Assembly (NCBI GenBank): GCA_900638155.1
Contig: LR134495.1
Span: 1,054,001-1,118,000, forward strand
Direction: 5' to 3'
Source of the DNA: Mannheimia haemolytica
GTDB taxonomy: Bacteria; Pseudomonadota; Gammaproteobacteria; Enterobacterales; Pasteurellaceae
DNA: 64,000 bases
The position numbers and the translations under genes were made by a program. Position 1 is the stretch's first letter; each line of letters starts with the position of its first letter. Positions 1-64,000 of this stretch are shown here, piece by piece. A model generated the notes under the pieces. It made no database searches, was not told where the DNA came from, and was given only the letters and a program-made list of their open reading frames with translations.

Positions 1-372
1 CAAGGTTTATTTGTGCAATTAACCCGTTTACAAATTGATTCTGACAGTAAGCTACTAAAAGTATTAGCAAAACGGGCAGATAAAGCGAATGTTAAATATA
101 CCGATGATTATGCTAGAGCATTAGGTTATATTTATACACGTGATGGGCAATACCAAAAAGCGAAGCCTCAGTTTGAATTGTTATTGGCTCACGATGAATG
201 TGTGGCAGATGATCGTATTATGGCATTGCACGTGGCAGAGCAGATGGGTGATAAGTTAATGGCAAACCGTATTCGTGAGGAAAATCTCAAACAAGTGAAT
301 ATGGCTACTCAGTCTAAAGTTAATGAGCCATTAGCCTTACCACAAATAGCCAATGAGTCTAACTCATTATAA
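1..372 (+). CDS. C-terminal part of a TPR-like protein (5' end outside window)
   Basis: The frame is open from the first base and ends with TAA at 370-372, so only the C-terminal ~123 residues are visible. The GTG at 13 is probably internal. The helical pattern around DDYARALGYIYTRDGQYQKA and the following LLLAHDE segment look like tetratricopeptide helix pairs (alternating small and aromatic residues), which usually serve as protein-protein scaffolds. The last ~25 residues are low in structure. A terminator follows directly. I cannot name the gene: the N-terminal part that would identify it is missing. Confidence 0.6.
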   Translation, partial: QGLFVQLTRLQIDSDSKLLKVLAKRADKANVKYTDDYARALGYIYTRDGQYQKAKPQFELLLAHDECVADDRIMALHVAEQMGDKLMANRIREENLKQVNMATQSKVNEPLALPQIANESNSL

Positions 373-380
373 TAATTAAG

Positions 381-410
381 AAAATAGCAGGCTTGAAACC
401 TGCTATTTTT
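381..410 (+). terminator. Rho-independent terminator of the TPR-like gene
   Basis: A 10-bp stem AAATAGCAGG / CCTGCTATTT with a 7-nt loop, followed by T's, 9 nt after the stop codon. Confidence 0.85.
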
Positions 411-425
411 ATTATAGAAAGAGAT

Positions 426-459
426 AAAAAAAGCTAGCTTTAACCAAAGCTAGCTTTTT
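426..459 (-). terminator. Terminator of the DUF808 gene
   Basis: The stem AAAGCTAGCTTT / AAAGCTAGCTTT is flanked by A's and T's on both sides, so it can work in either direction. It lies just past the stop of the minus-strand gene and closes the convergent pair. Confidence 0.8.
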
Positions 460-464
460 GGGGA

Positions 465-1334
465 TTAGTGTGCCTTTTTCGAAAATAATTTCATTAAAGG
501 TAAAATAATTAAACATGCAATAATACCAATCACAATACCGACTGTGAAATCAACCAGAGTAGAAAAATGAGGAGGGATACCGAATTGTTCTACGAAGTGA
601 TGAATCATTGGTAAATTATGGGTGAAAATACCACCACCGACCAAGAACATCGCAATAGTACCAATCACAGAGAGTCCTTTCATAAACCACGGCATTGCAA
701 ATAATAAGCCTTTTCCGACCGCTTGTGAGAGGGCGCTTTTTTTCTGCATCAGCCACAGGCCGATATCATCAAGTTTTACGATTAATCCGACTAAGCCATA
801 AACAAACAGGGTAATTCCGACCCCGATAGCGGAGAGAGATAAAATTTGGGTTAGGGTTGAAGAGTCTTGCAAAACACCTAACGCAATAATGATAATCTCT
901 GCTGATAGAATAAAATCGGTGCGAATTGCACCTTTAATTTTATCTTTTTCAGAAAGGGTTTCGGTTTCATCAGAATGAGCTTGATTGTTTTTATGTAATA
1001 GACGATGGAGTAATTTCTCTACGCCTTCAAAACATAAATATGCACCGCCTATCATTAATAGCGGGATAATAGCCTGCGGTAAAAAGACCGATAGCAGCAA
1101 CGCTAGTGGAATCAAGATCACTTTATTGATTAATGAGCCTTTCGCTACAGCCCAAACAATCGGTAGTTCTCGTTCTGGCACCACATTCTTTCCACTGACT
1201 TGATTAGCATTTAAGGCAAGATCATCACCGATTACGCCTGCTGTTTTCTTAGCAGCCACTTTAGTCATGATCGATACATCATCAAGCACGGCAGCAATAT
1301 CGTCTAATAATGTAAATAATGACGCAAAAGCCAT
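465..1334 (-). CDS. yedI: DUF808 family inner membrane protein (YedI-like)
   Basis: A 289-residue integral membrane protein. The N-terminus [19 protein letters not shown] and the segment [16 protein letters not shown] are the signature stretches of the DUF808/YedI family, whose biochemical role is unknown. About six or seven hydrophobic segments are visible, separated by a charged loop around residues 115-135 ([17 protein letters not shown]). The length is close to E. coli YedI (~305). It is transcribed away from the TPR gene and has its own terminator; rpsO, upstream on the same strand, is separated from it by another terminator. The family call is firm and the function is unknown. Confidence 0.88.
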
Positions 1335-1357
1335 ATTTTTTCCTCGAATAAAATTTA

Positions 1358-1385
1358 TAAAAAAGCCGAACTTTTCAGCTCGGCT
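1358..1385 (-). terminator. rpsO terminator
   Basis: On the minus strand a 9-bp stem (AGCCGAGCT / AGTTCGGCT, one G-U pair) with a GAAA tetraloop is followed by six T's, 20 nt after the rpsO stop. Confidence 0.88.
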
Positions 1386-1405
1386 CTCATATCTAATATT
1401 TGAAA

Positions 1406-1675
1406 TTAGCGACGTAAACCTAAACGTGCGATAGTTTCTGAATATTTAGCAAGATCAGTACGTTTTAAGTAGTCTAATAATTTACGACGGCGTGAAACCA
1501 TACGTAATAAACCACGACGACCGTGGTGATCTTTTTTATGCTCAGCAAAGTGTGCTTGTAAGTGGTTGATTTGAGCTGTTAATAATGCAATTTGAACTTC
1601 TGATGAACCAGTGTCTTTTGCATCACGACCAAATTCAGCAACGATTTTTGCTTTTGCTTCTACGCTTAGAGACAT
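1406..1675 (-). CDS. rpsO: 30S ribosomal protein S15
   Basis: 89 residues, the standard S15 length. S15 is a primary 16S rRNA-binding protein that organises the central domain of the small subunit. The conserved block [19 protein letters not shown] near the N-terminus and the basic stretch [21 protein letters not shown] are diagnostic. The start is ATG at 1675 preceded by AAGGAAA. It is a single-gene unit here with its own promoter and terminator; pnp, its usual E. coli neighbour, is not downstream. Confidence 0.98.
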
Positions 1676-1750
1676 TTTAATTTCCTTTTTGTTAAGGGTT
1701 GATAATACATCAATAGCCGATCTCTAACCCAGCTATGACAGGAAGTGCGA

Positions 1751-1779
1751 ATTTTAAAGAGAAAGTGGTTAAATTTCAA
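1751..1779 (-). promoter_or_regulatory. rpsO promoter
   Basis: On the minus strand TTGAAA (1774-1779) and TAAAAT (1751-1756) are separated by exactly 17 bp. This predicts a ~70-nt rpsO leader, long enough to hold an S15-binding structure. Confidence 0.65.
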
Positions 1780-1793
1780 TAAAAATTTGCAAG

Positions 1794-1822
1794 TTTATTT
1801 CTCATCGGAGAAAGAGTATAAT
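1794..1822 (+). promoter_or_regulatory. Likely ppiD promoter
   Basis: A perfect -10 TATAAT at 1817-1822 with a weak -35 TTTATT 17 bp upstream, about 30 nt before the ppiD start. A small hairpin (TTTCTC / GAGAAA) occupies the spacer. Confidence 0.5.
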
Positions 1823-1860
1823 CAGCAACAATTTTTTGAGTAATTTTAGGAATTTTTTAA

Positions 1861-3732
1861 ATGATTGAAAAAATGCACGAGCGGACAAATGGGCCGGTCT
1901 TTAAAATTATTTTTGCATTAGTCTCTATTTCATTTGTAATCGGTGGAATTGGAACAGGATTGATTTCACACGATAATTCTGTAGCGAAAGTAAATGGGGA
2001 AGAAATTAGTCAGCAATTATTTAATAACACGCTTAATCGTGAGCAAAATAGATTAAATGCTGAACTGGGTAGCCGTTTTTGGGATTTAATGGATAACCCG
2101 GAATATGCTGCTCAATTTAATCAGTCGGTATTAAATGGATTAATTGATGAAGAGCTTCTGAGCCAGTATGCAAAAGAGTTAAAACTAGGTATTAGTGCTG
2201 ATCAAATCAAATCTGAAATTGTAAACAGCCAGATGTTTCAACAAGATGGTAAATTCAGTAACGAGTTATACCAACAAACATTACGCCACAATAATTTAAG
2301 TGCCGATGGCTATGCAGCGATTGTGCAGGAAGGTATGTTGCAATCCCAGCTACAAGAGGGGATTATCAATAGTGATTTTAATGTACCGGCACAGCAGGCA
2401 TTGTTAGCAAAATTACTGTTGCAACAACGTGAAGTGCGTTTAGCCGAATTTTCAGTTGCAAAAGAAATGGAAAATCAGACCGCTTCCGAGCAAGAATTGC
2501 GAGCCTATTACGAAGCAAATAAAACTAAATTATTAACACCTGAAAAATTAGCGGTTGAGTACGTTACTCTTTCTCCAAAAGATGTGGAAAGCAAAGTTGA
2601 GATTACCAATGAGCAAATTCAAACTTACTATGATCGCAATAAAGCCGATTATGTAACTAAAGGTGAAGCCCATTTAGCTCATATTCAAGTCGCTAGTGAA
2701 GCGGAAGCACAGGCTATTGAGCAAGCGCTCAAAAATGGGGAGGATTTTGCTACTTTGGCAAAAAACAAATCTAGTGATACTTTATCAGCAAATAATGGTG
2801 GTGATCTAGGTTGGGCAAAAGCTGGCACTTTCCCGAAAGCTTTTGAAGATGCTGTAGCAAATTTAACTGCCGGCCAGGTGAGTGCAGCGGTGAAAGTGGA
2901 TAATGCTTACCATATCATCAAAGTATTGGAGCGTAAACCTGAGCAAGTGATTGAGTTAGCACAAGTGAAAGATAAAATTGCCCAAACTATTCGCCAAGAA
3001 TTAGTGTTAACTGAGTATTCTACAGTTGCGCGCGAAATGGCAAATAAAGCCTTTGAGAATAATTCTTCACTTGAAGAAGTTGCGAAAGCCGGTAATGTGA
3101 AACTGCAAAAAACGGATCTGTTTACCCGTGAAAACGTACCTACTGCTTTACAAAATGAGAAAGTATTAAAAGTTTTGTTTGAAGGAGAGCTACGCCAAAA
3201 TAAACAAAATTCTGATGCTTTAGATGTTGGGAATGATGCAAATCCACAGACATTGTTTGTGAGAGTGAGTGAGTACGAAGCAGAACGTCCACAAACTTTT
3301 GATGAAGCAAAAGCAGCAGTTGAAAATTTTGTGAAGGCAGAAAAAGCGGAAAAAGCGTTGCTGGCGAAAGTAGAAGAAAATGTAAAAGCCTTGAATGAAG
3401 GGAAATCAGTGGATGTGAAATTTAATGAGCCACAAACTTTAGTTTATATGCAAGCAGAAGTAGAAAACCCGGTATTGGCTGGAACGATTTTCGCAATGAA
3501 AAAGGCGCAAGATAAAGTGACTTATCAAATGGCACGTAATCAAAAGGGCGATGTAGTTATTGTTGCCTTAGATAACATTACGGAAGGGAGTGCTGAACAG
3601 TTTAAGACATTGGCGCCACAATTTGAACAAGCTAATCGTTTAATCTTACGTAATGAATTCTTACAATCGCTACGTGCAAAAGCTTCAATTGAAGTAAATG
3701 AAGATTTTATGCAGCAACGTTCGTCACACTAA
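1861..3732 (+). CDS. ppiD: Periplasmic folding chaperone PpiD
   Basis: A 623-residue membrane-anchored chaperone that acts on newly exported proteins near the SecYEG translocon. The N-terminus MIEKMHERTNGPVFKIIFAL leads into a single transmembrane helix (about residues 13-35). A SurA-N-like helical domain follows, and then a parvulin (PpiC) domain at roughly residues 260-355, with the typical AHLAHIQVASEAEA and GGDLGWAKAGTFPKAFEDAV blocks. The C-terminal part is a helical chaperone domain. The length equals E. coli PpiD (623). The start is ATG with a weak ribosome-binding site. It is monocistronic, between its own promoter and a strong terminator. Confidence 0.95.
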   Translation: MIEKMHERTNGPVFKIIFALVSISFVIGGIGTGLISHDNSVAKVNGEEISQQLFNNTLNREQNRLNAELGSRFWDLMDNPEYAAQFNQSVLNGLIDEELLSQYAKELKLGISADQIKSEIVNSQMFQQDGKFSNELYQQTLRHNNLSADGYAAIVQEGMLQSQLQEGIINSDFNVPAQQALLAKLLLQQREVRLAEFSVAKEMENQTASEQELRAYYEANKTKLLTPEKLAVEYVTLSPKDVESKVEITNEQIQTYYDRNKADYVTKGEAHLAHIQVASEAEAQAIEQALKNGEDFATLAKNKSSDTLSANNGGDLGWAKAGTFPKAFEDAVANLTAGQVSAAVKVDNAYHIIKVLERKPEQVIELAQVKDKIAQTIRQELVLTEYSTVAREMANKAFENNSSLEEVAKAGNVKLQKTDLFTRENVPTALQNEKVLKVLFEGELRQNKQNSDALDVGNDANPQTLFVRVSEYEAERPQTFDEAKAAVENFVKAEKAEKALLAKVEENVKALNEGKSVDVKFNEPQTLVYMQAEVENPVLAGTIFAMKKAQDKVTYQMARNQKGDVVIVALDNITEGSAEQFKTLAPQFEQANRLILRNEFLQSLRAKASIEVNEDFMQQRSSH

Positions 3733-3750
3733 CAAGCCTTTCATTTTATC

Positions 3751-3788
3751 AAAAAGCACCCAACCGTCCTTTAGGCTGGGTGCTTTTG
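3751..3788 (+). terminator. ppiD terminator
   Basis: An 11-bp stem AAAAGCACCCA / TGGGTGCTTTT, 19 nt after the ppiD stop. Confidence 0.9.
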
Positions 3789-3853
3789 GTTTGTATCTAC
3801 CTTGATTAACCGATATAATAGCGCCCGAAACACTGTTGTTTGAGAAAGTTTTT

Positions 3854-4504
3854 GTGGATATCATTATTAATTTTGCCATCTACCTCCAATTCTTCATTGG
3901 TCTATTTGCTATAGTCAATCCTTTTGGTTCCTTGCCTATTTTTTTCAGTATGACCGCTCACCAATATGAGGGGGAAAGAAATCGCACCAGTTTAATCACC
4001 GCTGTTTCTATTGGCGTAATTTTATTAGTCAGCCTCTATTTTGGTAATCTGATTCTCAATGCGTTTAGCATTTCACTTAGTTCTTTTAGAGTAGCTGGTG
4101 GCATTTTGATTGTAAGCATTGCGATGACGATGATTAGCGGTAAATTAGGTGAACACAAACAAAATAAAGAAGAGAAAAATGAAGATATTACTGAATACGA
4201 AAATATCGGTGTCGTGCCATTAGCAATGCCGATTATGGCAGGACCAGGGGCAATTGGCTCAACCATTGTGTGGGGAACCCGCTACCATACTTGGGAAGAC
4301 TATGTCGGCTTTAGCATTGCGATTATTGTATTTGCATTAATTTGTTATATTTTATTCCGCTATTCAGCCCCTTTGGTGAAAAAATTAGGCAAAACAGGAT
4401 CTAATGTCGTTACTCGTATCATGGGGCTGATTTTAATGGCGCTGGGAATTGAAATTATTGTGGCAGGAATTACAACTTTATTTCCTGTGCTTCTTGTAAA
4501 ATAA
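3854..4504 (+). CDS. ychE: MarC/YchE family inner membrane protein
   Basis: About 216 residues with six predicted membrane helices. The sequence follows YchE of the MarC family closely: FFIGLFAIVNPFGSLPIFFS near the start, then SFRVAGGILIVSIAMTMISG, IGVVPLAMPIMAGPGAIGS and ITRIMGL-like segments near the C-terminus. The family's function is unresolved; the old link to antibiotic resistance is not supported. I place the start at GTG 3854: it has a purine-rich GAGAAAG upstream and gives the same N-terminal length as E. coli YchE. A TTG at 3836 would add six residues and has no ribosome-binding site. Confidence 0.88.
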   Translation: MDIIINFAIYLQFFIGLFAIVNPFGSLPIFFSMTAHQYEGERNRTSLITAVSIGVILLVSLYFGNLILNAFSISLSSFRVAGGILIVSIAMTMISGKLGEHKQNKEEKNEDITEYENIGVVPLAMPIMAGPGAIGSTIVWGTRYHTWEDYVGFSIAIIVFALICYILFRYSAPLVKKLGKTGSNVVTRIMGLILMALGIEIIVAGITTLFPVLLVK

Positions 4505-4529
4505 ATCTTAATTAACCTTTGGGGAGTTT

Positions 4530-6077
4530 ATGTTGAAATCCTTACAAGCGGTTACATTTGTAAAAAAAATTGCAAAAGTTACCGCTTGCATTCTGCTTAT
4601 TACATCTTGTGATCAATTAATTTGCCCTCAATCCATTCAATCTGTCTGGGTAGAAAACCGGCAGAGTGATACTTTACTCAAGCGTGCAATTTATTCTGCT
4701 GTATTTCAACTCGACCCACATAAAATTAAAGCTTCGGCAGATGCTGCTCCTTTAAGAGATCTATTAGTCGGTTTAATGGCCTACAACAGAAAAGGAGATG
4801 TTGTTCCGGCTATTGCTCAGAATTGGTTTACTGAAGATGAAAAAGAGTGGTTGTTTATTTTAGATGAGAAAGCTGTGTGGTCTAATGGCCAACCTGTGAC
4901 TGCACAAGATTTTGTAGCAAGCTGGCGACGTTTAATAGATCCTCAAAATCATTCTGTATTGTCTAAATATCTCATCTATATGGGTATAGAAAATGCAAAA
5001 GCGATTGAAGAGCAAATAAAGTCAGTTGAAGAACTCGGTGTAGAGGCATTAAATGCGCATACATTGAGAATTCGGCTAAATCACCCAAATCACCAATTGC
5101 CTGAAATGCTGGCACATTCCGCATTATTACCTACTTATCAAGGGATTGCTCCAACCATAGATAACTTCGTGAGCAATGCGTCTTACCGTCTCGAGAAACT
5201 AGATGCTCAAAAAATGGTGTTAAAGGCTCGAACCCAAGAAATTCCCTTTCAAACTATAGAGTATGATTTAATTACAACTATCCAAAACTGCTCTGCTTTT
5301 GATATTGTCGAGAATCCTTTATTAAATAAAAAAACGAATATCGTGAAATTTCCGCGTTTGTGCTCTTATTACTATGAGTTCAATTTTGATGATCCATTAT
5401 TAGCTAAACGAGAGATTCGTGAAGCAATAAGGACAATGGTGGCTTCAGCAAATATTGGGCAAGAATATGGGGTTCCGAGTCAGTCTGTAATTCCACATAG
5501 CTTAGTAAAAGATAGAGAAAAGCGTTGGAATCCTGTTGTGGTTGAGCAGCTATTAACAAAAGCAGGAATTAGCCCTTATAATCCTTTAAAGCTGACTTTG
5601 TTATATGATGAGAATAGCATTAATATTGCTAACCAAGTTACTCGAGCCCTTTCTCAATCAGAATTATTTAATATTACGCCTAAAATGGTTGATTGGCAGA
5701 CTTTAAATAAAGTAAGGGAACAAAAAGATTACCAGATAGCACGAGCAGGCTGGTGTGCAGATTATCCTGATCCGATTGTATTTTTGCAGAAGTTTCATTC
5801 AATGAGCCCGGATAATCATTCCGGCTATAAAAGTGAGATAGTCGATCAAAAATTAAATCGTTTACAAACAGAAACCCTTAGTGCAGAAGCGAGAGAGTCA
5901 CTTATTCAAGAAATTAGCGAGCAGCTTTATAGTGATGTTGCTGTATTGCCATTATTTCAATACCATCATCGAGTTGGGATTGTTTCCTCCCTTTTGGGTA
6001 TTGATTTGAATAACGATAGCGAAGTAATTTATAGCAAAGATTTAAAACGCAATTTAGCAAACAAGGATAACCAATGA
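4530..6077 (+). CDS. Peptide ABC transporter substrate-binding lipoprotein (SBP family 5, OppA-like)
   Basis: 515 residues. The signal peptide ends in a lipobox (LLITSC, lipidated Cys about residue 27), so the mature protein is a lipoprotein. The body is a family 5 solute-binding protein: LDPHKIKASADAAPLRDLLVGL, then NWFTEDEKEWLFIL, then WSNGQPVTAQDFVASWRRL, which is the family signature. Such proteins capture oligopeptides for an ABC importer, but no permease or ATPase gene is nearby, so its partner must be encoded elsewhere. The signal-peptide codons contain a complete inverted USS pair (4544-4589). The stop codon overlaps the apbC start (ATGA). The start ATG has GGGGAG upstream. Confidence 0.85.
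   Translation: MLKSLQAVTFVKKIAKVTACILLITSCDQLICPQSIQSVWVENRQSDTLLKRAIYSAVFQLDPHKIKASADAAPLRDLLVGLMAYNRKGDVVPAIAQNWFTEDEKEWLFILDEKAVWSNGQPVTAQDFVASWRRLIDPQNHSVLSKYLIYMGIENAKAIEEQIKSVEELGVEALNAHTLRIRLNHPNHQLPEMLAHSALLPTYQGIAPTIDNFVSNASYRLEKLDAQKMVLKARTQEIPFQTIEYDLITTIQNCSAFDIVENPLLNKKTNIVKFPRLCSYYYEFNFDDPLLAKREIREAIRTMVASANIGQEYGVPSQSVIPHSLVKDREKRWNPVVVEQLLTKAGISPYNPLKLTLLYDENSINIANQVTRALSQSELFNITPKMVDWQTLNKVREQKDYQIARAGWCADYPDPIVFLQKFHSMSPDNHSGYKSEIVDQKLNRLQTETLSAEARESLIQEISEQLYSDVAVLPLFQYHHRVGIVSSLLGIDLNNDSEVIYSKDLKRNLANKDNQ
4544..4589. repeat. Inverted DNA uptake sequence pair inside a signal-peptide coding region
   Basis: ACAAGCGGT (4544-4552) and its reverse complement ACCGCTTGC (4581-4589, last base differing) flank an AT-rich spacer with TTGCAAAA. 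It encodes residues ~5-21 of the lipoprotein, including the hydrophobic core. Confidence 0.85.
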
Positions 6078-7171
6078 ACCAATTAAATGAACAGCAACTT
6101 GTTGAAATTAAAGCAATTTTGCAACAATTTTCCCACCCGACTTTACAGAAAGATTTAATTGCCCTTAATGTGTTTAAAAAAGCAGAATTAGGGGGCGATA
6201 TTCTTAGAATTGAAATCACGATGCCATTTGCATGGAACAGTGGTTTTGAAGCCTTAAAAGCCGAAACAGAGGCTAAATTAAAGCAAGTAACGGGTGCAAG
6301 CGGTGTAAAATGGGTATTAAATTACCAAATTGCGACCTTAAAACGAGCGAATAAACACCCGGCAGTCAATGGGGTGAAAAATATCATTGCGGTCACTTCA
6401 GGTAAAGGTGGGGTAGGGAAATCCACTACTTCGGTTAATCTTGCTTTAGCCTTACAAGCACAAGGGGCAAGAGTGGGGATTTTAGATGCGGATATTTACG
6501 GCCCATCTATTCCGCATATGTTGGGGGCAAAAGATCAACGTCCAACTTCTCCTGATAACAAGCACATCACGCCGATTACCGCTCACGGCTTGCAATCTAA
6601 TTCTATCGGCTATTTAATGGAAGAAGATAACGCCACCATCTGGCGTGGCCCGATGGCAAGCAGTGCGTTAAGTCAGCTTTTAAATGAAACTTGGTGGAAT
6701 GAATTGGATTACTTGGTAATTGATATGCCACCGGGTACGGGTGATATTCAGCTTACGCTTTCACAGCAAATTCCGGTGACCGGTGCGGTGGTCGTCACCA
6801 CGCCACAAGATATTGCCTTATTAGATGCGATTAAAGGGATCTCAATGTTTGAGAAAGTCTCAGTACCAGTGCTTGGGGTGATTGAAAATATGTCAATGCA
6901 TATCTGCTCAAACTGCGGACACCATGAGGCAATTTTCGGCACCGGCGGAGCGGAAAAGATTGCTCAAAGATATGGCACCAAAGTATTAGCACAATTACCA
7001 TTACATATTCGTCTGCGTGAAGATTTAGATACTGGTGTACCAACAGTGGTAGCAGCTCCGGAACACGAAATCAGCCAAGCCTACCTCACATTAGCGGAAA
7101 AAGTAGCTTCTGAACTCTACTGGCAAGGCAGTGTGATTCCGTCTGAAATTATGATTCGTGAAGTGAAGTAG
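6074..7171 (+). CDS. apbC: Iron-sulfur cluster carrier protein ApbC (Mrp)
   Basis: A 365-residue cytosolic P-loop ATPase that binds and delivers Fe-S clusters to apo-proteins. An N-terminal MIP18-like domain (about residues 5-90) precedes the ParA/Mrp ATPase domain. The deviant Walker A motif GKGGVGKST is near residue 110, the switch region DADIYGPSIPHML near 140, and the cluster-binding CSNC pair near residue 279. The length matches E. coli Mrp (369). It overlaps the upstream lipoprotein stop by 4 nt, which suggests translational coupling. No metG neighbour is visible. Confidence 0.95.
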   Translation: MNQLNEQQLVEIKAILQQFSHPTLQKDLIALNVFKKAELGGDILRIEITMPFAWNSGFEALKAETEAKLKQVTGASGVKWVLNYQIATLKRANKHPAVNGVKNIIAVTSGKGGVGKSTTSVNLALALQAQGARVGILDADIYGPSIPHMLGAKDQRPTSPDNKHITPITAHGLQSNSIGYLMEEDNATIWRGPMASSALSQLLNETWWNELDYLVIDMPPGTGDIQLTLSQQIPVTGAVVVTTPQDIALLDAIKGISMFEKVSVPVLGVIENMSMHICSNCGHHEAIFGTGGAEKIAQRYGTKVLAQLPLHIRLREDLDTGVPTVVAAPEHEISQAYLTLAEKVASELYWQGSVIPSEIMIREVK

Positions 7172-7186
7172 TTAATATTGATGATT

Positions 7187-7219
7187 TGATGGCACAAGTT
7201 TCTAAGCTTGTGCCATTAT
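7187..7219. terminator. Bidirectional terminator between apbC and kdkA
   Basis: A 9-bp stem TGGCACAAG / CTTGTGCCA in the 54-bp gap between the convergent genes. The T-run is weak on both sides. Confidence 0.65.
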
Positions 7220-7225
7220 TGTTTC

Positions 7226-7933
7226 TTAGAGAGTATATCCTCTCAAAACAGCCTGCCAATTTTCTTCGCTGAAGAAAATATTTAATCGCCCTTGTTCTTT
7301 CTTAAACGAGCGTAACAGGCGGTCTAGGTTATTTTGTTTCCAATTTTCGCCTGGCTCAATACCGCATTTATCGAAATCAATCAGCCAAAATTTGCCATCA
7401 TTACCAAGCAAAATATTATGGATATTTAAGTCGGAATGGTGAATTTGATGGTTATGCAGGTGGCGAATCAGTTTCCCTATCTGCTCATATTGTTCGTTCG
7501 ATAAAGAATGCGATTGCAAGATTTTGCTTAAATCTTGTGTGTTTTCTAGCTTTTCGAGCATAATGTCGGCACGATAGCAACAAAAATTTCTTTCTACTTT
7601 GATCGCTACTGGGCGAGGCACAGGTAAGCCCCAAGCTAACATTTGTTGCAGTAAGAAAAATTCTTTATAAGCTCGGGTGGCTTCAAAACGGGTAAAAAAG
7701 TAACTGTCTTTGATAATTTTACCGAACAAGCCGCCACGATAATAATGGCGAAGCACTACATTGATACCTAGTTCGGCAGAGGTATCTAAAAACCAAGTCG
7801 TACCTCGCCCTTTTGAGAAACCTAGCAAGCGGTCGGAATTGTCAAAATTTTTGCAAGTTAAGAGAGACTGCACAAATTCAGCTTGATGTTCGGGAATTAG
7901 GTCGGCATTAAAAAGATACTGAATATTTTGCAT
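7226..7933 (-). CDS. kdkA: 3-deoxy-D-manno-octulosonic acid (Kdo) kinase
   Basis: 235 residues. KdkA phosphorylates the single Kdo residue of lipid A-Kdo at O-4 on the inner face of the cytoplasmic membrane; it is typical of Pasteurellaceae lipopolysaccharide, which carries one phosphorylated Kdo. Kinase-like features are visible: GRGTTWFLD near residue 43, LRHYYRGGLFGK, the catalytic loop HHSDLNIHNILL (Asp) and the metal-binding DFDKC. The gene is monocistronic and convergent with apbC. The start is ATG at 7933. Confidence 0.93.
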   Translation of the reverse strand: MQNIQYLFNADLIPEHQAEFVQSLLTCKNFDNSDRLLGFSKGRGTTWFLDTSAELGINVVLRHYYRGGLFGKIIKDSYFFTRFEATRAYKEFFLLQQMLAWGLPVPRPVAIKVERNFCCYRADIMLEKLENTQDLSKILQSHSLSNEQYEQIGKLIRHLHNHQIHHSDLNIHNILLGNDGKFWLIDFDKCGIEPGENWKQNNLDRLLRSFKKEQGRLNIFFSEENWQAVLRGYTL

Positions 7934-8032
7934 AGTTTAGAGAATATTTATAGCTGAAATAGCCCATTTTAGAGCTATTTTTTTTGATGTCAATTTGTTA
8001 GAATCTTCCGCTTACATTTGAGAGGAAAACCA

Positions 8033-8722
8033 ATGACAACGATCTCGCCTGAATTAATGACCATAGAAAACACACTTTCGCCGGAAGCCCAAAAGGTTCG
8101 ACAAGCCTTGTTAGCAAAGGGCATTGAAACTCCTACTGTTGCTCATACCAAAGATAAAGCCAGTCGCCGTGCGGAAATTCAGCAACATATGCAGGCAGTT
8201 TTAGAATTGCTCGGTTTAGATTTAAGTGATGACAGCTTAGAAGAAACGCCTCATCGTTTGGCGAAAATGTATGTTGATGAAATTTTCAGCGGGCTTGATT
8301 ATGCTACCTTCCCGAAAATTACCAATATTGAAAACCGAATGAAAGTCAGTGAAATGGTGCTGGTGGACGATATTACTTTAACTTCTACCTGTGAGCATCA
8401 TTTTGTTACTATTGACGGCAAAGTAGCGGTAGCCTATTACCCGAAAAAATGGGTGATTGGACTCTCGAAAATCAACCGTGTCGTGCAGTTTTTTGCCCAA
8501 CGTCCGCAGGTGCAAGAGCGTTTTACTGAACAGATTTTAACCGCATTTCAGACCATTTTAGAAACGGACGATGTTGCGGTGTATGTGAAAGCCACCCATT
8601 TTTGCGTGAAATGCCGTGGCGTAAAAGACACCAATAGCTATACAGTTACTTCTGCCTTTGGCGGTGTTTTCTTAGAAGATCGAGAAACCCGCAAAGAATT
8701 TTTAGGCTTATTGAATAAATAA
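8033..8722 (+). CDS. folE: GTP cyclohydrolase I
   Basis: 229 residues. It converts GTP to dihydroneopterin triphosphate, the first step of folate synthesis. The family blocks [36 protein letters not shown] (zinc Cys and His) and [13 protein letters not shown] (second zinc Cys) are all present. I start at ATG 8033, with AGAGGA at 8021-8026; a TTG at 8018 lies upstream of the Shine-Dalgarno and is rejected. The pathway continues with folB further along the window. A terminator separates it from truA. Confidence 0.97.
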
Positions 8723-8744
8723 TTGCAAATATCAATTACTGTCG

Positions 8745-8771
8745 GGGCGAAAAATCTTTCGCCCTCTTTTT
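8745..8771 (+). terminator. folE terminator, overlapping the truA leader
   Basis: An 8-bp stem GGGCGAAA / TTTCGCCC with loop AATC, followed by TCTTTTTT. It ends only about 11 nt before the truA start and abuts truA's AGGA ribosome-binding site. Confidence 0.8.
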
Positions 8772-8782
8772 TAGGATTAAAA

Positions 8783-9568
8783 ATGAAAATCGCATTAGGT
8801 ATTGAATATGACGGCAGCCGTTATTTTGGCTGGCAACGACAAGAAGCGGTAGAGAGTGTACAACAACAGCTAGAGCAGGCGTTATCGATTGTTGCCAATT
8901 CACCGGTGGAGGTGTTTTGTGCCGGTAGAACCGATGCAGGTGTGCACGGTACAGGACAGGTTGTACATTTTGATACGCAAGCAAACCGCCCACTACAAAG
9001 CTGGTGTTTCGGCACTAATGCTCATTTACCCGATGATATTGCGGTGAAATGGGCGGTAGAGGTGAATGAGGATTTTCACGCCCGTTTTAGTGCCACCGCC
9101 CGCCGTTACCGCTATATTATTTTTAACCAAAAACTGCGGTCGGCAATTTTACCTAAAGGTGTTACCCACTTTCACTTTCCCCTTGATGAACGCAAAATGC
9201 ACCAAGCAGGGCAGTATTTGCTGGGCGAAAATGACTTTTCCTCTTTCCGTGCCGCTAAATGTCAATCTAATACGCCGTGGCGGAATATTCATCATTTGAA
9301 TGTGTCTCGGCAAGGCAATTATGTGATTGTTGATATTCAAGCCAACGCCTTTGTGCATCATATGGTACGCAATATTGTAGGAACGTTGCTCGAAATCGGG
9401 CAGGGCAAGCAGCCTGTGGAATGGGCAAAATGGGTGCTGGAACAACGTGATCGGGAAAAAGCTGCCCCTACAGCGAAAGCTGAGGGGCTATATTTGGTCG
9501 AGGTGCATTACCCTGAACATTTCGGCATTCCCAAAACACCTCTTGGGCCGCTGTTTTTGGCGGATTAG
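8783..9568 (+). CDS. truA: tRNA pseudouridine(38-40) synthase
   Basis: 261 residues. It forms pseudouridine in the anticodon stem-loop of many tRNAs. The N-terminus [16 protein letters not shown], the catalytic-aspartate motif [18 protein letters not shown] (Asp about residue 51) and the C-terminal [17 protein letters not shown] are characteristic. The start is ATG 8783 with AGGA at 8773-8776. A longer TTG start at 8723 would make the protein span the folE terminator and is rejected. It converges on copA with only an inverted USS hairpin between them. Confidence 0.96.
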
Positions 9569-9574
9569 CGATTA

Positions 9575-9617
9575 CAAGCGGTCAAATTTGCAAAAAATAT
9601 GCAAATTTGACCGCTTA
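9575..9617. terminator. Inverted USS pair acting as bidirectional terminator
   Basis: A perfect 16-bp stem: 9576-9591 (AAGCGGTCAAATTTGC) pairs with 9601-9616 around a 9-nt AT loop. It sits exactly between the stops of truA and the minus-strand copA. Confidence 0.8.
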
Positions 9618-9619
9618 AA

Positions 9620-11785
9620 TTATTTCAACAACCTTTGACTATTTAACACCACGGTAATTGACGACAATGTCATCGCAATGGCGGCAATCATTGGGTTGAG
9701 TAGCCAGCCGGTGAAAGGGTAAAGTACGCCGGCAGCAATAGGAATCGCAATAACATTATAGATAAAAGCCCCGAGCAAACTTTGCTTCATATTTTTCAGC
9801 ACTTTTTTAGAGAACGGCAGAATTTGCATCAGTGGTGCTAGCCCTTCTCGCATCAGCGAAAGATCGGCGGTTTCCACTGCAATATCCGAACCATTGTGCA
9901 TAGCAATGCCTACATTGGCTTGAGCCAGAGCAGGAGCATCGTTTATGCCGTCACCAATCATTGCTACTTTTTTACCCTCTGCTTGCAACGCTCGAATTTT
10001 TTCCGCTTTTTGCTCCGGTAATACCTCTGCAATCACGCCATTTAAGCCCAACTCTTTAGCAAAATAGTCAGCCGTTTCTTGGCGATCGCCTGTAAGCATC
10101 AAGCATTGATAACCTTCAGCTTGGAACTGTTGGATTGTAGATTTTGCTTCAGGACGAAGTTGGTCTTGCACCGAAATTCTACCAACAACTTCATCATTAA
10201 CTGCAACATAAATAAGTGTGGCAGTACAAGCGGTGGTTTTTTCCAAAAAATTTACAAATACGGCATTGCCGATTTTAATTTTATCTTCTCCCACTTTGCC
10301 TTGAATGCCTAATCCTTTCTCCACTTGAATTTCACTTACCTCGCAAGCGGTCTGATTTTCCGCAAATTTTACAATCGCCTTCGCAATAGGGTGAGAGGCG
10401 TGTTGCTCTAAACTTTTGGCAAGAGCAATCAAATGATTTTTATCAAAATCATTGAACGTAATAACTTCCGTAACCTCCATTTGCCCGGTGGTAAGCGTAC
10501 CGGTTTTATCGAAAACTAAAGTATCAATTTCGCTCCCTGCTTGTAAGGCTTGAATATTTCTGACTAATACGCCAAATTCTGCCGCACGAGCTACACCCGC
10601 AATGGTCGAAAGCGGAATGGCCAGCCCCAATGCACAAGGGCAAGCGATGATCAACACGGTAGTAAAAATCGAGAGTGCAAAGGCAAAATCCTGACCAAGT
10701 GCCAGCCAAATTAACGCAGAAAGTAATGCGATGGAAACCACTACCGGCACAAAAACGGCGGCGATTTTATCTACAAACTGTGCCAATGGCGGCTTGCTGC
10801 TTTGGGCGTGGCGAACGGCATTGATTACACGAGCCAACGCGGTTTGTGAGCCGACCTGTTCGGCAATATAAGTGCCTGAACCGTCTTGCACCAACGTGCC
10901 GGCTCGCACTTTATCACCGATTTTTTTCTCCACCGGCAGGGCTTCACCGGTGAGCATTGATTCATCAACCCAAATTGATCCACTTTCCAAAATACCATCA
11001 ACCGCCAAGCGGTCGCCGGTTAAGGCTTGCACCCGCATTTGTGGCTTAATGGCTTTAGCCGGAATGGTTTTTGCAATATTTTCTTCAAAAATGACCGCTT
11101 GTTTTGGGGCGAGATCCAGCAATTTTTCCAATGCTAGCGAGGAACGCTGTTTGGCTTTCAGTTCTAAGTATTTTCCTAGATTGATAAAGCCGAGAATCAT
11201 CACGCTGGCTTCAAAATAAACGTGAGTATTTGGTTGTGGGAAAAGCGTGAGCCAACAAGAATAGAGCCAAGCCGTGCCGGTGCTGATTGCTACTAACACG
11301 TCCATATTGGCTGAGCGGTTTTTCAGTGCCGAAAACGCCCCGAGAAAGAAATCTTTGCCTGAAAAATACATTGTCGCAAGGCTAATAACCGCCAAGCCGA
11401 GCCAAAGCGAACGATTGGTTTCGTTTACCGTCATTCCTTTGTAGAACCCAAAAGCAACTAAGGCAAAACCAACTACAAGGGCAAGCATAAATTGAGTGCG
11501 TTTATGCTCTAACACCCGTTGCGTTTGGGCTTGTTGTTTAATTCGGCGTTCTTCCTCGCTTTCCAGCACTTCTGCCCCAAAACCGATTTTAACTACCGCT
11601 GCTACTAAAGCTTCAGGGTTGGCATTGCCTTGCACAAAAGCGGTTTGATCGGCAAGATTGACTGAGGCAAATTCCACCTTTTCTACTTTAAGTAAGGCTT
11701 TTTCCACTCGCTGAACACAGGCGGCACAGTGCATTCCATCAATCAAAAGTTGTTGTTCTGGCGAATAGTGAGCTGTGCTTGTCAT
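9620..11785 (-). CDS. copA: Copper-exporting P1B-type ATPase
   Basis: A 721-residue inner-membrane pump that expels Cu(I) from the cytoplasm. There is one N-terminal heavy-metal domain with GMHCAAC (residues ~17-23). Eight membrane segments follow, the ion-binding CPCALGLA motif, the phosphorylation site DKTGTLT, the HP motif (HASHPIAK), and the hinge GDGINDAPALAQA. A single metal domain is fewer than the two in E. coli CopA. copZ lies upstream in the same operon, 52 nt away, under a CueR-type promoter. The start is ATG with GGAG. Confidence 0.96.
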   Translation of the reverse strand: MTSTAHYSPEQQLLIDGMHCAACVQRVEKALLKVEKVEFASVNLADQTAFVQGNANPEALVAAVVKIGFGAEVLESEEERRIKQQAQTQRVLEHKRTQFMLALVVGFALVAFGFYKGMTVNETNRSLWLGLAVISLATMYFSGKDFFLGAFSALKNRSANMDVLVAISTGTAWLYSCWLTLFPQPNTHVYFEASVMILGFINLGKYLELKAKQRSSLALEKLLDLAPKQAVIFEENIAKTIPAKAIKPQMRVQALTGDRLAVDGILESGSIWVDESMLTGEALPVEKKIGDKVRAGTLVQDGSGTYIAEQVGSQTALARVINAVRHAQSSKPPLAQFVDKIAAVFVPVVVSIALLSALIWLALGQDFAFALSIFTTVLIIACPCALGLAIPLSTIAGVARAAEFGVLVRNIQALQAGSEIDTLVFDKTGTLTTGQMEVTEVITFNDFDKNHLIALAKSLEQHASHPIAKAIVKFAENQTACEVSEIQVEKGLGIQGKVGEDKIKIGNAVFVNFLEKTTACTATLIYVAVNDEVVGRISVQDQLRPEAKSTIQQFQAEGYQCLMLTGDRQETADYFAKELGLNGVIAEVLPEQKAEKIRALQAEGKKVAMIGDGINDAPALAQANVGIAMHNGSDIAVETADLSLMREGLAPLMQILPFSKKVLKNMKQSLLGAFIYNVIAIPIAAGVLYPFTGWLLNPMIAAIAMTLSSITVVLNSQRLLK

Positions 11786-11837
11786 TTATTCTCCGAAATA
11801 TTGGGCAGATTAGGGCAAAATTTCTGCCCCTTATTAA

Positions 11838-12041
11838 TTAGGCTAATTTTGCGTCAAAGCCAATGTCTTCAACCGCTTCAATTAAGGCTTGTGCTTCTGC
11901 CGAGCCATCTACCACCGCAATTTGGGGCTCTAACGTTACGCTAACTTGGCTCACCCCAGCCACGCCATTTAACGCTTTTTCGACACTTTTCACACAGTTG
12001 CCACAATGTAAGCCATCAAGTTGTAGGGTAATTGTCATCAT
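11838..12041 (-). CDS. copZ: Copper chaperone CopZ (heavy-metal-associated domain)
   Basis: A 67-residue single-domain HMA protein with the Cu(I)-binding motif LDGLHCGNCVKSVEKAL. It is thought to carry copper to CopA and to the regulator. It is the first gene of the copZ-copA operon. Two adjacent ATG codons (12041 and 12038) share the ribosome-binding site AGGAG; the second has the better spacing, so the protein may be one residue shorter. Confidence 0.93.
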   Translation of the reverse strand: MMTITLQLDGLHCGNCVKSVEKALNGVAGVSQVSVTLEPQIAVVDGSAEAQALIEAVEDIGFDAKLA

Positions 12042-12072
12042 TTTCTCCTGTTTTGAGTGATTATTCAGGCGT

Positions 12073-12103
12073 ATAATAAAGCTTAACCTTAGGTTAAGGT
12101 CAA
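12073..12103 (-). promoter_or_regulatory. copZA promoter with CueR operator in a 19-bp spacer
   Basis: Read on the minus strand: -35 TTGACC (12098-12103), a 19-bp spacer (12079-12097), then -10 TATTAT (12073-12078). Between the boxes is a perfect palindrome, CTTAACCT-T-AGGTTAAG on the plus strand (12082-12098). A long spacer holding a dyad is the hallmark of promoters activated by MerR-family DNA distortion. Confidence 0.88.
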
Positions 12104-12126
12104 GCGATTAAAGTGGGAGGATTATA

Positions 12127-12513
12127 ATGAATATTAGCCAAGCCGCAGAAAAAACAGGTCTTTCTGCCAAACAAATCCGAGATTATGAAAAAGCAGGACT
12201 TCTGCCGCCGACAAGTCGCACCGAATCGGGGTATCGATTCTACAATGCCACAGATTTGAGCCGATTACATTTTATCAGCAATGCCCGAAAAGTAGGCTTT
12301 TCGCTCGCTCAAATCACCGAATTGCTGAAGTTAAACGACAACCCAAACCGCTCAAGCCGAGATGTAAAACAATTAACCGAACAGCATATCAGTGAGCTTG
12401 AACAAAAAATTGCCGATTTAAACCAAATGCTGGCTTTGCTCAAAAGCTGGAGCAACTCTTGCTGTGGAAATGCTAATCCCGAGTGCTCGATATTGAATGG
12501 GTTAAACGGGTAA
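12127..12513 (+). CDS. cueR: MerR-family copper-responsive regulator CueR
   Basis: 128 residues. The N-terminal MerR winged helix reads MNISQAAEKTGLSAKQIRDY with GYRFYNATDLSRLHFI following. A dimerisation helix comes next, and then a C-terminal metal loop CCGNANPECS that matches the two-cysteine Cu(I) site of CueR. It is divergent from copZ-copA, and the 85-bp gap holds the 19-bp-spacer promoter it should activate when copper binds. Start ATG 12127 has GGGAGG upstream. Confidence 0.93.
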   Translation: MNISQAAEKTGLSAKQIRDYEKAGLLPPTSRTESGYRFYNATDLSRLHFISNARKVGFSLAQITELLKLNDNPNRSSRDVKQLTEQHISELEQKIADLNQMLALLKSWSNSCCGNANPECSILNGLNG

Positions 12514-12606
12514 TACAACCGGTCATTTTTCACCAAAATTTTGCAAAATAGCTGAATATTCCTTAAAATTCAGCCTTATTTTATTTTAAGCCTAAGAGAA
12601 AGCATA

Positions 12607-14514
12607 ATGTCTGAAAAACGCTATGGGGCGGATGAAATTACCGTTCTGAAAGACCTCGAGCCGGTGCAGCTTCGCCCGGGAATGTACACGGATACCACAC
12701 GTCCAAACCATTTGGGGCAGGAGGTGATTGATAATAGTGTCGATGAGGCGTTGTCCGGTTTTGCAGATAAAATTGATGTGATTCTTCACGCTGATAATTC
12801 ATTGGAAGTGGTGGATAACGGGCGGGGAATGCCGGTCGATATTCATTCCACCGAGAAAATTTCGGGAGTGGAGCTTATCTTAACGAAATTGCACGCCGGC
12901 GGTAAATTTTCCAATAAAAACTATACGTTTTCCGGTGGTTTGCACGGGGTGGGGATTTCGGTGGTAAATGCCCTATCCGAACGAGTGGAAATTCAGATCA
13001 AACGTGGCGGAGAAGTCTATTCGATAGCCTTTGCCAACGGGGTAAAAGTGGAAGATCTGACAGTCATTGGCACTTGCCCGAAAAAGCAGACCGGAACGAC
13101 CGTGCGTTTTTACCCAAACCCAAAATATTTTGACAGCCCTCGTTTTTCGGTGAGCCGTTTACGCCATTTGTTACGAGCCAAAGCGGTGCTTTGCCCGAAA
13201 CTCACCATCAATTTTATTGATAAAATCAACAATACCGAAGAAAGTTGGTATTACGAAGACGGCTTATCTGATTATTTGAGCGAGGCATTAAACGGTCATG
13301 AAACCGTGCCGAATCCACCGTTTATTGGTGATGTTACTGCTGAAACAGAGGCGGTAAGCTGGGCATTAACTTGGTTGCCGGAAGGGGGCGAGTTAGTAGC
13401 GGAAAGCTATGTGAACCTGATTCCGACTGCACAAGGCGGCACCCACGTTAATGGCTTGCGTAACGGTTTATTAAAGGCGATGGTGGAGTTTTGCGAAATC
13501 CATAATTTATTGCCGAAAGGGGTAAAATTAACCGCTGACGATGTTTGGAACCGTTGTGCTTATGTACTTTCTCTGAAAATTCAAGAGCCACAATTTGCAG
13601 GGCAGACCAAAGAGCGTTTGTCTTCCCGCCAAGCCTCAAGCTATGTAGATAGCACCTTAAAAGATGCCTTTAGTTTATGGCTTAACCAAAATGTGCAGAT
13701 GGGCAAATTAATTGCTGAAATGGCTATTAGTTCCGCCCAGAGCCGTATGCGTGCGGCGAAAAAAGTGGTGCGTAAAAAATTAGTCAGTGGGCCGGCTTTA
13801 CCAGGCAAGCTGGCGGATTGTACCGCTCAAGATCTCAGCCGAACCGAACTTTTCTTGGTAGAGGGTGATTCTGCTGGTGGTTCGGCAAAACAAGCGAGGG
13901 ATAAAGAATATCAAGCCATCTTGCCACTGCGTGGTAAGATTTTAAACACTTGGGAGGTTTCATCAGACCAAGTATTGGCTTCACAAGAAGTACACGATAT
14001 TGCGGTAGCCTTGGGAATTGACCCTGATAGCGATAATTTAGAAGAATTGCGTTATGGCAAAGTTTGTATTCTTGCCGATGCGGATTCAGACGGTTTGCAT
14101 ATTGCCACCTTGCTGTGTGCGTTATTCCTTCGTCATTTCCCGAAATTGGTGCAAAACGGACACGTTTATGTGGCAATGCCACCACTTTATCGCATTGATA
14201 TCGGTAAAGATGAGGTGCATTATGCCTTAGATGAGGCGGAAAAAGAGGCAATTTTGGCTCGCCTTGCCAAGAAAAAAGGCAAGCCAAATGTGCAACGCTT
14301 TAAAGGCTTAGGCGAAATGAACCCGAGCCAGTTGCGTGAAACTACGATGGATCCAAGCACTCGCCGCTTAGTGCAATTAACCTTTGATGACACGGTAGAA
14401 GAGGGCGAATTGAATACCTTTGAAATTATGGATATGCTATTGGGTAAAAAACGAGCGGAAGATCGTAAACAATGGCTACAAAATCGAGGAGATGAAGCGG
14501 ATTTAGCGGTTTAG
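12607..14514 (+). CDS. parE: DNA topoisomerase IV subunit B
   Basis: A 635-residue GHKL ATPase subunit of topoisomerase IV, which decatenates daughter chromosomes with ParC. Visible motifs are the N-terminal EVIDNSVDEALSGFA, VVDNGRGMPVDIH, the ATP lid GGLHGVGISVVNALS, and the TOPRIM motifs EGDSAGGSAKQARD (near residue 420) and ILADADSDGLHI. The IDIG/RFKGLGEMN segment near the end completes the type IIA pattern. The length equals E. coli ParE (630). parC is not adjacent in this window. Confidence 0.96.
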   Translation: MSEKRYGADEITVLKDLEPVQLRPGMYTDTTRPNHLGQEVIDNSVDEALSGFADKIDVILHADNSLEVVDNGRGMPVDIHSTEKISGVELILTKLHAGGKFSNKNYTFSGGLHGVGISVVNALSERVEIQIKRGGEVYSIAFANGVKVEDLTVIGTCPKKQTGTTVRFYPNPKYFDSPRFSVSRLRHLLRAKAVLCPKLTINFIDKINNTEESWYYEDGLSDYLSEALNGHETVPNPPFIGDVTAETEAVSWALTWLPEGGELVAESYVNLIPTAQGGTHVNGLRNGLLKAMVEFCEIHNLLPKGVKLTADDVWNRCAYVLSLKIQEPQFAGQTKERLSSRQASSYVDSTLKDAFSLWLNQNVQMGKLIAEMAISSAQSRMRAAKKVVRKKLVSGPALPGKLADCTAQDLSRTELFLVEGDSAGGSAKQARDKEYQAILPLRGKILNTWEVSSDQVLASQEVHDIAVALGIDPDSDNLEELRYGKVCILADADSDGLHIATLLCALFLRHFPKLVQNGHVYVAMPPLYRIDIGKDEVHYALDEAEKEAILARLAKKKGKPNVQRFKGLGEMNPSQLRETTMDPSTRRLVQLTFDDTVEEGELNTFEIMDMLLGKKRAEDRKQWLQNRGDEADLAV

Positions 14515-14587
14515 TCGAGAAGACAAGCGGTGATTTTTCCGCAATAATTTGCAAATAGGCATAGCGAACGGTTCACTATGCCTATTT

Positions 14588-15193
14588 TTATGCTCTATTT
14601 TTCTTGAATTTATCCCACAGTTTGTCTTCCTGCCCACGCCATAATCGTTGGATATTGTCGTGGTGGCGGTAAACTAACAAGCAGCATACTAAGGCAACCG
14701 GGAAAGTAAATTGTGGCTCGAACCACCAAATGTAAAACGGTACGACTAAGGCAGTGAAGACGGCACTTAAAGAAGAATAGCCCGAGATTAAAAACACCAG
14801 TAGCCAAGTGCCGATAGCACCGCCTGCAACAATAAAGCTTAATGCGGAGATTGCACCAAATGCGGTGGCAACGCCTTTTCCGCCACGGAATTGGAAGAAA
14901 ATCGGGAAAATATGCCCAAGACAAACCGCTAAGGCGATGAAACCGAGTTGTGAGGGAGATAGTTCAAAATAAATTCCCATTGCTACCGGTAATGTGCCTT
15001 TTAAAATATCGAATAACAGCACACCTAATGCGGCACTTTTACCGCCAATTCGTAGTACGTTCGTTGCACCGGCATTGTGTGAGCCGACTTCTCTTGGGTC
15101 AGGCAAGCCTGCCAGCTTACAAAAAATGACCGCACTGGAAATCGAGCCGAGCAAATAGGCGGTTAAGATCAATAAATAGGGAATTAAATTCAT
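14588..15193 (-). CDS. plsY: Glycerol-3-phosphate acyltransferase PlsY
   Basis: A 201-residue multi-spanning membrane enzyme that transfers acyl groups from acyl-phosphate to glycerol-3-phosphate, starting phospholipid synthesis. The three PlsY signature loops are present: [24 protein letters not shown], and the glycine-rich [13 protein letters not shown]. It is divergent from folB, 69 bp apart, which is the same plsY/folB neighbourhood found in E. coli. A single USS lies past its stop at ~14523. Confidence 0.95.
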
Positions 15194-15262
15194 AAATTTT
15201 CCTGATTAAATTTATCTTGTGCTATATTTTACAGAAATTCAGAAAATAAAACAGGACGAAAA

Positions 15263-15619
15263 ATGAGTGATAAGGTTTTTATTCGAGAACTGACCGCTTT
15301 TGCCTCTATTGGAGCTTACGATTGGGAGCATACGATTAAGCAACGCTTGGTTTTTAACATTGATATGGCGTGGGATTTTTCCAAAGCGGCGGAAAGCGAT
15401 GATGTACAATATTGCTTAAATTATGCGGAAGTATCGCAAAAAGTGCTGGATTTTGTTGAATCTCAACCTTTCAAATTAGTCGAAACCGTTGCCTACCAAC
15501 TGGCGGAACTATTACAAAAAGAGTATCAAATTTCTTGGATTCGGATTGAACTACATAAGCCCAAAGCAGTAGCCCAAGCAAGTAGCGTAGGCGTGATTGT
15601 AGAACGAGGTCATCAATGA
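15263..15619 (+). CDS. folB: Dihydroneopterin aldolase
   Basis: 118 residues. It cleaves dihydroneopterin to hydroxymethyl-dihydropterin in folate synthesis, two steps after FolE. The N-terminus FIRELTAFASIGAYDWEHTIKQ and the C-terminal ELHKPKAVAQASSVGVIVER are typical. The start is ATG 15263 after ACAGGACG. The stop overlaps the next gene's ATG (ATGA), so the transporter downstream is probably translationally coupled. Confidence 0.95.
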   Translation: MSDKVFIRELTAFASIGAYDWEHTIKQRLVFNIDMAWDFSKAAESDDVQYCLNYAEVSQKVLDFVESQPFKLVETVAYQLAELLQKEYQISWIRIELHKPKAVAQASSVGVIVERGHQ

Positions 15620-16518
15620 TCTCATCATCACTGAAATTGGGGTATTTCAGTTTAATCGTAGCTACTCTTTTTTGGGGTGGGAATTTTGTATTAGGCAAAG
15701 TGTTAAGTGGGGCAGTTCAGCCTATTACCTTAACCTATTTGCGTTGGTTGCCGGCTTTTTTAATTTTAGTTTTGCTCTTTTTTCGCCCAACTTGGCGGGT
15801 AATGCACTTATTAAAACCTCGTTTAGGTGTGATGTGGGTATTAGGTCTGCTTGGGGTAATTTTATTCCCGGCTACCTTATATGAAGGTTTAAAAACGACA
15901 ACAGCATTGAATGCGAGTCTCTATTTAGCTATTTCGCCTGTATTGGTGCTATTTTTAAATCGGCTCGTTTTTAAGGAGAAAATCAGCCCGATTATTCTAA
16001 GTGGGGCAATAATCAGTTTGCTGGGAGTGCTGTGGCTATTGAAGCAAGGGAAGCTAACTCGCTTATTCAGCTTGGCAATTAATCAAGGTGATTTATGGGC
16101 GATTGCTTCTACTATAAGCTGGGCGGTTTATTGTTGTGTGATTCGGCTACGTCCGCAAGGTATAAGCAATACGGTGTTTTTGACCGTATTAGTGGGGCTG
16201 GCAGTTCTAACGTTAACGCCATTTTTTATCTATGAATATGTAGCAGAATCTGCAAAAAATTTAGCAAATTTGACCGCTTTACAATGGAGTGGGATAGGCT
16301 ATTTGGTTATCGGACCTTCTATTCTCTCTTATGCGTTTTGGAATTTCGGCATTGCAATAGTCGGTTCTGCTAAAGGAGCGGTAATGACTAATTTTACGCC
16401 GCTCTTTGCAGCAATATTCAGTATTATTTTATTAAATGAATCAGTTCATTCTTACCATATTATTAGTGCCATACTGATTACGGCAGGGATACTGATTTGC
16501 AGCTATAAAAAACATTAA
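15616..16518 (+). CDS. EamA/DMT-family transporter
   Basis: 300 residues with ten predicted membrane helices in two EamA repeats. The first repeat starts YFSLIVATLFWGGNFVLGK, the second QGDLWAIASTISWAVYCCVI. DMT proteins export or import small metabolites; the substrate cannot be told from sequence. It overlaps folB by 4 nt and is followed 13 nt later by cdd, so folB, this gene and cdd form one likely operon. This does not by itself show a folate or nucleoside substrate. Confidence 0.85.
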   Translation: MISSSLKLGYFSLIVATLFWGGNFVLGKVLSGAVQPITLTYLRWLPAFLILVLLFFRPTWRVMHLLKPRLGVMWVLGLLGVILFPATLYEGLKTTTALNASLYLAISPVLVLFLNRLVFKEKISPIILSGAIISLLGVLWLLKQGKLTRLFSLAINQGDLWAIASTISWAVYCCVIRLRPQGISNTVFLTVLVGLAVLTLTPFFIYEYVAESAKNLANLTALQWSGIGYLVIGPSILSYAFWNFGIAIVGSAKGAVMTNFTPLFAAIFSIILLNESVHSYHIISAILITAGILICSYKKH

Positions 16519-16531
16519 ACGGAGGTACCGT

Positions 16532-17431
16532 ATGTTTCGAACAGACATTACAGAGCGTTTTGAACAATTAAAAGCAGAGAAAAACTGTGCAGTTACACAG
16601 GCTATTATTGAGCAACTTATCAAACAAGATTTTCACGGACAGCTCTCTTATGAAGTGGTTGATGAACTCTGTGAAAAATTTAAACGCTCTCGTGTTGAGT
16701 TGGCTTTATATTGCATTGCCATTGCTGCCTGTTATGCGGTTACACCGGTTTCCGATTTTAATGTAGGGGCGGTTGCGATTGGCAAAAACGGAGATTTCTA
16801 TTTTGGGGCAAACCAAGAGTTTTCCGGGGAATGTATGCAACAATCCGTTCATGCAGAGCAAAGTGCAATCTCGCACGCATTTTTAGCAGGGGAAACTTTG
16901 ATAACAGATGTGGTTGTGAACTATACCCCTTGTGGGCATTGTCGCCAATTTATGAATGAATTAAACAGTGCGGCAAGCTTAAAAGTACATTTACCTCATA
17001 GCCAAGATAATTTGCTCCATAGCTATTTACCGGATAGTTTTGGGCCGAAAGATTTAGGAATTGAGAAAGTCTTATTTGATGAACAACCGCAACAATTTGA
17101 GGTTAAGGGCGATCATTTACAACAAGCGGCAATTTTTGCTGCTAATAATGCTTATGCCCCTTACAGCAACGCATTTAGTGGGGTTGCACTGCAAGTGGGT
17201 GGGCGTATAGTTTGTGGTAAATATACTGAGAATGCAGCTTTTAATCCTACTTTTTTACCGTTGCAAAGTGCGTTGAACTATCGATTATTTTTAGGGCTTG
17301 CCGATATTCCCGTTACTCGAGTTGTGCTGGCTGAGGCGAAAGGCTCTCTCAGTAGTTATGCAATGACTCAAGCATTGGTAAAATCACTCTTTGGGCTAGA
17401 GCTTGAATATATTTTGCTACAAGCGGTGTAA
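16532..17431 (+). CDS. cdd: Cytidine deaminase (dimeric type)
   Basis: 299 residues, like E. coli Cdd (294) rather than the short tetrameric enzymes. It deaminates cytidine and deoxycytidine to uridine in pyrimidine salvage. The catalytic zinc site is complete: HAEQSAI near residue 107 (His and catalytic Glu) and PCGHCRQF near residue 133 (two Cys). The second half (YAPYSNAFSGVAL) is the degenerate copy of the same fold that has lost the zinc ligands, as in the family. Ribosome-binding site GGAGGT. Confidence 0.96.
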   Translation: MFRTDITERFEQLKAEKNCAVTQAIIEQLIKQDFHGQLSYEVVDELCEKFKRSRVELALYCIAIAACYAVTPVSDFNVGAVAIGKNGDFYFGANQEFSGECMQQSVHAEQSAISHAFLAGETLITDVVVNYTPCGHCRQFMNELNSAASLKVHLPHSQDNLLHSYLPDSFGPKDLGIEKVLFDEQPQQFEVKGDHLQQAAIFAANNAYAPYSNAFSGVALQVGGRIVCGKYTENAAFNPTFLPLQSALNYRLFLGLADIPVTRVVLAEAKGSLSSYAMTQALVKSLFGLELEYILLQAV

Positions 17432-17493
17432 TTTTGATTTATTTTTGCAAAGGTGTTGTATCTTTAAGCAATTTATTTTTTAGTGTTAAATTT

Positions 17494-17509
17494 TTTGATG
17501 AGCTTCACA
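17494..17509 (+). promoter_or_regulatory. Possible CRP site upstream of the DASS transporter
   Basis: TTTGA-TGAGCT-TCACA matches the CRP consensus TGTGA-N6-TCACA at nine of ten half-site positions. It lies ~80-97 bp before the transporter start. The 159-bp gap holds no gene. Confidence 0.4.
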
Positions 17510-17590
17510 CTTTTGCAACAATTATATTTGCCTATATCGTTTTTTTATATATAGTGATACCACCGATTATCTATATTTTGTGAGGTTTTT

Positions 17591-18982
17591 ATGGAAAATA
17601 CTCCTCTTATTGAACCGAGTAAAAATACACGCAATAGCTTGATTTTTGTTGCAGATGCTATTTTATTTATTATTTTGTTAAATACCTTGCCTTTTACCCC
17701 TGAAGCCAATAAGGGGTTGGCATTGTTAATTTTCATTGCCGTCTTATGGCTAACAGAAGCATTACACGTTACGGTTACGGCATTATTAATTCCGATTTTG
17801 GCTGTAGCACTGGGGCTGGTTAAATCAAAAGAAGCTCTTGTTGCTTTTGCTGACCCAACGATTTTCTTATTTTTTGGAGGCTTTGCCTTAGCGACAGCAT
17901 TACACATTCAGCAGCTAGATCGTATGATTGCCAATAAAATTATGGCATTAGCTAAAGGTAAATTATCGATTGCAGTTATTTATTTATTTGCGGTAACAGC
18001 GTTTTTGTCAATGTGGATGAGTAATACAGCTACAGCTGCAATGATGTTACCTTTGGCAATGGGGATTTTAAGTAAACTTGATCAGAAACAGAACCACAAT
18101 ACTTATCTTTTCGTGTTATTAGGAATTGCTTATAGTGCCAGTATTGGTGGAATGGGTACTTTAGTGGGAAGCCCACCAAATGCGATTGTTGCTTCTCAAT
18201 TGAATCTGACTTTTGCTGATTGGTTAAAATATGGTTTGCCAATTATGCTAATTTTATTCCCGTTAATGATTGCAACACTATATATCGTATTTAAACCAAA
18301 TTTTTCAGTTAGTTTTGATCGATCATTTGAGAAAATTGAATTAAATCGTTCTCGTATTATCACCTTGGCTATTTTCGTCTTTATTGCGCTTGGTTGGATT
18401 TTTGGTGATAAAATTAACCCTATTATTTCTGCATTTCTGGGAATTAATGGCAAAATTGCGAGCTTTGACACCATTCTTGCATTGATTGCAGCAGCCCTTA
18501 TTTGCATTACTCGTGTCGCTAATTGGCAACAGATTCAAGAAAACACCGAGTGGGGGGTATTATTCCTATTTGGTGGTGGTTTGACGTTAAGTGCAGTATT
18601 AGGGCAAACTGGTGCAAGTAAAATTATGGCTGATGGAGTAGTTTCACTAATTGAAGGTGGGCATTTTTACCTAATTGGTTTAATAGTTGCGGCATTTATT
18701 ATTTTCTTAACTGAGGTTACTTCTAATACAGCGAGTGCGGCTCTGTTAGTGCCGATTTTCATCTCTATAGCACAAGCATTAAATATGCCACCGGTCGGAT
18801 TAGCCTTAATTATTGGCTTAGGGGCTTCTTGTGCCTTTATGTTGCCAGTTGCCACTCCACCGAATGCGATTGTATTTGGTACAGGGCAAATTAAACAAAG
18901 TGAGATGATTAAAGTCGGTTTCTGGTTAAATATCATCTGTATCTTTGTGATTGCAACTGTTGGGTATCTCTTCTGGTTGTAG
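17591..18982 (+). CDS. DASS-family (SLC13) sodium/anion symporter
   Basis: A 463-residue inner-membrane transporter with about 11-12 hydrophobic segments. Both halves carry the SLC13 Ser-Asn-Thr signature: MWMSNTATAAMMLPLA near residue 140 and LTEVTSNTASAALLVPI near residue 375. These are the sodium- and carboxylate-binding loops, and LVGSPPNAIVASQL and PVATPPNAIVFGTG complete the pattern. Substrates of the family are dicarboxylates, citrate or sulfate; a C4-dicarboxylate is likeliest but not proven. A CRP-like site upstream would suit a carbon-source transporter. Confidence 0.9.
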   Translation: MENTPLIEPSKNTRNSLIFVADAILFIILLNTLPFTPEANKGLALLIFIAVLWLTEALHVTVTALLIPILAVALGLVKSKEALVAFADPTIFLFFGGFALATALHIQQLDRMIANKIMALAKGKLSIAVIYLFAVTAFLSMWMSNTATAAMMLPLAMGILSKLDQKQNHNTYLFVLLGIAYSASIGGMGTLVGSPPNAIVASQLNLTFADWLKYGLPIMLILFPLMIATLYIVFKPNFSVSFDRSFEKIELNRSRIITLAIFVFIALGWIFGDKINPIISAFLGINGKIASFDTILALIAAALICITRVANWQQIQENTEWGVLFLFGGGLTLSAVLGQTGASKIMADGVVSLIEGGHFYLIGLIVAAFIIFLTEVTSNTASAALLVPIFISIAQALNMPPVGLALIIGLGASCAFMLPVATPPNAIVFGTGQIKQSEMIKVGFWLNIICIFVIATVGYLFWL

Positions 18983-18997
18983 TATTAAAACAAACTA

Positions 18998-19026
18998 AAA
19001 TAGCCGAGTATTTACTCGGCTATTTG
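18998..19026. terminator. Terminator between the convergent DASS and MetE-like genes
   Basis: An 11-bp stem AAATAGCCGAG / CTCGGCTATTT, usable in both directions. Confidence 0.85.
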
Positions 19027-19038
19027 CATTATAAGAGA

Positions 19039-20181
19039 TTAATTACCCCAAACTTCTTCCGCAATTTCTTTAATTAAATTTAACTTCGCCCATTGTGCGG
19101 CTTCGGTTAAAATATTGCCTTCTTCGGTGGAGGCAAAGCCGCATTGTGGTGATAAGCATAGCTGATTAATCGGCACAATTTGAGCCGCTTCTTTAATACG
19201 CTCAATGATCACATTTTTATCTTCTAAATCGCCAAATTTAGAGGTAATTAAGCCTAGTACCACTTGTTGATCTTTAATGTGGCGTAGCGGCTCGAAAGTA
19301 CCTGCACGTTCGGTATCGTATTCTAAGAAGAAGCCGTCAACACGGCATTTACCGAATAACACTTCGGCAACCGGTCCATAGCCGCCTTCCGAGAACCAAG
19401 AAGAACGGAAGTTACCACGGCAGATGTGCATTGTAATTGACATATCCGCTGGTTTTGCATCAACAATACGGTTTAATAATGCGACATATTTTTCGGCTAA
19501 ATCGTTTAAATCAAACCCTCTGGCTGCGAATTCTTTACGTTTATCTTCCGCACAGAATTGTCCCCAGCTGGTATCGTCTAATTGCAAGTTGCGTAGCCCC
19601 ATATCGTAGAAGGTGTGCATTGCTTTGATATAAGCATTAGCAATATCATCATACAGTTTTTGTTCGTCTTGATATTGTGGTAACGGTTGGTAATCTTCTG
19701 CACGTACACAGCAGATAATATGTAACATTGTCGGTGCCGGAATAGTGAATTTGGTTGGGTAATCACCGGCGGCTTCTTTTAAAATACGATAAGCGTCCAC
19801 AAAAGGGTGGCTTTCGGAGAAATCAATATTGCCTACGATTTTTACCGTTTGCCCTTTGGGTTTATGACCGGTAAAGTTCACGTTAAAGACTTCGGTTTCT
19901 TGCCAATCCATACCATCAAGTTCAGCTAGGAAATCTAAATGCCACCAAGTCCGACTAAATTCACCGTCAGAGACTGCTTTTACACCGTGTTGTTTTTGTA
20001 GCTCAACTAATTTTTTGACCTCTTGCCGTGTCACTTCACGCAATTCGTCACGGCTGATTTTTTGCTGGTTAAAATCTTCTCTGGCTTTTTTTAACGCATC
20101 AGTACGCAGAAAACTGCCTACAATATCATTACGATACGGGGCTTGGGTGCGGATTGTTGCTTCCGGAAATAATTGGCTCAT
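19039..20181 (-). CDS. MetE-like cobalamin-independent methyltransferase (C-terminal-domain type)
   Basis: 380 residues, equal to only the catalytic C-terminal barrel of cobalamin-independent methionine synthase (MetE is ~750). It resembles the YxjG/YxjH group. Zinc-site elements are visible: MHICRGNFRSSW (His and Cys), FFLEYDTERAG (Glu) and LCLSPQCGFAS (Cys). The N-terminal PYRNDIVGSFLRT is typical of the group. The methyl donor is unclear, since stand-alone C-terminal proteins may not use methyltetrahydrofolate polyglutamate. It is monocistronic. Confidence 0.88.
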   Translation of the reverse strand: MSQLFPEATIRTQAPYRNDIVGSFLRTDALKKAREDFNQQKISRDELREVTRQEVKKLVELQKQHGVKAVSDGEFSRTWWHLDFLAELDGMDWQETEVFNVNFTGHKPKGQTVKIVGNIDFSESHPFVDAYRILKEAAGDYPTKFTIPAPTMLHIICCVRAEDYQPLPQYQDEQKLYDDIANAYIKAMHTFYDMGLRNLQLDDTSWGQFCAEDKRKEFAARGFDLNDLAEKYVALLNRIVDAKPADMSITMHICRGNFRSSWFSEGGYGPVAEVLFGKCRVDGFFLEYDTERAGTFEPLRHIKDQQVVLGLITSKFGDLEDKNVIIERIKEAAQIVPINQLCLSPQCGFASTEEGNILTEAAQWAKLNLIKEIAEEVWGN

Positions 20182-20246
20182 AAATCACTCCTTGTAATTG
20201 TATTGGTTATAAACGCCGTTAATGATAGCAAAAAGAGTAATAAAAA

Positions 20247-20281
20247 GCCCTTCATTAGCTTATGAAAATTAATGAAGGGCA
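20247..20281 (-). terminator. clpB transcription terminator
   Basis: The stem GCCCTTCATTA / TAATGAAGGGC is followed by TTTTTATTA on the minus strand. It lies downstream of clpB and upstream of the MetE-like gene, whose own start is at 20181. Confidence 0.75.
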
Positions 20282-20300
20282 ATATGAAAATTTTTACTGT

Positions 20301-20358
20301 ACAAGCGGTCATTTTCGAGCAATTTTTTGCAAATTTTTACGATAAATCCACCGCTTGT
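20301..20358. repeat. Inverted USS pair downstream of clpB
   Basis: ACAAGCGGTC (20301-20310) and ACCGCTTGT (20350-20358) flank a 40-nt AT-rich loop. This can form a hairpin between the clpB stop and the stronger terminator at 20247. Confidence 0.75.
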
Positions 20359-20394
20359 AAGGTACGAGTGAGGACCCTCGCACCATCGGAGACA

Positions 20395-22962
20395 TTATTG
20401 TGTTGCAACAATTTGCCCGTTTTGGTAATCCACCGTCACTGCTTTATTCGGCAATAATTTACCGCTTAAGATCCGTTGAGCAAGTGGATTTTCAAGCTCT
20501 TGCTGAATCGCACGTTTCAGCGGTCTTGCACCAAACAGCGGATCGAAACCGGCGTTGCCGATATGATCTAATGCTGCATCGGTTACTGTCACCTCATAGC
20601 CTCGTTCTGCTAAGCGTTGAATTAAGCGTTGTAGCTGAATCTTCGCAATCGAACGGATATGCTCTTGACCAAGTGAGTGGAACATCACCGTTTCATCAAT
20701 ACGGTTGATAAATTCAGGGCGGAAGTGCTGCCCAACGATTTCCATCACCATTTCTTTAACCACATCATAGCCCTTATGAGCATTTTCTTGAATTAAATGC
20801 GAGCCTAAATTTGAGGTCATAATCACTACCGTATTGCGGAAATCGACCGTTCTGCCTTGCCCGTCGGTTAAACGCCCGTCATCAAGCACTTGCAGTAGAA
20901 TGTTGAACACATCAGGGTGAGCTTTTTCTACCTCATCAAGTAACACCACCGAATATGGACGGCGGCGAACCGCTTCGGTTAAGTAGCCGCCTTCTTCGTA
21001 GCCGACATAGCCCGGAGGTGCGCCCACTAAACGGGATACGCTGTGTTTTTCCATAAATTCAGACATATCAATCCGCACCATGGCATCAGGATCGTCAAAC
21101 AAGAAATTGGCTAAGGTTTTGCTTAATTCGGTTTTACCCACACCGGTCGGGCCTAAGAACAGGAATGAACCAATCGGTTTATTAGGGTCGGAAAGCCCTG
21201 CACGGCTACGGCGAATCGCATTTGCCACTGCATCAACGGCTTCGTTTTGCCCGATAACCCGAGTGTGTAGCACCTCTTCCATACGCAACAGTTTTTCTTT
21301 CTCACCCTCCATCATTTTAGAAACAGGAATGCCGGTTGCTTTGGAAAGCACTTCAGCAATTTCCTCTTCAGTGACTTTAGTACGGAGGAGCTGAGCATCT
21401 GCATTTTTTTCGCCATTTTCGACCGCTTGTAACCGTTTTTCCAAGTTTGGAATCACGCCATATTGCAATTCAGACATCTTCTCGAAATCGTTTTCACGGC
21501 GAGCCTGATCCATCGCAATGCGAGCATTTTCCAACTCCGATTTAATATGTTGTGTGCCAAGTAAGGCGGATTTTTCCGCTTTCCAGATTTCTTCCAGCTC
21601 GGAATATTCACGCTCTTTCGCTGCCATTTCTTCGTCTAATTTGGCTAAACGCTGACGGCTCGCTTCATCTTCCTCTTTTTGTAACGCTTGGCGTTCCAAT
21701 TTGAGTTGAATAATACGGCGTTCCAGTTTATCTAGTGGCTCAGGTTTAGAATCGATCTCCATACGCAGGCTTGAAGCGGCTTCATCAATCAAGTCAATCG
21801 CTTTATCCGGCAATTGACGGTCAGACACATAACGGTGCGAAAGCGTTGCCGCCGCCACGATGGCAGGGTCTGTAATTTGAACGTGATGATGGATTTCATA
21901 ACGCTCTTTCAAACCACGTAAAATCGCAATCGTATCTTCAACCGTTGGTTCGTCCACCAATACTTTTTGGAAACGGCGTTCAAGGGCTGCATCTTTTTCA
22001 ATGTATTGGCGATATTCATCAAGGGTTGTAGCCCCCACACAGTGCAATTCACCACGGGCAAGGCTTGGTTTTAATAAGTTGCCGGCGTCCATTGCTCCGT
22101 CTGTTTTGCCTGCTCCAACCATCGTGTGAATTTCATCAATAAAGAGGATAACTTGCCCTTCTTCTTTCGCCAGTTCGTTTAAAACCGCTTTTAAACGCTC
22201 TTCAAATTCACCGCGATATTTCGCACCGGCAATTAATGCTCCCATATCCAGCGAAAGTACACGCTTATTTTTCAAGCCTTCCGGCACTTCGCCGTTTACA
22301 ATACGCTGTGCCAAGCCTTCTACAATCGCCGTTTTCCCCACACCCGGTTCACCAATTAACACAGGGTTGTTTTTGGTACGGCGTTGTAAGACTTGCACCG
22401 CACGGCGAATTTCTTCATCACGCCCGATGACCGGATCGAGTTTGCCGGCTCTGGCTCTTTCGGTTAAATCAATCGTATATTTTTTGAGTGCTTGGCGGGT
22501 ATCTTCCGCATTTTGATTATTCACTGTGTCTCCTCCTCGAATTTGGCTGATGGCTTGTGTTAGTTTTTCCTTGTTTAAGCCAAATTGTTTAAATAATTTC
22601 CCCAAGTCGCCATTGTCATCAAGTGCAGCTAGAACAAAGAGTTCTGATGAAATAAAGCTGTCGCCGAATTGTTGTGCTAGCTTGTCTGATTGATTTAACA
22701 GTCTGACTAACTGTTGTGAAACTTGGGTGTTACCGCCTTGAACTTTCGGCAAGCGGTCTAAAATTTGTTGTAATTCACGAATTAAAGTCGGTACATCAAC
22801 ATTTAATGTAGTAAACAAAGAGGCAATCGAGCCACCTTCTTGTTTTAACAACGCATAGAGCAAATGTGCCGGTTCAATGTACGGATTATCTTTTCCTACT
22901 GCAAGCGACTGTGATTCTGCCAAGGCTTCTTGCAGTTTTGTGGTCATTTTTTCAAAATTCAT
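20395..22962 (-). CDS. clpB: ATP-dependent disaggregase ClpB
   Basis: An 855-residue hexameric AAA+ chaperone that extracts proteins from aggregates together with DnaK. It has a Clp-N domain (two repeats, residues 1-145), NBD1 with Walker A GEPGVGKT near residue 205, and the coiled-coil M-domain (about 410-520, Glu/Lys/Arg-rich). NBD2 carries Walker A GPTGVGKT near residue 605 and the conserved pore loop [13 protein letters not shown]. The length is the normal 857. The start is ATG at 22962 with GGAGAAAG. A sigma-32 promoter lies 63-92 bp upstream. Confidence 0.97.
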
Positions 22963-23024
22963 TTCTTTCTCCTTACAATGAGTTTAGAAAGTGTAAATTT
23001 TTATTTACATCTCTTGTTGAAACA

Positions 23025-23054
23025 CTAAATGGAGCTTGGTAAACAATTTTCAAG
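23025..23054 (-). promoter_or_regulatory. Sigma-32 heat-shock promoter of clpB
   Basis: On the minus strand, -35 CTTGAAA (23048-23054), a 13-bp spacer, and -10 CTCCATTT (23027-23034) against the consensus CTTGAAA / CCCCATNT. Confidence 0.8.
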
Positions 23055-23060
23055 TAAAAA

Positions 23061-23076
23061 TGTGAAAAAGATCACA
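23061..23076 (+). promoter_or_regulatory. CRP-binding site upstream of ompW
   Basis: A perfect TGTGA-AAAAGA-TCACA. It lies between the clpB sigma-32 promoter and the FNR site. It is 60 bp upstream of the FNR site, centre to centre, and may also affect clpB. Confidence 0.75.
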
Positions 23077-23121
23077 AAAATAAATAAAATAACTCTTGTT
23101 GGGTATCTTTGTGTTAAAAGT

Positions 23122-23135
23122 TTGATAAATATCAA
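23122..23135 (+). promoter_or_regulatory. FNR (HlyX) binding site of ompW
   Basis: TTGAT-AAAT-ATCAA is an exact FNR consensus. If TACACT at 23158-23163 is the -10, the start would be near 23170 and the site is centred at about -41.5, the class II activator position. Confidence 0.8.
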
Positions 23136-23216
23136 TTCATTTCTATTTCATTTCATTTACACTTCGCTAAAGTTTACCTCATTATAGGTATTCTAATTAT
23201 TTTTGAGGATATGAAA

Positions 23217-23888
23217 ATGAAAAAATCAACTTTAGCAATTATTTTAGGTGGGGCATTATTAACTGGAACTGCGGTGGCACATCAAGCAGGTGATGTGATA
23301 TTCCGTGCCGGTGCGGTACATGTTAAGGCAAATTCAAGTTCAGATGCAAAATCAAAAGCAGCGACAGGTATTGATGTAGATTTAGAAGTGAAAAACAATA
23401 CTCAGTTAGGCTTAACTGCAACTTATATGTTAGCCGATAATGTGGGTATTGAGTTATTAGGTGCAACCCCTTTCTCTCATAAAATTAATGCCAAAGCCAA
23501 AGTTTTAGAATCAGGTGCAGAAGTAGATTTGGATAGAGTTGTTATCTTAAAACAATTACCGCCGAGCCTTTATGCCCAATACTATTTCTTTGAGCCAACT
23601 GCAAAAGTAAAACCTTATGTAGGTGCAGGTTTAAATTACACTCGCTTCTACCACGCTAAATCAGTTAGCCCTGCTGTTACTGACTTAAGTGTAAAAAAAC
23701 ATTCTTTCGGACCGGTAGCAAACCTGGGTGTTGATGTAAAATTAACCGATAACATCTACTTCAACGCGGCAGCTTGGTACACACGCATTAAAACAACCGC
23801 AAAATTTAAAGCAGCAGGTGCAGATCACGAAGTAAAAGTAAAACTTGATCCGGTTGTCTTATTTGCCGGTTTCGGGGTGAAGTTCTAA
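23217..23888 (+). CDS. ompW: OmpW-family outer membrane protein
   Basis: About 223 residues. A classical signal peptide (MKKSTLAIILGGALLTGTAVA) precedes HQAGDVIFRAGAVHV, the usual start of mature OmpW. OmpW forms an eight-stranded outer-membrane barrel with a hydrophobic channel. The C-terminus VVLFAGFGVKF ends in Phe, as required for barrel assembly. I prefer ATG 23217 over 23211 because GAGG at 23205-23208 has proper spacing only to the second. The CRP and FNR sites predict higher expression without oxygen, as known for OmpW in related bacteria. Confidence 0.92.
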   Translation: MKKSTLAIILGGALLTGTAVAHQAGDVIFRAGAVHVKANSSSDAKSKAATGIDVDLEVKNNTQLGLTATYMLADNVGIELLGATPFSHKINAKAKVLESGAEVDLDRVVILKQLPPSLYAQYYFFEPTAKVKPYVGAGLNYTRFYHAKSVSPAVTDLSVKKHSFGPVANLGVDVKLTDNIYFNAAAWYTRIKTTAKFKAAGADHEVKVKLDPVVLFAGFGVKF

Positions 23889-23908
23889 TTATTTGTTGGG
23901 AACGAGTT

Positions 23909-23937
23909 GGGCTAATCTTAGTGATTAGCCCTTTTTT
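23909..23937 (+). terminator. ompW terminator
   Basis: The stem GGGCTAATC / GATTAGCCC with loop TTAGT, followed by six T's. Confidence 0.9.
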
Positions 23938-24028
23938 GTTAAAGTTGTTTGAATATAGCCCTTTCCACTTTTAATTAAATAATTGAAGAGATAATAAAAT
24001 CTCACTATGCAAATATTTATTGGTGTAA

Positions 24029-24057
24029 TTGGTAAATCTTGCTTGAAATTTTATAGA
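24029..24057 (+). promoter_or_regulatory. Candidate promoter of the trxA leader
   Basis: TTGGTA (24029-24034), a 17-bp spacer and TATAGA (24052-24057) predict a start near 24064. That is upstream of the leader terminator at 24085. Confidence 0.4.
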
Positions 24058-24084
24058 TTAATCTCTATCTTATACACAACTGTT

Positions 24085-24118
24085 CGCCTTAACTTGCCAG
24101 TTAGGGCGTTTCTTTTTT
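24085..24118 (+). terminator. Terminator-like hairpin inside the trxA leader
   Basis: A 10-bp stem CGCCTTAACT / AGTTAGGGCG (one G-U) with a TGCC loop, followed by TTTCTTTTTTT. It ends 25 nt before trxA and is separate from the ompW terminator 150 bp upstream. Confidence 0.75.
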
Positions 24119-24143
24119 TAATTTAATATTTAAGGATAAACTT

Positions 24144-24473
24144 ATGAGCAATGTCATTCATACAACAGATGCTACATTTGAACAAGATGTTTTAAAATCA
24201 GATGTACCGGTATTATTAGACTTCTGGGCGCCTTGGTGTGGTCCTTGCCGTATGATCGGCCCCGTACTTGACGATTTATCTGTTGATGTACAATTTGATG
24301 GTAAAGTAAAAATTGTCAAAATGAACGTAGATGAAAATCCATCTGTACCAGCACAATTTGGCGTACGCAGCATTCCATTTTTACTATTATTCAAAAATGG
24401 TGAAGTGATTGCCCAGCAAGTTGGTGCAATTCCGCACGCACAAATGGCTGAATTTATCAAACAAGCATTATAA
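24144..24473 (+). CDS. trxA: Thioredoxin 1
   Basis: A 109-residue cytosolic disulfide reductase with the active site [11 protein letters not shown] (WCGPC near residues 31-35) and the cis-proline loop [13 protein letters not shown]. It reduces ribonucleotide reductase, methionine sulfoxide reductase and many others using thioredoxin reductase. It is a single-gene unit with a terminator on each side. The upstream one lies in the leader, so transcription of trxA must start after it or read through it. Confidence 0.97.
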
Positions 24474-24488
24474 TTTTAAGAGCAATAC

Positions 24489-24517
24489 TAGGGCGAATTT
24501 ATCGCCCTATTTTTTTG
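24489..24517 (+). terminator. trxA terminator
   Basis: The stem TAGGGCGA / TCGCCCTA with a 5-nt loop and seven T's. Confidence 0.9.
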
Positions 24518-24643
24518 CAAATAAATAGTGAAAAAAGACCGCTTGTTTCAGATAAACCTAGTCAAAAGCTTACTAAATAGGTACAATCACTAACTTGCAT
24601 TCTAAGCTTTAAAGTGCGATTCGATTTTATTTTGGAGATATTT

Positions 24644-25867
24644 ATGTCGTGGAATGAATCAGGCAATCAGCAAGATCCTTGGGGTAAACCGGGGCAGAAA
24701 AAAGCTGAGCCAAAGCCTGAGCAACAAGAACAGGGTTCACAACAAGAGCCGGCCAATAATCAACAGAATGAACAACAGCCCCCTGATTTAGAAGAAGTAT
24801 TTAGCAGTTTATTAAAAAAAATGGGTGGTGGAAAAGGGTCTAATAATAGTTCAAATCAACCTACTGCAAGTTTCGGTAAATTCCTACCTGTTGTTTTAGG
24901 TCTTGCTGCAATCGTTTGGGCTGGTTCCGGTTTTTATACTGTACAAGAGGCTGAGCGTGGAGTAGTTACTCGTTTAGGGAAACTCGATAGTATCGTAATG
25001 CCTGGGTTGAACTGGAAGCCGACTTTTATTGATTCTGTCACCAGAGTAAATGTGGAACGTGTGTCAGAGCTTAATACAAGCGGTTCAATGCTGACACAAG
25101 ATGAAAATATGGTGCAGGTGGAAATGACGGTTCAATATCGTGTGGAAGATCCGGCTAAATATTTGTTTAGTGTAAGCAATCCTGATGACAGCTTAAAACA
25201 AGCTACAGATAGTGCATTGCGTTATGTGATTGGTCATATGACGATGGACGAAATTTTAACCACAGGGCGTGCAACCGTGCGTGAAAGAACGTGGTCGACA
25301 TTGCGTGATATTATCAAAACCTATGATATGGGTTTATTGGTAACAGACGTAAACTTCCAATATGCACGACCGCCTGAAGAGGTGAAAGCTGCCTTTGATG
25401 ATGCGATCAAAGCACAAGAAGATGAGCAACGCTTAATTCGTGAAGCAGAAGCTTATGCAAGAGGTGAAGAGCCGATTGCGCGTGGTCAGGCACAGCGTAC
25501 AATTGAACAGGCTCAAGCCTATAAAGAAGCCGTTGTGTTGAATGCAAAAGGGGAAGTTGAACGTTTGAGTCAATTATTACCTGAATATAAAGCCTCTCCA
25601 GAGTTGACTCGTGAGCGTTTATATATCCAGACAATGGAAAAAGTGATGAAAAACACGCCTAAAGTGGTGATGGATTCAAACGGTAATAATTTGAATGTAT
25701 TGCCTTTCGATAAGCTAATGAATTCTTCATCGGCAGTAAAAGCGGAGCAGCCTGCAGCGGCACAAGTAGTTACGCCACAAATTGTTCAGCCACAATTACA
25801 GCCAAGAACACAAATTCAGCCACAACAAGCAGAACAACAAGAACCAACTCGTAAGGGGAGATTTTAA
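24644..25867 (+). CDS. hflK: FtsH protease modulator HflK
   Basis: 407 residues. A proline/glutamine-rich cytoplasmic head (WNESGNQQDPWGK) is followed by one membrane helix (about residues 85-105) and a periplasmic SPFH/band 7 domain (VQEAERGVVTRLGKLDSIV). The tail is Gln-rich (QPQLQPRTQIQPQQ). HflK and HflC form a cage around FtsH and modulate its membrane-protein proteolysis. The start is ATG 24644 with GGAG; an upstream in-frame codon at 24614 has no ribosome-binding site. hflC follows after 2 nt. Confidence 0.95.
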   Translation: MSWNESGNQQDPWGKPGQKKAEPKPEQQEQGSQQEPANNQQNEQQPPDLEEVFSSLLKKMGGGKGSNNSSNQPTASFGKFLPVVLGLAAIVWAGSGFYTVQEAERGVVTRLGKLDSIVMPGLNWKPTFIDSVTRVNVERVSELNTSGSMLTQDENMVQVEMTVQYRVEDPAKYLFSVSNPDDSLKQATDSALRYVIGHMTMDEILTTGRATVRERTWSTLRDIIKTYDMGLLVTDVNFQYARPPEEVKAAFDDAIKAQEDEQRLIREAEAYARGEEPIARGQAQRTIEQAQAYKEAVVLNAKGEVERLSQLLPEYKASPELTRERLYIQTMEKVMKNTPKVVMDSNGNNLNVLPFDKLMNSSSAVKAEQPAAAQVVTPQIVQPQLQPRTQIQPQQAEQQEPTRKGRF

Positions 25868-25869
25868 TC

Positions 25870-26757
25870 ATGCGTAGATTATTAGTACCTATACTTGCCG
25901 TAGTTGCTTTTGTTGTGTTACAAGCAATCACCATTGTAAATGAAGGCGAACGTGGCATTATGTTACGTTTTAACAAAGTTCATCGTGATAGCGATCAAAA
26001 AGTGGTGGTATATGAACCGGGGATTCACTTTAAAGTACCATTTATCGACAGCTTAAAGGTATTGGATGCTCGTATTCAAACTTTGGACGGACAAGAAGAT
26101 CGTTTTGTAACAGTCGAGAAAAAAGATTTATTAGTGGACTCCTATGTAAAATGGCGAATCAGTGATTTTGGCCAATTTTATACCTCTACTGGTGGTGATT
26201 ACCAAAAAGCGGCGGATTTATTACGCCGTAAGGTAGGGGATCGTCTGCGTTCCGAGATTGGTTCTCGAACCATTAAAGATATTGTATCCGGTTCTCGTGG
26301 TGAGTTAATGGCAGGAGCCCAAAAAGCGCTGAATGCCGGTGAAGATGGAGCAGAGCGTTTAGGAATTGAAGTGGTTGATGTGCGAGTGAAGCAAATCAAC
26401 TTACCAAATGAAGTTTCTTCTTCAATTTACCAACGTATGCGTGCCGAGCGTGATGCGGTTGCTCGTGAACACCGCTCACAAGGTAATGAGAAAGCAGAGG
26501 TAATTCGTGCCGAAGTGGATAAAAAAGTGGTGCTGATTTTGGCAAATGCGAACAAAACTGCCCAAGCCTTGCGAGGTGAAGGTGACGCTCAAGCTACAAA
26601 ACTCTATTCAGAGAAATTTGGTAACGAGCCGGAATTTTACAGTTTTATTCGTAGTTTAAAAGCCTATGAAGATAGCTTTGCCGAAGGTCAAAATAATATG
26701 ATGTTATTAAAGCCAAACAGCGAATTCTTACGCTTTATGCAAGCACCGACAAAATAA
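25870..26757 (+). CDS. hflC: FtsH protease modulator HflC
   Basis: A 295-residue band 7 protein. A short N-terminal membrane anchor (MRRLLVPILAVVAFVVLQAI) is followed by the SPFH domain (VNEGERGIMLRFNKV) and a long helical region with the family motif RSQGNEKAEVIRAEVDKK. It is the partner of HflK in the periplasmic HflKC cage and is encoded 2 nt after it, so the two are translated together. A terminator follows the gene. The E. coli neighbours hfq-hflX are not upstream, while purA follows downstream, as it nearly does in enteric genomes. Confidence 0.96.
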   Translation: MRRLLVPILAVVAFVVLQAITIVNEGERGIMLRFNKVHRDSDQKVVVYEPGIHFKVPFIDSLKVLDARIQTLDGQEDRFVTVEKKDLLVDSYVKWRISDFGQFYTSTGGDYQKAADLLRRKVGDRLRSEIGSRTIKDIVSGSRGELMAGAQKALNAGEDGAERLGIEVVDVRVKQINLPNEVSSSIYQRMRAERDAVAREHRSQGNEKAEVIRAEVDKKVVLILANANKTAQALRGEGDAQATKLYSEKFGNEPEFYSFIRSLKAYEDSFAEGQNNMMLLKPNSEFLRFMQAPTK

Positions 26758-26767
26758 TTGTATCTAT

Positions 26768-26794
26768 AAAACCCGATCTTGTATCGGGTTTTTA
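26768..26794 (+). terminator. hflKC terminator
   Basis: The stem AAACCCGAT / ATCGGGTTT with a 6-nt loop and T-run. Confidence 0.88.
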
Positions 26795-26818
26795 ATTTTC
26801 ATCCCTATTCTGATCATA

Positions 26819-26864
26819 ACAAGCGGTAAATTTTGGCTGATTTTTTGCAAAAAATTTGAAAAAA

Positions 26865-26875
<11 letters not shown>
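26819..26875. repeat. Inverted USS pair upstream of purA
   Basis: ACAAGCGGT (26819-26827) and GACCGCTTG (26867-26875). The downstream half supplies the purA -35 element. Confidence 0.8.
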
Positions 26876-28229
<1,354 letters not shown>

Positions 28230-28242
28230 TAAAAGATAAAAT

Positions 28243-28279
28243 AAAGCCATTTAGTGAGATAGAGCTAGATGGCTTTTTT
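28243..28279 (+). terminator. purA terminator
   Basis: A 12-bp stem AAAGCCATTTAG / CTAGATGGCTTT (one G-U), 10-nt loop, T-run. Confidence 0.82.
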
Positions 28280-28388
28280 GTTTGAACCAGTAAACTTTAC
28301 TTTGGCACAATTTTGTCACAATACAGAAAATAGTTCTTTAGCATGAGTTTTTAAGGCTGTGTAAGTATTTGAATTCAAAAGAATTTAA

Positions 28389-28465
<77 letters not shown>

Positions 28466-28489
28466 AGATGAAGATAATATAAAAAGAAG

Positions 28490-28566
28490 TGGTCGGCGAG
28501 ATAGGATTTGAACCTACGACCCACTGGTCCCAAACCAGTTGCGCTACCAAGCTGCGCTACTCGCCG
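28490..28566 (-). tRNA. tRNA-Pro (anticodon TGG)
   Basis: 77 nt on the minus strand with encoded CCA. The acceptor is CGGCGAG / CTCGCCG and the anticodon loop is TTTGGGA (anticodon TGG). The T-loop is GGTTCAAATCC. It is close to E. coli proM and is first in a two-tRNA unit. Confidence 0.97.
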
Positions 28567-28582
28567 ACATAAGATGTTGTTG

Positions 28583-28610
28583 ATTATAGATTTCTTTGCA
28601 CAACAGTCAA
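28583..28610 (-). promoter_or_regulatory. Promoter of the tRNA-Pro/tRNA-Arg unit
   Basis: On the minus strand TTGACT (28605-28610), a 16-bp spacer and a perfect TATAAT (28583-28588), ending 16 bp before the tRNA-Pro 5' end. Confidence 0.88.
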
Positions 28611-28735
28611 TCTTTTTTTGTGAATGTCGGCTTAAATGATTGAAGTTTATCCGTTATTCAAAATTAGCTTATCAAAAAGGCTATTTTTTGAGAAAATGAC
28701 GAATGTTTTGCCAAGTGATATTTCGGGAGGTAGTA

Positions 28736-29596
28736 ATGACTGCACAAATTATTTCTGGGAGTGAGGTTTCTTCACAAATTAAAAAAAAGGTGAGTGAGAA
28801 AATTGCTCATTATAGTAAGCAGGGTAAACGTAACCCCGGTCTTGCAGTAATTTTAGTGGGGAGTGATCCTGCCTCTCAAGTGTATGTGGGGAGTAAGCGT
28901 AAAAGTTGTGCTGAAATTGGGATTGAGTCGAAATCTTATGATTTACCTGAAGAAACTACAGAGGCTGAATTATTAGCACTGATTGAAAAGTTGAATCAAG
29001 ATGATTCGGTCGATGGGATTTTAGTCCAATTACCGTTACCTAAACAGATCGATTCGACTAAAGTGATTGAAGCCATCTTACCACATAAAGATGTTGATGG
29101 ATTCCATCCTTATAATGTTGGGCGTTTATCTCAGCGTATTCCCACTTTACGCCCTTGCACGCCATACGGTGTGATGAAGTTGCTTGAAACAACAGGGGTA
29201 GATTTATATGGTCAACACGCAGTGATTGTAGGTGCGTCTAATATTGTTGGTCGCCCGATGGCGTTAGAATTGTTGCTTGGTGGTTGTACAGTCACAGTTA
29301 CTCATCGCTTTACCAAAGATTTAGAGCATCATGTTCGCCAAGCAGATATTTTAGTTGTGGCAGTCGGCAAGCCTGAATTTATTCCCGGGGAGTGGGTTAA
29401 AGACGGTGCTATCGTGATTGATGTAGGGATTAACCGTGGAGCAGACGGCAAACTAAAAGGTGATGTAGAGTATTCAGTTGCCTCACAAAAAGCGGCATTT
29501 ATCACCCCTGTTCCCGGTGGAGTAGGCCCGATGACGGTGGCAATGTTAATGCAAAATACCTTGCAGGCGTATGAAAACCATTTACAAGCGGTCTAA
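28736..29596 (+). CDS. folD: Bifunctional methylenetetrahydrofolate dehydrogenase/cyclohydrolase
   Basis: 287 residues. FolD interconverts methylene-, methenyl- and formyl-tetrahydrofolate, supplying one-carbon units for purines. The active-site lysine motif YVGSKRKSC, the substrate loop [12 protein letters not shown], the NADP motif [18 protein letters not shown] and [19 protein letters not shown] are present. The start is ATG 28736 with GGGAGG five bases upstream; an in-frame start at 28703 would include that ribosome-binding site in the coding region. A terminator follows. Confidence 0.97.
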
Positions 29597-29615
29597 TTTG
29601 ACAGGTATTTTGCAA

Positions 29616-29645
29616 ATCCTCGGCATTAGTCGAGGATTTCTTTTT
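29616..29645 (+). terminator. folD terminator
   Basis: The stem ATCCTCG / CGAGGAT with an 8-nt loop, followed by TTCTTTTT. Confidence 0.85.
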
Positions 29646-29709
29646 CTGGGCTTTTTCAGCAGAAAAGGCTAAAATACTTGCCATTTTTGTCACACGATCC
29701 TTATTAAAT

Positions 29710-31161
29710 ATGAAATTTATTATCAAACTTTTCCCTGAAATTATGATTAAAAGCGATTCTGTTCGGAAACGCTTTATCAAAATTTTAACCTCAAATATTC
29801 GCAACGTATTATTAAAAGAGACCGAAAATGTGTCTGTGGTTCGCCATTGGGACTTTATTGAAGTTCGGGCGAAAGTAGAGGAAGAAACGGCATTAGTGCT
29901 TGATTTGCTTAAACGCACGCCGGGTATTCACCATATTTTAGAAGTGGAAGAAACTCCTTTTACGGATATGCACGATATTTTTGAGCAGACTTATGCTGCG
30001 GTTAAAGACGATCTTGAAGGTAAAACGTTTAGCGTGCGTGTTCGCCGTAAAGGAAAGCACGATTTCCGTTCGCTTGATGTAGAACGTTATGTCGGTGGTG
30101 GGTTGAATCAGCGGATTGAAACAGCGAAAGTGAAATTAACCAACCCTGATGTGACGGTCAGAATTGATATTGAACACGATAAAATGTTGCTGATTAAAGC
30201 TCGCCACGAAGGGTTAGGTGGGTATCCAATCGGCACACAAGAAGATGTGTTGTCATTGATTTCGGGTGGTTTTGATTCGGGTGTATCGAGCTATATGTTA
30301 ATCCGTCGTGGTTCTCGTGTGCATTACTGTTTCTTCAATTTAGGCGGAGCTGCACACGAAATTGGCGTGAAACAGATGGCATATCATATTTGGAGCCGTT
30401 ATAGTACCTCACATAAAGTCCGTTTTGTCGCCATTAATTTTGAAAATGTAGTGGGTGAGATTTTAGAAAAAGTCGATAACGGACAAATGGGCGTGGTATT
30501 AAAACGTATGATGGTACGGGCGGCAAGCCGTATTGCCGAGCGTTTTGATATTCAAGCGATTGTGACCGGTGAGGCGTTAGGACAGGTCTCGAGTCAAACA
30601 CTGACTAATTTACGTTTAATTGATAAGGCATCAGATACGCTGGTATTACGTCCGCTCATCACTCACGATAAAGAGCAGATTATTGCAATGGCAAAAGCGA
30701 TTGGCACTGACGATATTGCTAAATCAATGCCGGAGTTCTGTGGAGTAATTTCTAAAAATCCAACGGTTAAAGCGATCGAAGCAAAAATCTTGGAAGAAGA
30801 AGGCAACTTTAATTTTGAGGTACTGGAACAAGCAGTTCAAACAGCAAGTTATTTAGATATTCGTGAGATCGCTCAACAAACAGAAAAAGAGGTTGTTTCG
30901 GTTGAAACTACAACAGAATTGAGTGAAAACGATGTTGTGCTGGATATTCGTAGCCCAGAAGAGGTTGATGAAAAACCATTCCATTTAGACGGGGTGGAAG
31001 TGAAAGAACTCCCGTTTTATAAACTTTCCGGTCAGTTTAGCACGCTTGACCAAAGCAAAACCTACTTGCTCTATTGCCAACGTGGGGTAATGAGTAAATT
31101 GCAGGCTCTTTATTTGAAAGAGAATGGTTACAGCAATGTAAAAGTGTTTCGAGTGAAATAA
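29710..31161 (+). CDS. thiI: tRNA 4-thiouridine synthase / thiamine sulfurtransferase
   Basis: 483 residues, the full-length enteric type. The order is an N-terminal ferredoxin-like plus THUMP domain (to about residue 165), the PP-loop ATPase ([13 protein letters not shown] near residue 186), and a C-terminal rhodanese domain whose persulfide cysteine is in [10 protein letters not shown] near residue 456. It makes s4U8 in tRNA and moves sulfur to ThiS for thiazole synthesis. It lies alone between terminators, with no iscS neighbour. Confidence 0.97.
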
Positions 31162-31170
31162 TGGCTTTGA

Positions 31171-31203
31171 TTGCACCTTAATGATTGATTAAGGTGCAAT
31201 TTG
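31171..31203. terminator. Bidirectional terminator between thiI and the YwiC-like gene
   Basis: A perfect 12-bp stem TTGCACCTTAAT / ATTAAGGTGCAA with a 5-nt loop between convergent genes. Confidence 0.85.
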
Positions 31204-31911
31204 TTACCAAATGAGGCTTGCTAAAAAGAGTAGGATAACAGGAAATTCAAGCATGCCAACTTGTTTAACATTCCAGCCAAAGCTTGGCACAATAATGGCT
31301 CGAACAGTTGCAATTAAATAAGCAAAAAAGACCGCTTGTAGAGAGCAGAGAATGTAAAGCATTGCCAAAACTAAGTGTATTGCAATACTGATTTCCATAT
31401 AAATTGGGTTTCTTCGCTCTCGCACTATACTTTTTATATAGAACGTCGTGGCAATAAAAAATAGGGTAGGGTGGAGCAGAATCTCAAACTGATATTGTTT
31501 TGTCACCAGATAATAAGCTGCCATTCCCATTATGCCAAAGGTTAGAATGCCGGCAATATCATTCCATAAATTGCGTTCATCCTTTTGTTTGGCGTAGTGA
31601 ACTTGCACTAACCCAAGCGGTAGAATTATCGGTAAAAATTGCAAAATCGAAGGCTGAGCGTAGATCACCGGTAAGGCAAACAGCAGGCTTAAGCTAAAGT
31701 AGATTTTCGCCCATTTTTTATTGCGTTCAGTTGGCTTTTTACTAAAAAGCGAGAGAAAAGGGTAGGAAAAGAAGTAGAGAAATAGCCACGACAGCCCAAA
31801 GAAAATATGCAAAGCGGTAAAACCACTTTCAATAACGGCGTAGAGAAACGGCAACATTGCCATTGCTAATGCACCGTGTTGGTTGGATATAACGGGTTTT
31901 TCTTTGAACAT
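31204..31911 (-). CDS. YwiC-like family membrane protein
   Basis: 235 residues with about seven hydrophobic helices. The N-terminal motif SNQHGALAMAMLPFL matches the YwiC-like family, whose members begin with a conserved QHGAW/L stretch. No enzymatic role is established for the family. It is divergent from nothing and sits between thiI (convergent) and pfkA (same strand), with a terminator after pfkA only 28 nt upstream of its start. Family assignment is from motif memory. Confidence 0.75.
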   Translation of the reverse strand: MFKEKPVISNQHGALAMAMLPFLYAVIESGFTALHIFFGLSWLFLYFFSYPFLSLFSKKPTERNKKWAKIYFSLSLLFALPVIYAQPSILQFLPIILPLGLVQVHYAKQKDERNLWNDIAGILTFGIMGMAAYYLVTKQYQFEILLHPTLFFIATTFYIKSIVRERRNPIYMEISIAIHLVLAMLYILCSLQAVFFAYLIATVRAIIVPSFGWNVKQVGMLEFPVILLFLASLIW

Positions 31912-31937
31912 TCAATTTCCCTCTTGATCTGGCAAAT

Positions 31938-31963
31938 AAAAAAGCGACTAAACAGTCGCCTTT
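31938..31963 (-). terminator. pfkA terminator
   Basis: The stem GCGACT / AGTCGC with loop AAAC; on the minus strand it is followed by TTTTTTATT, directly after pfkA. Confidence 0.82.
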
Positions 31964-31978
31964 AAATTGTAAGAAAAG

Positions 31979-32953
31979 TTAGAATAATTTTCTAGAGGCT
32001 TCAAATAATTCTTCTTTGAACGGACGTCGCATATTATTGATCGCATCAATAATATCGTGGTGAACCAACTGCTCGTTTTGAATACCGACACAGTGACCGC
32101 CAAAGCCTTGCAGTAATAATTCCACCGCATAGACGCCCATACGGGAGGCCAAAATACGGTCGAAGGCACAAGGCGAACCACCACGTTGAATATGACCTAA
32201 TACGGTTGCACGGGTTTCATTGCCGAAACGTGCTTCAATTTCTTTCGCTAATGCGTGAACATCGGTCATCAATTCTGTAATTGCAATAATTGAATGGCGT
32301 TTACCTTTGTGGAAACCTTCTTCAATGCTTCGCATTAATGCATCTTTATCTAAGCCTTTTTCCGGTACGATCACATATTCGCAACCACCAGCGAGGGCAG
32401 CACTTAGGGTTAAATCACCACAGTGGCGACCCATAATTTCCACAATCGAAATACGTTGGTGTGAACTTGAAGTATCACGCAGGCGGTCAATCGCATCTAA
32501 TGCGGTTTCAAGAGCGGTTTGATAGCCGATGGTGTAGTCTGTTCCCACAATATCATTGTCAATCGTACCCGGAATACCGATACAAGGGTAGCCAAATTCT
32601 TCGGTTAATAATTTAGCCCCCATATAAGAACCATCGCCACCAATAACCACTAATGCATCAATGCTGTATTTTTTTAAGGTTTCAACACAATGTTTGCGAA
32701 CTTCTGGTCTTTTAAAATCAGGGAAGCGGGCAGAACCTAAGAATGTACCGCCTCGGTTGATGGTTTCAGACACGGAACGGCGGTCAAGTGGGATCACTTT
32801 ATCGTGGTAAAGCCCATAGTAGCCGTCTTGAATACCACAAACCTCTAAACCTTCATTAAGTGCGGTACGAACCACACCACGGATTGCCGCGTTCATTCCT
32901 GGTGCATCACCACCACTGGTTAATACTGCAATTTTTTTGATTTTTTTACTCAT
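31979..32953 (-). CDS. pfkA: 6-phosphofructokinase I
   Basis: A 324-residue allosteric ATP-dependent kinase that commits fructose-6-phosphate to glycolysis. Visible features are the ATP-binding [19 protein letters not shown], the catalytic [16 protein letters not shown] and [17 protein letters not shown] (proton-abstracting Asp), and the sugar-phosphate loop [12 protein letters not shown]. The length is that of E. coli PfkA (320). It is monocistronic with a terminator. Confidence 0.97.
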
Positions 32954-33059
32954 TTAAAAACACCTTGTTGATAAATTAAAGTTAAATTGGAAACTGGTGC
33001 AAGGTTACAATATTCAGCCTTTTCGTTCTACTAAAAAATACGTATTTTTTTGATTTAGC

Positions 33060-34256
33060 TTAGCTTTCTTGCAAAATTTCAAGGGTAAAATCTAGAGCGT
33101 TGAAAAAATGCTCAACATCTTGTTGATTATTGTAATGGGCAAGTGAAAGTCGGACTGTTCCGACCTCTTCTAAATGGCGTAAATAAGGCTTGGCACAATG
33201 CTCCCCTTGGCGGATCGCAATTTTACTTTGGGTTAAGAAAGCGGCAATATCGGCAGGGTGCTGATTTTTCACCACAAAGCTAATAGTCGGTGCATTTTGT
33301 TGCCCGATAATTTGCAAATTTTGATAAGAATTTAACCGCTTGCGGGTGTATTCAGCCAAGTCATAAAGCTGACGATTAAGATCTACAAAATCCCATTTTT
33401 CGAGCCAAGCTAGCACTTGCCCAAAGCCGATAATGCCGGCGATATTCGGCGTGCCGGCTTCCAAGCGATAAGGTAACTCTGCCACAGTTAATTCACTTTC
33501 CGTAATGTTTTTCAGCATTTTACCGCCAAATACAAGCGGTCGAATTTGCTCCAAACTTTGCAATTTGCCGGTTAGCACACCGACACCGTTTGGTCCATAC
33601 ATTTTATGGGCTGAGAAAGCGTAGAAATCTGCATCTAATTTCTGAACGTCCACTTGCTCTGAGCAAACTGCTTGAGCAATATCTAACACAATTTTAGCAG
33701 AGCAAGATTGGCGGATAAGCGGGATTATTTGTTCCGCTGGCTGACGAACTCCTGTTACGTTAGAAACTAAATTAAATGCAACAATTTTGGTTTTTTCTGA
33801 TAACGCATTTTTAAGGGTTTCCAGCTCAATTTCATACTTATCATTAAGTGGCAACACCACGAGTTTCGCTCCTGTACGCTGTGCCAACTGCTGCCAAGGA
33901 ATAAAATTAGCGTGATGTTCCGCTACTGAAATCACAATTTCATCACCTTCTGCAATTTGATGCTCCAAGCCATAAGCCACGGTGTTAATGCTTTGGGTTG
34001 TGCCGCTGGTCCAAATTACCGCCTCACGAGTTTCCACATTAAAGCGTTTCATGACCAAATCACGAGCTAATTCATATTGCTCGGTTTGTGGTAAATCATA
34101 CTGACTGCGATGCACCGAACCTGCAGAGGCGTAAAAATAGCTTGTTGCTTGAATCAGCACATCAGGTTTCAGCGTGGTAGCGGCTGAATCTAAATAGGTC
34201 CAGCCGTCAGATTTTTCAAAAAAAGGGAAATGGGTGCGAAATTGTTGGTTGAGCAT
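33060..34256 (-). CDS. csdA: Cysteine desulfurase (CsdA/SufS class II)
   Basis: A 398-residue PLP enzyme that removes sulfur from cysteine. The PLP-lysine motif DFYAFSAHKMYGPNG gives the Schiff-base Lys. EHHANFIPW and the catalytic cysteine in RQGEHCAKPYL (about residue 355, short class II loop) are present. The start YLDSAATTLKP is typical. The sulfur-acceptor partner (csdE or sufE) is not adjacent and no suf genes flank it, so the exact CsdA versus SufS role is inferred from resemblance. The gene is divergent from a small-gene cluster. Confidence 0.88.
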   Translation of the reverse strand: MLNQQFRTHFPFFEKSDGWTYLDSAATTLKPDVLIQATSYFYASAGSVHRSQYDLPQTEQYELARDLVMKRFNVETREAVIWTSGTTQSINTVAYGLEHQIAEGDEIVISVAEHHANFIPWQQLAQRTGAKLVVLPLNDKYEIELETLKNALSEKTKIVAFNLVSNVTGVRQPAEQIIPLIRQSCSAKIVLDIAQAVCSEQVDVQKLDADFYAFSAHKMYGPNGVGVLTGKLQSLEQIRPLVFGGKMLKNITESELTVAELPYRLEAGTPNIAGIIGFGQVLAWLEKWDFVDLNRQLYDLAEYTRKRLNSYQNLQIIGQQNAPTISFVVKNQHPADIAAFLTQSKIAIRQGEHCAKPYLRHLEEVGTVRLSLAHYNNQQDVEHFFNALDFTLEILQES

Positions 34257-34323
34257 ATAATTTGCCTTAAATGAGAATGAGTGTTATTTTATAAGTGCGT
34301 TTTTCTGAGTTGAGGTATTGTAG

Positions 34324-34539
34324 ATGAAAAATAACTTACTCAATTATTTAAAAATCATATTATTCACTTACCTGTTCTCTCGAGTTTTGAACTATATCAT
34401 AGCACAATTTAACTTTCCTGACGTCCCTAGTCATTTAGCTATGGTTGGCTTTTTTATGGTTTTTGTATTGGCGGCTTTATTGATTATTGTTCGCTCTTTT
34501 CTGAGCTATTGGAAGAATGAGAGAAGAAAAGGAGGCTAG
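34324..34539 (+). CDS. Small two-helix membrane protein
   Basis: 71 residues. Two hydrophobic segments (KIILFTYLFSRVLNYII and LAMVGFFMVFVLAALLIIV) are separated by a short polar loop (NFPDVPSH). The C-terminus is strongly basic (SYWKNERRKGG), suggesting a cytosolic tail. I do not recognise the family. It is the first of four very small genes on the same strand, and its stop is 2 nt before the next start. Confidence 0.6.
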   Translation: MKNNLLNYLKIILFTYLFSRVLNYIIAQFNFPDVPSHLAMVGFFMVFVLAALLIIVRSFLSYWKNERRKGG

Positions 34540-34541
34540 AA

Positions 34542-34718
34542 ATGAAGATTAAAAGAATGGTGATTGTATTTTTCTGGATTATTTTAATCCCTACTACTCT
34601 TTTAATATTGAGCTACTATCCTAGTATAGGAAGGATAGAAAAATGGGCTATTGCCTTCGTAATTGGATTGGTTTATGCATTTATTTTTCGTAAAACGTTA
34701 AAAATGAAATTCTTTTGA
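34542..34718 (+). CDS. Small two-helix membrane protein, coupled to the preceding gene
   Basis: 58 residues, too short for usual ORF cut-offs. It begins MKIKRMVIVFFWIILIPTTL, has a second hydrophobic stretch (WAIAFVIGLVYAFIF) and a basic tail (RKTLKMKFF). It has a very strong ribosome-binding site, AAGGAGG, located inside the end of the previous gene, and its ATG is 2 nt after that gene's TAG. Such an optimal site argues that it is translated. Family unknown. Confidence 0.55.
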   Translation: MKIKRMVIVFFWIILIPTTLLILSYYPSIGRIEKWAIAFVIGLVYAFIFRKTLKMKFF

Positions 34719-34748
34719 ATATGTATTAATTTCTCTGGTGGAGGTGTT

Positions 34749-34955
34749 ATGTTATCATTAAATTTTAAATATACTTTATTGTTATCAATTTTATTATCTG
34801 CTTGTACTCATTCTACAGGGGGAAATGAAAAAGATAGTCAATGTTTCTCTTCTGCGTATGTGAACCGGCATATAAAAGATTCGGTTCACCGGAAAATAAT
34901 GTATGACAGATGTTTAAGAGAAAATAAGACTTATCTGATAAATAACAGTTATTGA
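34749..34955 (+). CDS. Small predicted lipoprotein
   Basis: 68 residues. The signal peptide ends in the lipobox LLSAC (Cys about residue 19), so the mature protein is only ~50 residues. It carries two further cysteines (DSQCFSS and DRCLREN) that could form one disulfide. GGAGG precedes the ATG. It is the third gene of the small cluster. I do not recognise the family. Confidence 0.6.
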   Translation: MLSLNFKYTLLLSILLSACTHSTGGNEKDSQCFSSAYVNRHIKDSVHRKIMYDRCLRENKTYLINNSY

Positions 34956-34974
34956 GTTTTAGTATGGAGTTTCT

Positions 34975-35070
34975 ATGGGGATTGTTACTGTAATTTATAT
35001 TGCATTTATTTATTTATTTATTTATTTATTTTTTTATTTACAGATTTATTTACCCGTTGTTAACATTTGA
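34975..35070 (+). CDS. Short ORF containing an ATTT repeat tract; possible out-of-phase membrane protein
   Basis: The ATG at 34975 has GGAG six bases upstream. As sequenced it gives 31 residues (MGIVTVIYIAFIYLF, then repeat-encoded Ile/Tyr/Leu/Phe) and stops at 35070. Seven ATTT units (35004-35031) lie within it. Loss of one unit, or gain of two, would put the start in frame with an open frame to TAA 35147-35149. That would add a second hydrophobic helix (IFYDIVFFCFLFAFYIL) and a KKKYW tail, ~57 residues in total and similar in plan to the upstream small proteins. The gene may therefore be in an off state. It could also be a chance ORF in AT-rich DNA. Confidence 0.45.
   Translation: MGIVTVIYIAFIYLFIYLFFYLQIYLPVVNI
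35004..35031 (+). repeat. Tetranucleotide repeat (ATTT)7
   Basis: Seven perfect ATTT units, followed by TTTT and one more ATTT. It is a simple-sequence tract of the type that slips during replication. Confidence 0.95.
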
Positions 35071-35152
35071 GTGTAGTGTAATTTTTTATGATATAGTGTT
35101 TTTCTGTTTTTTATTTGCTTTTTATATTCTTAAGAAGAAATATTGGTAATAT

Positions 35153-35266
35153 ATTCAGGGTAATGTTAATCAAGTTTTTTAACCTGTGTATGCTGTTAAT
35201 TTTATATGTTTATAAAAATTTTAAATTCCATCCTTTTATTAAAATTTTAAATTTATTGCCCTGAAT
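35153..35266. repeat. 114-bp segment bounded by 12-bp inverted repeats
   Basis: ATTCAGGGTAAT (35153-35164) and ATTGCCCTGAAT (35255-35266) are reverse complements apart from one G-U pair. The AT-rich interior holds a direct repeat AAAATTTTAAATT and no ORF. This fills the gap between the small-gene cluster and the nuclease gene. Confidence 0.6.
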
Positions 35267-35276
35267 GACAGGTAAA

Positions 35277-35945
35277 TTAATTCCTATTTTTCTGTTCTTG
35301 CCGATAAAGTTTATTGCACGGAATGCCGTCGTTGTTGCCGTCTAGCTCTTTCCAACCGCATTGTTGAAAGTAACGTTTTGCCTGTGCGTAATTGCCGATT
35401 TGGTTGCAGCTTAATTTAATTTGGCAATCAATCGTTGGTGGCTGGTTTGCAATATTTTCTGGTTTTTTGACCGCTTGTGGTAAGGTTGAGGCGTGTGTTT
35501 TTCGCCATTGGCTCGGGTTAATCGGGAATTTGTCCTGCCATAAGCCGATTTTAGCTTGCTGTGCTTGATCTTGTGCTTCGATATATTCCCGCTTTGTGGT
35601 GTAAGCCCACGCCATACCGTTTTCCACTAAGGCTAAGTTGATGTTTTTACCATTCAAATAGAGGGTGGCAAGTAGTCGCTGGTAACGATCATAGCCTGAA
35701 ACTATGGCAGTAATGTTTTGTTGAAACACGAATTGAGCCAGAGCTTGTTTGGCTTTGTTGCCGTAAGGCTGCGCTTGTTCGGGGGCATCAATATGTTGTA
35801 GCCTTATTTTTAGTGGTGTTTTATTGACCAAACAAGTGAGGGTGTCGCCATCGCTAATGCCAACGACTTTGCATTGTAACTGGCGTTCGGCGGCATATAC
35901 CGATGAGAAAAATAAGCCAAAAATTAAGGTATAAAGGTATTTCAT
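35277..35945 (-). CDS. Secreted thermonuclease-like protein with C-terminal excalibur domain
   Basis: 222 residues. A signal peptide (MKYLYTLIFGLFFSSVYAAE) is followed by a staphylococcal-nuclease fold: VVGISDGDTLTCLV (catalytic Asp), IRLQHIDAPEQAQPYG (Arg and Asp), YDRYQRLLATLYL (second catalytic Arg) and NINLALVENGMAWAY. The last ~45 residues (KRYFQQCGWKELDGNNDGIP with flanking Cys) form an excalibur calcium-binding motif. The product should be an exported, calcium-dependent nuclease. In a naturally transformable lineage it might process external DNA; that is inference. Confidence 0.9.
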   Translation of the reverse strand: MKYLYTLIFGLFFSSVYAAERQLQCKVVGISDGDTLTCLVNKTPLKIRLQHIDAPEQAQPYGNKAKQALAQFVFQQNITAIVSGYDRYQRLLATLYLNGKNINLALVENGMAWAYTTKREYIEAQDQAQQAKIGLWQDKFPINPSQWRKTHASTLPQAVKKPENIANQPPTIDCQIKLSCNQIGNYAQAKRYFQQCGWKELDGNNDGIPCNKLYRQEQKNRN

Positions 35946-35950
35946 TTATC

Positions 35951-35976
35951 AAAAAAGAGAGGGCTAATTAGCCCTC
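35951..35976 (-). terminator. Terminator of the AGCS symporter gene
   Basis: A perfect 9-bp palindrome GAGGGCTAATTAGCCCTC followed by TCTTTTTT on the minus strand. Confidence 0.8.
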
Positions 35977-35989
35977 ATTCTATCATTTT

Positions 35990-37357
35990 TTATTCGGTTT
36001 CGCCTGTTTTAAGGCGGGCGAAGAAATCTTTTGTTTCCCTAATAATCACTTTGCGTAAGGCAATCAATGCGATTAAATTCGGGAATGCCATTAAGCCGTT
36101 TACGATGTCTGCCAATGTCCAAATCGTATCGAGCTGTAAGAATGGAGCAGAGGCGATGAGTGCAATAAACAGCAAACGGTATAATTTAATGTATTGAGTG
36201 CGACCTCGAGTGAGATAGACAAAACAGCGTTCGCCGTAGTAGCACCAGCCTAAAATGGTGGTAAAGGCAAAGAAGACTAAGCCAACTGTCACAATTATCG
36301 CACCGAATGAGCTGTTTAAACCTTGAGTAAAGGCGGTAGTGGTGAGTTCTGCTCCTTTGACATCACCTGCCCAAGCCCCTGAAATTACAATCACTAAGCC
36401 GGTCATAGTGCAAACGATGATGGTATCTAAGAACGTACCGGTCATTGAAATTAAGCCTTGGCGTACCGGCTCTTTGGTTTGAGCGGCGGCAGCGGCGATG
36501 GGGGCAGAGCCTAATCCTGATTCATTTGAGAAAATGCCACGTGCAACCCCTAATTGAATCGCTTGCATGACGGTGAAACCAACCGCCCCGCCTAATGCCG
36601 CTTGTGGGTTAAAAGCTGCGTGTACAATGGTAACAATTGCTTGTGGGACTTTTTCCATATTCAGCAGAATGACGGATAAAGCTGCGATGACATACCCAAT
36701 AGCCATAAATGGTACAACAACGGTTGCAATTTTAGAAATTCGTCTGACTCCTCCTAAAATAATTGCAGTGACAACGAGGGTTAAAATAATCGCACTGAAG
36801 ATAATCGGTACATCAAAGGTGCTTTCTAGGGCGTGGGTAATGCCATTCACTTGGGGGAATGTGCCGATGCCAAGCAATGCAACCAATACGCCAAAAAACG
36901 CAAAGGCTTTAGCGAGCCAACGCCATTTTTTGCCCATTCCCAGTTCGATATAGTACATCGGACCGCCAGCCACAAATCCGGCTCTATCTTTAGTACGATA
37001 TTTAATTGCCAATAAGCCTTCGGCATATTTTGTTGCCATACCAAATAGGGCAATGAGCCACATCCAAAATAATGATCCCGGTCCGCCCGAATGAATGGCG
37101 GTTGCCACGCCGACAATATTCCCCGTGCCGATAGTAGCTGCTAGGGCAGTGGAAAGGGCGGCAAAAGCCGAAATATCGCCCGATTGCCCTTTGCCTTTTT
37201 CCGGCTTGAACATATAGCGAAAGGCTCGTCCGAGTTGGCTTAATTGAATACCTTTGAGTGAAAAGGTTAAATATAACCCTACGCCTGAAATTAAAAGCAG
37301 GAGTGGGGGACCCCAAACAAAATTGTTGATTTGATTAAGAATAGTGTCGATAGACAT
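35990..37357 (-). CDS. Alanine/glycine:cation symporter (AGCS family)
   Basis: 455 residues with about 11 membrane segments. Family signatures are FRYMFKPEKGKGQSGDISAF, LSTALAATIGTGNIVGVATA (cation and amino-acid site), GPGSLFWMWLIALFGMATKY and RGIFSNESGLGSAPIAAAAA. AGCS proteins import Ala or Gly with Na+ or H+. I start at ATG 37357 with GAGGA; a TTG at 37405 would add 16 residues from a USS-rich leader. A tandem glycine riboswitch lies directly upstream, so glycine is the likely controlling substrate and probably the cargo. Confidence 0.93.
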   Translation of the reverse strand: MSIDTILNQINNFVWGPPLLLLISGVGLYLTFSLKGIQLSQLGRAFRYMFKPEKGKGQSGDISAFAALSTALAATIGTGNIVGVATAIHSGGPGSLFWMWLIALFGMATKYAEGLLAIKYRTKDRAGFVAGGPMYYIELGMGKKWRWLAKAFAFFGVLVALLGIGTFPQVNGITHALESTFDVPIIFSAIILTLVVTAIILGGVRRISKIATVVVPFMAIGYVIAALSVILLNMEKVPQAIVTIVHAAFNPQAALGGAVGFTVMQAIQLGVARGIFSNESGLGSAPIAAAAAQTKEPVRQGLISMTGTFLDTIIVCTMTGLVIVISGAWAGDVKGAELTTTAFTQGLNSSFGAIIVTVGLVFFAFTTILGWCYYGERCFVYLTRGRTQYIKLYRLLFIALIASAPFLQLDTIWTLADIVNGLMAFPNLIALIALRKVIIRETKDFFARLKTGETE

Positions 37358-37408
37358 TTGATGTTCCTCGTAAAAACTGCTTACAAGGAAAGAAAAGGAA
37401 TGCAAGAG

Positions 37409-37466
37409 ACAAGCGGTTAAAAAACGGAAATTTTTTGCAAAGAATTAGCAAAAAATCACCGCTTGT
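37409..37466. repeat. Inverted USS pair between riboswitch and symporter start
   Basis: ACAAGCGGT (37409-37417) and ACCGCTTGT (37458-37466), with an inner ATTTTTTGC / GCAAAAAAT pairing. It can form a hairpin in the expression-platform position. Confidence 0.8.
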
Positions 37467-37479
37467 ATCGTATAACTTT

Positions 37480-37665
37480 TCTCCCCTGTCCTTTTGCCTG
37501 AGCGTTTCACGCATTGTTGCATTTTCGCCTTCGGCGGCGGATTTTTATCCGCTCTCTCCAAGGGTTCGTCCAGTAACAGTCCCCGCAGTGTTCACTGCAC
37601 CTGAAAGAGTTTACCTCGTCGGTGAAATGTTAATTCATTTCTCTCCAGCTACCTTCATCCGAACA
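37480..37665 (-). promoter_or_regulatory. Tandem glycine riboswitch (gcvT type)
   Basis: On the minus strand two aptamers are recognisable. The first has GCTGGAGAGA, a variable hairpin, CACCGACGAGG, CTTTCAGGT and GGACTGTTAC. A short linker (TGGACGAACC) leads to the second: CTTGGAGAGA, a GC-rich hairpin, CGCCGAAGGCG, CTCAGGCAAAAGGACAGGGG. These match the conserved glycine-riboswitch core in both copies. It controls the AGCS symporter downstream. Confidence 0.93.
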
Positions 37666-37691
37666 ATCTAATTTATTTTATAATGTAAAAT

Positions 37692-37724
37692 AAAAAAGAG
37701 TTGCCAAATTCTAGCAACTCTTTT
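37692..37724 (-). terminator. Terminator of the AI-2E family gene
   Basis: On the minus strand the stem AAAAGAGTTGC / GCAACTCTTTT with a 9-nt loop and T-run. The riboswitch promoter must lie just beyond it (TTGGCA and CATTAT are a weak candidate pair). Confidence 0.85.
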
Positions 37725-37741
37725 GCTTCCGTCAAGTGAAT

Positions 37742-38794
37742 TTAACGATATTTTTGTTCTTTCGGTACTTCTTCTAAATCGCTAAATAATACGGCATATT
37801 TTTGGGTGGCTTTATTGGATTCTAATGCTACTTTACACGCCATCGTAAGTGGAACAGAAAGTAACATTCCTACGGTGCCAAGTAACCACCCCCAAAATAG
37901 AAGTGAGAGGAACACTACAAGGGTAGAAAGCCCAAGTTTCTTGCCCATTAATTTAGGCTCAAGTGCATTACCTACGACCATATTAATCACGACAATGCCG
38001 ATTAAAGTGCCTAATCCTATAGAAAAGCCATTTAGTACCAAGGCTTGAATCACAATTGGAATTCCCGCCAAAATAGAGCCGATATTCGGGACGTAGTTAA
38101 GCAGGAAGGTTAGAATTGCCCATAAAATCGCATATTCTACGCCTAGGATTTCAAGCAAAGTCCAGACTAATCCACCGGTGAGTAGGCTCACAAAGGTTTT
38201 TACCCCAAGGTAACCAATCACCCCTTCAAGTACTTGGTTGATATACTCTTTTTCGTTGCTTAAATCATCATCTGGGCTAAGTGCGAGGGCTAATTTATAT
38301 TTGGCAACCGGCATTTCCAATAGCATAAAAATGACGACTAAGAAAATCACAAAAATATTCGATAATGCACCGGATAGCCCCATTAGCAGTTTGCTGACCA
38401 AATTCATTATTGAGCTTGGGTCAAATTTGCTCATAATCTCTTCTTGTGAGAGGGTAAGTGGAATATGCCATCTATGAGCGAGTTCTAGAATCACCTGGAT
38501 TCTAGACGAAAGTTGGATTTTGTATTGCGGAATAGCATTAGTAAATTCTTGCAAGGTACTATTGATAATGCCGGCCAAGAAGGTAAAACCCAAAATAAAG
38601 ACAATCAGTAAGATGGTAATAGCTAACCATAATGGCACTTTACGCTTAGTCATAAATTTGATCATTGGTGAACAAATAATGGCAATAAATAGCGAAAGTA
38701 AAAATGGCACAACAATTTCATTGGATAATTTAATCCCTGCCAGAATAATGATAATGGAGGCTATCGCTACGAGAGTTTTGGTGGAATGTGTCAT
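37742..38794 (-). CDS. AI-2E family transporter / PerM-like permease
   Basis: 350 residues with eight predicted helices and a long helical loop (about residues 85-150). The C-terminal block ILWAILTFLLNYVPNIGSIL and GKKLGLSTLVVFLSLLFWGW are the family hallmark. Members export autoinducer-2 (TqsA), sodium (in some bacteria) or have no known substrate; the exact role here is not inferable. It has its own terminator and is followed by the riboswitch-controlled symporter on the same strand. Confidence 0.88.
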   Translation of the reverse strand: MTHSTKTLVAIASIIIILAGIKLSNEIVVPFLLSLFIAIICSPMIKFMTKRKVPLWLAITILLIVFILGFTFLAGIINSTLQEFTNAIPQYKIQLSSRIQVILELAHRWHIPLTLSQEEIMSKFDPSSIMNLVSKLLMGLSGALSNIFVIFLVVIFMLLEMPVAKYKLALALSPDDDLSNEKEYINQVLEGVIGYLGVKTFVSLLTGGLVWTLLEILGVEYAILWAILTFLLNYVPNIGSILAGIPIVIQALVLNGFSIGLGTLIGIVVINMVVGNALEPKLMGKKLGLSTLVVFLSLLFWGWLLGTVGMLLSVPLTMACKVALESNKATQKYAVLFSDLEEVPKEQKYR

Positions 38795-38839
38795 AATTTT
38801 TCCTTTTACAAGCGGTTAAAAATCGGCAATTTTTACAAA

Positions 38840-39265
38840 TTAGTGATTCTCAAACCAACTTTCTAAAATTAAACAAGCGGAAATGGAATCCACTTTATCC
38901 TTTTTTAATGCTTTGTAACCACCACGAGAAAAAATTTCCGCTTTTGCTTCAACAGTAGTGAGGCGTTCATCTTGTAGCTCAACCGGCAGATTAAAACGTC
39001 CGTTTAAGCGATTGGCAAATTTTCTGGCACGCTGAGTTAAAGGCTGCTCTGTGCCGTCCATATTCAAGGGTAGCCCAACAACCAGCATATCTGGTTTCCA
39101 ATCTTGCAAGAGTTTTCCGATCTCTTCCCAGTTTGGAATACCGTCTTGGGCTTTAAATGTAGTTAAACCTTGAGCTGTGCCGGTAATACTTTGTCCAACT
39201 GCACAGCCGATGCTATTTGTGCCAAAATCAAAGGCAATCACGGTTTTTGTTGTGGTTTCTGTCAT
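38840..39265 (-). CDS. ruvX: Putative pre-16S rRNA nuclease / Holliday junction resolvase-like YqgF
   Basis: 141 residues with an RNase H-like fold. Motifs are the N-terminal [16 protein letters not shown] (catalytic Asp), [20 protein letters not shown] and [12 protein letters not shown] (acidic residues). In E. coli YqgF matures the 5' end of 16S rRNA. The start ATG overlaps the stop of yqgE by one base (TAATG), so rsmE, yqgE and ruvX are a translationally coupled operon, the same order as in enteric genomes. Confidence 0.95.
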
Positions 39266-39825
39266 TAAGCTCTCCCAGCTCTTGACGGTATGCTTGAAAG
39301 CCCCATCATTTCATAGGCTTCTGCCCAACGCTCTAAATAACCGGTTTCAAACAGCGTTTTTTCATTCGCATCAGACACAATCCAATAATTTTGAGCAATT
39401 TCTTGCTCAAGCTGGCTGCCACGCCAAGTGGAACAACCTAAACACACAATAAATTTTTCAGGTGAAGCCAGTGTGCCAAAGGAGTCTAACACATCACCGG
39501 AGGTTGTGAGCGTAATTTTATCGGTGATCGGATAAGTGTGAATAAAATCATTGGCGGTTTTGGTGTGAATAATAAAGCCACGATCTTGATTTACCGGCCC
39601 ACCGCTTAACACCATTTGGTCTTTTTTGTAATCACGCTGGTTCGCCATTTGGAAATCCATTCGGGTAATCAGCTCTAGAACCGACAGATCGGTAGGAGTG
39701 TTAATTACTACTCCCATTGCACCTTGCGGATTATGTTCGCAAATATAGACCACCGTACGCTCGAAATAGTCATCGTCCATTTCCGGCGTAGCAATTAAAA
39801 ATTTACCTTGTAAATTCTCTAACAT
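39265..39825 (-). CDS. yqgE: YqgE/AlgH family protein
   Basis: 186 residues, as for E. coli YqgE (187). Conserved blocks are [56 protein letters not shown] and [16 protein letters not shown]. The molecular function is unknown, though it persistently neighbours ruvX. I start at ATG 39825, overlapping the rsmE stop (TAATG) with GGAG upstream; an upstream in-frame start at 39843 lies inside rsmE and lacks a ribosome-binding site. Confidence 0.92.
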
Positions 39826-40556
39826 TAAATATCTCCAAAACAAACTTGTAACGCAGTAATTGCCGCAAGTGAGGCGGTTTCTGTGCGTAACACTCGTTTA
39901 CCCAGCAATACTTCAGTAAAACCTTCGCTCTCGGTCATGGCGATTTCTTCGGCAGATAATCCGCCCTCAGAGCCAATCAGTAAACGAACCCCGGCTTTCG
40001 GCACATTCGGTAGCTCACGAATGGTATATTTGGCTCTTGGGTGCAAATTCAGTTTCAACATATCGTCTTGCTCTTTGCACCAGTCGGTGAGTTTCATAAT
40101 CGGGCGAATTTCAGGGATTTCATTTCGTCCGCATTGTTCACAGGCGGCAATCGCAATTTTCTGCCATTGCTGTAATTTTTTATCTTGTCGTTCATCATTG
40201 AGTTTTACACCACAACGTTCCGACCAAAGTGGAGTAATGGTTTTTACCCCCAGCTCCACCGATTTTTGAATGGTAAATTCCATTCGATCACCTCGGGAAA
40301 TCACTTGCCCTAAATGGATCGGCAGGTTGGATTCTCGGTCATCTAATTCACTTGAATCAATTTTTGCAATAATTTGCTTTTTTTCGACTGCTTGTAACGT
40401 AGCGTGGAAAACGTGGTTTGAGCCATCAAATAAAATGATTTGCTCACCTTGTTTCATTCGTAACACTCGCCCAACGTGGTTAGCGGCATCTTCACTTAAC
40501 ACGCAACTTTGAAGACCAGCTAATGGCTGTGGGTGGTAAATTCTTGGGATTCTCAT
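39825..40556 (-). CDS. rsmE: 16S rRNA m3U1498 methyltransferase
   Basis: A 243-residue SPOUT-fold enzyme that methylates U1498 in the decoding region of 16S rRNA. The N-terminal PUA-like part ([29 protein letters not shown]) precedes the knotted domain, with [34 protein letters not shown] and [20 protein letters not shown]. The length equals E. coli RsmE. It is the first gene of the rsmE-yqgE-ruvX operon. Confidence 0.96.
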
Positions 40557-40576
40557 AATTATCTAGTTATAAATGA

Positions 40577-40596
40577 AAGGCAGACGATTGTCTGCC
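40577..40596 (-). terminator. Weak terminator after the toxin remnant
   Basis: A perfect 7-bp stem GGCAGAC / GTCTGCC with loop GATT; on the minus strand the following TTTCATTTAT is only a broken T-run. Confidence 0.5.
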
Positions 40597-40615
40597 ATAG
40601 GTAAGTTAAAACAGG

Positions 40616-40905
40616 TTAAGGATAAAGTCTTGAACAATGCAAAATAGTAATAATTGAAATTTCATTCTCTTTAACTTCATACACTATCTATAGCCGTTAT
40701 GATATAGTTCTCTCGTATTAATAATTGCACCTTTTACGCCCATTGTAGGAAAAATGACTAAATTATTAATACTATTTTCCAATTCTTCTAGTATCCTAAT
40801 TCCGCTACTTGCATAACCGGTAAATTCACTAACAGAGATTGCAATATTCTCTAAATCTATTAAGGCTTCTTCAGTATAATAAATATTATGCAACTTTTTT
40901 GGCAT
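40616..40905 (-). pseudogene. RelE/ParE-family toxin, frameshifted near its C-terminus
   Basis: The start ATG (40905) gives MPKKLHNIYYTEEALIDLEN, a typical ParE opening, then LEELENSINNLVIFPTMGVKG and ELYHNGYR before a stop at 40684. In another frame the sequence continues IVYEVKENEISIITILHCSR, LYP and stop at 40616. This is the expected ParE end (YRIVYEV...ILH). Restoring one base near 40688 would give a 96-residue protein, the normal family length. The missing part carries the C-terminal strands usually needed for activity, so this allele is probably inactive, unless the window has a sequencing error. The antitoxin gene overlaps its start. Confidence 0.8.
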
Positions 40906-41059
40906 TTTCAGCACCTCTAAAAGCGGCAGCAATAACTCTTTTTCTGACCTCTTTGGGTGAATAAATCCGACCGTTTTTAATATCTTCCTGTCCTTGCTTT
41001 ACTTTTTTAGCAAGATAATCAAGATATTCTTGGCTAACATTATGATAAGGATTATTCAT
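40886..41059 (-). CDS. Small antitoxin-like protein partner of the ParE-type toxin
   Basis: 57 residues, below usual ORF cut-offs. It begins MNNPYHNVSQEYLDYLAKKV and contains GQEDIKNGRIYSPKEVRK, a pattern (D..xGR.yS..EV) common in ParD/stability-determinant antitoxins. It is basic at the end (RGAENAKKVA). A strong AAGGAGG precedes the ATG. Its 3' end overlaps the toxin start by 20 nt, the standard antitoxin-first layout. The pairing is inferred from position as much as from sequence. Confidence 0.75.
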   Translation of the reverse strand: MNNPYHNVSQEYLDYLAKKVKQGQEDIKNGRIYSPKEVRKRVIAAAFRGAENAKKVA

Positions 41060-41160
41060 ATTTTTCCTCCTTGCGATGAGTTTCTATTGTGGGGGCTACT
41101 GATCGTTTAATCAAGTTAATTTATCTTATTTTTCGAGCCACATCACAAAACGAGAAAACA

Positions 41161-41216
41161 ACAAGCGGTCATTTTTCCACGTTTTTTGCAAAAAATCGAA
41201 GAAAGATGACCGCTTG
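41161..41216. terminator. Inverted USS pair downstream of yajG
   Basis: ACAAGCGGTCAT (41161-41172) and ATGACCGCTTG (41206-41216), with inner TTTTTTGC / GCAAAAAA; 15 nt past the yajG stop. Confidence 0.7.
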
Positions 41217-41230
41217 CCAGAAAAAATTAA

Positions 41231-41818
41231 TTATTTGAACTGGTGAATTGCATTGGCGATTTCATTATCGTTGTAAATAGCTTTCACCACATCAGAATAG
41301 GCTTGGTCTAACACTTTCTTGATTTCATCATTGCTGGCACCAAATGCACCTTCGTAACCACGGGTAGCGTTGAAGTTTTTGCTAAAGTTACCTTTAGAAC
41401 CTTGAACCGCCACTTCTACACTCACTTGAGCATCAGCTTTGTAGCGTAAATTTCCTTGTTCTACTGTGGCAAAGAATTTACGAATATTCACTACCACATT
41501 TGCATTCGCTGCACCCTGTACAATTTGGAAACCTTTTGCATTCAGGTCTTGTTGAACGGCTTGTTGGAACATTGCTGCAACTTCAGGCACTGCGGTTAAA
41601 CGAATCACTTCTCCGTTTTTAGTGTAGCTTGCGATTTCACGCGAGGTGCGTAAATCTTGTGTCATTACATTCACCGCAGCCGTTTGATTGTTTGTGTTAA
41701 ATACGGCAGTTGGTGTTGGAGTAGCAAATGTTAATGTGTTGGATTGGCTTTGGCAGCCGGCTAGTAATGCGGCAGCAAAAGTAGTGGCTAACACTAACGT
41801 TTTTTTAGAGCGTTTCAT
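41231..41818 (-). CDS. yajG: YajG-family lipoprotein
   Basis: 195 residues. The signal peptide ends in LLAGC (lipidated Cys about residue 22). The mature part keeps the YajG pattern: QDLRTSREIASYTKNGEVI, then NVVVNIRKFFATVEQGNLRY, the latter almost collinear with E. coli YajG, and GYEGAFGASNDEIKKVL. The function is unknown; an outer-membrane location is expected. It is divergent from bolA, as in E. coli, which supports the assignment. Confidence 0.88.
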   Translation of the reverse strand: MKRSKKTLVLATTFAAALLAGCQSQSNTLTFATPTPTAVFNTNNQTAAVNVMTQDLRTSREIASYTKNGEVIRLTAVPEVAAMFQQAVQQDLNAKGFQIVQGAANANVVVNIRKFFATVEQGNLRYKADAQVSVEVAVQGSKGNFSKNFNATRGYEGAFGASNDEIKKVLDQAYSDVVKAIYNDNEIANAIHQFK

Positions 41819-41909
41819 AGTAAATCCTTCTATATTGAATAAATTTCGAGAAAATTTCTGCTTAGTATAGTATTATTTCGTTTTGATTTTCAATGAACGA
41901 GAGCAAAAA

Positions 41910-42221
41910 ATGTCGGTAGAACAGACAATTATTCAAAAAATTAAGACAGAATTTCAGCCGATTTTCTTTAATGTAGAAAACGAAAGTTATATGCACAGCT
42001 CAGGTAGAGGAGCAGAATCGCATTTTAAATTAACTTTGGTGTCAGATAAATTTGAAGGGCAGAGAACAGTTGCACGTCATCGTGCTGTCTATGCTTGCTT
42101 AGCTGAGGAATTAGCTAATGGCGTTCACGCACTTGCTTTGCACCTATATACCCAAGGTGAATGGGAAGCGACTGGCGGACTTGTACCTAAATCGCCAAAT
42201 TGCTTAGGTGTTGGGCAATAA
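41910..42221 (+). CDS. bolA: BolA-family transcriptional/Fe-S regulator
   Basis: About 103 residues. The BolA fold signature is complete: SYMHSSGRGAESHFKLTLVS, RTVARHRAVYACLAEELANG and VHALALHLYTQGEW (conserved His). BolA works with monothiol glutaredoxin in Fe-S sensing and affects cell shape under stress. I start at ATG 41910; the in-frame codon at 41883 has no ribosome-binding site and the family begins near MSVEQTI. Confidence 0.93.
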   Translation: MSVEQTIIQKIKTEFQPIFFNVENESYMHSSGRGAESHFKLTLVSDKFEGQRTVARHRAVYACLAEELANGVHALALHLYTQGEWEATGGLVPKSPNCLGVGQ

Positions 42222-42261
42222 GTGGATAAAAATGATTTATTTTATTTTGTGAAGAAAATAC

Positions 42262-42290
42262 TTGAAAGAGCCGTGTAAAATTGCTATATT
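42262..42290 (+). promoter_or_regulatory. Promoter of tRNA-Ser
   Basis: TTGAAA (42262-42267), a 17-bp spacer and TATATT (42285-42290), 22 bp before the tRNA. Confidence 0.75.
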
Positions 42291-42312
42291 TACGCCATCT
42301 TTTTGTTGATTC

Positions 42313-42402
42313 GGTGAGATGTCCGAGTGGTTGAAGGAGCACGCCTGGAAAGCGTGTATATGGGAAACTGTATCGGGGGTTCGAATCCCCCTCTCACCGC
42401 CA
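42313..42402 (+). tRNA. tRNA-Ser (anticodon GGA)
   Basis: 90 nt with encoded CCA. The acceptor GGTGAGA pairs with TCTCACC. The anticodon loop in CGCCTGGAAAGCG gives GGA, which reads TCC/TCT. The long variable arm (TATATGGGAAACTGTATC) is the class II hallmark, and the T-loop is GGTTCGAATCC. Confidence 0.97.
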
Positions 42403-42485
42403 TTCATACTGAAAGATTCCTTACTGTTTTCATAGATATTTCCTTGGTTAAGTTAAAGTAGATAATACTTTTTCATTTTTAGGTT

Positions 42486-42518
42486 ATCCCCGAGCAAACA
42501 TTGCTTGGGGATTTTTTT
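42486..42518 (+). terminator. tRNA-Ser terminator
   Basis: The stem ATCCCCGAGCAA / TTGCTTGGGGAT (one G-T pair) followed by seven T's. Confidence 0.85.
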
Positions 42519-42543
42519 ATGCGATCGGCGATAGATTACAAAG

Positions 42544-42569
42544 AAAAAGGATTCCGAAGAATCCTTTTT
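42544..42569 (-). terminator. Terminator of the NlpE-like gene
   Basis: The stem AAAAAGGATTC / GAATCCTTTTT with a 4-nt loop, usable in both directions; it ends 9 nt from the gene stop. Confidence 0.82.
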
Positions 42570-42577
42570 ATCTGCTT

Positions 42578-42952
42578 TTAACGTACTTTACCTAGTTTAT
42601 AGTTATTGCTGTTTTTTACCGTGTTGCCATTTGGGTCGCAAAGTTCAACGTGTTGTTCAGACACTTGGAAGGCAAGATTGCCTGATGCTTTTTCCAGACG
42701 AATCACATTTGGCTTATTGGGTTCCCAACTGTATGTGCCTTTGTCTCGGTAAGTGTATTCTTTTTTATCTTTAAAATATACCGTATCATATTGGTAGGTT
42801 TTATCTGCATTTAAGGTTAGCTGGGCTTGGATTTTCTCACAGTCAGCACACGGTAATTCACCTGCATAAGTACCGCTAACGCTTTTTTGTGGTAGCAATG
42901 AGCAAGCCCCTAGCATTGCGGTGGTAAAACCAATGAGTGCGATTTTTTTCAT
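42578..42952 (-). CDS. NlpE N-terminal-domain lipoprotein
   Basis: 124 residues. The lipobox LGACS puts the lipidated Cys near residue 17. The mature part is the NlpE N-terminal barrel: GTYAGELPCADCEKIQAQLT holds the CXXC motif. E. coli NlpE (236 residues) has a second OB-fold domain that is absent here. NlpE senses outer-membrane lipoprotein traffic and surface contact through Cpx; whether a one-domain form signals is not known. A further Cys (VELCDPNG) may form a disulfide. Confidence 0.85.
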   Translation of the reverse strand: MKKIALIGFTTAMLGACSLLPQKSVSGTYAGELPCADCEKIQAQLTLNADKTYQYDTVYFKDKKEYTYRDKGTYSWEPNKPNVIRLEKASGNLAFQVSEQHVELCDPNGNTVKNSNNYKLGKVR

Positions 42953-42976
42953 ACTATTTTCCTCTTCAAAATTAAA

Positions 42977-43279
42977 TTATGTAACACTCGGATTTACTCT
43001 AAATTCAAGTTGGGTTATTTCAGGTAAATCGGTTTGTATCTGTTTTAGTAACATATTTTGTTGCAAGATTAAACCTTGCCGTACGGTTGCATTCTTAACG
43101 CTCACAATAAGCTGATTATCAACTAAATTCACTACTCGGTAAAGCCCACGATAAGATTCTGGCCATCTTTTCTGAATTTTTTGGTTTAAATCGTTAATGA
43201 AGTTTGCTTTTTCGACAATACGGCTTAAGCTTGAGTTCTGTAAAATGTCATTAATCTTTTTAGGTGCTGAATTTTTCAT
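42977..43279 (-). CDS. dciA: DciA-like protein (DUF721)
   Basis: 100 residues with the short DUF721 layout: an N-terminal helical SSLSRIVEKANFINDLNQKI segment, then a KH-like part LYRVVNLVDNQLIVSVKNAT and RQGLILQQNMLLKQI. DUF721 proteins are the ancestral loaders or assistants of the replicative helicase DnaB in bacteria without DnaC. It is divergent from secM-secA, a conserved location for this family in gamma-proteobacteria. The family call is good and the role is inferred. Confidence 0.8.
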   Translation of the reverse strand: MKNSAPKKINDILQNSSLSRIVEKANFINDLNQKIQKRWPESYRGLYRVVNLVDNQLIVSVKNATVRQGLILQQNMLLKQIQTDLPEITQLEFRVNPSVT

Positions 43280-43399
43280 CTGTTTCTTTACATTTCGTCT
43301 TATTTTAGGCTTGATTTTACGATACTTGACCCAATAATTTACTCATTCGGCTTGAATTTAGCGTATAATTAGCCCAATTTTTTCGTTTATCTTAATTTA

Positions 43400-43720
43400 A
43401 TGAGCTTATTTTTAAAACACTTTCATCGAACGCCTTTTTGGTCGCAACTCTTTTTGGGAATGGTTGCGATACTTGCTTTACCTGAAATTCAGGTTGCGTA
43501 CGCCAATGAAAGTGAACAGGAAACCGTTCTTAATCAATCTTTTCTTCAATATGCTCAATCGGCTAATGATATTGAGCAACAATCGCTTTTTATTGCAGAG
43601 TTAATCCATAAAATTGTGGAAATTAAACCACAAGCGGTGCATTTTTGCGAATTTTTTGCAAACTCCTACCGCTTGGATAGACAAAATGCTTACCCAATTC
43701 GAGCCGGGCCACAAACCTAA
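43400..43720 (+). CDS. secM: SecM-like secretion monitor with C-terminal arrest motif
   Basis: 106 residues. An N-terminal signal sequence (hydrophobic core SQLFLGMVAILALPEI, cleavage near VAYA) targets it to Sec. The C-terminus ends YPIRAGPQT; IRAGP at residues 100-104 is the core of the E. coli SecM arrest peptide. The upstream Phe and Trp of the E. coli motif are not at the same spacing, and Pro replaces the Gly before Ile. The protein is much shorter than E. coli SecM (170). It lies directly before secA, and its stop codon is in a helix that can mask the secA ribosome-binding site. An inverted USS pair is encoded at 43630-43676. Confidence 0.88.
   Translation: MSLFLKHFHRTPFWSQLFLGMVAILALPEIQVAYANESEQETVLNQSFLQYAQSANDIEQQSLFIAELIHKIVEIKPQAVHFCEFFANSYRLDRQNAYPIRAGPQT
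43630..43676. repeat. Inverted USS pair within secM
   Basis: ACAAGCGGT (43630-43638) and ACCGCTTGG (43668-43676, last base off consensus), with TTTTTTGCAAA between. It ends 20 nt before the IRAGP codons. Confidence 0.75.
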
Positions 43721-43769
43721 ATATAATTTAATTTTACCATTAATTGATTAACCCATTTTTATATTTAGG
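43716..43769 (+). promoter_or_regulatory. secA translation-control hairpin
   Basis: CCTAAATATAA (43716-43726, containing the secM stop TAA) is the exact reverse complement of TTATATTTAGG (43759-43769), which contains the AGG of the secA ribosome-binding site. A ribosome paused at the IRAGP codons (43697-43711) would cover the first arm and free the site. Confidence 0.8.
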
Positions 43770-43778
43770 AATAACACA

Positions 43779-46505
43779 ATGATTTCAAAATTACTGACTT
43801 CTATTTTTGGCTCAAGCAACGATCGCACTTTAAAACGTTTAAGAAAGCGAGTGGCACAAATTAATAAGCTTGAACCAACCTTCGAGCAATTATCTGATGA
43901 AGCGTTAAAGGCTAAAACAGCGGAGTTTAAACAACGTCTTGCAGATGGTGCGTCGCTAGATAGCCTATTACCGGAAGCTTTTGCGACAGTGAGAGAAGCA
44001 AGCAAACGAGTATTAGGTATGCGCCCGTTTGATGTACAACTGATTGGCGGCATGGTGCTAACCGGGCGTAATATTGCCGAAATGCGTACCGGTGAGGGGA
44101 AAACCTTAACTGCGACTCTCTCTTGTTATTTAAATGCGTTAACCGGCAGAGGGGTTCACGTTGTTACCGTGAACGACTACCTTGCCCGCCGTGATGCGGA
44201 AACCAACCGTCCGTTATTTGAGTTTTTAGGCTTAACCGTTGGGGTGAATATCCCGGGTTTACCGCCGGAAATGAAACGAGCGGCTTATCAGGCAGATATT
44301 ACTTATTCGACTAACAGCGAATTGGGTTTTGACTACTTGCGTGATAACTTAGCTCACGACAAAAACGATCGTTTTCAGCGTGAGCTACACTATGCATTAG
44401 TGGATGAAGTGGACTCGATTTTAATTGACGAAGCCCGTACGCCGTTAATTATTTCAGGACCGGCGGAAGATGCGACCCAAATTTATCAAGCGGTAGATCA
44501 AATTATTCCGCATTTGATTGCTCAAGATAAAGAAGATACCGAAGAGTACACCGGTGAGGGCGATTTTACCTTAGATCTGAAAAACAAACAGGCTCATTTA
44601 ACCGAGCGTGGTATGGTGAAAGTAGAGGATTTCTTAACTCAAATGGGGTTAATGGAAGAGGGCGAAAGTTTATATCACCCTGCTCGTATTTCGCTGTTAC
44701 ACCATGTGAGTGCAGCATTGCGTGCCCATAAATTATTTGAACGCAACGTAGATTACATTGTAAAAGACGGTGAAATTGTGATTATTGATGAGCACACCGG
44801 TCGTACAATGGCTGGACGTCGTTGGTCTGACGGCTTACACCAAGCGATTGAAGCTAAAGAGCGTGTGGCTATTCAGGGCGAAAACCAAACTGTTGCCTCA
44901 ATTACTTACCAAAACTATTTCCGTTTGTACGAAAAATTAGCCGGTATGACTGGTACGGCAGACACCGAAGCCTTTGAATTCCAGCAAATTTATGGACTAA
45001 ATACGGTGGTGATTCCAACCAATAAACCGGTAATTCGTGATGACCGTACTGACCTAATGTTTAAAAGCGAAGCAGAGAAATTTGCGGCGATCATTACTGA
45101 AATTAGAGATTGTATCGAACGCAAACAGCCGGTATTAGTGGGAACGGCATCGGTGGAAAAATCGGAGTTATTATCGGCAGAATTAACTAAAGCCGGTATT
45201 GCTCACAATGTATTAAATGCCAAGTTCCACGCCCAAGAAGCGGAAATTGTAGCAGAAGCCGGTGCACCGGGGGCGGTTACTATTGCCACCAATATGGCGG
45301 GTCGTGGTACGGATATTGTGCTTGGCGGTAACTGGAAAATGGAAATTGCCAAGCTTGAGAACCCGACTCAAGAGCAGATTGATGCGATTAAAGCGGCGTG
45401 GCAAGAGCGTTATGACATCGTTATGCAAGCCGGTGGGTTGCATATTATCGGTACGGAACGCCACGAATCTCGTCGTATCGACAACCAGTTGCGTGGTCGT
45501 TCCGGTCGTCAAGGCGACCCGGGTTCGTCACGTTTCTATCTCTCTTTAGATGATGCCTTAATGCGAATTTACCTCAACGAAGGTAAATTAAATATGATGC
45601 GTAAAGCCTTTACCGAAGAAGGTGAAGCGATGGAGTCTAAACTGTTAACCAAAGTGATTGCCTCTGCACAGGCGAAGGTAGAAGCCCATAACTTTGATGG
45701 TCGTAAGAGCTTGTTACAGTATGACGACGTTGCCAATGAACAACGTAAAGTGATTTATGAACAACGTAATCATTTATTGGATACCGATGATATTTCATCA
45801 ATGATTGAAACTATTCGCCAAGATGTATTTGACAATACTATTAGCGAATACATTCCGCCTCAATCTATCGAGGAAATGTGGAATGTACCGGGCTTGGAAG
45901 AGCGTTTACGCCGTGAATTTGGTTTAGATTTACCGATTGCTCACTGGCTTGAAACTGAAAAAGACTTGCATGAAGAGACTTTGCGTGAACGTATTTTAAA
46001 TATTGCGATTGCAGATTACAAAGCGAAGGAAGAAAAAGTAGGCTCAGAGGTAATGCGTAATTTTGAAAAAGGCGTGATGCTCCAAAACTTAGATGAGCTT
46101 TGGAAAGAGCATTTAGGTGCAATGGATTATTTACGCAAAGGTATTCACTTGCGTGGTTATGCGCAAAAAGATCCTAAGCAAGAATATAAAAAGGAATCTT
46201 TTGCGATGTTTACCAATATGCTTGATACCTTAAAATTGAATGTAATTAGCATCTTAAGCCGTATTCAAGTGCGTAGCCAAGAAGAGATAGAAGAGGCTCA
46301 ACGCCAGCAAGCTGAAATGGAAGTTGCAAGTAAGCCAGCTACACAAGCTAGCGATTCTGTTGCTGAAAGTAGCGAAGAAAATAGTGCTGAGAGCCTAACT
46401 GAAGAAGAGTTGGCGAACTTAAATATCGGTCGAAACGACCCTTGCCCTTGTGGTTCAGGCAAAAAATATAAGCATTGCCACGGTAACAAAGCGAGATATT
46501 CGTAA
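43779..46505 (+). CDS. secA: Preprotein translocase ATPase SecA
   Basis: A 908-residue motor that pushes preproteins through SecYEG. NBD1 has Walker [12 protein letters not shown] near residue 103 and [12 protein letters not shown]. The preprotein cross-linking domain follows, then NBD2 with [11 protein letters not shown] and [18 protein letters not shown]. The C-terminal zinc tail [14 protein letters not shown] binds SecB. The length equals E. coli SecA (901). It follows secM with its ribosome-binding site in an inhibitory helix, so its synthesis should rise when secretion is poor. An inverted USS terminator follows. Confidence 0.98.
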
Positions 46506-46508
46506 TTA

Positions 46509-46565
46509 ACAAGCGGTCATATTCAGTCAGGAATTTGCAAATTTTCTGCTTAATATGACCGCTTG
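46509..46565. terminator. Inverted USS hairpin after secA
   Basis: ACAAGCGGTCATATT (46509-46523) pairs with AATATGACCGCTTG (46552-46565). It has a stem of at least 14 bp and is 4 nt after the secA stop. Confidence 0.75.
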
Positions 46566-46590
46566 AGTTTATAGAAGAGAGAAGGAAACT

Positions 46591-46989
46591 ATGTCAAAAC
46601 CGATTATTCAAGTCTCAGCAGGGATTATTCGTAACGAATTTGGGCAAATTTACTTAACCCAACGTTTAGAGGGGCAAGATTTTGCTCAGTCTCTTGAATT
46701 TCCCGGGGGGAAAGTCGATCCTAATGAAACCCCTGAAGAAGCACTAAAACGAGAATTAGAAGAAGAAATTGGTATTCAAGTGTTAAGTGCTTTTCCGTAT
46801 GAAAATTTTTGCTTTGAATATCCAACCAAAATCATTGAATTTTTCTTTTATTTGGTGGAAGAGTGGGTAAATGAACCTTACGGAAGAGAAGGGCAAGAAG
46901 GTTTTTGGATCGCACAATCGGATTTAGATGAGGGAGCTTTCCCACCGGCAAATGCCCAATTAATTAAACGCTTAAAAGAACACGCATAA
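46591..46989 (+). CDS. mutT: 8-oxo-dGTP diphosphatase MutT
   Basis: 132 residues. It hydrolyses 8-oxo-dGTP and prevents A:T to C:G transversions. The Nudix box is intact: GGKVDPNETPEEALKRELEE followed by EIGI (G-x5-E-x7-REUxEExGU). VSAGIIRNEFGQIYLTQR and FPGGK are typical for MutT. The gene follows secA, the same order as in E. coli and H. influenzae. The ribosome-binding site is AAGGAAA. Confidence 0.95.
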   Translation: MSKPIIQVSAGIIRNEFGQIYLTQRLEGQDFAQSLEFPGGKVDPNETPEEALKRELEEEIGIQVLSAFPYENFCFEYPTKIIEFFFYLVEEWVNEPYGREGQEGFWIAQSDLDEGAFPPANAQLIKRLKEHA

Positions 46990-47073
46990 TTTGTATTGAG
47001 AACTGTATCTAAAGTAATTTAGCTGCGGTTTTTTATTGGATACGCTATTGAGACATTTATAAAGCTGATGTAG

Positions 47074-47104
47074 GGGCGAATTACTATTCGCCCTTTCTTT
47101 TTTG
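47074..47104 (+). terminator. mutT terminator
   Basis: The stem GGGCGAA / TTCGCCC with a 6-nt loop, followed by TTTCTTTTTT. Confidence 0.82.
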
Positions 47105-47177
47105 CAGAGTTTTAGTAAAAATGACCGTTTGGTATACCTAATAAATAATGATTGTATCGGATTTAGCACAACTTATA

Positions 47178-47792
47178 TTATTGAGGAGCGTCATTAAAAA
47201 ATGGTAATAAAATAATAGATGCGGGAATCGTAATTGGTGCTGCAATGACCGAAATGGTGTCATCAAAGCTAAATTCTATGCTTTTCTGATAACTTTTCGC
47301 TTTAGCGATTATAGGTTGCTTAAATTTATACTTTTCTAGTATTTCCTTGCGATTTTTAAACTGTGTGATTTTACCACCAAGACCTGCATAGCTTTTCCAT
47401 AGATATTCTTTTGAATGGCTAAATTCAAAACCTAACTTTTGTAGAGCTTGAATATCGCTCATGGTGAGATTTTTTGCAATAAATTGCGGACTGTACTGAA
47501 TTTGAATATTTTCATCATAAATAGCTAAAGTAATTCGGTGATTACTGATCTTCCTTCCATACGGACTTTGAAGAAGTTTATTCAAAAAATAAATAACATC
47601 TGAAGCTTTTGTATTATCTGTCAGCGTTTTATCAAATATCGCATCAATTGTGGAACCAATGAAATAAATTTTATCTGATTCAAGCAAAATTGCTTGTACA
47701 GGTTCTTCAAATTCTTTTCCTCTAAAATCATAACTTTCGTTAAAGCATGCGGAGAGAAACCATAGTGAGCAGAGCATTAAGTATTTTTTCAT
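47178..47792 (-). CDS. Uncharacterised lipoprotein
   Basis: 204 residues. The signal peptide MKKYLMLCSLWFLSAC ends in a lipobox (LSAC, Cys 16). The mature protein has mixed alpha/beta character with many Ile, Lys and Tyr (FNESYDFRGKEFEEPVQAIL, later ISNHRITLAIYDENIQIQY). Near the C-terminus is a hydrophobic stretch (TISVIAAPITIPASIILLPF) that may lie on the membrane. I do not recognise a family. It is alone and convergent with mutT. Confidence 0.75.
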   Translation of the reverse strand: MKKYLMLCSLWFLSACFNESYDFRGKEFEEPVQAILLESDKIYFIGSTIDAIFDKTLTDNTKASDVIYFLNKLLQSPYGRKISNHRITLAIYDENIQIQYSPQFIAKNLTMSDIQALQKLGFEFSHSKEYLWKSYAGLGGKITQFKNRKEILEKYKFKQPIIAKAKSYQKSIEFSFDDTISVIAAPITIPASIILLPFFNDAPQ

Positions 47793-47921
47793 TTTATTAT
47801 CCTATCTTGAAATTAATAGTTTAAATGGTATAAGAGAATTGGAGTTTTTCTAAACAGAAACAGATTTCTTAGGTATATAGTTTTATCAAAAATGGTCAAA
47901 TTTGTAAAAAATTTTACAAAT

Positions 47922-47962
47922 TTGACCGCTTGCACTTGAAACTCTAAAATCTGCCTTTATAT
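47922..47962 (+). promoter_or_regulatory. groESL promoters: USS-based sigma-70 overlapping a sigma-32-like element
   Basis: TTGACC (47922-47927, part of a reverse USS), a 17-bp spacer and TAAAAT (47945-47950) form a sigma-70 promoter. CTTGAAA at 47935-47941 is an exact sigma-32 -35, with a weak -10 (GCCTTTATAT, 47953-47962). No CIRCE element is seen. Confidence 0.55.
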
Positions 47963-48025
47963 TATTAGGCGTTACGCATTTTGCGTGAAGTTTTATTTAT
48001 TCATTTTTAAGAAAAGGAACATATT

Positions 48026-48316
48026 ATGGCACTTCGTCCATTACACGATAAAGTTATTTTAAAACGTGAAGAAGTTGAAACAAAATCGGCAGGCGGTATT
48101 GTTTTAACCGGTTCGGCAGCAACAAAATCAACCCGTGGCAAAGTGATTGCAGTGGGAACAGGTCGCATTTTAGACAATGGTTCTGTTCAGCCTTTAGCAG
48201 TTAAAGTGGGCGATGTAGTGATTTTTAACGAAGGCTACGGCGTAAAAACCGAAAAAATTGACGGCGAAGAAGTGCTGATTTTAGCAGAACACGATATTTT
48301 AGCGATTGTAGAATAA
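48026..48316 (+). CDS. groS: Co-chaperonin GroES
   Basis: A 96-residue heptameric lid of Gro[20 protein letters not shown], the mobile loop [12 protein letters not shown] and [17 protein letters not shown] are standard. It is the first gene of the operon; groEL follows after 67 nt holding one forward USS (~48329). A sigma-32-like element and a USS-based sigma-70 promoter lie 65-105 bp upstream. Confidence 0.98.
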
Positions 48317-48380
48317 TTTTATTCTATACAAGCGGTTAAAAAAGCAAAATTTTTTACACATTTCAAAACAAAGGATTTAG

Positions 48381-50024
<1,644 letters not shown>

Positions 50025-50042
50025 TTGCCCATTGAGTGAACA

Positions 50043-50075
50043 AAAGCTACTGAAATTAATTCAGTAGCTTTTTTG
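50043..50075 (+). terminator. groESL terminator
   Basis: The stem AAAGCTACTGAA / TTCAGTAGCTTT with a 5-nt loop and T-run. Confidence 0.9.
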
Positions 50076-50117
50076 TTGGTAACAAGTGGTTAAATTTATG
50101 CTATTTTTTGCAAATAA

Positions 50118-50143
50118 AAAACCAAGCAAGTAAGCTTGGTTTT
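50118..50143 (-). terminator. Terminator of the DUF5339 gene
   Basis: The stem AAAACCAAGC / GCTTGGTTTT with a 6-nt loop, next to the gene stop; it can act in both directions. Confidence 0.8.
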
Positions 50144-50148
50144 AGCGT

Positions 50149-50475
50149 TTATTGATGTTTTTGTTTAAGGCTGTTTAGTGCTGTTAAACCTTTCTCGCAA
50201 CTTTTTTGTTGTAATTCAGAATCCATTTTTAGGATTTGTTGCTTTGTTAAAGAAAGTTTATTTTTCATTTTTAGCACTTGAGTATGAGTACCAGGCTGTC
50301 TTTCTGCATCAGAGACCAATTTATTTGCCGTGTTAAACATTTTCTCACATTCAGTTGGCAAATTTTTACTTAAAGTAGGTTTTGCAACTGTAAGTGATGA
50401 GGTTTTAACACTTGCTATAGCATTACTGGAAACCAATATGGTACAAAGTGTTATTCCTAAAATTCTTTTTAGCAT
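50149..50475 (-). CDS. Small secreted protein, DUF5339-like
   Basis: 108 residues. The signal peptide MLKRILGITLCTILVSSNAI is cleaved near AIA-S. The mature part is a compact helical hairpin with two cysteines (LPTECEKMF and QKSCEKGLT) that likely form a disulfide. This matches the DUF5339 pattern of small Pasteurellaceae periplasmic proteins, but I hold that family call loosely. I start at ATG 50475 with GGAG five bases upstream; an ATG at 50490 lies before the ribosome-binding site. Confidence 0.7.
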   Translation of the reverse strand: MLKRILGITLCTILVSSNAIASVKTSSLTVAKPTLSKNLPTECEKMFNTANKLVSDAERQPGTHTQVLKMKNKLSLTKQQILKMDSELQQKSCEKGLTALNSLKQKHQ

Positions 50476-50635
50476 GCGTTCTCCACACATTAAGTGTTTA
50501 AAATTAAAAATCTAATATGTTAATTAATAAAGCTTTCTGATGTTATCAGAACTTTAATTTAAAGTCATCTAAAACTAAGATCTTTTTGCCAAGAATAAAT
50601 TTTCAAGATCGTTAGTATAAAAATAGTAAATAAAT

Positions 50636-50666
50636 TGTTACTTATTTGTTAAGTATAACCGTGTTA
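50636..50666 (+). promoter_or_regulatory. Possible ArcA-binding repeats upstream of cydA
   Basis: TGTTA at 50636 and 50647 are exactly 11 bp apart, the ArcA direct-repeat spacing, with a third TGTTA at 50662. The rest of the 417-bp gap is AT-rich without an ORF; a GATTAC / GTAATC hairpin lies in the cydA leader near 50836-50856. Confidence 0.45.
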
Positions 50667-50892
50667 TTTAGTAGGTTAAATAGCAATTATTACATAAATA
50701 AACCAATTTTGTGACGAATATAACAAAATTACTATTTTTTAATTAGCTATTTACAGGTAGAATACTCGCCGACACTTTATTATTATAAAATTAACCAATT
50801 TGGGTTATTTATTAGAATTGAGTGAATTTGTGGGTGATTACTTTTAACGGTAATCGAGTAGAATTAGTGTATTTAATAATAAGAGGTTTGAG

Positions 50893-52443
50893 ATGTTGGA
50901 TGTAGTTGAACTCTCACGTTTGCAGTTTGCTCTAACTGCACTCTATCACTTCTTATTCGTACCGCTTACATTAGGTCTTTCTTTCGTCCTTGTGGTGATG
51001 GAAACCCTGTATGTAACTACGGGTAAAGAAGTATATAAAGATATGACTAAATTCTGGGGTAAATTATTTGGTATTAACTTTGCCCTAGGGGTAACAACTG
51101 GTATTACAATGGAATTCCAGTTTGGTATGAATTGGTCATATTATTCTCATTATGTAGGTGATATTTTTGGTGCTCCATTAGCGATTGAAGGTTTAATGGC
51201 ATTCTTCTTAGAATCTACCTTTGTGGGCTTGTTCTTCTTTGGTTGGGAACGTTTGTCGAAAGCGAAACATTTATTAGCAACTTACTGTGTTGCGTTTGGT
51301 TCTAACTTCTCTGCACTATGGATTTTAGTTGCTAATGGTTGGATGCAAAACCCGATTGCTTCGGAATTCAACTTTGAAACCATGCGAATGGAGCTTTCAA
51401 GCTTCTCTGAACTTGTATTAAACCCAGTTACACAATCTAAATTCTTACATACTGTAACTGCAGGCTATGTTTGTGGTGCTATTTTTGTATTAGGTATTAG
51501 TGCATACTATATCTTAAAAGGCCGTGATTTAGGGTTTGCAAAACGTTCGTTTTCTGTTGGTGCAAGTTTTGGTTTAGTAGCGATCATTTCTGTATTGATT
51601 ATGGGTGATGAATCCGGTTATGAAATCGGTAAAGCTCAGCCTACTAAGTTAGCCGCTATGGAAGGTGAATTTGAAACTCACCCGGCTCCGGCTGCTTGGA
51701 ATGCGTTTGTGATTCCAAATACAGCTGAAATGAGAAATGAGTTTTCAATTCATATTCCTTATGCAGCAGGTATCATTGCAACCCGTTCTTTTGATAAAGA
51801 AATTAAAGGCTTAAAAGATATTCGTGTAATTAACGAACAACGTGTTCGTACCGGTATGGTAGCTTACGGACTATTAGAAAAATTACGTTCTGGCAATTAT
51901 ACAGAAGCAGATAAAGAAGCATTTAAAGCGGTACAAAAAGACCTAGGTTTTGGATTATTGTTAAAACAATATACACCTAATGTGGTTGATGCGACTGAAG
52001 AACAAATTCAGAAAGCTGCAGACAGCACTATTCCAAATGTAGGACCTACATTTTGGGCATTCCGTGTAATGATGTTATCTGGCTTCTTGATGCTTATCTT
52101 AATTACAACAGCGTTTATTCAAAATATGCGCGGTAAGGTAGAAAGTAGTCGCTTCTTACTAAGAGGATTATTATTAGGTCTTCCATTACCTTGGATTGCG
52201 ATTGAATCTGGTTGGTTCCTTGCCGAATATGGTCGCCAGCCTTGGGCTATCTATGAAATGTTGCCTGTTGGAGTGTCAAACTCAGCATTAACAACAGGTG
52301 ATTTATGGTTCACAATCGGCTTATTGTGTGGTTTATATACACTATTCTTAGTTGTAGAAATGTATTTAATGTTTAAATATGGTCGTCTTGGCCCAAGTGC
52401 ATTAAAAACAGGTCGTTATTACTTTGAGCAATCAACTAAATAA
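50893..52443 (+). CDS. cydA: Cytochrome bd-I ubiquinol oxidase subunit I
   Basis: 516 residues and nine membrane helices. It carries the three hemes of the high-affinity oxidase. His19 ([13 protein letters not shown]) is the heme b595/d ligand; the quinol Q-loop is long, and [12 protein letters not shown] follows near residue 440. It reduces oxygen to water at low oxygen. The ribosome-binding site is AGAGG. It heads the cydA-cydB-cydX-ybgE operon, whose order matches E. coli. Confidence 0.97.
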
Positions 52444-52455
52444 TAGGAGTTAGAA

Positions 52456-53589
52456 ATGATCGATTATGAAATTCTCCGCTTTATTTGGTGGATCTTAATT
52501 GCGGTTTTGTTAATTGGCTTTGCGATCACCGATGGTTTTGATATGGGCGTATTAAACCTTTTACCTATCATTGGTAAAAGTAATGTTGAACGTCGTATTA
52601 TGATCAACACAATTGCCCCTCACTGGGATGGTAACCAAGTATGGTTATTGACCGCTGGTGGTGCGATCTTCGCTGCATGGCCAACAGTCTATGCAACTTC
52701 GTTCTCAGGTTTCTATATTGCAATGGTACTTGTTCTTGCGGCATTATTTTTCCGCCCTGTAGGTTTTGAGTATCGTGCAAAAATTGATAATCCGAAATGG
52801 CGTAGTGCTTGGGATTGGGGATTATTTATTGGTGGTTTTGTGCCATCATTAGTATTCGGTGTTGCATTTGGTAACTTATTACAAGGTGTACCATTTGAAT
52901 TTAATAATATTAACCAATCACAATATACGGGTTCATTCTTTGGTTTATTAAATCCATTTGCATTAGTGTGCGGTATTATCAGCTTAATGATGTTAACCAC
53001 ACAGGGTGCAACTTGGTTACAAATGAAAACTACTGATGAGCTACATAACAACTCAAGAAAAGTGGCACAAGTGACAGCTTCTATTGTATTAGTGGCATTT
53101 ATTCTTGCAGGTGTATGGTTATATTTTAAAGATGGTTTTGTGATCACAAGCGAGTTAGATCATAATGCGCAATCTCTATTGACGAATAAAACTGTAGCGG
53201 TTCAAGCTGGTGCATGGTTTAGAAATTATGCTGAAATGCCTGTATTATGGGTTGTTCCTGCATTAGTTGTAGTAGGTGCATTACTGACTATTATTGCCTC
53301 TAAAGCAAATCGTTCAGGTTTAGCATTCTTCTCATCATCATTGATGATTGTTGGGGTCATTTTAACTGCTGCAGTATCAATGTTCCCATTCATTATGCCG
53401 TCAATTACTCACCCAGAAATGAGTTTAACGGTTTGGGACGCTACTGCTAGCCACACAACATTAACTGTAATGTTATTTGTTGCTGGTATCTTTGTACCGT
53501 TAGTATTAGCATATACTATTTGGTCATATATCAAAATGTATGGTCGTTTAGATGCTAGTTATTTAGAAGAAAATAAAGCAGCTTACTAA
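52456..53589 (+). CDS. cydB: Cytochrome bd-I ubiquinol oxidase subunit II
   Basis: 377 residues with eight helices. ITDGFDMGVLNLLPIIGKS and NTIAPHWDGNQVWLLTAGGA are the conserved CydB stretches (proton path acidic residues). It pairs with CydA and has no heme of its own. It is 12 nt after cydA and followed by cydX 14 nt later, with AGGAG ribosome-binding sites for both. Confidence 0.97.
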   Translation: MIDYEILRFIWWILIAVLLIGFAITDGFDMGVLNLLPIIGKSNVERRIMINTIAPHWDGNQVWLLTAGGAIFAAWPTVYATSFSGFYIAMVLVLAALFFRPVGFEYRAKIDNPKWRSAWDWGLFIGGFVPSLVFGVAFGNLLQGVPFEFNNINQSQYTGSFFGLLNPFALVCGIISLMMLTTQGATWLQMKTTDELHNNSRKVAQVTASIVLVAFILAGVWLYFKDGFVITSELDHNAQSLLTNKTVAVQAGAWFRNYAEMPVLWVVPALVVVGALLTIIASKANRSGLAFFSSSLMIVGVILTAAVSMFPFIMPSITHPEMSLTVWDATASHTTLTVMLFVAGIFVPLVLAYTIWSYIKMYGRLDASYLEENKAAY

Positions 53590-53603
53590 TAAGGAGACAC
53601 AAT

Positions 53604-53702
53604 ATGTTTTATGTAACTTGGGTCTTAGGTGTATTGCTTGCAATCTTCTTTGCAACAGTCATCACGATCAGCATTGAAAAAACAGGTAAGTTTGACGAGT
53701 AA
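53604..53702 (+). CDS. cydX: Cytochrome bd-I oxidase small subunit CydX
   Basis: 32 residues, missed by size filters. MFYVTWVLGVLLAIFFATVI followed by SIEKTG is a single membrane helix plus short tail and matches the CydX family (N-terminal M-Y/W-Y-F-x-W). CydX stabilises the hemes and activity of CydAB. AAGGAG is six bases upstream. Its TAA overlaps the ybgE ATG (TAATG). Confidence 0.93.
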   Translation: MFYVTWVLGVLLAIFFATVITISIEKTGKFDE

Positions 53703-53989
53703 TGATTCATACGCTCTATAACTTAACAGCAAAGGGCTTGTTAAAAGCCCTTTCTTTTATTTTAGCGACTGTATTATTTGCAACTATTTGGGTAAATTCG
53801 ACCGCTTTCGCTCTTTCTTTTGGAGGAAAAACGCCGTATTTAGCAATGTTGGTATTTTATGGTATGGCTATTTTATGGGTACATGGAATTGGATTTGAAA
53901 TCAGAGCTGCTATTTGGAAAGTGATTTTTTTACCACTTCTAGGTTACCTTATTGTTATTCCAGCATTATGGATTTTACTTGTTAAATAG
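53702..53989 (+). CDS. ybgE: Cyd operon protein YbgE
   Basis: 95 residues with three hydrophobic helices. It is the last gene of the cyd operon, as in enteric bacteria, overlapping cydX by one base. The conserved GIGFEIRAAIWKVIFLPLLG segment supports the family. Its function is not established. Confidence 0.88.
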   Translation: MIHTLYNLTAKGLLKALSFILATVLFATIWVNSTAFALSFGGKTPYLAMLVFYGMAILWVHGIGFEIRAAIWKVIFLPLLGYLIVIPALWILLVK

Positions 53990-54100
53990 AGGCATTTTTA
54001 TGTCTCTATTTTTATTTTTGATAGATAAAAAATATTTTTGCAATTTACCAAAAAATATACTTGCATAACAATATTTCTGATTCTAAAATATCTCACAATT

Positions 54101-54126
54101 TGCGCCTAAATTTTGGGCGTTTTTTC
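54101..54126 (+). terminator. Terminator of the cyd operon
   Basis: The stem CGCCTAAA / TTTTGGGCG followed by TTTTTT, about 20 nt before the ybgC start; it separates the cyd and tol-pal operons. Confidence 0.75.
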
Positions 54127-54145
54127 ATTTTGAATGAGAGAAATA

Positions 54146-54553
54146 ATGCTTATGGATTTCCCGATTCGTGTTTATTATGAAGATACTGATGCCGGCGGAG
54201 TAGTTTATCATTCCAACTATCTGAATTTTTTTGAGCGGGCAAGAACGGAATTTTTGAGACAGCAGCATTTCTCACAGCAGGAACTTTTTAGCCAATCCCT
54301 TGCTTTTGTTGTTAAGAGGATTGAAATAGATTATAAGCTCCCTGCTCGTTTAGATGATTTATTAAATGTGGAAACAACACTCTCAGAATTGAAGAAAGCA
54401 ACCCTTATCTTTAAACAACGATTGTGGAAAGATGGCGATTGTCTGAGTGAGGCAAATGTTACGGTCGCTTGTGTTGATTTAATCAAAATGAAGCCGGTTG
54501 CAATTCCTGATGATATTCGTCAAGCATTACAAAAAAGTTATTTTTCTATTTAA
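54146..54553 (+). CDS. ybgC: Acyl-CoA thioesterase YbgC
   Basis: 135 residues, hot-dog fold. VYYEDTDAGGVVYHSNYLNF holds the catalytic Asp and His. YbgC is the conserved first gene of the tol-pal operon and has been linked to phospholipid metabolism. I start at ATG 54146 (MLMDFPIRVYYED), which matches the E. coli length; an ATG at 54134 would put the GAGAG ribosome-binding site inside the gene. Confidence 0.93.
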   Translation: MLMDFPIRVYYEDTDAGGVVYHSNYLNFFERARTEFLRQQHFSQQELFSQSLAFVVKRIEIDYKLPARLDDLLNVETTLSELKKATLIFKQRLWKDGDCLSEANVTVACVDLIKMKPVAIPDDIRQALQKSYFSI

Positions 54554-54574
54554 AAACTATTCGGAGTTTTATTA

Positions 54575-55255
54575 ATGCAAACTGAATTTAGTCTTCTTTC
54601 GTTATTTTTAGAAGCAAGTATTGTGGTAAAGATCGTGATGCTGATCCTTATTGTATTCTCAATTTTGTCTTGGGCGGTGATCATTCAGCGCAGTAAAATT
54701 TTAACTAAAGCCAAAAAAGATTCCCTTGCTTTTGAAGACCGATTCTGGTCAGGGGAAGATCTAAACCGTTTACACCAAGGTTTAGAGAATCGTCGTGATG
54801 CATTAAATGGTTCAGAGCAAATCTTTTATGTTGGATTTAAAGAATTTACCCGTTTGCAACAAGCGAACCCAGATGCGCCAGAATCGATTATTCAAGGTTC
54901 TACCCGTGCGATGAACTTAGCATTAAACCGTGAAATGGAAAGTTTAGAAAACTACATTCCGTTTTTAGGCACAGTGGGTTCAATCAGCCCATATATTGGT
55001 TTATTCGGAACGGTTTGGGGAATTATGCACTCCTTTATGGGATTAAGTGCAGTTAAGCAAGCAACTTTACAATCAGTCGCACCGGGTATTGCAGAAGCAT
55101 TAATTGCAACGGCTATCGGTTTATTTGCGGCGATTCCTGCAGTAATGGCATATAACCGTTTGAATTTACGTTTAGGTAAAGTTGAGCAAGGGTATGTGAA
55201 TTTCATTGATGAGTTCACGACCTTATTACACCGTCAGGCTTTTTCAAAAAGATAA
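54575..55255 (+). CDS. tolQ: Tol-Pal system proton channel subunit TolQ
   Basis: 226 residues with three membrane helices (ExbB/TolQ family). [20 protein letters not shown] is the first helix; the [20 protein letters not shown] and [15 protein letters not shown] helices form the pore. It works with TolR to use the proton gradient to energise TolA. Unlike in most tol operons, 141 nt with two hairpins separate it from tolR. Confidence 0.96.
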
Positions 55256-55258
55256 TCT

Positions 55259-55316
55259 ACAAGCGGTTGATTTTTAATGAAAATTTGCAAAATTTTGCGT
55301 AAAAAAGACCGCTTGT
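55259..55316. repeat. Inverted USS pair between tolQ and tolR
   Basis: ACAAGCGGT (55259-55267) and ACCGCTTGT (55308-55316) with inner AAAATTTGC / GCAAAATTTT pairing. It lies inside the operon, 3 nt after tolQ. Confidence 0.85.
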
Positions 55317-55367
55317 AACCGCATTATTCGAGACCGGGACACTGTGCCGGTTATTTCAGATTAATTA

Positions 55368-55382
55368 AGGTGCTAAGCACCT
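55368..55382 (+). promoter_or_regulatory. Hairpin next to the tolR ribosome-binding site
   Basis: AGGTGC-TAA-GCACCT, a perfect 6-bp stem with a 3-nt loop, ends 5 nt before the GAGGA of tolR. A second hairpin (ACCGG / CCGGT, 55333-55351) precedes it. Confidence 0.5.
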
Positions 55383-55396
55383 GTAAAGAGGAATAT

Positions 55397-55834
55397 ATGT
55401 CTCGTCGTTTAAAACGTAATGACATTAAATCAGAAATCAACATTGTTCCATTTCTTGATGTATTGTTGGTATTATTGCTGATTTTTATGGCAACGGCCCC
55501 AATTATCAGTCAAAGTGTAGAAGTTAATTTACCGGAAGATACGCATAGCCAATCAGTTTCTAATGAAGATAAAACTCCAGTGATTTTGGAGGTGGCAGGT
55601 GTTGGTGAATATAAATTGAAAATTGACGGTAACTATGTGCAAAGTAATGGGCAAGAGAATATTAATGAATCAGAAGTTGTTGCCTATGCTGGGGAACAAT
55701 TTCAAAAAGATAACAATACCTTATTTTTAGTTGCTGGTGATAAAGTAGTGCCTTATGAAGAAATTATGAAAGGTATTACACTACTTAAAGACGCCGGAGT
55801 GAAATCGGTAGGTTTAATGACAGAAGGTAAATAG
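55397..55834 (+). CDS. tolR: Tol-Pal system protein TolR
   Basis: 145 residues. A cytosolic start (MSRRLKRNDIKSEINIVPFL) leads into one membrane helix with the proton-carrying Asp (PFLDVLLVLLLIFMATAP). The periplasmic domain has the TolR/ExbD pattern and ends GVKSVGLMTEGK. I start at ATG 55397 with GAGGAA; the codon at 55370 is within the preceding hairpin. tolA follows after 13 nt. Confidence 0.95.
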   Translation: MSRRLKRNDIKSEINIVPFLDVLLVLLLIFMATAPIISQSVEVNLPEDTHSQSVSNEDKTPVILEVAGVGEYKLKIDGNYVQSNGQENINESEVVAYAGEQFQKDNNTLFLVAGDKVVPYEEIMKGITLLKDAGVKSVGLMTEGK

Positions 55835-55847
55835 CCAAGGATAACGT

Positions 55848-57080
55848 GTGAAATCTCAACAAGATAGACTAGAGCTAGCGGTTATTGTTTCGATCTTATT
55901 GCATATATTGTTAATCGGGTTGTTATTGCTCGGGTCTCTTTTCACTAAGACGGAACTTGCTGCGGCTGGTGGCAGTGGTGGCGATAGCGATAGCTTTGAA
56001 GCTGTGATGGTTGATACCGGACAAGTTGCTGCGGAATATGGTCAATTACTCGCAGAGAAGAAAGGTTCAAAAGCTGCCAAGCCAAAGGTAGAAGCTAAAG
56101 AAGAGCCTAAAGAGGAAGTTGAGGAAGAGGTGGAAGATAAACCGACTCCGGAAGAGATCCAAAAACAGAAACAAGCTGAGTTAGCGGCGATTCAAGAGAA
56201 ACAGCGTCAGCAAGAAATTGATCGTCAACAAAAACTACAAGAACAGCAAAAGCAAGAACAAGCTAAGCAAGAAGAGCTTAAAAAGCAGCAAGCAGAAGAA
56301 GCAACTCGTAAAAAAGCAGCTGAAGCAGCAAAACTGAAAGCAGATGCAGAAGCTAAGCGTTTAGAGGCGGCTGCTAAACAAGCTGAAGAAGAGAAGAAAG
56401 CTAAGGAAGCACTTGAAAAGAAACTTGAACAGCAGAAGAAAGCGGAAGCTGAGAAAAAGTTAAAAGAGCAAAAAGAGCTGAAGGAACAGCAGGCAAAAGA
56501 AGCTAAAGAAGCGAAGGAAAAAGCAGAAAAAGAAGCTAAAGCCAAGGCAGAAAAAGAAGCCAAAGAGAAAGCCGAGAAAGAAGCTAAGGCGAAAGCTGAG
56601 AAAGCTGCTAAAGAAAAGGCTGAAAAAGAAGCTAAAGCAAAAGCAGCTGCTGAGGCAAAAGCCGCCCAAGCAAAAAACAATAAAGCACTTGATGATTTCT
56701 TAAATGGTGGAGACATCGGTGGTGGTTCAAGTAAAGGTGGTAACAAAAATTCAGCAGGATCACAAGGTTCTGGTGGCACAAGTGGCTTAGGGCAAGGTGC
56801 TAATGTAGATGGTAATGCTTACGGCCAGAGGATTAAGAAATTAATTCAATCTCGATATCGGGTTGATCCAAGTTTTGCCGGAAAACAATGTGATGTTAAG
56901 ATATTCTTAAGTCGAGATGGTACAATTACTAACTACCAAGTTATCAGTGGAGATAAAGCAGTATGTGATGCAGCGGTAAGTGCAATAGTGGCAACTAGAA
57001 AAGTACCACCTGCACCATCAGATGCGGTATATAATATGTTTAAATCACCAACACTTGATTTTAGTTTAAAAGTTAAATAA
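55848..57080 (+). CDS. tolA: Tol-Pal system protein TolA
   Basis: 410 residues. It starts at GTG (55848) after AAGGAT. One membrane helix (AVIVSILLHILLIGLLLLGS) is followed by a ~230-residue, Lys/Glu/Ala/Gln-rich helical rod spanning the periplasm (repeats such as KAEKEAKAKAEKEAKEKAEK). A Gly/Ser linker (GGDIGGGSSKGGNK) follows, and then the C-terminal TolA-III domain (YRVDPSFAGKQCDVKIFLS, a Cys pair). It links the inner membrane motor to Pal and TolB. Confidence 0.94.
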   Translation: MKSQQDRLELAVIVSILLHILLIGLLLLGSLFTKTELAAAGGSGGDSDSFEAVMVDTGQVAAEYGQLLAEKKGSKAAKPKVEAKEEPKEEVEEEVEDKPTPEEIQKQKQAELAAIQEKQRQQEIDRQQKLQEQQKQEQAKQEELKKQQAEEATRKKAAEAAKLKADAEAKRLEAAAKQAEEEKKAKEALEKKLEQQKKAEAEKKLKEQKELKEQQAKEAKEAKEKAEKEAKAKAEKEAKEKAEKEAKAKAEKAAKEKAEKEAKAKAAAEAKAAQAKNNKALDDFLNGGDIGGGSSKGGNKNSAGSQGSGGTSGLGQGANVDGNAYGQRIKKLIQSRYRVDPSFAGKQCDVKIFLSRDGTITNYQVISGDKAVCDAAVSAIVATRKVPPAPSDAVYNMFKSPTLDFSLKVK

Positions 57081-57095
57081 TTTAGAGGACTACAA

Positions 57096-58382
57096 ATGAA
57101 ATTATTCTCTCGTATATCGGGTGTAATAGGCATCTTTTCAGCATTATTGACAACTCAGGTGGTTGCTGATTCTGATGTGCGAATTTCTATTGATGAAGGT
57201 GTAAGTATGGCTCAGCCGATTGCGGTTGTGCCATTTAAAGCCAACGGTGTGCCGGCAGATGTTGCACAAATTATTTCAGATGATTTGCGAAATAGTGGTA
57301 AATTTACACCGCTTGAGCGTTCGCAAATGCCTGCTCAACCGGGATCAGCAGCGGAAGTGGTGGCAGATCAATGGAGTGCTATCGGTATTGATAATATTGT
57401 AGTTGGCCAAGTGAGTAGCACAGGTGGCGGTTATAATGTCGCTTATCAATTAATTGATACTCTTGGTACATCGGGTACAGCGGGTGGTGTCATTGCCCAA
57501 GGTTCATTTATTGTTCCGGCAGCCCAAATTCGTCAAGGTGCGCATACAGTAAGTGATGAGGTATTTGAAAAATTAACCCAAATTCGCGGTGCATTTAGAA
57601 CTAAAATTGCGTATGTGGTTCAACGTGGCGTATCATCGTATGAATTACGAGTATCTGATTATGATGGTTTTAATGCCTTTACTATTACAACCAGTAAAGA
57701 GCCATTAATGTCGCCGGAATGGGCTCCAGATGGCAGTAGATTAGCTTATGTGACATTTGAAAATAAAAAAGCGCAGGTTGTTGTACACGATATTCGTTCA
57801 GGCGCTCGTCGTGTCGTGGCAGCATTAAAAGGCCATAATGGTGCGCCTGCATTCTCTCCAGACGGTTCTCGCATTGCGTTTGCCTCAAACCAAGATGGTG
57901 AGTTAAATATTTATGTTGTTGGTAGCGGTGGCGGTACACCAAGTAAATTAACTGCAAATGCAGGTAATAATACAGAGCCGAGCTGGTCTCCGGACGGAAG
58001 TACAATCTACTTCACTTCTGACCGTGCAGGTTCGCCACAAGTTTATAGAATGAGTTCATCAGGTGGTGGCGCAAGTCCAATGGGGGGCAGCGGTAGCTAC
58101 AATGCGAAAGTATCATCTGATGGTAAGAATTTAATCATGATTGCCGGTGATAGAGTTGTGAAACGCGATCTCGCTTCAGGTGGCACAGAAGTACTGAGTT
58201 CAACTTTCTTAGACGAAAGTCCAAGTATTTCACCGAATGGCATTATGGTTATTTATAGCTCTACCAAAGGTACGAGTAAAGTGCTACAATTGGTGTCTGC
58301 AGATGGGCGTTTTAAAGCTAATTTGCCTGGCGCAGGTGGACATTATAAATTCCCTGCATGGTCACCATACTTAACTAAATAA
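57096..58382 (+). CDS. tolB: Tol-Pal system periplasmic protein TolB
   Basis: 428 residues with a signal peptide ([17 protein letters not shown]). The N-terminal domain ([12 protein letters not shown], then [16 protein letters not shown]) precedes a six-bladed beta-propeller whose WD40-like blades repeat [45 protein letters not shown]. It binds Pal and is displaced by TolA. tolA is 15 nt upstream and pal 26 nt downstream. Confidence 0.97.
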
Positions 58383-58408
58383 TAATATTTCTCTATTAGG
58401 AGCAACAA

Positions 58409-58882
58409 ATGAAAAAATTTGCTAAAGTATTAATGGTAGCAGTACCAGCTTTCGCATTAGCAGCATGTAGCAGCTCATCAGATGACGCAGCGGCAAATGC
58501 AGCAGCAAACGCAGCAGCAAATGCAGCAGGCGAATTCGGTGGTTTAACAGCTGAACAATTAAAAGCACAATACAACACTGTATACTTCGGTTTTGACAGC
58601 TATGCAGTTGAAGGTGAATACCGTCAATTATTAGACGCTCACGCTCAATTATTAGCAAAAACTCAAGGTAACGTAACTATCGCTGGTCACGCTGATGAGC
58701 GTGGTACTCCAGAGTACAACATCGCATTAGGTCAACGTCGCGCAGATGCAGTTAAAGGTTACTTAGCAGCTAAAGGTGCTAACAACACTTCAACTGTTTC
58801 TTACGGTGAAGAGAAACCAGCAGTATTAGGTCACTCAGAAGCTGACTACGCGAAAAACCGTCGTGCAGTATTAGAATACTAA
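58409..58882 (+). CDS. pal: Peptidoglycan-associated lipoprotein Pal
   Basis: 157 residues. The lipobox LAAC (Cys about residue 20) anchors it in the outer membrane. A short linker of Ala-Ala-Ala-Asn repeats follows, and then the OmpA-like peptidoglycan-binding domain ([32 protein letters not shown] core, [19 protein letters not shown]). In this family it is a conserved surface antigen (P6 in H. influenzae). It ends the tol-pal operon; cpoB (ybgF), which follows pal in E. coli, is absent. Confidence 0.97.
58487..58531 (+). repeat. 12-bp tandem repeats in the Pal linker
   Basis: Near-identical GCAGCAAAYGCA units, about 3.5 copies, encode the repeating Ala-Ala-Ala-Asn linker directly after the lipidated region. 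Confidence 0.85.
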
Positions 58883-58903
58883 TTCTTAGTTGATTCTAAA
58901 TTG

Positions 58904-58932
58904 AAGCCCTGAATAATCAGGGCTTTATTTTT
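58904..58932 (+). terminator. tol-pal operon terminator
   Basis: The stem AAGCCCTGA / TCAGGGCTT with loop ATAA and a T-rich tail. Confidence 0.9.
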
Positions 58933-58950
58933 ATTAAAAGCCTTTATGCT

Positions 58951-59832
58951 ATGAATTTTTGGAATTCACTCTCGCCGTTATTTAAAGCCATTTTTTGTGT
59001 GCTTTTGTCGGCATTAAGTTTTGCTACTATGGCTGTATTTCTTCTCTTATCAGGTGATTTGCCTGTAGCGGAAAAAGCCATTTTTCGTAATGGCATTACG
59101 GCATTAATAAGCGGTTATATTGTTTGGAAAAATCACCAATTATTCTTTGGTCATAAAGAAAATCTTCTTTTGTTGCTTTGCCGTTCGATTAGTGGGTTAA
59201 TTGGCATTTTAGTTGGAGTTTACATCATTGATCATCTTGTTTTAAGTGATGTGGATATGATAGGTAAGCTCACTTCGTTTATTTTGATTATTCTGTCTGC
59301 TATCTTTTTAAAAGAAAAAGCTTCTATAACACAATGGCTCTTATGTATTGTTGCTTTCATTGGTGCTCTTTTTATTATTAAGCCTGCACTTGATGTTCGA
59401 TTTATCCCTTATTTAATTGGTATTGTCGGCTCTGTTTTTGCTGCTATTGCCTATTTATGCTTAAGATTATTATCAAAAACAGAAAAAGTAGAATCGCCAA
59501 ATACTATTGTTTTCTTTTTTTCTGCCTTTTCAACCTTGATATTATTACCTTTTGTCGCCATTGATTATGTTGTGCTAATGAATTTACAAGTTGTTTATTT
59601 AGTGCTAGCAGGAATAACCTCCGCGGTCGGGCAGTTTTGTGTGACTACCGCCTATAAATATGCAGCGGCGAAAGACATCTCAATTTATAGTTATGCCTCT
59701 GTGCTATTTAGTGCAATTTTAGGGTTGTTGTTCTTTGAACAATACCCTGATATGTGGAGTTGGCTAGGTTATGCAATTATTTTTGTCTCAAGCTGGCTTA
59801 TGTTTGTGTTAACTAAAAAGCAATCAAAGTAA
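58951..59832 (+). CDS. EamA/DMT-family transporter
   Basis: 293 residues with ten predicted membrane helices in two EamA repeats (LLSALSFATMAVFLLLSG and LIGIVGSVFAAIAYLCLR). It is a different protein from the DMT transporter at 15.6 kb, with low apparent similarity. Conserved small residues and a basic loop (FRNGITALISGYIVWKN) fit the family. Substrate unknown. It starts after the tol-pal terminator; the ribosome-binding site is weak. Confidence 0.82.
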   Translation: MNFWNSLSPLFKAIFCVLLSALSFATMAVFLLLSGDLPVAEKAIFRNGITALISGYIVWKNHQLFFGHKENLLLLLCRSISGLIGILVGVYIIDHLVLSDVDMIGKLTSFILIILSAIFLKEKASITQWLLCIVAFIGALFIIKPALDVRFIPYLIGIVGSVFAAIAYLCLRLLSKTEKVESPNTIVFFFSAFSTLILLPFVAIDYVVLMNLQVVYLVLAGITSAVGQFCVTTAYKYAAAKDISIYSYASVLFSAILGLLFFEQYPDMWSWLGYAIIFVSSWLMFVLTKKQSK

Positions 59833-59878
59833 AATTTTGTTAGAATAACGTTTATTCATTTCTATAAAAGGATAAAAA

Positions 59879-60736
59879 ATGCAATTTATCGGAAAAATAG
59901 TCGGTTTTTTCTTGGGTTATCAGCTTTTTCACGGTTTATTTGGTGGGATACTTGGCGCTTTTATCGGGCATTTAGCCGATAAAAAACTCTATGAATTAGG
60001 CTCAGTTCGTTCAAGTCTTTTCGGCAAAAATTTAACTCGCCAATCGCTTTTCACCCAAACCACTTTTGCGGTGTTGGGACATATTGCGAAAGCAAAAGGG
60101 CGTGTTACTGAAGCGGATATTGAATTAGCCCGAGCGTTAATGGCTCGCTTAAAATTAGATAGTGCAGCCCAGCAATTAGCGCAAAATGCTTTTACCTTAG
60201 GTAAAGAGCCTGACTTCCCGTTACGCCAAGTCATTCAAGAGTTCAGAGAAGCCTGTGGGGCAAGAACTGACTTATTACGTTTCTTTGTCGAAGTGCAAAT
60301 GCAGGCAGCCTTGCAAGATGGGCAACTTGATGTGAACGAGCAACAAATTCTGTTTACGATTGCCGAAACAATGGGAATGTCTCGCTTCCAATTTGAGCAG
60401 ATGATCGCAATGATTATGGCAGCTCAACAATTCCGCAATGGTGGCTATTATCAGCAAAATGGGAGTTATCATCAGCAATCTCAAGGTGGCTATCAGGGCA
60501 GTTATCAGCAGCCTGCACAACCAAGCATTGAGGCAGCCTATACCGTATTAGGTGTAACCGCACAAGACGATCAAAATACAGTGAAACGGGCTTATCGTAA
60601 GCTAATGAACGAACATCACCCGGATAAATTAGCCGCTAAAGGTTTGCCTGATGAGATGATGGAGTTGGCAAAAGAGAAAGCTCAACAAATTCAAGCGGCG
60701 TACGATTTAATTTGTAAAGTAAAAGGATGGAAATAA
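59879..60736 (+). CDS. djlA: Co-chaperone DjlA
   Basis: 285 residues. A short N-terminal membrane segment (KIVGFFLGYQLFHGLFGGIL, containing the glycine-rich helix) precedes a TerB-like helical domain (about residues 55-170). A Gln/Gly/Tyr-rich linker (YYQQNGSYHQQSQGGYQ) follows, and then a C-terminal J domain with YRKLMNEHHPDKLAAKG (HPD motif). DjlA stimulates DnaK at the membrane. The length matches E. coli DjlA (271). The stop overlaps the next start. Confidence 0.95.
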   Translation: MQFIGKIVGFFLGYQLFHGLFGGILGAFIGHLADKKLYELGSVRSSLFGKNLTRQSLFTQTTFAVLGHIAKAKGRVTEADIELARALMARLKLDSAAQQLAQNAFTLGKEPDFPLRQVIQEFREACGARTDLLRFFVEVQMQAALQDGQLDVNEQQILFTIAETMGMSRFQFEQMIAMIMAAQQFRNGGYYQQNGSYHQQSQGGYQGSYQQPAQPSIEAAYTVLGVTAQDDQNTVKRAYRKLMNEHHPDKLAAKGLPDEMMELAKEKAQQIQAAYDLICKVKGWK

Positions 60737-61362
60737 TGGATTCACGTTCGCATATCATTCCGCTGTTTTTAGCGATTGTGATTACCGTGATTGCGGTTTG
60801 GTCGGGGCTAAACCCGGCAGACCGAGCGGTTTGGTATGCGGAAGTAATACCGATTTTTATCGTTTTTGCCCTTTTAATTGTGACATACCCTAAATTTCAG
60901 TTTAGCGGTTTAGCCTATTTTTTGATGTCACTTTGGCTGATTATGCACTTAATCGGAGCAAAATATACCTTTGCTAATGTACCGTTTGAGTGGGCAAATC
61001 ACTTTCTAACCCCAATTTTAGGTGAAGAGCGTAACCATTTTGACCGAGTAGCGCATTACATTATCGGTTTTTACAGCTTCCCGATGGCAGAATGGTTACT
61101 GCGTAAACGCAAATGCGGAATAGGGGTGGCGTTTTTCTTCTCGCTGTTTTTCATTATGTCGGTGGCGGCAGCTTACGAAATTATTGAATGGCAATATGCC
61201 GTGATTGAAGGTGGCAATGCCGGCGTGGAATTTCTAGGCTCGCAAGGGGATATTTGGGACGCTCAAAAAGATATGCTTGCGGATACTCTTGGGGCATTAA
61301 CCGCACTGATGATTTACCTGATTGCTCGCCCCGATTTACGCATTCACGATAGACATTTTTAA
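60736..61362 (+). CDS. yjdF: DUF2238 membrane protein YjdF
   Basis: 208 residues with about five or six hydrophobic helices. FDRVAHYIIGFYSFPMAEWL and SVAAAYEIIEWQYAVIEG are the conserved DUF2238 regions; the family's function is unknown. I start at ATG 60736, overlapping the djlA stop (TAATG) and spaced from AGGA; an ATG at 60727 lies immediately at the ribosome-binding site and is less likely. An inverted USS terminator follows. Confidence 0.85.
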   Translation: MDSRSHIIPLFLAIVITVIAVWSGLNPADRAVWYAEVIPIFIVFALLIVTYPKFQFSGLAYFLMSLWLIMHLIGAKYTFANVPFEWANHFLTPILGEERNHFDRVAHYIIGFYSFPMAEWLLRKRKCGIGVAFFFSLFFIMSVAAAYEIIEWQYAVIEGGNAGVEFLGSQGDIWDAQKDMLADTLGALTALMIYLIARPDLRIHDRHF

Positions 61363-61365
61363 CCT

Positions 61366-61428
61366 TCAAGCGGTTGTTTCTTGCCAATTTTTTGCAAAAT
61401 GTTGAGAAAAAATAACCGCTTGTGTTTT
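61366..61428 (+). terminator. Inverted USS hairpin with T-run after yjdF
   Basis: TCAAGCGGTT (61366-61375) and AACCGCTTGT (61413-61422) flank TTTTTTGCAAAA; six T's follow, so this USS pair resembles a real intrinsic terminator. Confidence 0.7.
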
Positions 61429-61439
61429 TTATTTTACCA

Positions 61440-62393
61440 ATGAATCCAATTCCTAACGTTATTCTTGCCCCGATGCAAGGGGTTTTAGACCCTTTTGTCC
61501 GTAACCTTTTAACTTCAGTGAATGACTACGATCTCTGCATTTCCGAATTTGTGCGTGTGGTCGAGCAACGTTTACCGAAGAAAACCTTTTATCGCCTAGC
61601 CCCTGAGCTATATCAAGGCGGATTAACCGATTCTGGCACACCAGTGCGGGTACAGCTTTTAGGGCAACACCCACAGTGGCTGGCAGAAAATGCTGCTCTT
61701 GCCATTGAGCTAGGTTCGCACGGGGTGGATCTCAACTGTGGCTGCCCATCTAAAACGGTGAATGGCAGCAATGGTGGGGCTTCATTATTAAAAGATCCGG
61801 AATTGATTTATCGGGCAACCAAAGCGATGCGTGAGGCTGTGCCAAGCGATAAAGTCGTTTCCGTTAAAGTGCGGCTAGGCTGGGATTCCGCTAGCCAATT
61901 CTTTGAAATTGCCGATGCGGTAGAACAGGGTGGGGCGAACGAAATCACCGTTCACGGGAGAACCAAAGTTGATGGTTATCGGGCAGAAAGAATTAATTGG
62001 CAGGCGATTGGCGAAATTCAACAACGGCTGTCGATTCCGGTGATTGCCAATGGTGAAATTTGGGATTTTGAATCGGCAAAAAATTGCCAAAAAATAACCG
62101 CTTGTAAGGCATTAATGATTGGGCGTGGAGCATTAAACACGCCGAATTTAAGCAAAGTGGTGAAATATAATGCACCGAAAATGGCGTGGAGTGAAGTGCT
62201 ACAGCTATTGTTTAAGTACGTTCAGATGGAAAATCAGTTTGACACCGGTTTCTACCACGTTGCTCGCATCAAACAATGGCTACGTTATTTGGATAAAGAA
62301 TATCCTCAAGCGGTAGAATTATTTGATATCCTGAAAACCGAACACGGTTATGATGGTCTAAAAGCACATATTGAAAAGGCGGTGGAACAATAA
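61440..62393 (+). CDS. dusC: tRNA-dihydrouridine(16) synthase DusC
   Basis: A 317-residue FMN-dependent reductase. It closely follows E. coli Dus[47 protein letters not shown] (catalytic Cys), [25 protein letters not shown] and VIANGEIWD. It reduces U16 in the tRNA D-loop. I start at ATG 61440; no clear ribosome-binding site is visible, and the in-frame codon at 61422 lies in the USS. A reverse USS is embedded in the coding region near 62095 (encoding ITACKA). ycjF overlaps its stop. Confidence 0.95.
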
Positions 62394-63442
62394 TGAATAA
62401 ACAAATTTTTAATGAAGAAGAGCTAAAAACAACTGAGCATTTTGAGCCTAAACAAGAGTTTGATCTTGAAAATGCGATTATTGAAGAAGAGTCTAAAGCT
62501 GTTGAGGCAGAGCTGATTATTGAACAAAGCCTCAAACCGTCTCGTTTTTGGATTCGAGTACTGCTTGCGACCCTCGTGCTATTTAGTGTGGCGGTAATTG
62601 CCCAAAGTGTGCAATGGCTGATAGATACTTTCCAACAAAGAGAATGGATTTATTTTGCGTTCTCGATCGTCTTTTTTATTGTCAGCTTGTTGGGCATTGG
62701 GGCTATTATTTCCGAATGGCGAAAGTTGGTGTATTTGCGTAATCATCAGAAAAATCAGCAAGTCAGCCAGCAGCTTTTATTGGAACAACTTCCCTCGAAT
62801 GATGGCGAACAAGCGGTCAAATTTTGTGAAAATATTGCAAATCAGCTTAACCATTTGCCGACCGTTTCTCAAGCCGAGCAACGCTGGAAAAGCCAGCTTA
62901 AGGAGGCTTACAATGCCAAAGAGGTACTATATCTGTTTAGCGAAAATGTGCTAAAGCCGATAGATAAACAGGTTAAGCAGATGATTTCCCGCAATGCGGC
63001 AGAAAATGCGGTGATTGTGGCGGTTAGCCCGCTGGCAATAGTTGATGTGTTGTTAATGGCGGCAAGAAATATCGCTTTAGTGAATAAAATTACCAAAGCC
63101 TATGGAATGGAACCGGGTTATATCAGCCGCTTAAAACTGTTTAAAATGGTGCTGAAAAATATGGTGTTCGCCGGCGCAACCGAAATCGCTACTGATGTCG
63201 GAATGGATTTCTTCTCGCAAAACCTTACGGCGAAATTATCGCTCCGTGCCGCACAAGGTATTGGTGTGGGTTTACTCACTGCTCGCCTTGGCATTAAAGC
63301 GATGGAATTTTGTCGCCCGATTGCGTTTCAAGCCAATGAACGCCCAAAAATTTCCGCTATTCGCCAAGAGTTATTGACCTCAGTGAAAGAGACGGTGTTT
63401 TTTAAAACGGAGAGCAAGGAAAAAGCATTCCAAAATCAATAA
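62393..63442 (+). CDS. ycjF: TIGR01620/YcjF family membrane protein (DUF697)
   Basis: 349 residues. A charged N-terminal tail (about 1-50) leads to two membrane helices (WIRVLLATLVLFSVAVIAQS and WIYFAFSIVFFIVSLLGIGA), followed by a cytosolic helical part. The C-terminal DUF697 region (AENAVIVAVSPLAIVDVLLM, LFKMVLKNMVFAGATEIATD) is typical. The ycjX ATPase that usually precedes it is not here; it overlaps the dusC stop (TAATG) instead. Function unclear. Confidence 0.88.
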   Translation: MNKQIFNEEELKTTEHFEPKQEFDLENAIIEEESKAVEAELIIEQSLKPSRFWIRVLLATLVLFSVAVIAQSVQWLIDTFQQREWIYFAFSIVFFIVSLLGIGAIISEWRKLVYLRNHQKNQQVSQQLLLEQLPSNDGEQAVKFCENIANQLNHLPTVSQAEQRWKSQLKEAYNAKEVLYLFSENVLKPIDKQVKQMISRNAAENAVIVAVSPLAIVDVLLMAARNIALVNKITKAYGMEPGYISRLKLFKMVLKNMVFAGATEIATDVGMDFFSQNLTAKLSLRAAQGIGVGLLTARLGIKAMEFCRPIAFQANERPKISAIRQELLTSVKETVFFKTESKEKAFQNQ

Positions 63443-63462
63443 AGCCCCGTTTGGGGCTTTAT
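63441..63462. terminator. Terminator between ycjF and the phosphatase
   Basis: The stem AAAGCCCC / GGGGCTTT with loop GTTT, bidirectional, weak T-run. Confidence 0.7.
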
Positions 63463-63465
63463 CAG

Positions 63466-64000
63466 TTAGTCATTTAAGTGATCGACATTATTAAAGGCGA
63501 TCACTTTTACCTCTCCATTTTCCAATTCCACTTGGGTAATCGCAGTGTTGATCACAAAACTGTGTTTTTCTTCATTGCGGAAATCTTGCCACGCAATGCC
63601 TTTTAACACTGCCGTGAGCAAGGTCAGTGTCATACCATGTGAAACAATCAGCACTTTGCCGTCATTTTTGTGTAGCTCGGCAATTTGATTAAATGCCTGA
63701 GTCACCCGTTGATATAGTTGCTCAAATCGCTCGCCGCCGTTTGTTTTTGCTTGGTATTCTGCAGGTGTGCGTTTCATTACCCAATATTCATCGTTTTCTT
63801 GCAAATCGATCGATTTCACCCCTTCCCAACTGCCAAAATCAAATTCATTCAAGCCTTTATGATGGAAATGCGGAATATTGCTGCGTTCATTTTCCGCTAA
63901 AATATAGTTTGCGGTATCTTGAGCCCGTTTTTGCGTACTGGAATAGGCGGCGGTAAACGGAATATGTTTTAACGCAATGCCTGTTTTCTTCGCACCAATA
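63466..64000 (-). CDS. Histidine phosphatase family protein (5' end outside window)
   Basis: The frame is open to the window end, giving ~177 C-terminal residues; the N-terminal RHG motif is beyond 64000. FTAAYSSTQKRAQDTANYIL is the standard second block of the phosphoglycerate-mutase-like fold (conserved Arg). LNEFDFGSWEG (Glu) and LIVSHGMTLTLL (catalytic His of the SHG motif) complete the active site. The substrate is unknown; small phosphatases of this family are often nucleotide or sugar phosphatases. TTG 63854 is internal, not a start. Confidence 0.85.
   Translation of the reverse strand, partial: IGAKKTGIALKHIPFTAAYSSTQKRAQDTANYILAENERSNIPHFHHKGLNEFDFGSWEGVKSIDLQENDEYWVMKRTPAEYQAKTNGGERFEQLYQRVTQAFNQIAELHKNDGKVLIVSHGMTLTLLTAVLKGIAWQDFRNEEKHSFVINTAITQVELENGEVKVIAFNNVDHLND

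What the first reader, a model, noticed from the sequence alone, without database searches (positions are those of the whole stretch)
34975..35149. (ATTT)7 tract places a small membrane-protein ORF out of frame: phase-variation candidate
A start codon with a good ribosome-binding site (GGAG) opens a frame that runs into seven ATTT units and stops at 35070. Removing one unit, or adding two, links the same start to a second frame. That frame stays open to 35149 and encodes a hydrophobic helix with a KKKYW tail. The resulting ~57-residue, two-helix protein has the same plan as the two small proteins encoded just upstream. Tetranucleotide slippage is the standard on/off switch in Pasteurellaceae, but the loci known to me encode surface enzymes, methylases or binding proteins, not a tiny membrane protein.
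Basis: partly seen in the sequence, partly recalled or inferred. Interest (0 to 1): 0.7.

Follow-up and report, generated by a model that had tools for sequence, protein, structure and literature searches.

The report
Microcin immunity gene carrying slippage tract
In a Mannheimia bacterium, the last of four leftover small genes, most of which look like self-protection genes against a peptide antibiotic (microcin), is knocked out of frame by a stretch of seven ATTT repeats that could switch it on and off.

Summary
In detail: ATG at 34975, seven perfect ATTT units at 35004-35031, stop at 35068-35070, second frame open to 35149. The two halves are one gene. A natural in-frame allele (P0004, 52 aa) joins the window's N-terminus to its second frame, and three other Mannheimia species carry open homologues without the long tract. 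The gene lies in an insertion between nuc and csdA. In two relatives this insertion is a class II microcin island (double-glycine precursors, JmjC enzyme, HlyD protein, C39 exporter). In the window only a lipoprotein gene, three small membrane-protein genes and a 48-bp exporter/nuc scar remain. In three other Pasteurellaceae genomes a homologue of the split gene sits 23-32 bp after a microcin precursor, so it is most likely an orphan microcin immunity gene. If it switches, it is phase-variable bacteriocin immunity, for which the paper searches gave no precedent; the nearest are the Neisseria nap peptides and the pneumococcal blpA duplication.

The parts
34975..35149 (+). split immunity-like gene ('on57' family); start ATG 34975, out of frame in this genome
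   Evidence: natural in-frame allele P0004; family matches in 15 of 140 Pasteurellaceae genomes
34975..35070 (+). frame 1 product of the present tract length, 31 aa
35000..35149 (+). frame 2, 49 aa from TTG 35000; carries the conserved FIYPLL...YDIVFFCFLF...KKK region
35004..35031 (+). (ATTT)7 tract, followed by TTTT ATTT
34966..34969 (+). GGAG ribosome-binding site, 5 nt before ATG
   Evidence: read
34749..34955 (+). p68, lipoprotein of a family that in relatives directly follows a 75-aa double-glycine precursor; orphan here
   Evidence: near relatives P0007-P0009
34542..34718 (+). p58, small membrane protein; in G033 its homologue directly follows a 111-aa double-glycine precursor, in G161 what looks like a decayed remnant of one
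34324..34539 (+). p71, small membrane protein shared with G002 (76% identity); orphan in both; presumed immunity-like, no pairing evidence
   Evidence: only a far-below-cutoff lead to an immunity family; not searched family-wide
35253..35276 (+). scar: last codons (IALNDR) of the lost C39 ABC exporter; 35253-35300 is 48/48 identical to M. haemolytica DSM 10531 at the exporter/nuc junction
33060..34256 (-). csdA-type cysteine desulfurase (aminotransferase class V), left flank of the insertion
35277..35945 (-). nuc-type thermonuclease (SNase), right flank of the insertion

Best explanation
The locus is the remnant of a class II microcin island that entered between nuc and csdA. Precursor and exporter genes have been lost; small immunity-type genes were kept. 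The last of them encodes a two-helix membrane protein that most likely protects the cell from a double-glycine microcin of the type still encoded in Actinobacillus-like relatives (inferred from gene pairing). A short ancestral ATTT run inside the first helix has grown to seven units, which puts this copy out of frame (shown). Replication slippage in the tract probably moves the gene between in-frame and out-of-frame states, so that a population would contain protected and unprotected cells (inferred, not shown). My confidence is about 0.8 that it is one gene of orphan immunity type, and about 0.45 for the whole statement including reversible switching.
For: One gene: P0004 joins the window's start and second frame in frame. 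The longest contigs of P0004 and of the 99%-identical lipoprotein P0007 are both 36,935 bases, which suggests one contig (inference). Open homologues lie in G001, G002 and G003. Family constraint: dN 0.20/dS 0.72 and dN 0.27/dS 0.64 against two relatives over 32 and 33 codons, and frame 2 has no stop before 35147. Island: C39 exporter, HlyD and JmjC_2 in G003/G004; scar in the window; nuc and csdA adjacent in G005 and in 12 of 16 other Pasteurellaceae loci. Immunity: of 17 family matches in 15 of 140 genomes, 4 have a double-glycine precursor upstream on the same strand, 23, 27, 32 and 206 nt away by longest-ORF starts, against 4 of 1019 background small ORFs with such a leader (some of those 4 may be real precursors). 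The partner lipoprotein follows its own precursor family at 5 of 5 places (three of the five are rows of that profile). Tract: seven perfect units, beyond chance.
Against: Immunity has not been tested, and for 13 of the 17 family matches no precursor was seen directly upstream. The precursor profile A10 was built from the four paired places, so its search is not independent; it added only G081, whose contig ends right after the precursor. None of the 7 Mannheimia genomes searched has that precursor. Only two tract lengths are known, from different genomes, and the 3-unit one is inferred from a protein sequence. Decay in the same island (broken exporter in G001, scars in G002, interrupted HlyD and partial losses in G003) fits one-way loss. 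No other run of five ATTT units exists in the genome.
Confidence: 0.45

Rival explanations
1. Orphan immunity gene undergoing one-way decay: the tract expansion is a disabling slip in a gene no longer needed after the island lost its weapon, and it does not switch back at any useful rate.
For: Exporter and precursors are gone from the window; exporter broken in G001 and reduced to scars in G002; G003 lost 8 codons of the same region and most of the lipoprotein, and its HlyD gene is interrupted; protein P0002 looks like an early-stopped allele.
Against: Seven perfect units are more than one slip from the short run of relatives. Frame 2 carries no other lesion although the gene is AT-rich, and a near relative keeps it intact (P0004).
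Confidence: 0.38
2. The protein is not immunity but an accessory of the exporter, or a small membrane protein of other function that travels with the lipoprotein.
For: In G001 and G003 it lies just before the HlyD gene. In G142 and G022 it lies next to the lipoprotein with no exporter seen in the stretch fetched. No family library names it.
Against: Not found in G004, whose exporter genes are full length, so the exporter does not need it; present without an exporter beside it in several genomes; directly follows one precursor family in G016, G064 and G082.
Confidence: 0.12
3. The tract length is an assembly or sequencing error and the gene is in fact in frame.
For: Tandem repeats are error-prone in some read types (recalled); no reads could be inspected.
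Against: The genome is a single contig rated 100% complete. The error would have to add or drop whole tetranucleotide units, unlike a homopolymer error.
Confidence: 0.05

Closest known systems
Class II microcin precursor/immunity pairs (microcin V type; Moraxella catarrhalis mcbABCI)
   Same: Double-glycine precursor followed at once by a very small immunity gene, with membrane-fusion and ABC export proteins. For mcbI, overlap with the precursor gene and protection by the cloned gene are reported (PMC2761928, passages).
   Different: The window keeps no precursor and no exporter. The protein has no match in the family libraries searched. The island of G003 and G004 contains a JmjC_2 enzyme.
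Orphan bacteriocin immunity genes of E. coli plasmids
   Different: Chromosomal, Pasteurellaceae, and one member carries a tetranucleotide tract that puts it out of frame.
Neisseria nap island
   Same: Island of double-glycine, microcin-like peptides with a C39 peptidase and an immunity-like NapI; NapR and NapC are described as probably phase variable through homopolymeric tracts (PMC11798529, passages).
   Different: There the peptide and regulator carry the tracts, not the immunity gene; tracts are poly-G and poly-T.
Pneumococcal blp locus, blpA 4-bp duplication
   Same: A 4-bp duplication frameshifts a bacteriocin-locus gene in many strains (PMC12150690, passages; frameshifts in most genomes also in PMC4739728, passages).
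   Different: Hits the exporter, not immunity; a single duplication, not a long tract; the term phase variation does not occur in either main text.
Pasteurellaceae tetranucleotide contingency loci (LPS enzymes, methylases, adhesins)
   Same: Intragenic tetranucleotide tract whose unit number sets the frame (recalled; no call).
   Different: The product here is a small immunity-type membrane protein.

Membership tests
Class II microcin immunity protein | gene lies directly 3' of a double-glycine microcin precursor | tested here: inconclusive
   Not met in the window (no precursor). Met for homologues in G016, G064 and G082; a second G064 copy lies 206 nt after a truncated precursor: 4 of 17 matches in all.
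Class II microcin immunity protein | very small hydrophobic membrane protein | tested here: met
   52-aa natural allele; hydropathy peaks above 2 in both halves; AlphaFold2 helices 2-20 and 30-51, mean pLDDT 82.8.
Class II microcin immunity protein | cluster encodes C39 peptidase ABC exporter and HlyD-type protein | tested here: not met
   Window keeps only a 48-bp exporter/nuc scar; exporter full length in G003 and G004, HlyD full length in G004. Best other match of the exporter in G000 is 29% identical. Filed as an orphan, not as part of a working system.
Class II microcin immunity protein | protects against the cognate microcin | not testable with these tools
   needs a bench assay
Phase-variable (contingency) locus | long simple repeat inside the reading frame, beyond chance | tested here: met
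Phase-variable (contingency) locus | unit number decides which frame is read; in-frame and out-of-frame alleles exist | tested here: met
   frame arithmetic; window out of frame, P0004 in frame
Phase-variable (contingency) locus | unit number varies among strains or within a culture, reversibly | tested here: inconclusive
   Two lengths in different genomes, one inferred from protein; no strain set or reads available.
Known anti-phage defence family | match to a PADLOC model | tested here: not met
   0 of 4 proteins (P0004, p71, p58, p68) match at E up to 0.1
TrbK entry-exclusion lipoprotein (for p68) | score above the curated cutoff | tested here: not met
   19.4 bits against cutoff 23

The most novel reading that the evidence does not exclude
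Phase-variable bacteriocin immunity: a slippage tract switches a retained microcin immunity protein on and off, so that a clonal Mannheimia population hedges between paying for protection and being sensitive to microcin-producing neighbours.
Probability: 0.35. Interest if true: 0.7.

Novelty: new variant of a known kind. Interest (0 to 1): 0.5.

Why it matters
Immunity genes are usually treated as always on in cells that keep them (recalled). A switched orphan immunity gene would mean that sensitivity to rival microcins can itself be a contingency trait, and would give a simple read-out (tract length in isolates) of how strongly microcin competition acts among these bacteria. The comparison also exposes microcin-type islands in Mannheimia and Actinobacillus-type genomes with repeated precursor-immunity pairing, and in Mannheimia with a JmjC-type enzyme.

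Tried and rejected
Family libraries: Pfam, NCBIfam, PHROGs and PADLOC give no above-cutoff or named-function match for P0004 or for p71, p58 and p68 (PHROGs has weak matches of unknown function for p58, E 0.0052, and p68, E 0.04). Weak leads (Bfi1 immunity for p71, TrbK for p68, MccV for the G033 precursor) were kept as leads only. Plasmids: tblastn of P0004 and of one precursor against 72,556 plasmid records found nothing. Order-wide search with A7: 3 of 394 genomes, all in the same family. Promoter/terminator scan: no excess over shuffles. Frame rescue by a -1 slip at the T7 run (35029-35035) was considered and rejected: the -1 frame meets a stop at the seventh codon after 35042, while frame 2 needs a +1 shift. 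A TTG at 35000 is in frame with frame 2 at the present tract length, so a leaky product lacking about the first eight residues cannot be excluded; I see no ribosome-binding site before it (read). Structure search was not run: a 52-residue helical hairpin would match by chance. p71 was not searched family-wide. A search for phrases meaning phase-variable bacteriocin or phase-variable immunity found 0 papers in the open-licence library; related searches were made, listings only except the papers named.

Full report
What is there. GGAG at 34966-34969 precedes ATG 34975 by five bases. Frame 1 runs through (ATTT)7 at 35004-35031 and stops at 35068-35070 after 31 codons. Frame 2 stays open to 35149. 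The tract is far beyond chance and is the only place with five or more ATTT units in the 2.34-Mb genome.

Where it is. The genome (G000) is a Mannheimia near M. haemolytica. DNA beside the locus is 96.2% identical over 4244 aligned bases and 95.8% over 3249 to M. haemolytica DSM 10531 (L017) and to G001 contig C40 (L097). I take G001 to be that strain because the csdA match lies at the same positions of contig 45 in both. The four small genes at 34324-35149 lie between csdA and nuc, on the opposite strand. In G005, and in 12 of the 16 non-Mannheimia Pasteurellaceae loci fetched by csdA (L019-L034), the aligned nuc and csdA genes lie within about 40 bases of each other; of the other four, two have nuc more than 200 aligned bases away and two gave no nuc match. 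So the four genes are an insertion.

What the insertion was. In G003 and G004 the same gap holds double-glycine precursors (117 aa in both, 75 aa in G004), small membrane proteins, a JmjC_2 protein, a HlyD-family protein (418 aa in G004; 357 aa plus a separate 50-aa piece in G003) and a 696-aa ABC exporter with a C39 peptidase domain (Pfam was run on the G003 JmjC and exporter and the G004 HlyD). G001 has a broken exporter, and its island is probably split over two contigs. G002 has scars. The window keeps a 48-base stretch (35253-35300) identical to the G001 exporter/nuc junction, including the exporter's last codons. In the window genome the best other match of the exporter is 29% identical.

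The two frames are one gene. Homologues in G001 and G002 are uninterrupted, and G003 has an open one lacking 8 codons of the repeat region. A protein search with an alignment of four natural sequences returned 6 proteins. One of them, P0004 (52 aa), carries the window's frame-1 start and the window's frame-2 end, with two substitutions in the shared part. P0007, a lipoprotein 99% identical to the window's p68, has the same longest-contig length as P0004 (36,935), so they probably share a contig. P0007 is on 3 contigs and P0004 on 2; I cannot say what the third holds or whether it is the window's own genome. Substitution counts against two relatives show constraint on the family (dN/dS about 0.27 and 0.43, only 32-33 codons); most of that history precedes the expansion.

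What the gene encodes. The natural allele is predicted as a helical hairpin, helices 2-20 and 30-51, mean pLDDT 82.8, pTM 0.51. The family profile A9 matches 17 places in 15 of 140 Pasteurellaceae genomes; two of them (G088, G090) are weak at 6e-4. Four of the 17 have a double-glycine precursor upstream on the same strand: G064 twice (gaps 23 and 206 nt, the second precursor truncated), G016 (27 nt) and G082 (32 nt) (gaps by longest-ORF starts). In the other 13 none was seen; 16 places were scanned as loci of their own and the second G062 match only as part of its neighbour's stretch, and ORFs under about 38 codons would be missed. The precursors resemble each other (89%, 32% and 33% identity to the first). 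Background: 4 of 1019 small ORFs in the csdA loci and the window fit the same leader pattern, and some of these may be real precursors of M. haemolytica. Two cautions apply. The G064 and G082 genes were noticed by reading the neighbourhood of lipoprotein matches; only G016 was found blind. The precursor profile was built from the paired places, so its five matches in 4 of 140 genomes are not an independent test; the only new genome, G081, ends just after the precursor.

The neighbours tell the same story. The lipoprotein family of p68 follows a second, 75-aa precursor family at 5 of the 5 places where that precursor was found in 140 genomes (G004, G064, G081, G082, and a remnant in G019). Three of these are the profile's own rows and G081 reads the same as G082, so only the G019 remnant is a fully separate case. 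Most lipoprotein-profile matches (29 of 140 genomes, many weak) have no such precursor. The p58 profile matches 4 of 140 genomes, one weakly; its homologue follows a 111-aa precursor in G033 and what looks like a decayed one in G161. p71 was compared only with fetched loci, where it is shared with G002, and has no pairing evidence. The window therefore looks like a set of orphan immunity-type genes left after loss of the weapon, the situation described for E. coli plasmids (PMC12546727, passages).

How it probably works. Shown: one gene, out of frame here because of the tract, in frame in a near relative. Inferred: membrane-bound immunity against a double-glycine microcin. Inferred and least certain: slippage switches it back and forth. 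The main rival is one-way decay; the island is decaying across the genus and I know only two tract lengths.

Compared with what is known. Class II microcin hits have been reported from a first survey in Pasteurellaceae (1.5% of species sampled; PMC9746304, passages). In Moraxella, a very small immunity gene overlapping the precursor was shown to protect (PMC2761928, passages). Phase-variable microcin-like peptides are proposed in Neisseria (PMC11798529, passages). A 4-bp duplication that breaks a bacteriocin exporter gene is common in pneumococci (PMC12150690, passages; frameshifts in most genomes in PMC4739728, passages). A tract in an immunity gene did not turn up in the listings, which cover open-licence papers only. 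I rate it a new variant of a known kind.

Noticed in passing
L118:1500-1580 (G002:C1, from 1386940): (ATTT)20 tract about 100 bases upstream of the start of a gene for what looks like a trimeric-autotransporter adhesin (467+ aa, opposite strand; named by eye, no family search); resembles a promoter-type phase-variation tract.
   Followed up: partly
L099:5840-7009 and L100:5999-7168: A 389-aa protein (JmjC_2, PF08007, tested on the G003 copy) encoded directly after a double-glycine precursor in the microcin islands; distant sequence relative of ribosomal oxygenases. It might hydroxylate the microcin; a search for JmjC with microcin found 3 papers, listing only.
   Followed up: partly
L097:4033-8826 and L017:1-2500 (M. 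haemolytica DSM 10531): Microcin-type island with broken exporter, HlyD and JmjC genes and several small double-glycine ORFs, apparently split between two contigs.
   Followed up: partly
L101:4122-6673 (G033): Two precursor/small-membrane-protein units, each followed by a truncated HlyD start, suggesting duplication of cassettes with the exporter's 5' end.
   Followed up: no
window 37476-37571 (-): Glycine riboswitch upstream of the sodium:alanine symporter gene.
   Followed up: no
P0002: 40-aa protein identical to the M. haemolytica homologue over its first 28 residues but ending early; may be a second broken allele.
   Followed up: no
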